Shown: positions 1 through 24,583 of the stretch, in pieces
How the letters are laid out: each line of letters starts with the position of its first letter
Numbering within the stretch: position 1 is the first letter of the stretch
IMG/VR virus record: IMGVR_UViG_3300010354_000619
Coordinates: 1-24,583 of that record
Reading direction: 5' to 3' (one strand)
DNA length: 24,583 bases
Source: a virus
The notes under the pieces: generated by a model
The model's database searches: none
Seen by the model: only the letters and a program-made list of their open reading frames with translations
Told to the model about the DNA's origin: nothing
Made by a program: the position numbers and the translations under genes

Positions 1-115
1 ATCGCTCTAACCAAACCCAATAGCCTTCTATCTCTTGTGGCTTCCAGGCAAATGAAAGTCTTGTTTCAATATCACCTGGCTTTGGTGTAATATTTCTTTT
101 AATCTTAAAGCGCAT
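1..115 (-). CDS. Conserved small phage protein, N-terminal fragment
   Basis: Thirty-eight codons are visible from an ATG at 113-115 before the window ends; the protein begins MRFKIKRNITPKPGD and is still open at base 1. The start overlaps the last codons of the P-loop kinase gene, in the same compact style as the neighbours. The fragment is basic at the N-terminus and ends in an aromatic stretch (GYWVWLER). No domain can be assigned from this much sequence, and the function is unknown. Confidence 0.6.
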   Translation of the reverse strand, partial: MRFKIKRNITPKPGDIETRLSFAWKPQEIEGYWVWLER

Positions 116-512
116 ACTCGCTCCATAGTTCATCTATATTGTATTCAAATCTTGCTCGCATCTTAGCTAGAATGTCTTCAGGAACATTATGCACATTATT
201 GTATGTGCCTTGACAGATAATAACCTGCGGCTTGATATTTAATTCTTTAGCAATTTTAAAATAAGGTCTAAGTTCTTTGGCAGTAGTAAATGTATTTGCC
301 ACAACTACATTATAATCTAATTCAAGATATTCTTTAGTCAATCCTTGACACCATTCATGTGCTTGGCTTAACTTACTAATATCAAAGCTGTAGGCAGGGC
401 CCCAATACATATCCGTCTCAAGATGCTTATAGATTGGGGACTCGCAAAGTGCCTTTGCAAGTGTTGATTTACCTGAGCCTGGCAGGCCTCTTACTAATAT
501 TAGTTCAGTCAT
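105..512 (-). CDS. P-loop NTPase / small kinase-like protein
   Basis: A 135-residue protein starting MTELILVRGLPGSGKST. The Walker A loop GLPGSGKST lies at about residues 9-17 and is followed by an HLETDMYW segment, typical of the small phage AAA/zeta-toxin/polynucleotide-kinase-like ATPases that phosphorylate a nucleotide, nucleic acid end or other small substrate. The frame is open for 38 more codons upstream, but those lie inside the preceding gene. The ATG at 510-512 overlaps that gene's TGA in the usual ATGACTGA pattern, so the shorter start is chosen. The substrate cannot be told from sequence. Confidence 0.8.
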   Translation of the reverse strand: MTELILVRGLPGSGKSTLAKALCESPIYKHLETDMYWGPAYSFDISKLSQAHEWCQGLTKEYLELDYNVVVANTFTTAKELRPYFKIAKELNIKPQVIICQGTYNNVHNVPEDILAKMRARFEYNIDELWSEYAL

Positions 513-774
513 CTGATTGCCACTTCTCTGTTTGTGAGAAACTCTTCTCTTGAATAGTCTTTTCTTTAAATAGCTTGCGAGGGTTACTGCACATTGGGCA
601 ACCAGGATTACCACAATCCATAGCATGGTGCTTGTTGAGACGATGAGGCTCTCTAATTAGTTCATCGTTATACTCTAGTCCATGTTGCTTAGCGATCTTT
701 ACTTGCTTATTGATATGAACTTGGTCTTGATAAAAACGCTTTGTTCTTTTCTCACGATCTTCTTCTTTACTCAT
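505..774 (-). CDS. Conserved phage zinc-finger-like protein
   Basis: An 89-residue protein with a highly charged N-terminal half and a central CGNPGCPMCSNPRK motif (about residues 54-67). Its Cys-x4-Cys-x2-Cys arrangement suggests a small metal-binding knuckle, and it is followed by the KTIQEKSF segment seen in homologues of this family. I recognise the pattern (RxPHRxxKxxAMxCGNPxCxxCxNPRKxxxEKTIQE) as common in T4-like marine phages, where it has no assigned function. ATGA overlap with the upstream gene and a short overlap with the downstream kinase indicate translational coupling. Confidence 0.75.
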   Translation of the reverse strand: MSKEEDREKRTKRFYQDQVHINKQVKIAKQHGLEYNDELIREPHRLNKHHAMDCGNPGCPMCSNPRKLFKEKTIQEKSFSQTEKWQSDD

Positions 775-1163
775 AGTTCACCTCTTTTAAACTTTCTTAA
801 TAGTCTAACGGTACTATCCGGAGTTGCAAATAGTCTTGCTCTAAAAGTGTAACTACCATCCATCATATTCTCTTGTCTTGTAAACTCTACAAGATTATTC
901 TCTATAATTCCTTTGGCTAACCTAATTGCAAGATATTCTTTTATCCAGTTTTCGTTAGTTCCAAAGTCTTCAATGTCTTCTCTCGGCACACGTATGGTTG
1001 CAGTTACCATATTGCCTTTTATCGCTATTTCTGGTTGTATACTTACATCTTGACTATATTGTCTATGTTGTACACCCAACGATGCATGATATGCCTTATT
1101 TAAAGAATCTATTTGATCTTTTGTCAACGACAAAGGTCCTACTTGATTACTATCCATGCTCAT
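771..1163 (-). CDS. Unknown phage protein (130 aa)
   Basis: A soluble, mixed-charge protein with no transmembrane segment or recognisable catalytic motif. Residues 44-75 look like beta strands (alternating hydrophobics around GNMVTATIRVP) and the C-terminus is basic (RLLRKFKRGEL). The ATG at 1161-1163 overlaps the upstream TGA and is preceded by a good SD (GAGGAGG). A second Met two codons in (MSMDS) is possible but less well spaced. The reading frame is convincing; the function is unknown. Confidence 0.65.
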   Translation of the reverse strand: MSMDSNQVGPLSLTKDQIDSLNKAYHASLGVQHRQYSQDVSIQPEIAIKGNMVTATIRVPREDIEDFGTNENWIKEYLAIRLAKGIIENNLVEFTRQENMMDGSYTFRARLFATPDSTVRLLRKFKRGEL

Positions 1164-1681
1164 AATAGACCCTCCTCAGTCTGTGGTGGGGCAGGTGGTT
1201 CTGCACCAGAATACCGATATTCATAGATTGGTTTCTCAGGTACAGTATATGGGAACGTCACAGGTACACGAGATTCATAACAAGTATAATATGATTTAAA
1301 AGGCTCGCCTTCAAACTTCTGCCATTCCCAAAATACTTTACCATCAATATCGTATGCGCCATTATCATCTTTGAATACATGAGATGCACGTTTGTTCTGA
1401 TAAACAGGACCGCTATCATCTGGGCCATATCTAGACACATCATGCCATTCCCAATCCTCTCCTGTCAATGGAGCGATGGGCTCAAACTTAGCCAATCTAC
1501 TGAACAGATTAATTGTATAAGGTGCAGATGTGCCAGAATGTCCCTCATCGTGGAATACTTCTAATAGTTTGAGAACATGATTGCAAATCATCTCTTGCAT
1601 TTCATCTTTATATTCTCCAGCTTCATCTAGCCAGCCTGCGGCTTGAAACTCCATCAAAGCGTGCTTCTCATAATTACTCAA
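1160..1681 (-). CDS. Widespread conserved phage protein, TTG start
   Basis: A 173-residue protein. The central part EGHSGTSAPYTINLFSRLA (about 46-64), then FEPIAPLTGEDWEW, is a block that recurs in many unrelated phages and prophages with no known function. The C-terminus is Pro-rich (EPPAPPQTEE). The start codon is TTG at 1679-1681, overlapping the upstream TGA (TTGA) and preceded by AAGGAG at a 7-base distance, so the rare start is well supported. No membrane segment. It probably acts in the cytoplasm, but the role is unknown. Confidence 0.75.
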   Translation of the reverse strand: MSNYEKHALMEFQAAGWLDEAGEYKDEMQEMICNHVLKLLEVFHDEGHSGTSAPYTINLFSRLAKFEPIAPLTGEDWEWHDVSRYGPDDSGPVYQNKRASHVFKDDNGAYDIDGKVFWEWQKFEGEPFKSYYTCYESRVPVTFPYTVPEKPIYEYRYSGAEPPAPPQTEEGLL

Positions 1682-2040
1682 TTGTATTCTCCTTTTTCAT
1701 TCTTTAATGCGGGTCTACGGCGAAGCATTCGACCAATTTTATATAACCAGGTCCAATCCCACATATGGTGAAATCCAATGAATACTCTCAGATACGGCAC
1801 AACAAAACCAACCGTGATACTATCTGGTGCAAGATTAACTTCAACATTAAAAGAAAAATGTTCTAGTGTCCATATTTGAATAATTAACCAATGAAAATGC
1901 CATCCATTGGCATTCCATTCATCACCCGGACGATATTCAAATCGTGGAACTAAGGGGCAAGCATCATTACACCAAAGTTGATGTAAGGGATAATGTTCCC
2001 ACCAATTTAATTCTCTTTTACATACAATATCTTCGTTCAT
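1678..2040 (-). CDS. Trp/His-rich conserved phage protein
   Basis: A 120-residue protein unusually rich in Trp, His and Phe (for example HFHWLIIQIWTLEHFSF at about 48-64). One or two hydrophobic stretches (50-66 and 77-92) could sit against a membrane, and the C-terminus is basic (RMLRRRPALKNEKG). It is coupled by ATGA to the 49-residue membrane peptide upstream and by TTGA to the gene downstream. I recognise the FHWL...WTLEHF pattern as a recurring phage family without a known function. Confidence 0.65.
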   Translation of the reverse strand: MNEDIVCKRELNWWEHYPLHQLWCNDACPLVPRFEYRPGDEWNANGWHFHWLIIQIWTLEHFSFNVEVNLAPDSITVGFVVPYLRVFIGFHHMWDWTWLYKIGRMLRRRPALKNEKGEYN

Positions 2041-2186
2041 ACTTTATGATGTTCAAAGCAAGCAGGAAGCCATCCGCATAGTGCGATTAGAAAGGCATAG
2101 CCTGCTGTCGTATCCCAATAAAAATATGTTTGGATTGCACAAACTAGTGTGATAAAGATAGCAATATATTTCATAAAAGTGCTCAT
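2037..2186 (-). CDS. Small membrane protein (49 aa)
   Basis: A 49-residue ORF beginning MSTFMKYIAIFITLVCAIQ and ending CFEHHKV. Hydrophobic residues 5-24 form one membrane helix and about 28-43 a second, shorter one. Start and stop both use the four-base ATGA overlap with the flanking genes (2183-2186 and 2037-2040), which is strong evidence that it is real despite its size. Function unknown; a role at the inner membrane is an inference from hydrophobicity. Confidence 0.6.
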   Translation of the reverse strand: MSTFMKYIAIFITLVCAIQTYFYWDTTAGYAFLIALCGWLPACFEHHKV

Positions 2187-2410
2187 AATGGTTTCCCATA
2201 AAATAGTTTATCGTATTCTTTCTTACTAATCTTTTTATAGGTAACAGACTTAACTGACCTTAAAGATTTTTGAAAGTCTAGAAGTGATCTAAGATTAAAT
2301 CCCCTTGCAGGAATCTTAAACTTAAATTGGTTTTGGACTACATCCATTTGAATGTAGTCCTCTCGTTGTACTTTAGTTTCCTTCGTTGAATCTTTTGTGG
2401 ATTGTCGCAA
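2183..2410 (-). CDS. Small basic phage protein, start ambiguous
   Basis: A 75-residue lysine-rich protein; the recognisable core is FKFKIPARGFNLRSLLDFQKSL (about 29-50), of a type seen in other marine T4-like phages, function unknown. Two starts compete. The TTG at 2408-2410 has AAGGAG seven bases upstream, the same SD and spacing as the TTG-started gene at 1681, but lies 38 bases inside the upstream gene. The ATG at 2345-2347 (54 residues) has GAGAGGA ten bases upstream and sits just past the upstream stop. The first 21 residues are polar and low-complexity, so the shorter form would keep the whole core. Confidence 0.55.
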   Translation of the reverse strand: MRQSTKDSTKETKVQREDYIQMDVVQNQFKFKIPARGFNLRSLLDFQKSLRSVKSVTYKKISKKEYDKLFYGKPL

Positions 2411-2615
2411 TTGCTCGCTCCTTAAAGAACTCTAGCATACCTGCGTCAAATGTAGTGAGTTTCTTTTCACGAACATCTGTGTTTTCTATTGCAAGAATAC
2501 ATTCTTTTATAATGGCCTCGGCAAAATTACTGATTGCCTGAGAATCCCATGCATCAGGAGTACCATCGCAATACATACCATTTAGATATGCTAAATGATC
2601 TATTTTAGGTTTCAT
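2373..2615 (-). CDS. Conserved phage protein (80 aa)
   Basis: Starts MKPKIDHLAYLNGM. The segment ISNFAEAIIKECI (about 28-40) belongs to a helix recurring in many short phage proteins (FAExIIxEC pattern), followed by a C-terminal FKERAIATIHKRF helix. The frame extends 27 codons further upstream, but the ATG at 2613-2615 has an excellent SD (AGAGGAGA) and overlaps the TGA of the upstream 55-residue gene, so this start is preferred. No catalytic residues are recognisable. Function unknown. Confidence 0.65.
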   Translation of the reverse strand: MKPKIDHLAYLNGMYCDGTPDAWDSQAISNFAEAIIKECILAIENTDVREKKLTTFDAGMLEFFKERAIATIHKRFNEGN

Positions 2616-2779
2616 ACTATCTCCTCTACTATACCGAGTCCTTCTGCAAAAATAAGCAAGAAGCCGGCAAGGAATAAGTTGCCGTAGATTAAGCATCCGC
2701 CTGCGCCGATGCGTACAATACTCTTTACAAGGCTCACATAAAAGTGGCCTTTACTTGTGTCTTTGGGTTGGATGTTCAT
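2612..2779 (-). CDS. Small conserved membrane protein (55 aa)
   Basis: The ORF begins MNIQPKDTSKGHFYVSLVKS, continues with a glycine-containing hydrophobic segment (about 21-47, IVRIGAGGCLIYGNLFLAGFLLIFAE) and ends GLGIVEEIV. It is bounded by ATGA overlaps on both sides (2776-2779 and 2612-2615). The Met-Asn-Ile-Gln-Pro-Lys-Asp start is a pattern I associate with small membrane proteins of marine T4-like phages. One long or two short membrane helices. Function unknown. Confidence 0.65.
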   Translation of the reverse strand: MNIQPKDTSKGHFYVSLVKSIVRIGAGGCLIYGNLFLAGFLLIFAEGLGIVEEIV

Positions 2780-3000
2780 AGCATAAATTGCTTTAGTACT
2801 TCACGAGCTTGCTCATAGCTTTCTTCTTTCTTCTCGGAAGTATTTTCCATTAGAAGAAGAGCCAGATCATTAGCCATTACTTTGTCGTGAAATTTAAGAG
2901 AATCATACCAATCTTGAAAATCTTCAAGATTATTTAGACTCCACATAATGTTAAGCATGTCTACCTGCTCTTTAGTGAGGCCTTCAATAACGTAGTTCAT
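2776..3000 (-). CDS. Small acidic conserved phage protein
   Basis: A 74-residue acidic, helical protein with LTKEQVDMLNIMWSLNNLEDFQDWYDSL near the N-terminus, a pattern seen in small unknown proteins of marine T4-like phages. It is the first gene after a strong sigma70-type promoter (3026-3054), with AAAGGA as SD, so it probably heads an early transcript covering the small-gene cluster down to base 1. No membrane or catalytic features. Confidence 0.65.
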   Translation of the reverse strand: MNYVIEGLTKEQVDMLNIMWSLNNLEDFQDWYDSLKFHDKVMANDLALLLMENTSEKKEESYEQAREVLKQFML

Positions 3001-3025
3001 AGTAATTCCTTTGTGGATATACTTT

Positions 3026-3054
3026 ATTATATAGTCTTAAGTATTTAAGGTCAA
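3026..3054 (-). promoter_or_regulatory. Sigma70-type promoter for the small-gene cluster
   Basis: On the minus strand TTGACC (3049-3054) and TATAAT (3026-3031) are separated by exactly 17 bases. The start point would fall near 3019, some 20 bases upstream of the ATG at 3000. The -35 hexamer contains the stop codon of the small ORF at 3051-3188. This fits host RNA polymerase and early expression. Confidence 0.8.
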
Positions 3055-3188
3055 CCGATAACCCTTTTGTCTGTAGGGTTACTTTTATCCATAATCTGGG
3101 GGATTTGCATAGTTTTGAATGGCGGCACAGGCACATTCAAAATGCTAGATAATACGAACGTATTTGCGTTAGTATATGAGTATTTCAT
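3051..3188 (-). CDS. Possible small protein (45 aa)
   Basis: The ORF begins MKYSYTNANTFVLSS, contains a Pro-rich middle (VPVPPFKTMQIPQIM) and ends DKRVIG. Its ATG overlaps the stop of the 44-residue gene upstream (ATGA at 3185-3188), and its TGA lies inside the -35 box of the promoter at 3026-3054. The coupling argues that it is translated. Small size and lack of any familiar motif keep confidence low. Without it, 3055-3184 would be non-coding. Confidence 0.4.
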   Translation of the reverse strand: MKYSYTNANTFVLSSILNVPVPPFKTMQIPQIMDKSNPTDKRVIG

Positions 3189-3319
3189 TTGTCTTTATAA
3201 TACATGAAAAGCTTGACAAAATAAGCAAACTGTATTGGACTATGCTCGGGGTCAGGCAACCTATCTCCCCAGCGTTGTTTCATTTGCTCATAGATGTCAA
3301 GCATTTCTTTCTCCGTCAT
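3185..3319 (-). CDS. Small conserved phage protein (44 aa)
   Basis: Starts MTEKEMLDIYEQMKQRWGDRLPDPE and ends FVKLFMYYKDK. The ATG overlaps the last codons of the metallophosphoesterase gene (3316-3319) and the TGA overlaps the next start. The amphipathic first helix, the WGDRLPDP turn and the second aromatic helix resemble short unknown proteins of marine T4-like phages. Function unknown. Confidence 0.55.
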   Translation of the reverse strand: MTEKEMLDIYEQMKQRWGDRLPDPEHSPIQFAYFVKLFMYYKDK

Positions 3320-4131
3320 ACTTCAAATACCTTTAGAGTAAAATTATCTGCGCAAGCCTCATGACCAATATAGCCACGTGGATTACAGACAACTCGTGTA
3401 GAACCGATCATATAATCAAACTCATCGTGAGTATGACCATGTGTCCATAATTTAATCTGAGGATTATCTAAAATAAGATCACTCAAGTCTGAACTATAGC
3501 CACCGTTCATAATATGATCTGTAGCATATCGAGGTTTGATACTTGCCTTACTAGGTGCATGGTGACCAACAACGACAAACTTCTCATCGTGTTTACCTTC
3601 AACCTTAGTACGAATAAGTTCCTTCATCTTATTATGCTCATCTACAGCATCTTCTGGGGAAAATTTTGCCGGACGAGTATGAAACTCTCCCTCTGTATCA
3701 CGATAATTAACTACATTACTTCCATGCATGATTATTCTAAAATCATTCATCATCCTTGTCATTTGATTTAATGTAATTGGGTCGCCTTTGTTCATATCAG
3801 TCCATAGCGTACCGCCGATAAAGGTTACATCATTTACCTTTAGACATTCATTATCAAGTATGTGTAGATTTTCTAAATGACTAAATTTAGATTTTAGAAG
3901 TGGCACTGTCTGTGTAAATGTACCATGGTAGTGTTCGTGATTGCCCATGATATAAACTACATAAGGAAAGCGTTCGCAGCATTCTTTAAAGAATAGCTGT
4001 ACTTTATCCGAGTCTACGTCATAAGCAACGCAAATATCTCCAGACAAAATTAGTACATCTGCGTTATCAGTATTTTCTAACGAAATAGGTCCGAACTCAA
4101 TATGAAGATCAGACGCCAGTGCCACTTTCAT
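3316..4131 (-). CDS. Calcineurin-like metallophosphoesterase
   Basis: A 271-residue protein with all the metal-binding motifs of the calcineurin-like phosphoesterase fold in order: SDLH (7-10), SGD (30-32), GNHE (63-66), VGHH (188-191) and HGHTH (231-235). These ligate a two-metal centre that hydrolyses phosphomonoesters or phosphodiesters. Length and motif spacing are normal for the family, so the enzyme should be active. Possible substrates include nucleotides, nucleic acid ends or signalling nucleotides; sequence does not decide. The SD is weak (GTGAGA) and the gene lies 7 bases after the membrane protein gene, so it may depend on read-through from the lysin promoter. Confidence 0.9.
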   Translation of the reverse strand: MKVALASDLHIEFGPISLENTDNADVLILSGDICVAYDVDSDKVQLFFKECCERFPYVVYIMGNHEHYHGTFTQTVPLLKSKFSHLENLHILDNECLKVNDVTFIGGTLWTDMNKGDPITLNQMTRMMNDFRIIMHGSNVVNYRDTEGEFHTRPAKFSPEDAVDEHNKMKELIRTKVEGKHDEKFVVVGHHAPSKASIKPRYATDHIMNGGYSSDLSDLILDNPQIKLWTHGHTHDEFDYMIGSTRVVCNPRGYIGHEACADNFTLKVFEV

Positions 4132-4138
4132 AATTATC

Positions 4139-4435
4139 TCACTTAAATAAAATCATTCCCATTAATGTTGCCTGCCCAATAAATCCTAGACCAATTGTGA
4201 TGATGTTTAGCATATCCTTTAGAACAATTGCTCGGCAGAATAATAACAATAAACCTCCCCAGACAAAGAGTATAACATCTAAGCTAGGTGTGCGGTCGCT
4301 AAGACCAGTGATCAAAGCCAATAGTGTAGGTAGTGTAGCACAATGAATAACTATTGCTGCTAGCCAACCAAGTGTTTCGGCAGAAATTTTGTAGATATGT
4401 TCATTAAGAAAATTACGAAATCCGTTTATGTTCAC
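4139..4435 (-). CDS. Small multi-spanning membrane protein, GTG start
   Basis: A 98-residue protein with three probable membrane helices (about 21-45, 51-70 and 74-97) after a short amphipathic N-terminus. The frame is open 19 codons further upstream, but the GTG at 4433-4435 overlaps the stop of the lysin gene (GTGA) and has GGAG seven bases before it, so this start is preferred. Translation is probably coupled to the lysin. Position directly behind a cell-wall hydrolase makes a holin or holin-like role possible, but there is no motif proof, and conserved membrane proteins of this type in marine phages have no known function. Confidence 0.65.
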   Translation of the reverse strand: MNINGFRNFLNEHIYKISAETLGWLAAIVIHCATLPTLLALITGLSDRTPSLDVILFVWGGLLLLFCRAIVLKDMLNIITIGLGFIGQATLMGMILFK

Positions 4436-5007
4436 GTTCTTTCTCCATAAAAAATATGTCGACCGATCTTTTCGATCTTTGGCTTTTTCCAATTAGGGTT
4501 CACGTAGTCAGCGTGATAATAAAGAGCATTGCTAAGTGAAGGTAGTCTAAATTTTTCAAATAGAACTTTCTTTGCAACTGTCTCACTTTCTTTCCACATT
4601 TCCTGGTGAACTGCGTGGGTTTTGTGTAGGGTTTCGCAATACCAACTGAATTGACAAATTACCTTTTGGTAAATAACATTCTTTTGATATACTACACCGC
4701 ATACACTATCAGCAAACTTGCCAGATTCAACTCTATTTAGAGTAACCTGTGCGACACCTACTTTACCTTCAAACGGCTCACTTGCCGCTTCCCAATAGAT
4801 GTTTCGTGTTAAACATTCTAGTTGTCTAATACTATCATCTGCGCTGGAAATATTATATCCGTAGTTTTTCGTTTGCTTAAGTTTATCTAATTTTTGATTG
4901 CACACAAGGGCTGTTATAGCTAGAATTGCAATTAACCCTGTCGTTTTTAAGATTTTGGCTATCAAGCGGACAACATCGCTGTTGTCGCTTTTCAAACTTA
5001 CATCCAT
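4432..5007 (-). CDS. SleB-type cell wall hydrolase with N-terminal membrane anchor
   Basis: A 191-residue protein. Residues 64-175 match the Hydrolase_2/SleB family: CLTRNIYWEAASEPFEGKV with the probable catalytic Glu at 73, then VAQVTLNRV, the conserved CQFSWYC (118-124) and YYHADYVNPNW (163-173). This family cleaves peptidoglycan glycan strands. The N-terminus has a basic stretch and one hydrophobic helix (about 22-36, TTGLIAILAITALVC) without a clear cleavage site, consistent with a signal-anchor or signal-arrest-release lysin exported by the host Sec system. SD is TAGGAG. The gene has its own sigma70-type promoter (5059-5087) and a structured leader. Confidence 0.85.
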   Translation of the reverse strand: MDVSLKSDNSDVVRLIAKILKTTGLIAILAITALVCNQKLDKLKQTKNYGYNISSADDSIRQLECLTRNIYWEAASEPFEGKVGVAQVTLNRVESGKFADSVCGVVYQKNVIYQKVICQFSWYCETLHKTHAVHQEMWKESETVAKKVLFEKFRLPSLSNALYYHADYVNPNWKKPKIEKIGRHIFYGERT

Positions 5008-5013
5008 CGATTT

Positions 5014-5045
5014 CTCCTATTTTGATAAGAATCGGAGTGATTCTT
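5014..5045 (-). promoter_or_regulatory. Leader hairpin with anti-SD loop before the lysin gene
   Basis: On the minus strand a perfect 7-bp stem (AAGAATC at 5039-5045 with GATTCTT at 5027-5033) closes a 5-base loop, ACTCC (5034-5038). The loop can pair with the GGAG of the lysin SD (5014-5017) nine bases downstream of the stem, which would form a pseudoknot masking the SD. Stem and complementarity are seen directly; the regulatory role is inferred. Confidence 0.45.
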
Positions 5046-5058
5046 TACTCACACGACA

Positions 5059-5087
5059 ATTATATTATACATTTTGGAAGAAGTCAA
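5059..5087 (-). promoter_or_regulatory. Sigma70-type promoter for the lysin gene
   Basis: TTGACT (5082-5087) and TATAAT (5059-5064) on the minus strand are 17 bases apart. A second overlapping TATAAT lies five bases upstream. The -35 falls in the last codons of the preceding gene and the start point near 5052 would leave a leader of about 45 bases before the ATG at 5007. Confidence 0.75.
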
Positions 5088-5694
5088 GCGTCGTTGGCTC
5101 TTCTCCCTGCTTAGGTTGATATTGTATTATATGTTGTTCAATGTCTCGACCATCTAAAAATTGAAATCTTCTAGGTAAAATTGTTATACCTTCTTTAGAA
5201 TCTTTCCAAGTCTGATTAGCTTCATCCCAATATTCAAAAGGATATCCTGGGCTAGGAATAGGGGCTTCCCAAATACCTGTTTCAGTATTTTTTACCCAAC
5301 TATCAAATCCTTGTCTTGCATATTCGCCATTTACTTGGCCCCATGTGTTATTTTCATAATCCCAAATCCAATCTATTTGAGAAGGTGGGTCTATATCGTT
5401 AGGATTATTTTGATCTCTGGAGACCCAGTCAGCAATATTTAAATCTATAAGAAGATGTTTATACTTGGGGATAGGCATGAATATGTCGTGTTGTCTGTAA
5501 TATCTATAACCTACGCATGCAAAATTTCCACGAAACGGAGTACCCCCCAAAAGGTGCGTATTTCTATGTGTATTATAACTAGTTTGAATCCAGTTCGCAG
5601 GATCTCCCATTGCTCCAGAATCAATAAAATCTTGTTCTGCAACTATTACGTTGTGTACTATTCCTGCGCCGTCTATTCCAGCAAAATGTGCCAT
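5065..5694 (-). CDS. Probable virion-associated protein
   Basis: A 209-residue protein starting MAHFAGIDGAGIVHNVIVAEQDFID. It carries the NWIQTSYNT...FRGNFACVGYRY block (about 34-65) typical of proteins encoded near tail-fibre genes of marine T4-like phages, followed by several Trp-containing beta segments (WIWDYENNTW, GIWEAPIPSPGYP, YEYWDEANQTWKD-like repeats). No signal or membrane segment. A late-type AATAAATA box lies about 40 bases upstream and the SD is AAGGGGA, fitting late expression. It is probably a structural or tail-associated protein; the exact role is unknown. Confidence 0.65.
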   Translation of the reverse strand: MAHFAGIDGAGIVHNVIVAEQDFIDSGAMGDPANWIQTSYNTHRNTHLLGGTPFRGNFACVGYRYYRQHDIFMPIPKYKHLLIDLNIADWVSRDQNNPNDIDPPSQIDWIWDYENNTWGQVNGEYARQGFDSWVKNTETGIWEAPIPSPGYPFEYWDEANQTWKDSKEGITILPRRFQFLDGRDIEQHIIQYQPKQGEEPTTLDFFQNV

Positions 5695-5730
5695 TTTATC
5701 CCCTTGATAACAAGTATCTATATGATATAA

Positions 5731-5738
5731 TATTTATT
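5731..5738 (-). promoter_or_regulatory. T4-like late promoter box
   Basis: AATAAATA on the minus strand, in the context GATAATAAATATT, one base from the T4 late consensus TATAAATA. It lies just past the terminator at 5753-5776 and about 37 bases before the ATG at 5694, the right place to restart late transcription for that gene. Confidence 0.5.
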
Positions 5739-5752
5739 ATCTAGTAAACTAT

Positions 5753-5776
5753 AAAAAAAGGACCTTTCGGCCCTTT
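5753..5776 (-). terminator. Rho-independent terminator
   Basis: On the minus strand AAAGGGCC (5769-5776), a GAAA tetraloop and GGTCCTTT (5757-5764) form an 8-bp stem with one G-U pair, followed by a run of T. It separates the gene at 5839-6549 from the one at 5065-5694 and is the only clear intrinsic terminator in the window. Confidence 0.9.
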
Positions 5777-5822
5777 AGTACTGGTTACGAGTTCCAGCGG
5801 CACCCTATCGTTGTGCCCGGTT
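5753..5822 (-). ncRNA. Candidate small structured phage RNA
   Basis: Between a TATAAATA late promoter (5828-5835) and the terminator lies about 45 bases with no ORF but clear pairing: CGG-GCAC with GTGCCG around an AACGATAG-type loop (one bulged G), then CTGG...CCAG, then the terminator hairpin. A transcript of roughly 70 bases would be almost fully folded. It does not match a tRNA (no acceptor stem, no T-loop). It could also be only the structured 3' end of the upstream mRNA. Confidence 0.4.
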
Positions 5823-5827
5823 TATAT

Positions 5828-5835
5828 TATTTATA
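5828..5835 (-). promoter_or_regulatory. T4-like late promoter TATAAATA
   Basis: An exact match to the T4 late consensus TATAAATA on the minus strand, in the context GTATAAATAATATAAACC. It lies immediately after the stop codon of the gene at 5839-6549 and about 50 bases ahead of the terminator, so its only product would be the short RNA at 5753-5822 or a read-through transcript. Confidence 0.55.
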
Positions 5836-5838
5836 CAC

Positions 5839-6549
5839 TTATCCTAACTGAAACTTATAACTTCCGACCTGAAGGTTACCTGTTATCTTTGTATAACCTG
5901 AGACGTTTCCACCTAATAGAGTGGGAACACCTGCTGTAGGACCTGTAGGCCAACCTGCATGATATATTTCATTTAATACAGTTACTATTGCATTACCGTT
6001 ATTTACTATAGTATAGTTGTTTGCCGATCTTCTATAGTTTTTATAGTAAGGTCCACCTGTTTGACCTATTATGAAATAGCGATTTGCAGGTATAATAACT
6101 TGAGTTATAACATTGGCTTCTGATAATACATTTCCTACATAACCACCTTGTCCAAGGCCAACGCCACCTAATGCAGTCACCTTAACGTCTACGTTTGAAT
6201 TAAAATTGGATTTAGTATTATTTGATGACGATACCGCAAGCGAATATTGCCAAGAGTTGTTACCATTTTGTCTTACCATCGTACCAATACGATAAGGTGC
6301 CGCAGGCAATCTAACCTGTTGATGTGCATAGAAAATATACCAGACCATATTGTTAGTATCATTCTGATAATCATTGCCTTGTACTGTGGGTATGCCCAAG
6401 CCGGTGTGCATATAGGTATTAGAAGTCCATTCCTGTGTTACACCCAATGGTAGGGCAGGGTCCCCGCTGACATAACCAGTTGACGGGGTAGGTGATTCAA
6501 ACCTAATACTTCCTCCGGAGATTGTTATTGTACCGCCTGATATTTGCAT
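5839..6549 (-). CDS. Probable tail/fibre-associated virion protein
   Basis: A 236-residue protein beginning MQISGGTITISGGSIRF, a Gly/Ser/Thr-rich beta pattern common at the N-terminus of phage fibre-like and particle-decorating proteins. The rest is rich in Asn, Gly, Tyr and Val (ALGGVGLGQGGYVGNVLSEANVI; NGNAIVTVLNEIYHAGW), consistent with an all-beta virion or host-interaction protein. No signal peptide or membrane helix. It starts one base after the GIY-YIG-like gene and shares its late promoter. I do not recognise a specific family; the assignment rests on composition and on its late, terminator-bounded position. Confidence 0.55.
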   Translation of the reverse strand: MQISGGTITISGGSIRFESPTPSTGYVSGDPALPLGVTQEWTSNTYMHTGLGIPTVQGNDYQNDTNNMVWYIFYAHQQVRLPAAPYRIGTMVRQNGNNSWQYSLAVSSSNNTKSNFNSNVDVKVTALGGVGLGQGGYVGNVLSEANVITQVIIPANRYFIIGQTGGPYYKNYRRSANNYTIVNNGNAIVTVLNEIYHAGWPTGPTAGVPTLLGGNVSGYTKITGNLQVGSYKFQLG

Positions 6550-6550
6550 T

Positions 6551-6943
6551 TTACTTCTTTATATGTGTTCTATGTACTCTACATTGAATCTGGCTATTAT
6601 AGTAATCTCTTGTTTCTAAGACACATCTTAACATTTGTTCTTTAGCTTCAAGATAATTGCACATGCCTTTGTTCTCGCATATATGCAATATCTCTCTTGT
6701 GAAATTATCTTCGCCTAAATTCTTTACATCTTCCTTTAACTCATCAGAAGACGACCAGTATGTTCTCCAGTCAGATTCTACTTTTAATCTTTTCTTCTTA
6801 CCCTTTAATACTTTAGTTTTTCTGAACCAAAAAAGTTTCTTGCCTATGTACTTGCGCCCGGTAATATTATTTGTAATCAAATAAACATAACCATATGCCT
6901 TCTCAGGGACTTCTAACAAGGGAGAATTATTATATAACCACAT
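6551..6943 (-). CDS. GIY-YIG-like nuclease domain protein
   Basis: A 130-residue protein starting MWLYNNSPLLEVPEKAYGYVYLITNNITGRKYIGKK. The YVYLI...RKYIGKK segment (about 18-36) is the degenerate GIY-YIG signature, with a later EAKEQML helix (Glu about 99) and YYNSQ (Asn about 116) at the positions of the family's metal-binding Glu and Asn. The basic KVLKGKKKRLKVESDW insert is typical of a conserved T4-like marine phage version. GIY-YIG domains cut DNA, as homing or repair endonucleases. It could be a free-standing homing endonuclease, but wide conservation and a late promoter (6965-6973) suggest a housekeeping role such as DNA processing. Confidence 0.7.
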   Translation of the reverse strand: MWLYNNSPLLEVPEKAYGYVYLITNNITGRKYIGKKLFWFRKTKVLKGKKKRLKVESDWRTYWSSSDELKEDVKNLGEDNFTREILHICENKGMCNYLEAKEQMLRCVLETRDYYNSQIQCRVHRTHIKK

Positions 6944-6964
6944 CTAAATACCGTTTAAAAACAG

Positions 6965-6973
6965 TATTTATTA
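6965..6973 (-). promoter_or_regulatory. T4-like late promoter box TAATAAATA
   Basis: Minus-strand CTAATAAATA overlaps the stop codon of the preceding gene and lies about 20 bases before the ATG at 6943. An identical CTAATAAATA occurs before the tail-fibre gene at 23981, which supports its being this phage's version of the T4 late box. Confidence 0.55.
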
Positions 6974-7336
6974 GTCTACTACCTGCCAAATATCTCCGCC
7001 CTCTACAAATCTATCATGATCGTCTGTGGGTGGTACAAGAAAATAATCGTCGGGGTTTGTCATAACCTCTTCAAGTCTTTCTGTTGCTACACCGCTACCC
7101 ATTCTGCCTGTCTTGTGTAGCATCAGCGTTTGTATAGACTTTTTATATCGATGGCCTTCTGATTCTTCGCTGGCCATGTATTCTTTCTGCTTCTGAGAGA
7201 ATACTTGTTTTTGCTCTGCATTCCATTGTCTAGAATTGGCACACGCCCGGCAACAATATGTGCCAGGCTTTGTGTGCTCAGTACCACATTTAGGACAAGT
7301 CTTCGTCTTCGTATTCGTCGTCTTCGTATTGTTCAT
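6971..7336 (-). CDS. Zinc-ribbon protein, HNH/NUMOD-associated type
   Basis: A 121-residue protein starting MNNTKTTNTKTKTCPKCGTEH. The N-terminal CPKC...YCCRACANSR (about 14-33) is a four-Cys zinc ribbon like those preceding HNH or homing-endonuclease modules in phages, followed by a basic helix (QKQKEYMASEE...HRYKKS). The C-terminal half (about 73-121, ending DIWQVVD) has the PDDYFLVPPTDD block of an unknown phage family. No HNH catalytic motif is visible. The ATG at 7334-7336 lies inside the upstream gene (47-base overlap). An in-frame start nine codons earlier is possible. Confidence 0.65.
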   Translation of the reverse strand: MNNTKTTNTKTKTCPKCGTEHTKPGTYCCRACANSRQWNAEQKQVFSQKQKEYMASEESEGHRYKKSIQTLMLHKTGRMGSGVATERLEEVMTNPDDYFLVPPTDDHDRFVEGGDIWQVVD

Positions 7337-7466
7337 CCTGCTGATCCTCGTCCATCGTTGCACCGCAGAATGGGCAGTGTTCTACCTTATAATACTTTTC
7401 ATCTAAATCATGATTTATCTTGAAGACGGCATCACACTCGACGCATTCGTGATGTTTCCTTGCCAT
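7290..7466 (-). CDS. Small zinc-ribbon protein with acidic tail (58 aa)
   Basis: The ORF starts MARKHHECVECDAVFKINHD, contains a second CPFCG pair (31-35) and ends in an acidic tail (DEDQQDEQYEDDEYEDEDLS). CVEC and CPFC form a classic two-knuckle zinc ribbon, and the pattern matches short zinc-ribbon proteins of marine T4-like phages. The ATG at 7464-7466 has a strong SD (GAGGGGG). It overlaps the cytidylyltransferase upstream by 52 bases and the next zinc-ribbon gene by 47 bases, each in a different frame. Probably DNA-, RNA- or protein-binding; the role is unknown. Confidence 0.65.
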   Translation of the reverse strand: MARKHHECVECDAVFKINHDLDEKYYKVEHCPFCGATMDEDQQDEQYEDDEYEDEDLS

Positions 7467-7906
7467 GCGCTACCCCCTCTTTTCTTATACTCTGCATCAA
7501 ATACTCTTTGTCGCAAATCCGATGAACTAAAGTAATGATCTCTCTTATTATAATAAATTTCTATTCCACGCTTTTCGCAAATAGTTTTGCCTGTAAATTC
7601 TGTATCCTTGTATTCTTCACCTAGAATACGAATATCAATAGGCAATGCCATAAAGATATCTTCTAGCTCTTTTTCTGTAGAATATACAATGATTTCATCT
7701 ACATGCTTACATGCTGATACCTGTATCTGTCTTTCGATAATAGACTGTACCGGTTTATTCTTACTTGCTCTATCCAATGTAGGATCTACTTGAATTGCAG
7801 CAATTAGATAATCGCATTGTCTTTTTGCTTCTTCAAGCATAATAACATGGCCAGCATGGAATAAATCGAATGTAGAACAAGTTATTCCTATTCGTTTGTT
7901 ACTCAT
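7415..7906 (-). CDS. Nucleotidyltransferase (glycerol-3-phosphate cytidylyltransferase-like)
   Basis: A 163-residue protein with the family's hallmark HxGH motif in GITCSTFDLFHAGHVIMLEEAK (about 7-28), RILGEEYKDTEFTG in the middle and SSSDLRQRV (about 127-135), the counterpart of the ISTT/SSS-x3-R nucleotide-binding motif. TagD/RfaE-type enzymes transfer CMP or AMP to a phosphorylated alcohol or sugar, releasing pyrophosphate. In phages this may serve lipid, cell-surface or nucleotide modification; the acceptor is not evident. The last 25 or so residues beyond the fold overlap the zinc-ribbon gene and look like a late extension. ATGA-coupled to dCMP deaminase. Confidence 0.85.
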   Translation of the reverse strand: MSNKRIGITCSTFDLFHAGHVIMLEEAKRQCDYLIAAIQVDPTLDRASKNKPVQSIIERQIQVSACKHVDEIIVYSTEKELEDIFMALPIDIRILGEEYKDTEFTGKTICEKRGIEIYYNKRDHYFSSSDLRQRVFDAEYKKRGGSAWQGNITNASSVMPSSR

Positions 7907-8358
7907 ATTTTCTCCACTTCAATGTTACACTTATTTAAAAATTGTATACCTTCTTCGCTTCTATATGTATTTCTATAGAATACTTTTTTAATACCCGCAG
8001 TATATATAAGCTTTGCACAATTAAAACAGGGAGCGTGAGTAATATACATTACTGCGCCTTCTCCTGATTCACTTGATCTTGCTAGCTTGGCAATTGCATT
8101 GGCTTCTGCGTGTATAACTTCAGGTTTAGTTTCCAATACTAAATCTACGTAGGCTTGCCCATCGGGGCTATCGCTTACTTTCTTTAGTATAGGTGTCTCA
8201 CAAATATTATCCCAGCCTGCAGGTGTACCGTTATAACCTATTGATACTACTCTATTGTCTTTAGTTACAATTGATCCTACTTTTAATCTTTGAGCATATG
8301 ATAAATCTGCATATGCTTCGGCTGCTTTCATATGTGCATAATCAATTCGGTTGGGCAT
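7903..8358 (-). CDS. dCMP deaminase
   Basis: A 151-residue zinc-dependent deaminase of the cytidine/deoxycytidylate family. HAEANAI (83-89) supplies the zinc-binding His83 and proton-shuttling Glu85; PCFNCAK (110-116) supplies the two zinc-binding Cys (111 and 114). The GYNGTPAGWDN block (41-51) is typical of deoxycytidylate deaminases. It converts dCMP to dUMP, the substrate of the ThyX encoded at 14898-15572. The SD is GAAGGA and the gene overlaps the upstream zinc-ribbon gene by 17 bases. Length is normal for phage members. Confidence 0.9.
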   Translation of the reverse strand: MPNRIDYAHMKAAEAYADLSYAQRLKVGSIVTKDNRVVSIGYNGTPAGWDNICETPILKKVSDSPDGQAYVDLVLETKPEVIHAEANAIAKLARSSESGEGAVMYITHAPCFNCAKLIYTAGIKKVFYRNTYRSEEGIQFLNKCNIEVEKI

Positions 8359-8542
8359 CCCACTTTCCTTCAGGACATCTTGTACTTTTTAGTTGCGTTT
8401 TTGCCCATATAGAGCAACCACAACTTTCACAGAATTTGGCACCTACAAAAGTTTTAAGATGTTCGCAACTATTGCAAATGTCACGACGTTCTTTAATAAA
8501 TTGTTCAACTATTATAGGTTTACCAAATATATTTGTGTTCAT
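8342..8542 (-). CDS. Small Cys-rich zinc-binding phage protein
   Basis: A 66-residue protein with the ordered cysteines CNSCEHLKTFVGAKFCESCGC...STRCPEGKW, a pattern (CxxCxxL...CxxCGCxxxxKxxL...CPxGKW) found in many phage genomes as a small zinc-binding domain (resembling DUF6171). It is coupled by ATGA to NrdB upstream. Function unknown; sitting between two dNTP-synthesis enzymes does not by itself indicate a role there. Confidence 0.75.
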   Translation of the reverse strand: MNTNIFGKPIIVEQFIKERRDICNSCEHLKTFVGAKFCESCGCSIWAKTQLKSTRCPEGKWDAQPN

Positions 8543-9528
8543 GCAGCCTTACCCCAAACATCATGCCAATCACCAGATAATGCACCTTTAGCATAATCCG
8601 TTGCTCTATTCTCAAAGAAGTTAGTATGTGTAGGCGCATTAATCATTTCTTCAACCCAGGGCAAAGGATTCTTTTTACGCTTAAAGATACCTTTAAGACC
8701 AAGACTAATTAAACGTCTATCAGCAATATAACGAATATACTCTTTGACTTCTTGTTCAGTTAAACCCTGGATAGCGCCAGTTTTGAAAGATAGTTCAATA
8801 AACTTATCTTCCAGATCAACCATTTTCTCCGCAATCGTGTAGATCTTCCCTTTAAGCTCATCATTCCATATCTCCTTATTTTCTTCGATATAAGTACGGA
8901 ATAATTTAATCATTGCCTCGGCGTGTTGTGTCTCATCTACAATAGACCAGGTAACAATTTGTCCCATACCTTTCATCTTGCCATGACGAGGAAAATTCAA
9001 TAGCATAATAAAAGATGAGAACAATTGCATGCCCTCGGTAAATGCTGAGAATACAGCAATGTGCGTAGCCGTAGATTCTATAGTACCATTCTTAGCAGAA
9101 AGATCTAGTACATAATCATGCTTATCCTTCATTTCTTGATATTCAAGAAATTGATTGTACATTGTCTCAGGTAAACCTAGTGTTTCAATTAGATGAGAAT
9201 ATGCTGCAATATGAAGAGCTTCTCTTGCAGCGAAACCTGCTAGCATCATGCGCACTTCAGGTTGAGGAAAATATGGAAGATAATTCTTAACATATCCTCC
9301 TGCTACATCAATGTCTCCTTGTGTGAAGAAACGAAAGATGTGAGTTAAGAATTGTTTTTCTTCACTGGTTAATTTCTTTTTCCAATCTTTTACATCTTCA
9401 AGCATTGGTACTTCAGTATGTAACCAATGAGATTGTTCATGCTTTAACCATGCGTCATATGCCCAAGGGTAATTAAAAGGTTTGAAAGAATTACGTTCAT
9501 CAGTTAAACGAGATTTCTTACTTACCAT
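8539..9528 (-). CDS. nrdB: Ribonucleotide reductase class I, small (radical) subunit
   Basis: A 329-residue protein of the NrdB ferritin-like fold. The metal ligands are in place: Asp72, Glu103 and His106 (EALH), Glu165 (FTEGMQ), Glu199 and His202 (DETQH). Tyr110, four residues after His106, matches the radical tyrosine of classical class Ia enzymes. It generates the radical needed by NrdA (12341-14158) to reduce ribonucleotides. SD is GAGGAG. The thioredoxin gene upstream overlaps by 11 bases, a functional pairing since thioredoxin supplies the electrons. The two reductase subunits are separated by six genes, including isocitrate lyase and the desaturase. Confidence 0.95.
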   Translation of the reverse strand: MVSKKSRLTDERNSFKPFNYPWAYDAWLKHEQSHWLHTEVPMLEDVKDWKKKLTSEEKQFLTHIFRFFTQGDIDVAGGYVKNYLPYFPQPEVRMMLAGFAAREALHIAAYSHLIETLGLPETMYNQFLEYQEMKDKHDYVLDLSAKNGTIESTATHIAVFSAFTEGMQLFSSFIMLLNFPRHGKMKGMGQIVTWSIVDETQHAEAMIKLFRTYIEENKEIWNDELKGKIYTIAEKMVDLEDKFIELSFKTGAIQGLTEQEVKEYIRYIADRRLISLGLKGIFKRKKNPLPWVEEMINAPTHTNFFENRATDYAKGALSGDWHDVWGKAA

Positions 9529-9766
9529 TTAGCCACTCCTCTACTAGATTTTTAGCCTTAACGCCTACCATTGTACTTACGACTTTTTCTCCGTCTAATT
9601 TTACTAATGTAGGTACACCCCTAATACTATATTTTTTTGCTAGTTCTTGATCTTCATCAACATCAATAACTTTAATAGGTATATCGGTTTTAATCTCTTC
9701 TAAGATACTAGCTAATGCTTTACATGGCTGGCACCATGATGCAGTAAATCTTAATACCTGAGTCAT
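9518..9766 (-). CDS. Thioredoxin
   Basis: An 82-residue thioredoxin-fold protein. The redox site is WCQPC (11-15), preceded by the strand VLRFTAS; GVPTL (about 50-54) supplies the cis-proline. It is shorter than the usual ~105 residues because the first strand and helix are missing, as in other phage thioredoxin/glutaredoxin-like proteins. It probably re-reduces the active-site disulphide and CxxC tail of the phage NrdA. It starts on the TAATG overlap with the histone-like gene and overlaps nrdB by 11 bases. Confidence 0.9.
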   Translation of the reverse strand: MTQVLRFTASWCQPCKALASILEEIKTDIPIKVIDVDEDQELAKKYSIRGVPTLVKLDGEKVVSTMVGVKAKNLVEEWLNGK

Positions 9767-9957
9767 TACTTTTCCTCTTTCTTTGAATTTTTAATTTCTG
9801 TTACGTCGTTACGAGTCTCTTTACATAGCTTAGCCAATTCTTGACAATGCTTGCGAACTCGTGTACCTGCGGAAGCTACGCCTTTATCATAAAATTTATC
9901 AAAGTCTACTTTCATTGATTCAACTAGAGCTACGAATTCAGTGTGTTTGTTTGCCAT
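9766..9957 (-). CDS. Histone H1-like (Hc1 family) nucleoid protein
   Basis: A 63-residue helical, Lys-rich protein. FVALVESMKVDFDKFYDKG, followed by AGTRVRKHCQELAKLCKETR, closely follows the bacterial histone H1-like Hc1 pattern (LVxSMxxDFxKFYEKGxxAAGTRVRKxxQELKxLxxEIR) known from chlamydiae, Bacteroidetes and other bacteria. Hc1 proteins bind and compact DNA. The long Lys/Ala tail of chlamydial HctA is missing; only a short NSKKEEK end remains. SD is AAGGA. A phage copy could compact phage DNA, displace host nucleoid proteins or affect transcription; these are inferences. Confidence 0.7.
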   Translation of the reverse strand: MANKHTEFVALVESMKVDFDKFYDKGVASAGTRVRKHCQELAKLCKETRNDVTEIKNSKKEEK

Positions 9958-9966
9958 TTTAATTCC

Positions 9967-10254
9967 TTAATTTTGATTACATGTTCTGGTATATGTTATA
10001 GTACCATCGGGATTACGAATTTCTGTCCATGGGCTACATACTTGCCCTTGAGGTACTGGAACAGCAGGTACCTGTTGAATAATTACTGGTTGTTGGTTGC
10101 GAGATATTCCATAACCAACTACACCTCCAATAATCAAAGGCGCCACCCAATTATAATTTCCTCCACCGTGTCTCCAATGCCCATGGTGATGATAATGCTG
10201 GGCAAAAGACGGCAAAGCAATTAATAATGCAATTGCTACTAATAACTTTTTCAT
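9967..10254 (-). CDS. Secreted His-rich protein with glycine-zipper segment
   Basis: A 95-residue protein with a clear signal peptide (1-18, MKKLLVAIALLIALPSFA, cleavage before Gln19). The mature part starts with a His-rich run (HYHHHGHWRHGG), then a glycine-zipper-like hydrophobic segment (WVAPLIIGGVVGYGIS), a Pro/Val/Gln-rich linker and a C-terminal CSPWTEIRNPDGTITYTRTC domain with two Cys able to form a disulphide. It should be periplasmic or outer-membrane associated. I recognise similar proteins in marine T4-like phages, of unknown function; metal binding or superinfection exclusion are possible. TAATG overlap with the Cys-rich gene upstream. Confidence 0.7.
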   Translation of the reverse strand: MKKLLVAIALLIALPSFAQHYHHHGHWRHGGGNYNWVAPLIIGGVVGYGISRNQQPVIIQQVPAVPVPQGQVCSPWTEIRNPDGTITYTRTCNQN

Positions 10255-10424
10255 TAGTTGCTACTCCTCTCCACATTCTTTTCTCTGTCATCTTTTTCAA
10301 GACATTCGGGGCACATACATTGCGGACAATTACAATTTTCTGTAGGGCAAGCTCCACCACAATGTGGAAAGCAATTACATTTACAACGCAATCGTTGATA
10401 TCTTTCGTGCAGGAATAATTCCAT
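10254..10424 (-). CDS. Cysteine-rich mini-protein (56 aa), probable metal binder
   Basis: The ORF starts MELFLHERYQRLRCKCNCFP and ends in a charged tail (EKDDREKNVERSSN). Ten Cys fall within residues 14-41 (CKCNC, HCGGAC, NCNCPQCMCPEC), many as CxC or CxxC pairs, plus one His, as in metallothionein-like or multi-zinc proteins. A strong SD (AAGGAG, five bases from the ATG) and the TAATG junction with the next gene support translation. No signal peptide, so it should be cytoplasmic. No family recognised. Confidence 0.6.
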   Translation of the reverse strand: MELFLHERYQRLRCKCNCFPHCGGACPTENCNCPQCMCPECLEKDDREKNVERSSN

Positions 10425-10425
10425 A

Positions 10426-11130
10426 TTAACTCCTTATTTTGAGTAGTCCTAAAAAGCTAAAGATTCTTATCCAAAACCACCCAATATCAAACTCCCACCA
10501 CTTATGACTCAGCTTTGGATTTGCTGGTTCCAAATGATGATTATTATGTAGCTCTTCACCGCCAATTATAACACCGATAGGCGAAATATTCCTACTGAAA
10601 TCTTTAGTTTTACCGTTTCTATATCCTAAATAATGTCCAATACCGTTAATTACTCCAGCTGCCCAAAACGGTATCCATATCATTTGTATTCCCCATATTA
10701 TGGCGCCAACCCAACCGAATAACCAGCAGTTGAGCAAAAGGAGAATGCCAATGCCAAGTCTGGAGTGAGCACTGTATATGTTTCGCTCCAACCAATCATC
10801 AGGAGTACCACTGCCATATAGATCAACCATGTCTTTATCTTTTGATGCTTCATGGTACAATGCTGCCCCTTTGGTTAAAACAGTCCATATGCCAAATACA
10901 TAAGGACTATGAGGATCTCCTGGTTCATCACTATATCTATGATGTTTACGATGTATAGCCACCCATTGCTTTGTTACCATACCCGTAGTAAGCCACAACC
11001 AAAAACGCATAAAGTGACTTAAAATAGGACTAAAGGTTATTCCCTTATGAGCTTGACCTCTATGCAGGAATACCGTAACACATACAATAGTAATATGTGT
11101 TACGATTAAAGTGTAAATTAATTCTAACAT
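10426..11130 (-). CDS. Acyl-lipid/acyl-CoA fatty acid desaturase
   Basis: A 234-residue integral membrane di-iron desaturase. The three histidine boxes are present: HRGQAH (23-28), HRKHH (60-64) and HNNHH (195-199), plus NGIGH (162-166), the extra Asn/His ligand site of delta-9 desaturases. Hydrophobic helices flank the boxes (about 5-22, 40-56, 124-165). It inserts a double bond into fatty acyl chains using O2 and an electron donor from the host. It is shorter than typical bacterial versions (about 300) but all catalytic elements are kept. TAATG-coupled to isocitrate lyase. Confidence 0.9.
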   Translation of the reverse strand: MLELIYTLIVTHITIVCVTVFLHRGQAHKGITFSPILSHFMRFWLWLTTGMVTKQWVAIHRKHHRYSDEPGDPHSPYVFGIWTVLTKGAALYHEASKDKDMVDLYGSGTPDDWLERNIYSAHSRLGIGILLLLNCWLFGWVGAIIWGIQMIWIPFWAAGVINGIGHYLGYRNGKTKDFSRNISPIGVIIGGEELHNNHHLEPANPKLSHKWWEFDIGWFWIRIFSFLGLLKIRS

Positions 11131-12338
11131 TAATGGAATTGGTCTGCTTCCGTAGAAGTCTTATTTGCTACGGTAGATGTAGCACCAACTGCCTCACTAA
11201 TTAGATCAAAATATCCTACACCCACTTCACGCTGATGCTTAACGGTTGTAAAGCCTCTGTCTTGTGCATCAAATTCTCGTTGCTGCATCTCTGCATAACC
11301 TGCCATGCCTCTAGCTTTATATGCTTCTGCTAGTTCAAATGTAGCTAGGTTAACGCTATGGAAACCTGCTAATGTAATGAACTGGAATTTATATCCTAAA
11401 GCACCAAGTTCTCTTTGGAAGGTTTCGCATTCTCCCTCTGACAAGAATTTACGCCAGTTAAAGCTGGGACTACAATTATATGCAAGCATCTGGTTTGGAA
11501 ACTCTGCGTGGATTGCATCTGCAAACTTTTTTGCTTGTGCAATATCTGGTGTAGAAGTCTCAAACCAAAGTAAGTCTGCATAAGGAGCATAAGCGAGACC
11601 CCTAGCGATACAAGCGTCAATACCATTCTTAAATTTATAGAAGCCTTCTTCAGTGCGCTCATTTATAATGAACTCCTTATCTAATGGGTCATGATCGCTT
11701 GTAATTAATGTCGCAGACTCTGCATCTGTTCTTGCCATGATAACTGTACCTACATCTGCCACATCTGCCGCCAGGCGTGCAGCATTTAATGTACGAATCA
11801 TTTGCGATGTAGGCACAAGTACTTTGCCACCAAGGTGTCCGCATTTCTTTTCTGATGCTAATTGATCTTCAAAATGTACGCCCGCAGCACCAGCTTCAAT
11901 CATTGCAGACATTAATTCATATGCATTTAATGCCCCACCAAAGCCTGCTTCTGCATCAGCAATGATTGGTAGGAAATAATCAATTTCAGTTTTACCTTCA
12001 CTATAATCTATTTGATCTGCTCGTCTAAAGGCATTATTAATACCTTTAACTACACGGGGAACAGAATCAACAGGATATAATGATTGATCTGGGTATGTTT
12101 GATTAGATGTATTATTAGCTGCTGCTACTTGCCAGCCTGACAAGTAAATAGCTTTTAATCCTGCCTTAGCATGTTGTACTGCCATTTGACCGTTGTATGC
12201 ACCTAAGGTATTAATATAAGGTTCGCTTGCAAGTAGGTAGCGTAGTTTCTCTGCACCTCGTCTTGCTAATGTATGTTCAATCCAAACTGAGCCTCGTAGT
12301 TTCTCAACTATTAATGGGGAGTAATTTCTCTTTTTCAT
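11130..12338 (-). CDS. aceA: Isocitrate lyase
   Basis: A 402-residue, apparently full-length enzyme that cleaves isocitrate to succinate and glyoxylate (glyoxylate shunt). The signature [14 protein letters not shown] begins at about residue 164, with the catalytic Cys at 166. [33 protein letters not shown] (metal/substrate Asp), [40 protein letters not shown] and [12 protein letters not shown] follow the E. coli AceA order closely. The first 20-25 residues of AceA are missing; the C-terminus (TSTEADQF) is kept. The ATG at 12336-12338, with GAAGGA before it, is preferred over one eight codons earlier inside nrdA. No malate synthase gene is in the window. Confidence 0.95.
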
Positions 12339-12340
12339 TT

Positions 12341-14158
12341 TTATCCTTCGCAAGCCAAACAAGTATCACCTTCGACCATAGCCTTCATATCTAATTCTTT
12401 AATGACTTCACGCTCAATACGCTTAGATACTTTATCTGCCTTACCAATCTTTTCAGAGCGGCAATAGTAAAGAGTTTTAAGTCCCTGCTTCCATGCCATA
12501 AAATGTACAGCATGCAAGTATTTTATATTTGAATCGGGTCTAAAGAATAGATTAACAGACTGAGCTTGATCTATATATTGCTGTCTATCTGCAGCATGTT
12601 GTATAACCCAGCGCTGATCTATTTCCATAGATGTTTTAAACACATCTTTATCCCAATCAGACAACCATTCAAGATGTTGTACCGAACCATCGTTAGCAAT
12701 AATAGAAGACCAAATTTGCTGATACTCTTCTTCACCTTTAGGTGTTAGTGCAGAGTCATTTGGATCTAGATATTTCATGATAACTCTATCAAGCCATTTG
12801 TTCTTATTCAACATCGAACCTGACAAAGTATCTTGTCTGTATGCATTAGCACGGAGAGGCTCAATAGAAGGGCTAGTATTGCCCATAATAATAGAGGAAG
12901 AAGCATTAGGAGCAATGGCTAACATATGACTAAACCTGCGGCCGGTGCCTTCGGCGTCAGGAGCCTCGCCTCTTTCCTTGCCTAGTTCAAGATTAGCTGC
13001 ATCTAAACCTGTTCTTATATGTTTAAATATCTGCGTATTTCTGCCAACTGCCATCGCAGATTCCCAAGGTATAGAATTGCGTTGTAGATAAGCATGCCAG
13101 CCGAGAGCACCAATGCCAATACTGCGCTCATGAGCAGCACTGAATTTTGCTCTAGCAATAGCGTTAGGAGCATTAAAAATAAAATAATCAAGCACGTTGT
13201 CAAGCATCTCAGCAACGTCTTTGAGGAAGATGGGATTGTCTTTCCAGTCATCATAGTATTCCAAATTCAAAGATGATAAGCAACATACAGCAGTACGATC
13301 CTTATCTGTGGGTAAAATAATTTCAGAACAGAGATTAGATTGCTTGATACTTAGACCAAGTTTCTTTTGAAACTCTGGCATTTGTCTATTACTTGTATCA
13401 ATAAAATGCAGATATGGTTCGCCTGTTTGCATACGCATTTCAATAATACGTTGCCACAATTCTCTGGCTGATATAGTATCTCTTACTTCACCTGAATGAG
13501 GATCTTTTAATTCCCAAGTATCATCTGCATCTTTATCAAGCATACAACGCTCGATCAATAGCATAAAGTCATCAGTGATATTAATACCATGATGTAAGTT
13601 GAGAGTCCTCATATTAGGATCTCCCGTTGGTTTTCTCATCTCGAGAAATAATAAAATATCGGGATGAGAAATGTCCAGATAAGCAGCATAACTACCCCGA
13701 CGAGTGCTACCTTGTCGGTACGCCAGAGAGGATGCATCGTAAGTCCGTAAATGAGGCATAATGCCAACAGACTTATCATCAGCAGAACGAATACCAATAC
13801 CAATTCCAACTCCTCCGCCCAGCATGCTGAGCCAATTTACCTCTGCGAGAGTATTAACCAAACCTTCTGCACTATCGTCGAGATAAGGTAGAAAGCAAGA
13901 AATAGGTAAGCCCCGCTTGCTACGACCAAAACTAAGAATAGGTGTAGAATAGCTGAGCCAATGTTTCGAAGAATACTCATACAAACGTTGGGCGTGTTCA
14001 GGGTTGGACCCAAATCGTGAAGAAACGAATGCAAATCTCTCTTGTGGTGATGTCTCATCTTCCCTCATGTAACTTTCTTTTAATCTTTTAATACCTAAGT
14101 CGTCGAACAAACTATCTCTAGAATAATCGACATTAATCCCATGGACTACACTTTCCAT
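12341..14158 (-). CDS. nrdA: Ribonucleotide reductase class I, large (catalytic) subunit
   Basis: A 605-residue protein. The active-site redox pair is Cys88 (PISCFLP) and Cys292 or Cys293 ([10 protein letters not shown]); NLCSE (275-279) gives the thiyl-radical Cys277 with Asn275 and Glu279; [17 protein letters not shown] is the phosphate-binding part. The C-terminal CLACEG carries the CxxC pair reduced by thioredoxin. The protein begins where the ATP-cone of E. coli NrdA would end, so the allosteric activity domain is absent and the enzyme should escape dATP shut-off. SD is TTGGAG. The stop lies three bases before the isocitrate lyase ATG. Confidence 0.95.
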
Positions 14159-14181
14159 TACTTTTTACTCCAATATAATTT

Positions 14182-14448
14182 TTATTTTACAGATTCAAAA
14201 ATGTGTCTTTGAATTTTATACCATTGTACAATTCCGTCATGCTTTACAACACAATCATAGTATGTTGTATAATTAACAGTTACGGTTTTTGCTACATCAC
14301 TTAATTTTGCTTCATCTTTTAATTTTTCTAGATCAGGGCATGGCTTTAAAAGAGTTTCCGGTATTTCAGGAAACTTTGCTACAACGGGAACAGTTGTAGA
14401 GCATGCTGTTAGTAATGATAAAGTTAAGATTATTAATATTTTTTTCAT
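14182..14448 (-). CDS. Outer-membrane lipoprotein, probable o-spanin (Rz1-like)
   Basis: An 88-residue protein with a lipoprotein signal (MKKILIILTLSLLTAC, lipobox LTAC with Cys16) and a mature part CSTTVPVVAKFPEIPETLLKP. The segment LSDVAKTVTVNYTTYYDCVVKHDGIVQWYKIQ is a family seen next to coiled-coil inner-membrane proteins in marine phages. It follows the candidate inner-membrane spanin with an ATGA overlap. An o-spanin anchors in the outer membrane and, with its partner, fuses the two membranes at lysis. Unlike lambda Rz1 it is not embedded in the partner gene and is not strongly Pro-rich. Confidence 0.7.
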   Translation of the reverse strand: MKKILIILTLSLLTACSTTVPVVAKFPEIPETLLKPCPDLEKLKDEAKLSDVAKTVTVNYTTYYDCVVKHDGIVQWYKIQRHIFESVK

Positions 14449-14876
14449 TTAGGAATTCCAGTTGCAGCTTTATTATGGGCTTCAATAAATTCTTTGGGAA
14501 TAACACACGTATTATCGTATTTTACTATTTCTTTATCTATATATTTAACAACTTCGTTTCCTCGTTCTTTAACAATTTGTTGCTTTAGAACAATTTTCTC
14601 AACAATTTCTGTATTCTTTTTAGCGGCCTCAGCTTCTGCTGCTGCTACCCTTGCTTCCATCTCTTTTACTCTTAGTTCCCATGCTTTGTAGTCTGCTAAG
14701 CCACCCTCAAGATAAAGAGCTAGTAACAACGTAGTAACACCTATTACTTTTAGTGCAAGACCATATTTCTTTATAATGGGTATCATACCCAATGCGAATC
14801 CTGCTATTGTTGTCAGGCCCCCTAGAATCAATAATAAATGAAATGCCCATTCTGGTAAGAAATTAATTATCCACAT
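14445..14876 (-). CDS. Candidate inner-membrane spanin / holin-like lysis protein
   Basis: A 143-residue protein with two membrane helices (about 10-33 and 40-57), then a long Ala/Glu/Lys coiled coil (about 62-115) and a C-terminal VVKYIDKEIVKYDNTCVIPKEFIEAHNKAA domain that recurs in Rz-like phage proteins. Two helices would put both ends in the periplasm, so the first may be a holin-like addition to a normal one-helix i-spanin. It is coupled to the lipoprotein gene by ATGA. SD AGGAG lies in a stable hairpin (14879-14900), so translation is probably controlled. The lysin gene is far away at 4432-5007. Confidence 0.65.
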   Translation of the reverse strand: MWIINFLPEWAFHLLLILGGLTTIAGFALGMIPIIKKYGLALKVIGVTTLLLALYLEGGLADYKAWELRVKEMEARVAAAEAEAAKKNTEIVEKIVLKQQIVKERGNEVVKYIDKEIVKYDNTCVIPKEFIEAHNKAATGIPK

Positions 14877-14878
14877 AG

Positions 14879-14900
14879 TAATACTCCTATTAGAGTATTA
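14879..14900 (-). promoter_or_regulatory. Hairpin covering the SD of the spanin gene
   Basis: A perfect 8-bp inverted repeat on the minus strand, TAATACTC (14893-14900) and GAGTATTA (14879-14886), with a 6-base loop, TAATAG. The SD AGGAG overlaps the loop and the right arm, two bases before the ATG side of the stem ends. The left arm contains the stop codon of thyX, so a ribosome ending thyX would open the hairpin. There is no T-run, so it is not a terminator. Confidence 0.6.
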
Positions 14901-15572
14901 TATATCTTTTACTAATTCTGCAGACATAGGAAAAACCGTCGCAATAACGCTAGCGCATGCTTTTGCTATTTCAATGTGTTCTTTTTGTGTGCCGTTTGCT
15001 GCTCTTAATTGAATATAGTGTATCCAACTACGCAAAGTTCCCGCCATATACAGTCTCGAAATAGTATTTCCCTCGGGTAAAATTGCTCTAGCTTGTTCTT
15101 TTGCAATTCCGTTAGATACAGCCCAAGTATATGCTTCTTTTACCTGTTTAATAATATCTTGCTGTTTTTCTTCCCAGATACGAGATAGAAGCCTCTGCTC
15201 AGGATCAGACATATCTAACTCAATAGAATTTTGTCTGTTTTTAGTATCCTGTAATCTTGCTTCTCTTGTAGTAAAATCTAATTCTTGTGTTGGGTCGGCA
15301 TAACGCTGGCTAAACTCTTGAAATGAGAATGAGCGATGGCGAAGCATCTGGCGTGCAATATCTCTAGTAGTCTCAATCTCAAGAGTCAAATGCACCATCT
15401 CAAGGGGAGACCAATGCATGTTCTTAATTAGATATTTAATTAATTTCTCAGATGTTTCCATGTTCATCTGATTTGAAGGATTGGATACTCGTGCACAAAA
15501 TGCTACAAGCTCTGTCATGTCCTCGACAAAAGGTTGTGCCGGTTGTGAATATGCAATAATTTCTACTTTCAT
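14898..15572 (-). CDS. thyX: FAD-dependent thymidylate synthase
   Basis: A 224-residue ThyX. The signature RHR-x7-S is RHRSFSFQEFS (78-88), followed by QRYADP; SNQMNMETSEKLIKYLIKNMHWSPLEMVH shows the conserved His/Ser region, and ILPEGNTISRLYMAGTLRSWIHYIQLR is the C-terminal nucleotide/FAD-binding part. It methylates dUMP to dTMP with methylene-tetrahydrofolate and NADPH. With dCMP deaminase and the reductase it completes a phage dTTP route. The ATG at 15570-15572, just after the upstream stop, is preferred over one eleven codons earlier. Its stop lies in the spanin SD hairpin. Confidence 0.95.
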   Translation of the reverse strand: MKVEIIAYSQPAQPFVEDMTELVAFCARVSNPSNQMNMETSEKLIKYLIKNMHWSPLEMVHLTLEIETTRDIARQMLRHRSFSFQEFSQRYADPTQELDFTTREARLQDTKNRQNSIELDMSDPEQRLLSRIWEEKQQDIIKQVKEAYTWAVSNGIAKEQARAILPEGNTISRLYMAGTLRSWIHYIQLRAANGTQKEHIEIAKACASVIATVFPMSAELVKDI

Positions 15573-15573
15573 T

Positions 15574-16245
15574 TTAATCCCATAGTGTTTGATAATATTT
15601 GCCAAATAGTCTACATCCGTTTTGAATTCTTTCTTGATGTTTTCTTAAACCTTCCCAATCGCATACGCCTTCTTTCTTCCAGCGTAGCGGAACAGTTTCC
15701 TTACCTTCATCTTCGGGATACTCTTCAAGATCAATTTCTGGTCTTTCCTTCCAGAATTGTTCCTCGTTGTTGTCATCATTCAATTGCTCAAATGCCCAGA
15801 TCATTTCATCAAGTACCCAATCATATCTCGCATGAATATCTCCGCCTGAAGGAACATTCTCTTCGTAAAAGTCAAATGTTTGTTGTGCATCATAATCTTC
15901 AGTAGTAGTTGTACGAAGATATTCGGGTACGTCTTCCATATCAATAAAACCAGAACCATGTTTGGTTGCCTTTAATTGCTTCAGCATTGGAAGAATAATA
16001 GGTGATAAAGTAGAATCCATTGACCAAGTATCCCAATAGTCAATCTTCACATAATTAACCTTAGGGTGAATAAAGTCTAAAACTTTTCTCAATGCTTCAC
16101 AAAAAGGCTGCAGACGTTCTGCCCATGTATTGACCCATGGCTTTTTGTAGTCAATATAATCTGAATCTTTCCAGAAAAATACTTTTTCCAAAATAGTATA
16201 AGGTGATAACCAATGGTCACGATACTTGCTAATATAAACTTTCAT
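15574..16245 (-). CDS. Conserved phage protein of unknown function (223 aa)
   Basis: A soluble protein with strongly conserved blocks that I recognise from many myoviruses: VKIDYWDTWSMDSTLSPIILPMLKQLKATKHGS (about 66-98), then DVPEYLR, then RYDWVLDEMIWAFEQ (about 140-154) and NGCRLFGKYYQTLWD at the C-terminus. It is rich in Trp, Asp and Glu and has no membrane segment. Wide conservation beside DNA-metabolism genes suggests a core phage function, but none is established. ATGA-coupled to the tryptophan halogenase upstream and two bases from thyX downstream. Confidence 0.8.
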   Translation of the reverse strand: MKVYISKYRDHWLSPYTILEKVFFWKDSDYIDYKKPWVNTWAERLQPFCEALRKVLDFIHPKVNYVKIDYWDTWSMDSTLSPIILPMLKQLKATKHGSGFIDMEDVPEYLRTTTTEDYDAQQTFDFYEENVPSGGDIHARYDWVLDEMIWAFEQLNDDNNEEQFWKERPEIDLEEYPEDEGKETVPLRWKKEGVCDWEGLRKHQERIQNGCRLFGKYYQTLWD

Positions 16246-17717
16246 GTTCTAACCTTTGCATTCTCTAAAAAATATCTATGATTGTGTGCTTCGTGTATTA
16301 ATAAGTGTTCTATTGCATTTTTATATTGTTCAATCGAAGGATAAACCGTATCTAGATTTGTTACTCTTGGAGGTGATTCTAATATTCCCAAACCCACACC
16401 TACTTGCAACCAACTAGAAGATTCAAAATAAACTGCAGAATTTTTATCTATGTTAAAGGTTCGTAAATTACCTTCTTTTAGAAATTCTAATTTTTCTTGT
16501 AGTGTGGGCGGAATGGGGTTTTTATCTTTAAACTCTTGCCAGAATTTAGAATCATTTCTTTTAGTTATGTAATGAAGATATACGAGATCAGATATCTCAT
16601 CAAATCCTTTTGCACATTGTTTATTATATAATTTAACACTATTATCTCTGGGATTATCTAGATCATCATAATAATTAAGTAATATCTGCAATTGACCAAT
16701 TGTAGCAAAAAGAGAAGTTGATTCTAGAGGCTCAATAAAACTTGATGACAATCCAAATGCTATACAATTTTTGACCCAATGATTTTCGTATCTACCCGGA
16801 TCAAAAGGTATAAATTTTCTTGGTTCAAGTTTTCTACCGTAGTGTTTTTCCGCCTCAGCTAGAGCCTCATCATCTGAAATATAATCAGAGTCAAATACAT
16901 AACCTGCCCCAATTCTATTCTGCAAGGGTATGTTCCATGTCCAACCATATTTTAATGCAGTGCAAGAAGTGTAAGGTTTTATAATTTCCTCAGATTCTAG
17001 CCAAAAGGGAATGCCCTTTTTCATTGGCAAATATTTAGAATGAGAAATCCATTTTTGTTTATATAATCCGCCTATTATTAATCTAGCAAATCCGGAGCAA
17101 TCAAAAACAAAATCACACTCTACTTCTCTACCATCGTCTAAATAAATTTTTCTTACAAATCCTTTTTCATCTTGAGAAAAATTATTAATTGTTCCTTCAA
17201 TTTCTTGAACACCTCTAGATACTGCGATTTCATTTAAGTGTTTCCCAACTAGAACTGCATCAAATTGTAAAGAATAAGAAGTTCTATTAACGTCCACTTT
17301 ATTAGTATATGCAAGTCTATGTTGGTACATATAATCCCCCAAATTCAAATTCTTAGATACAACTAAACGCTGAAAATGAAAGGAAGAATCTTTACTAAAA
17401 ATCGGGGGCACTGCAAAATCTGAGACATAGTCGCCAAACGAGTGAAAATATCTTTTGCCGTCCCCGTTCCAATTTTCAAAACTAATACCGTTCTTAATTG
17501 AGCCTTTAGTTGCATTTACTAAATCTGTAGGTTTAATACCTAAGTATTCTAGAGCCAGAACAAAATTAGGCGTGGTAGATTCACCAACACCAATAATACC
17601 TAATTCTTTACTTTGTATTAAAGTAATATCATAGTTAGGTAGTGTTTTCTTTACCCATAATGCGGCTAACCAACCTGCAGTTCCGCCTCCCACAATAACT
17701 AATTTTTTCTTTAACAT
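16242..17717 (-). CDS. Flavin-dependent tryptophan halogenase-like enzyme
   Basis: A 491-residue PrnA-type enzyme. GGGTAGW (10-16) is the FAD-binding motif, GIIGVGESTTPN the following flavin contact, Lys75 (in GSIKNGISFENW) aligns with the catalytic Lys79 of PrnA, WTWNIP (259-264) is the WxWxIP halogenase motif, and EPLESTS supplies Glu332/Ser333 matching Glu346/Ser347. All key residues are kept, so it should form HOCl or HOBr and halogenate a substrate, perhaps tryptophan or an indole/pyrrole compound. It needs FADH2 from a host flavin reductase. The ATG at 17715-17717 is preferred to a GTG three codons earlier. A perfect promoter lies upstream inside the primase gene. Confidence 0.9.
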   Translation of the reverse strand: MLKKKLVIVGGGTAGWLAALWVKKTLPNYDITLIQSKELGIIGVGESTTPNFVLALEYLGIKPTDLVNATKGSIKNGISFENWNGDGKRYFHSFGDYVSDFAVPPIFSKDSSFHFQRLVVSKNLNLGDYMYQHRLAYTNKVDVNRTSYSLQFDAVLVGKHLNEIAVSRGVQEIEGTINNFSQDEKGFVRKIYLDDGREVECDFVFDCSGFARLIIGGLYKQKWISHSKYLPMKKGIPFWLESEEIIKPYTSCTALKYGWTWNIPLQNRIGAGYVFDSDYISDDEALAEAEKHYGRKLEPRKFIPFDPGRYENHWVKNCIAFGLSSSFIEPLESTSLFATIGQLQILLNYYDDLDNPRDNSVKLYNKQCAKGFDEISDLVYLHYITKRNDSKFWQEFKDKNPIPPTLQEKLEFLKEGNLRTFNIDKNSAVYFESSSWLQVGVGLGILESPPRVTNLDTVYPSIEQYKNAIEHLLIHEAHNHRYFLENAKVRT

Positions 17718-18733
17718 CTTTTCCACTCTACAAATTTCATTTTAGCCTGCAACCCTGAGAATGTATTTTTACTAATAATTTTGACAGGATCAATACCAGA
17801 CAAAACCATATCATTAATATCTTTTGCTTCTATAGTTTGTGGCCAGATAACCACATTATAATTTCGATCTATAATTTTGTCAATTATTTTACAAACTTCT
17901 TTGTTTCTCGGTTGATTATCCAAAGCAACAATTAGTTTATCTTTTGGCAACGATAAGGTTTCAAGCTTACCGAAGGTTGTGCCGCCAACTGCTATAGCAT
18001 TAGGTAAAAATAGGCTGTCGATAGGCCCTTCAACCACATATATTGGCTTATCTTTATTTATTTCACCTAGACCAAAAACTTGTAAATCTTCTTCCTTAAC
18101 CTTGATAACAAGATAACGAAGTGATTCTCCTCTAAGTGCTCTACAAGTAACGCCTGCTAATTGACCATCATTATTGAAATAAGGAATGACCAATCTTGGT
18201 TCATCGGTTGTAATCTTATTTGCATATGAAGGGCTTAGCTGTACAATGTCTTTTATATTTTTTATAAAGTATAGACGATTAAATTTTTCTCTTGGGATTT
18301 TTCGTTTCAAGCAAAACTGCACTGCCTCATTATCTTCGGGCAAAGTATCAAGCCTGTCTAATAGTTTATCTATCAATCTCTCCTCGGATTTTTCAAACAC
18401 CGGCTCTTCCATTTTAAACTTATCCTCAATCTTTTGATGAGGTTGGTTCTTTGGCATTCCTTCGTTATATCTTTCTAGAACGTATTGATTATATAGGTTA
18501 TTATCCAATTGTTTTAAGAATGTGCCAAAATGGCAAGATACACTGCAGTTATGACACTTGTAAACCAAATTATTTTTAGATGGATAGAAATATCCACGTG
18601 CCTTATTCTTTTTAGAATTTGAATCTCCGCAGATAGTACATCTACAGTTGTAGAGTCGTTCGCTCTTTTGTTTGAACAAAGGCAAACGATTACTAATTAA
18701 TCGAAGATATTTTAGATCAGTGAATAATGACAA
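17711..18733 (-). CDS. 61: DNA primase, T4 gp61-like, TTG start
   Basis: A 340-residue protein, close to the 342 of T4 gp61. The N-terminal zinc ribbon has CRCTICGDS (30-38) and CHNCSVSC (60-67) with NKARGYFY between them, as in gp61. The catalytic TOPRIM part starts around IYVVEGPIDSLFLPNAIAVGG (about 231-251; Glu and Asp metal ligands) and continues with LIVALDNQPRN. It makes RNA primers for lagging-strand synthesis with the phage helicase, which is not in this window. The start is TTG at 18731-18733, with AGGAG six bases upstream inside a hairpin and a sigma70-type promoter before it. Confidence 0.9.
   Translation of the reverse strand: MSLFTDLKYLRLISNRLPLFKQKSERLYNCRCTICGDSNSKKNKARGYFYPSKNNLVYKCHNCSVSCHFGTFLKQLDNNLYNQYVLERYNEGMPKNQPHQKIEDKFKMEEPVFEKSEERLIDKLLDRLDTLPEDNEAVQFCLKRKIPREKFNRLYFIKNIKDIVQLSPSYANKITTDEPRLVIPYFNNDGQLAGVTCRALRGESLRYLVIKVKEEDLQVFGLGEINKDKPIYVVEGPIDSLFLPNAIAVGGTTFGKLETLSLPKDKLIVALDNQPRNKEVCKIIDKIIDRNYNVVIWPQTIEAKDINDMVLSGIDPVKIISKNTFSGLQAKMKFVEWKRC
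17855..17883 (-). promoter_or_regulatory. Perfect consensus sigma70 promoter inside the primase gene
   Basis: TTGACA (17878-17883) and TATAAT (17855-17860) on the minus strand with exactly 17 bases between, matching the bacterial consensus at all 12 positions. It encodes part of IIDKIIDRNYNVV in the primase. The start point near 17848 lies about 130 bases before the halogenase ATG at 17717, so it could express the halogenase and following genes on their own. Confidence 0.65.
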
Positions 18734-18736
18734 AAC

Positions 18737-18755
18737 AGACTCCTACTAGAAGTCT
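18737..18755 (-). promoter_or_regulatory. Hairpin covering the SD of the primase gene
   Basis: Minus-strand AGACTTC (18749-18755), loop TAGTA, GGAGTCT (18737-18743): a 7-bp stem with one G-U pair. The GGAG of the SD is in the right arm. The promoter at 18758-18786 would start transcription at about 18751-18754, within the left arm, so promoter-proximal transcripts would carry a weakened stem while read-through transcripts carry it whole. Confidence 0.5.
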
Positions 18756-18757
18756 TA

Positions 18758-18786
18758 ATTATAATATAAATTTTGAATTATGTCTA
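18758..18786 (-). promoter_or_regulatory. Sigma70-type promoter for the primase gene
   Basis: TAGACA (18781-18786) and TATAAT (18758-18763) on the minus strand with a 17-base spacer: 11 of 12 consensus positions. It sits directly behind the stop codon of the upstream virion-side gene and marks the change from structural to replication genes. Confidence 0.75.
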
Positions 18787-19131
18787 TTAGAATAGTTTTT
18801 CTAATTTCAAATGAGCCAATACATAACCAACAACCAAAGCACCACCCATAATCATCCAACGCCATTTTTCAATTGCCTGAATTTTATCGGCAATCTCTTT
18901 ATGTTGTGTGCTACTTGCTTTAGCTTGAATTTCCAATTTTTCCATAACCTTATCGTGTTTTGCTTCAATGTTGGTATGGATATCATCTCGCATGTCGCTA
19001 ATACGATGGTGAAGTGTTGCATAGTTTTCGTCAAGCTTTTCCTCAAGCTTTTCCATACTATGATTTATGGCATCTACTTGAGATTCGAGAACGGAAACAC
19101 GCACGTCTGTGTCTAGGTTCTTTTCAGGCAT
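18787..19131 (-). CDS. Coiled-coil protein with C-terminal membrane anchor
   Basis: A 114-residue protein. Residues 8-90 form a continuous heptad-rich coiled coil (LESQVDAINHSMEKLEEKLDENYATL... HKEIADKIQAIEKW), followed by one membrane helix (about 91-108, WMIMGGALVVGYVLAHL) and a short LKLEKLF end. The layout resembles XhlA-like (haemolysin) phage proteins that sit in the inner membrane with the coil in the cytoplasm, often with lysis or virion genes. It overlaps the upstream gene by eight bases. Function unknown; a membrane-associated structural or lysis-accessory role is possible. Confidence 0.65.
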   Translation of the reverse strand: MPEKNLDTDVRVSVLESQVDAINHSMEKLEEKLDENYATLHHRISDMRDDIHTNIEAKHDKVMEKLEIQAKASSTQHKEIADKIQAIEKWRWMIMGGALVVGYVLAHLKLEKLF

Positions 19132-19705
19132 TTGGTGTACCTCGTTTGAATAGACCGGCTCCGTTTTGAGTAGTCCATTTCTTTTGTGCTTTTTTGCTTA
19201 CAGGAACATCTTTATCTAAACCAGCTACACCTGCTGTTGCCATTGCATTATTTGCTGCAACTCCGGGGGCCGCACCTGCGCCACCGCCCATGTCCTCAGA
19301 GAATTGTCTGAAGGTAAGTATTTTATCTTGTTTCATGGTTTCTGTAATTAGAGTAATTTCATCATCTAAATTCTCATCAAGTTTCTTTAAAAATTTTTCT
19401 TCAAGGTTAATAGATTCTTTATTGTTTTCAAGTTCTTCTCTAATTAATGCATAAGCTGCAGCAAGAGAAACTAACTTTTTATTTTCAATGGGTACCTTGT
19501 TTATAATTCTTTTAAGTCTAAATACTAATCTATGTAGTAATGTGTAGGCATCTCTTAACTCAACAGTGTTAAGATCCTTCATCTTCATTAATTCTTTACC
19601 CTTAGCATCAATAATACCTAAACGAAAGGCTTCGGTATTCTCAAAAGGCGTTACAAGCATATTGAGTATTCTAAATGCAATAAATGAATCTACATATCTT
19701 CCCAT
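19124..19705 (-). CDS. Conserved phage structural-region protein (193 aa)
   Basis: Begins MGRYVDSFIAFRILNMLVTPFENTEAFRLGIIDAKGK, a conserved N-terminus (YxxxDxFIAxRxLxxLVTPFxxTxAFxxGIID) seen in virion-region proteins of many T4-like and other marine phages. Residues 50-85 are basic and helical (LHRLVFRLKRIINKVP), 95-120 acidic, then comes a Gly/Ala-rich linker (MGGGAGAAPGVAANNAMATAGVAG, about 138-161) and a basic tail. No signal or membrane helix is certain. The family has no established function that I can name. It lies among tail genes, one base after the DUF7207-like gene. Confidence 0.65.
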   Translation of the reverse strand: MGRYVDSFIAFRILNMLVTPFENTEAFRLGIIDAKGKELMKMKDLNTVELRDAYTLLHRLVFRLKRIINKVPIENKKLVSLAAAYALIREELENNKESINLEEKFLKKLDENLDDEITLITETMKQDKILTFRQFSEDMGGGAGAAPGVAANNAMATAGVAGLDKDVPVSKKAQKKWTTQNGAGLFKRGTPNA

Positions 19706-19706
19706 T

Positions 19707-20096
19707 TTAAATCTTCTTTAAATTTTCGTATATTTCTTCATCTATAGGTATATCTTTTTCAGAAATTTCTACACCTTTAGACACGATTACTTTCATTGGC
19801 ATATAATTTAAAAATACTAGAAAAGTTTTTATCTGAGGCCAAAATTTCTTTTCTAATTTGAAGAACAACATCTTTGTTGTTGCTTCTATCCCAAATAAAT
19901 TTCCTAGTACAATTATATGATTGAGTATTAATCTCTCTTTTAATTCTTTGCCTACATTATGTTTTCTTAACAAACGCTTAATGTATTTAAATCTTTTTAG
20001 ATCATCGAGGAATTCATCCATACCTTTACACGAAGGATTATCATAATTCTTTATCGCATACATTGTAAAATTTTCTTCAGTCAACTCAAAAAGCAT
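19707..20096 (-). CDS. Conserved phage protein, DUF7207-like
   Basis: A 129-residue protein, MLFELTEENFTMYAIKNYDNPSCKGMDEFLDDLKRFKYIKRLLRKH. The block FxxDLKRFKYxKRLLRK...LKERLILNHIIVLGNLFG...ATKMLFFKLE...KTFLVFLNYMP is highly conserved in T4-like and related marine phages (DUF7207-type), with no known function. It is basic and helical with no membrane anchor. Its regular position beside tail-fibre and protease genes suggests a virion or assembly role, but the evidence is only location. Confidence 0.75.
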   Translation of the reverse strand: MLFELTEENFTMYAIKNYDNPSCKGMDEFLDDLKRFKYIKRLLRKHNVGKELKERLILNHIIVLGNLFGIEATTKMLFFKLEKKFWPQIKTFLVFLNYMPMKVIVSKGVEISEKDIPIDEEIYENLKKI

Positions 20097-20100
20097 ATTG

Positions 20101-21696
20101 TTATGTTATTGTAAGATTAGTTAGAGTTAAACCGCCTGACAACCTTTGATCTTGTGCAATTGCAAAAGGATTATATAAAATTTTATCTCTTACACCTGAT
20201 ATAGATCTATAACTCATATAATCATTTGTTAGGCCCGTATTATATATTACCCCTGAAGAACTGGCAATATTTGATAACCACTGCTTAACCTGAACTTGTT
20301 TTAGAGAAGGATTAGTTTGTAAATATAAAGCAACTAGTCCGGATACTTGAGGTGATGCCTGCGAAGTGCCTCCTAACTTTAATTGTCTAAAATTAGAATC
20401 ACCATAATAATCTACATTAGCACCTTTTACTTGTATGGTGCTTGTACAACTAATTATATCTGATCCTGGTGCGTAAACATCTACTCCGTCCCCACAACAA
20501 CTAAATGTTGCTTTTTGATCTAATGTTGATGAATATGAAGTTGAATCTAAACACCCAACCTTAATACATAAATTACTACTTGGGCTAGATCCTCTATGTT
20601 GATACTTAGGTAATCCCCCAACAGTAACATAGTTATCATAATCCTCACCGCCTGGTCTTTCTATTTTAGTATAGTGATTACCTGCGGCAGCAATAAAAAT
20701 AACACCTTCGTCTATTAGTTCTTCTACATCTACATCAACAGAGTTAATTCTAATAGATGTAGTATATACACCTATGTCTGGTCCAGCTACAACTGTACCT
20801 ATTGGTGCTAAACCATAGTTACCTTTTTTAGTATAAGTATCTATGTCCACGCCCGAATAAGTATTGCCTCGCCATGTTATACTATTGATACTTGTTCTGG
20901 CAAATGTTGTTGTATATCCCCAGCTTGCGTTTACAACTGTTGGTCTTTTATATCCAGTTGTTGCATCTACAGGTTTATTTCTGTGCCATAACTTAATTAC
21001 ATCAAAGCAATCTGAAATAGAAATACCTGTTCCAGAATCTCCTGCACCTTCTAAACCACTTACTTTAAGAGAATAAACATTTGCGCCTCTGGCCCAGCCA
21101 AATGTTTTGCCTGCTGTTATCCCTGCAACATGAGTACCATGCCCATCGTAATCTCTATAATGATTTGCAGATTGTGTTCCTGCCAATCCGCTAGCTGCAT
21201 ACCAATCTATTTGTTGTGCTCGACCTGCGAATTCAGGATGGGCTACTTCTAATCCACTATCCTGTATAACAACATCGACACCTCTGCCATCGAGAATATA
21301 ATTGTAGTTATTATCAGGGGCCTCATAATTAGATCCATAAGAATTATCAAGGCTGTTAACTCTTCGTAGTCCCCAATTTTGGTATGAACCTGAGCCATTT
21401 GCTTCGGGCAAAGGTTTACTATAATTTCCCGTTACACGAGCAAACGTTCCGATTTTAATATCTGTTCTTTGATCTGGAGGTATCTCTACACAGTAAACTC
21501 GAGAATCATTTTGCAGTAAAGTTGCTTCCTCATCTGTAAGTGAGTAATGGCAGCTTCTTAAACTGCCATCTCTATTGTTAACTATTTCTACTGCCCTATC
21601 TGGAATATGTAGAAGACCATTTGTTATTGTCTCCATCTCATTCCAGAATGTATCATAGTCAACGTCTTTGTTTAAGCAAACAACATATTCTCTCAT
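20101..21696 (-). CDS. Subtilisin-like serine protease (S8)
   Basis: A 531-residue protein with a complete subtilase core. The catalytic triad is Asp146 (VIQDSGLE), His186 (DGHGTHVAG) and Ser445 (GGTSQASP), with oxyanion-hole Asn340 (AAAGNH). Residues 1-80 form a small domain resembling an inhibitor propeptide (ending VYCVEIPPDQR). There is no signal peptide, so it is not a Sec-exported enzyme. The C-terminus (about 495-531) includes NPFAIAQDQRLSGG. Location between the fibre gene and conserved virion-region genes suggests that it processes a tail/fibre protein, or is carried in the particle to act on the host surface. Target unknown. Confidence 0.9.
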   Translation of the reverse strand: MREYVVCLNKDVDYDTFWNEMETITNGLLHIPDRAVEIVNNRDGSLRSCHYSLTDEEATLLQNDSRVYCVEIPPDQRTDIKIGTFARVTGNYSKPLPEANGSGSYQNWGLRRVNSLDNSYGSNYEAPDNNYNYILDGRGVDVVIQDSGLEVAHPEFAGRAQQIDWYAASGLAGTQSANHYRDYDGHGTHVAGITAGKTFGWARGANVYSLKVSGLEGAGDSGTGISISDCFDVIKLWHRNKPVDATTGYKRPTVVNASWGYTTTFARTSINSITWRGNTYSGVDIDTYTKKGNYGLAPIGTVVAGPDIGVYTTSIRINSVDVDVEELIDEGVIFIAAAGNHYTKIERPGGEDYDNYVTVGGLPKYQHRGSSPSSNLCIKVGCLDSTSYSSTLDQKATFSCCGDGVDVYAPGSDIISCTSTIQVKGANVDYYGDSNFRQLKLGGTSQASPQVSGLVALYLQTNPSLKQVQVKQWLSNIASSSGVIYNTGLTNDYMSYRSISGVRDKILYNPFAIAQDQRLSGGLTLTNLTIT

Positions 21697-23981
21697 TATT
21701 TTCCTAGGTCATCAATTTTCTTATCTAGTTCTTTAATTGCTTCAATTATTAAAGGAATAAGTCTCTCGTATCTAACAGTTAGATATTGACCATCATAGAT
21801 TGGTCTTGTTGCCTCAGGCTGTATTGCTTGTACTTTTTGTGCCGATACACCTACGTCTTGTACGTCAGGCATTCCTAATGATTTAGCTACTTCGTTAGGT
21901 GTGTAGATAAATCCTGTTAGAGTTTTTACTTTATCCAGAGCAGATGTTAAATTACCTTTAATATCTTTTAGATTCTCATCTGAATAGCTTGAATAAACAT
22001 CGCCTGTAGCATAAATGCTGCCGCTTGTACGAATTGATCCATTCTCCATGAATGAATCTGTACCAACACTTAAAGAATTAACTCTTAAGTTTGCGGTTGT
22101 TAATGCTGATACTACTCTTGCATTGGTAAAGTATAAATTATTTGTTCCTTCTGGTACAACATTAGTATTTCCACTAAATGAGGCTACTGCACTAGAACTA
22201 ATTCTACCATTGGCTTCAATTGTTATATTATTGCCTGCAATAAGTGCAGACACAACACGAGAATTTGTGAAATATAGATTTGCAGAAGTTTCTCTGACGT
22301 TAGCTGTTGTCAGACTTGAGCTTATCGCAGAAATAACTCTTGCATTTGTAAAGTATAAATTATTTGTGCCTTCTGCAACACCGTTTGTATTGCCTGTAAA
22401 TGAAGCTGAAGCACTAATTCTACCGTTAGCCTCAATCGTTACGTTATTACCGGCAATAAGTGCAGACACAACACGAGAATTTGTAAAATACAAATTGGCA
22501 GATACTTCACGAACGTTTGCGGTTGTTAAATTAGTACTTACTGCTGCAACTGCTCTTGCATTGGTGAAATATAAGTTGTTTGTGCCTTCTGAGACTAAAT
22601 TAGTATTTCCGGAGAATGATGCTGCAGCAGTAGAACTGATTCTACCATTGGCTTCAATAGTGATATTATCTCCTGCTACAAACGCTGCACGAGATCTTGT
22701 ATTAGTAAAGTATAAGTTTGTTAATTCTGTTACGTTTGCAGTTGTTAATATAGTAGTAAGTGCACCTATGGCTCTTACGTTTGTAAAATATAAGTTAGTA
22801 ACTTCCACTACGTTGGCAGTAGTTAGAACAGGAGTTGCTGCACCAACTACTCTTGAATCGGTGTAGTATAAATTATATTGTCCTTCAGAAATAACATCAG
22901 TATTACCTGTAAATGAAACAACAGACGTTGCGCTAATTCTACCATTGGCTTCAATAACAATATTATTGCCAGGAGTAAATGCTAATCTTGATCTTGCATT
23001 TGAGAAATATTTGTTTGTCTGGCCTTCTACAATAAGATCAGTATTTCCTATACCTGCAGCAACATTAAGAAGGTTAGCACGAATAGTACCATCTATAGTG
23101 CTGTATATAATTGTAGCATCACCTGCACTTAGCAGAGTTCTAACTCTATTATTTGTTGCATAGAAGAATGGTGCTTCTTCAAATACATTTGCTGTACTGA
23201 AAAATGGACCTACCGCTTCTATTGCTCTAGCAGGAGTAAAGTATAAATTACTGGTACTTTCTCTTACGTTAGCTGTTGTAAGTGTAGGTTGTATGAATAC
23301 CGCTACTCTTGCATTTGAATAATACTTATTAAACTGACCTTCAGGTAAAACGTCAGTTGTATTTGCATTTCGTGCAATCGCCGCTACGTTAGCTCTAATA
23401 GTACCAGTAAATCTATTATAGTCTATTGTGTTATCAATAGCTTCAATTGCATATCTTGCTCTTGCGTTAGAGAAATATAAATTTGGAAAAACTTCTGCTA
23501 CGTTAGCAGTGTTTAATACTGCGGTAAATGTACTTGCTGACACATATGGTTGTGTCACACTAATCATGTTCCATTTACCAAGAGAATATACTAATAAACT
23601 ACTATCACCTATTGTATTAAATACTAATCGCTGACCCGGAGGATTGAAGTTACCTTCAACGTAAGTGTTTCCTCCATTTGCAGTAAATAAACTAATAATC
23701 TTTAGTTGACCTTCTGCTCCATCAGGTAAATAAACAATATTTTCTCGTACGTTTTGTGCGTCTAAGAATGTGAGTGTTGTATTAATGTCAATATTTCCGT
23801 AACCTGCAACATAATCTGCACTTGCGAAAGAAATATTTCCAGATATACTGGTGTTAGCTAGAGTATGTACTAGAGTTTCTACAGTTACTCTATTGCTGGT
23901 GCCGTCACGGACCAAGTACACTAAATCATCGTTTAGTGTTGAGGTGATTAACGGTAATTCTGATAATTTTGTTACTGCCAT
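21696..23981 (-). CDS. Tail fibre protein with repeats and C-terminal S74 chaperone
   Basis: A 761-residue protein. The N-terminal ~165 residues (MAVTKLSELPLITSTLNDDLVYLVRDG...) look like a particle-attachment domain. Residues about 167-640 carry some thirteen degenerate copies of an NLYFTNARVVSAL...LTTANVRE module plus AGNNITIEANGRISSS segments, likely a beta-rich trimeric shaft. The C-terminal 95 residues (from Ser667, SDENLKD) are the intramolecular chaperone of endosialidase (peptidase S74) type, ending VRYERLIPLIIEAIKELDKKI, which trimerises the fibre and cuts itself off before Ser667. A late box lies just before the ATG, with no clear SD. Confidence 0.85.
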   Translation of the reverse strand: MAVTKLSELPLITSTLNDDLVYLVRDGTSNRVTVETLVHTLANTSISGNISFASADYVAGYGNIDINTTLTFLDAQNVRENIVYLPDGAEGQLKIISLFTANGGNTYVEGNFNPPGQRLVFNTIGDSSLLVYSLGKWNMISVTQPYVSASTFTAVLNTANVAEVFPNLYFSNARARYAIEAIDNTIDYNRFTGTIRANVAAIARNANTTDVLPEGQFNKYYSNARVAVFIQPTLTTANVRESTSNLYFTPARAIEAVGPFFSTANVFEEAPFFYATNNRVRTLLSAGDATIIYSTIDGTIRANLLNVAAGIGNTDLIVEGQTNKYFSNARSRLAFTPGNNIVIEANGRISATSVVSFTGNTDVISEGQYNLYYTDSRVVGAATPVLTTANVVEVTNLYFTNVRAIGALTTILTTANVTELTNLYFTNTRSRAAFVAGDNITIEANGRISSTAAASFSGNTNLVSEGTNNLYFTNARAVAAVSTNLTTANVREVSANLYFTNSRVVSALIAGNNVTIEANGRISASASFTGNTNGVAEGTNNLYFTNARVISAISSSLTTANVRETSANLYFTNSRVVSALIAGNNITIEANGRISSSAVASFSGNTNVVPEGTNNLYFTNARVVSALTTANLRVNSLSVGTDSFMENGSIRTSGSIYATGDVYSSYSDENLKDIKGNLTSALDKVKTLTGFIYTPNEVAKSLGMPDVQDVGVSAQKVQAIQPEATRPIYDGQYLTVRYERLIPLIIEAIKELDKKIDDLGK
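22092..23495 (-). repeat. In-gene tandem repeats of the tail fibre
   Basis: About thirteen degenerate copies of a module encoding NLYF(T/S)N(A/S)R, with paralogous linkers. Some copies are nearly identical in DNA: a 32-base stretch at 22237-22268 recurs exactly at 22453-22484, 216 bases (72 codons) apart. The repeats could recombine in frame and change shaft length. Confidence 0.8.
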
Positions 23982-23986
23982 ATACT

Positions 23987-23994
23987 TATTTATT
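23987..23994 (-). promoter_or_regulatory. T4-like late promoter box before the tail fibre
   Basis: AATAAATA on the minus strand in the context CTAATAAATAAG, the same CTAATAAATA as at 6965-6974. It lies only five bases before the ATG at 23981, so a transcript from it would have almost no leader. Confidence 0.45.
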
Positions 23995-24016
23995 AGTATT
24001 GAATTGTTGGTTATTT

Positions 24017-24583
24017 TTAAGCAATAATTGCATTTGACATATTAAAATAACCGTTGCTTGTGTATGTATAGACATAATAACCGTTAACTACTGCAATAGT
24101 ATTAGCACCAGGCGCATCCATTCTGCCATAATTTACAGGATGGCGTAATATAACTATACCGGAACCACCTCTACCGCCGTTTCCTCCACCACCGCCACCT
24201 GTAGCAAATCCGCCAGGTGTACCAAATGCTGTTCCAGGGTTAGCAGAACCTGCGCCTCCACCGCCAACTCCCCCGGCAGCACCTGCGGATCCACCTAAAC
24301 CTACGCCACCTCCAGCGCCACCGCCACCTGCGTATGCTACATTAGAACCAGATATGGTTAGATATAAACCTGGTCCCCCTATTCCCGCAGCTCCGCCTGG
24401 GTTATTAATAGTACCACCTGCGCCGCCACCGCCTGATCCTGCGCTGGAGCCATCGCTTGCTACACCTGTGCCGCCAGCAAACCCTTGTCCTCCGCCTAGT
24501 ACACTGCCGCCTTGATAACCGTTGCCTCCGCCGCCAGTTCTTGCGCCGCCACCTCCAGAACCACCGGCTCGGCCTGCGCCAGC
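24017..24583 (-). CDS. Glycine-rich tail fibre/adhesin, C-terminal fragment
   Basis: 188 residues are open from the window edge to TAA at 24017-24019. The first ~130 residues are about half glycine, in GGGG, GGAG and GGTG runs separated by short hydrophobic links (GLYLTISGSNVAY), then GGRGGSGIVILRHPVNYGRM and a C-terminal Tyr/Asn-rich strand region ending YFNMSNAIIA. Polyglycine runs with a GGSGIVIxR motif occur in phage adhesins and fibre tips and may form a polyglycine-helix bundle as in T-even gp38-type adhesins. It lies directly upstream of the S74 fibre gene. The start lies outside the window. Confidence 0.75.
   Translation of the reverse strand, partial: AGAGRAGGSGGGGARTGGGGNGYQGGSVLGGGQGFAGGTGVASDGSSAGSGGGGAGGTINNPGGAAGIGGPGLYLTISGSNVAYAGGGGAGGGVGLGGSAGAAGGVGGGGAGSANPGTAFGTPGGFATGGGGGGNGGRGGSGIVILRHPVNYGRMDAPGANTIAVVNGYYVYTYTSNGYFNMSNAIIA

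Follow-up and report, generated by a model that had tools for sequence, protein, structure and literature searches.

In the 24,583-nt stretch of viral DNA analysed here (the window, positions 1 to 24,583 of IMG/VR record IMGVR_UViG_3300010354_000619), a T4-late-like promoter box stands between a stop codon and an intrinsic terminator. The initial annotation had proposed that the stretch yields a compact non-coding RNA, equipped with a promoter and a terminator of its own, and this proposal is now strongly supported by a covarying core, the terminator and the offset of the box. Judged by its sequence, the window encodes a folded RNA of a previously uncatalogued family, which is found in many uncultured T4-like phages.

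Layout of the locus

The features of the locus, all on the minus strand, were as follows.

5839-6549, minus: upstream ORF of 236 aa, without a family match, ending with a TAA stop codon (5841-5839)
5828-5835, minus: promoter box TATAAATA, exact match, T4-late-like, 5 bases 5' of the RNA start
5753-5822, minus: predicted small RNA of about 70 nt (5' AACCG to the T-run), start and end predicted
5799-5817, minus: hairpin 1, GGCAC-loop-GTGCC (5817-5813 paired with 5803-5799), 5 of 5 pairs covarying in relatives
5780-5798, minus: hairpin 2, GCTGG-AACTCGTAA-CCAGT (5798-5794 paired with 5784-5780), stem covarying in 4 of 5 pairs, loop near-invariant
5757-5776, minus: intrinsic terminator hairpin AAAGGGCC-GAAA-GGTCCTTT, then TTTT at 5756-5753
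5731-5737, minus: second ATAAATA, with the start of ORF 5065-5694 lying 43 bases downstream, candidate late promoter
5065-5694, minus: downstream ORF of 209 aa, PHROG 7759 (unknown function)
6965-6971 and 23987-23993, minus: further ATAAATA boxes, candidate late promoters (the three ATAAATA boxes listed lie 12-43 nt upstream of gene starts)

An exact late-type box after the stop codon and a strong terminator downstream of it had been claimed, and both were found. The stop codon of the upstream ORF is followed by 3 bases and then by TATAAATA (5835-5828), the AACCG 5' end of the RNA lies at 5822 between the box and hairpin 1, and the terminator (5776-5757), a GC-rich hairpin with a T-run, ranked first of 15 sites in the 20 kb scanned. 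The box is present as a single copy in the 24.6-kb window, but dinucleotide shuffles yielded 4.2 copies per window, so the box by itself is not significant. The three-hairpin fold of the RNA had an energy of -24.4 kcal/mol (z about -2.3), which was moderately better than shuffles. What raises the window RNA above chance is the covarying core in more than 100 contigs, together with the adjacent terminator and the fixed offset of TATAAATA.

With its composition as the sole basis, the upstream ORF is probably an adhesin or structural protein. Relatives of the PHROG 7759 ORF on other contigs did not have the RNA nearby. The same-strand run that holds the RNA also includes a tryptophan halogenase (16242-17726), ThyX (14898-15605) and both ribonucleotide reductase subunits (12341-14158 and 8539-9528).

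A two-hairpin RNA family with covarying stems

A degenerate two-hairpin pattern matched a near-identical relative of the window (L003/L084) and an unrelated contig (L002), in which the core differed by one base and stood in another gene context without a terminator. The two-hairpin core was found in well over 100 IMG/VR contigs, and at least 111 occurrences with distinct flanks were collected; this sample was gathered by sequence patterns, and de-duplication removed close IMG/VR relatives from several samples only partly. The pattern of stem 2 alone matched at least 119 IMG/VR stretches, nearly all of which had the whole element. We defined the new family (models R1 and R2) by a 5' AAYCG, a covarying stem 1 and a covarying stem 2 with the loop AACUCGUAA, all of which are present in the window. 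Positions 5780-5822 matched R1 with 65.6 bits (E 1e-19), and because the window itself is among the sequences of the model, the independent support is the match to 70-odd other sequences.

The two further stems that had been claimed were confirmed, with compensatory changes across relatives. Stem 1 occurred as CCAC/GTGG, CCGC/GCGG, CCTC/GAGG, GCAC/GTGC, GTAC/GTAC and others, and stem 2 also covaried when the search left it free (CCAG/CTGG, CCGG/CCGG and TTGG/CCAA), one variant being fully swapped. Among 90 aligned sequences, two-sided changes were found in 9 of 10 pairs, with 129 cells compared with 40.6 in shuffles, and the covariation score was 0.415 compared with 0.168 in shuffles, falling to 0.12 or less once the partner was slid. 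The alignment behind these values was fitted to the structure; the MAFFT alignment A2 gave the same picture. A double-stranded DNA site for packaging, recombination or integration would likewise be expected to have inverted repeats and to be mostly single-copy, but stem 2 often has a G-U pair at its base (22 of 90 sequences), which can form only in the RNA of this strand, so an RNA is favoured over a DNA palindrome. With a promoter at the 5' edge and a terminator at the 3' edge as well, a DNA site is scarcely credible.

Loop 2, AACUCGUAA, was near-invariant across copies. Most of the sample was gathered by pattern scans that contained CTCGTAA, and the check on the constancy of loop 2 is therefore the loop-1 scan; even in that scan, made without loop 2, CTCGTAA (CUCGUAA in the RNA) was present in every true copy. 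A kissing interaction between loop 1 (ACGA) and loop 2 (UCGU) was rejected because loop 1 varies freely and loop 2 is constant, and a pseudoknot between the 5' AUCG and CGAU of loop 1 was rejected because AUCG changes to ACCG without a matching change. The claim that the stretch holds no ORF was borne out: no conserved reading frame was found in the RNA, no frame keeps its start codon across the copies, and a short-peptide gene was rejected for this reason.

For the terminator and ALTERNATIVES, an intrinsic terminator was found in 85 of 110 copies, and 80 of these begin 0-5 nt past stem 2, compared with 2% in shuffles. The sequence of the terminator varied among copies. Conservation of the terminator without the stems would have spoken against the RNA, and the opposite was found, with stems and loops conserved and the terminator sequence variable.

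A divergent subgroup (L099, L102, L109, L131, L129, L149 and L166) scored 39-41 bits, with GATGT/ACATC as stem 1 and a 5' AAGCG, on contigs of up to 166 kb. Weak matches in L060, L082, L324 and L330 were judged to be due to chance.

Distribution and hosts

Carrier contigs were up to 364 kb long, and the T4-type major capsid family Gp23 was detected in 8 of the 17 tested. The element was present in 18 of 18 carrier contigs that were searched whole, once in each except for a weak second match in one. L203 carries two strong copies 2 kb apart (926-968 and 2914-2955), one behind PstS with a terminator and the other before a 682-aa gene without one.

No Rfam 15 family matched at the gathering threshold, and a relaxed search gave only matches far below the gathering score. 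No full-length copy was detected by blastn among the isolate phages in INPHARED, and the R1 model found none in T4, P-SSM2, syn9, HTVC008M, Melnitz-1 or Mosig and only noise in S-SRM01. Since neither Rfam nor the isolate genomes searched contain the family, standard annotation overlooks it. A bacterial origin was rejected: 10 GTDB contigs share a 17-mer but do not have the rest of the element, and among 369 gammaproteobacterial genomes the sole match turned out to be one of these 17-mers, present by chance. In 80 virus loci that had been fetched for a different purpose, the RNA model matched only weakly and by chance. The literature covered, which lies mostly outside subscription journals, held nothing matching.

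Permuted (two-piece) tmRNA genes were observed near the RNA in L128 (4159-4506, minus) and L098 (4319-4679, minus). The one in L128 matches the betaproteobacterial tmRNA model, which hints at betaproteobacterial hosts for some carriers.

Predicted promoters of the RNA

The exact TATAAATA was found in 5 of the 111 copies, always at -13 from AAYCG, which is the offset in the window; one of the five is L084, the near-identical relative. TAAATA occurred 21 times at -11 or -10 from AAYCG. The Pho-box score was based on a pair of TGTMAY half-sites with a spacing of 11 bp, located upstream of a -10-like box. Copies with the TAAATA box had half-sites at -39 and -28, and 18 of 24 scored at least 10/12 (mostly with the site at -39/-38), compared with 2.8% in shuffles. 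Half-sites were mostly missing from the copies that have no such box (at least 10/12 in 4 of 82). In relatives, the stand-alone copies have a Pho box that is separated by 11 bp from the TAAATA core downstream and is predicted to bind PhoB, and about 15 copies have a Pho-box promoter of their own with its predicted start at the 5' edge of the RNA.

The phage pstS promoters have the same layout of Pho box, 11 bp and TAAATA, and a Pho box of at least 11/12 was found within 150 nt of 45 of 49 pstS and 37 of 48 PlcP-like genes (background 1.8%). The combination at pstS was seen in L128, L123, L132, L270 and other carrier loci. In the carrier loci TATAAATA was 13.9-fold enriched upstream of long ORFs, and it precedes gp23 in L311, so the box resembles the late core of these phages. 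The promoter of pstS and of the RNA is possibly a hybrid that joins control by the host's PhoB to late transcription by the phage. Because the box in relatives is the -10-like core of a promoter with a Pho box, expression of the RNA there is predicted to follow phosphate starvation of the host.

The window copy keeps the box, the offset, the RNA and the terminator, and no Pho box was recognisable there, the best score being 8/12 and off the expected position (measured in L084, which has the same upstream sequence). ATAAATA occurs five times on the minus strand of the window and not on the plus strand, and four of the five are followed within 50 nt by a gene or by the RNA (binomial P about 1.4e-4, or 1.5e-3 without the RNA's own box). 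The T4 late promoter proposed at first is therefore plausible for the window copy, which has no Pho box and shares its window with ATAAATA before three other genes, but this part of the proposal is only partly right, as in the relatives the box belongs to a Pho-box promoter. The window RNA is probably a late transcript, since the ORF that precedes it is not a phosphate gene and, of the two promoter elements, only the TATAAATA box is present.

Phosphate genes beside the RNA

Phages carry phosphate-uptake genes that are switched on by host PhoB. At least one of PstS, PlcP-like and Porin_O_P was present within the fetched DNA of 88 of 109 carrier loci and 0 of 80 control loci, the control loci being shorter in total (0.43 compared with 0.98 Mb) and not matched for phage type. 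The commonest upstream neighbour of the RNA was phage PstS (NCBIfam equivalog, E 2e-120). Other neighbours were Pfam Porin_O_P, a family of phosphate-selective porins, and a calcineurin-like phosphoesterase with similarity to UDP-2,3-diacylglucosamine diphosphatase, which we read as PlcP-like, that is, as a putative enzyme of lipid remodelling at low phosphate. In the 24.6-kb window itself no phosphate-uptake gene was recognised.

Phage-borne Porin_O_P genes stand upstream of the RNA in L117, L154 and L160 (E 1e-39 to 9e-48 for the two scanned). A BPL_N/GATase-like protein of about 220 aa (MKPTIALFLHDPKCSVQS...), of unknown function, was encoded near the RNA in 44 of 109 loci, its gene lying downstream in L192, L184, L160 and others. 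The RNA copies of L101, L122 and L142 lie beside structural-looking genes.

Possible function of the RNA

The arrangement of promoters and neighbours suggests that the phages would make a regulatory RNA when the host is short of phosphate. We consider it probable that the element is a trans-acting phage sRNA of about 70 nt, with two conserved hairpins and a terminator, which in most relatives would be controlled by PhoB. In these relatives host PhoB, bound to the Pho box beside the late-type TAAATA core, would drive the RNA from its own promoter in the phosphate-starved host; alternatively, the RNA may be the 3' end of the phage pstS mRNA, released by processing. It would most likely act in trans through the exposed loop AACUCGUAA, aided by loop 1 and by the AAYCG at its 5' end, on a candidate partner that may be a conserved mRNA or a protein, and the phage would thereby exploit or reset the starved cell. 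Against this reading stand the window copy, at which neither a Pho box nor, within 24.6 kb, a phosphate-uptake gene was recognised, and the negative search for an antisense target.

Of the 94 copies in which an upstream gene ends no more than 60 nt away, 42 stand immediately behind PstS, and the RNA often begins at the stop codon. This would also be expected of a cis-acting 3'-UTR element, its hairpins serving only to shield or mature the 3' terminus of the mRNA from pstS or from another upstream gene. Such a cis-acting role is unlikely. In the roughly 15 copies with their own Pho-box promoter nothing else would be in the transcript, because the predicted start is at the 5' edge of the RNA, and the genes that precede the RNA are of many kinds. 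A general-purpose mRNA stabiliser should recur many times within a genome, but a single copy was the usual finding, and such a stabiliser would not require a near-invariant loop.

Copies without a terminator often lie 7-20 nt before a PlcP-like start codon, which also suits a role in cis and counts against a trans-acting sRNA. Such copies, and the position of the conserved domain directly 5' of the terminator in others, would fit an attenuator or riboswitch in which the two hairpins are a sensor controlling the adjacent terminator or the translation of the PlcP-like gene downstream. But the terminators are variable, and by eye no obvious shared alternative pairing to the core was seen. The downstream genes are not constant, and in 23 of 107 copies the gene that follows is encoded on the other strand, so the RNA needs no downstream gene and attenuation is unlikely as a general function. 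We give this explanation a very low probability.

Simple tests for antisense action were negative: complements of the loops were not clearly enriched in the translation starts of phage loci, and none was present in the one 16S rRNA locus tested. We take the loop CUCGUAA to resemble the anticodon loop of tRNA-Thr, but mimicry of the latter was rejected because the loop geometry differs. The missing antisense target favours a protein-binding decoy, in which the invariant loop would capture a host or phage RNA-binding protein without pairing to mRNA. Protein-binding hairpins typically combine an invariant loop with a covarying stem, and the 9-nt loop here is of this kind; a decoy would not usually have just one binding hairpin in each RNA, however, and no candidate protein was found, so that we think a decoy quite unlikely.

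With the trans-acting sRNA as the preferred reading, a wider picture can be drawn, which we hold to be possible but somewhat short of probable. T4-like phages of aquatic bacteria may have a dedicated regulatory RNA in the host Pho regulon, driven by a hybrid PhoB-box/late-core promoter and travelling with the genes for pstS, the phosphate porin and the membrane-lipid phosphoesterase, and the starved cell would then be rewired by RNA as well as by auxiliary enzymes.

Significance and comparison with known systems

If a conserved regulatory RNA does belong to the phosphate module, phage control of the starved cell would extend to the post-transcriptional level. The promoter layout of Pho box and late core that pstS and the RNA have in common raises the question of how host PhoB works with a phage-modified RNA polymerase. 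Expression studies and target searches are direct, since the family is widespread and compact, is mostly present as one copy, and comes with a promoter, a termination signal and a near-invariant loop.

Phage pstS can be under host PhoBR in cyanophages, and the pstS of P-SSM2 and the Pho-box genes of S-PM2d are likewise phage genes read by host PhoB under phosphate starvation (PMC10976474). The cyanophage Pho-box genes are protein genes, whereas here a Pho-box promoter is also predicted to drive a non-coding RNA. The T4-like late promoter has the box sequence TATAAATA in common with the box of the RNA, but in the relatives the latter is coupled to a Pho box located 11 bp before it. The marine-phage RNAs in Rfam (wcaG, manA, glnA riboswitch, PhotoRC and tmRNA) are also phage-borne and structured and have links to nutrient or metabolic genes, but the element matches none of them at the gathering score and none meaningfully at the relaxed threshold. 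Bacterial sRNAs, either derived from 3'-UTRs or stand-alone, are alike in size, in the U-run terminator and in both locations, behind an own promoter or at the 3' end of an mRNA; the element differs in that it was found only in phages, with no related bacterial sRNA.
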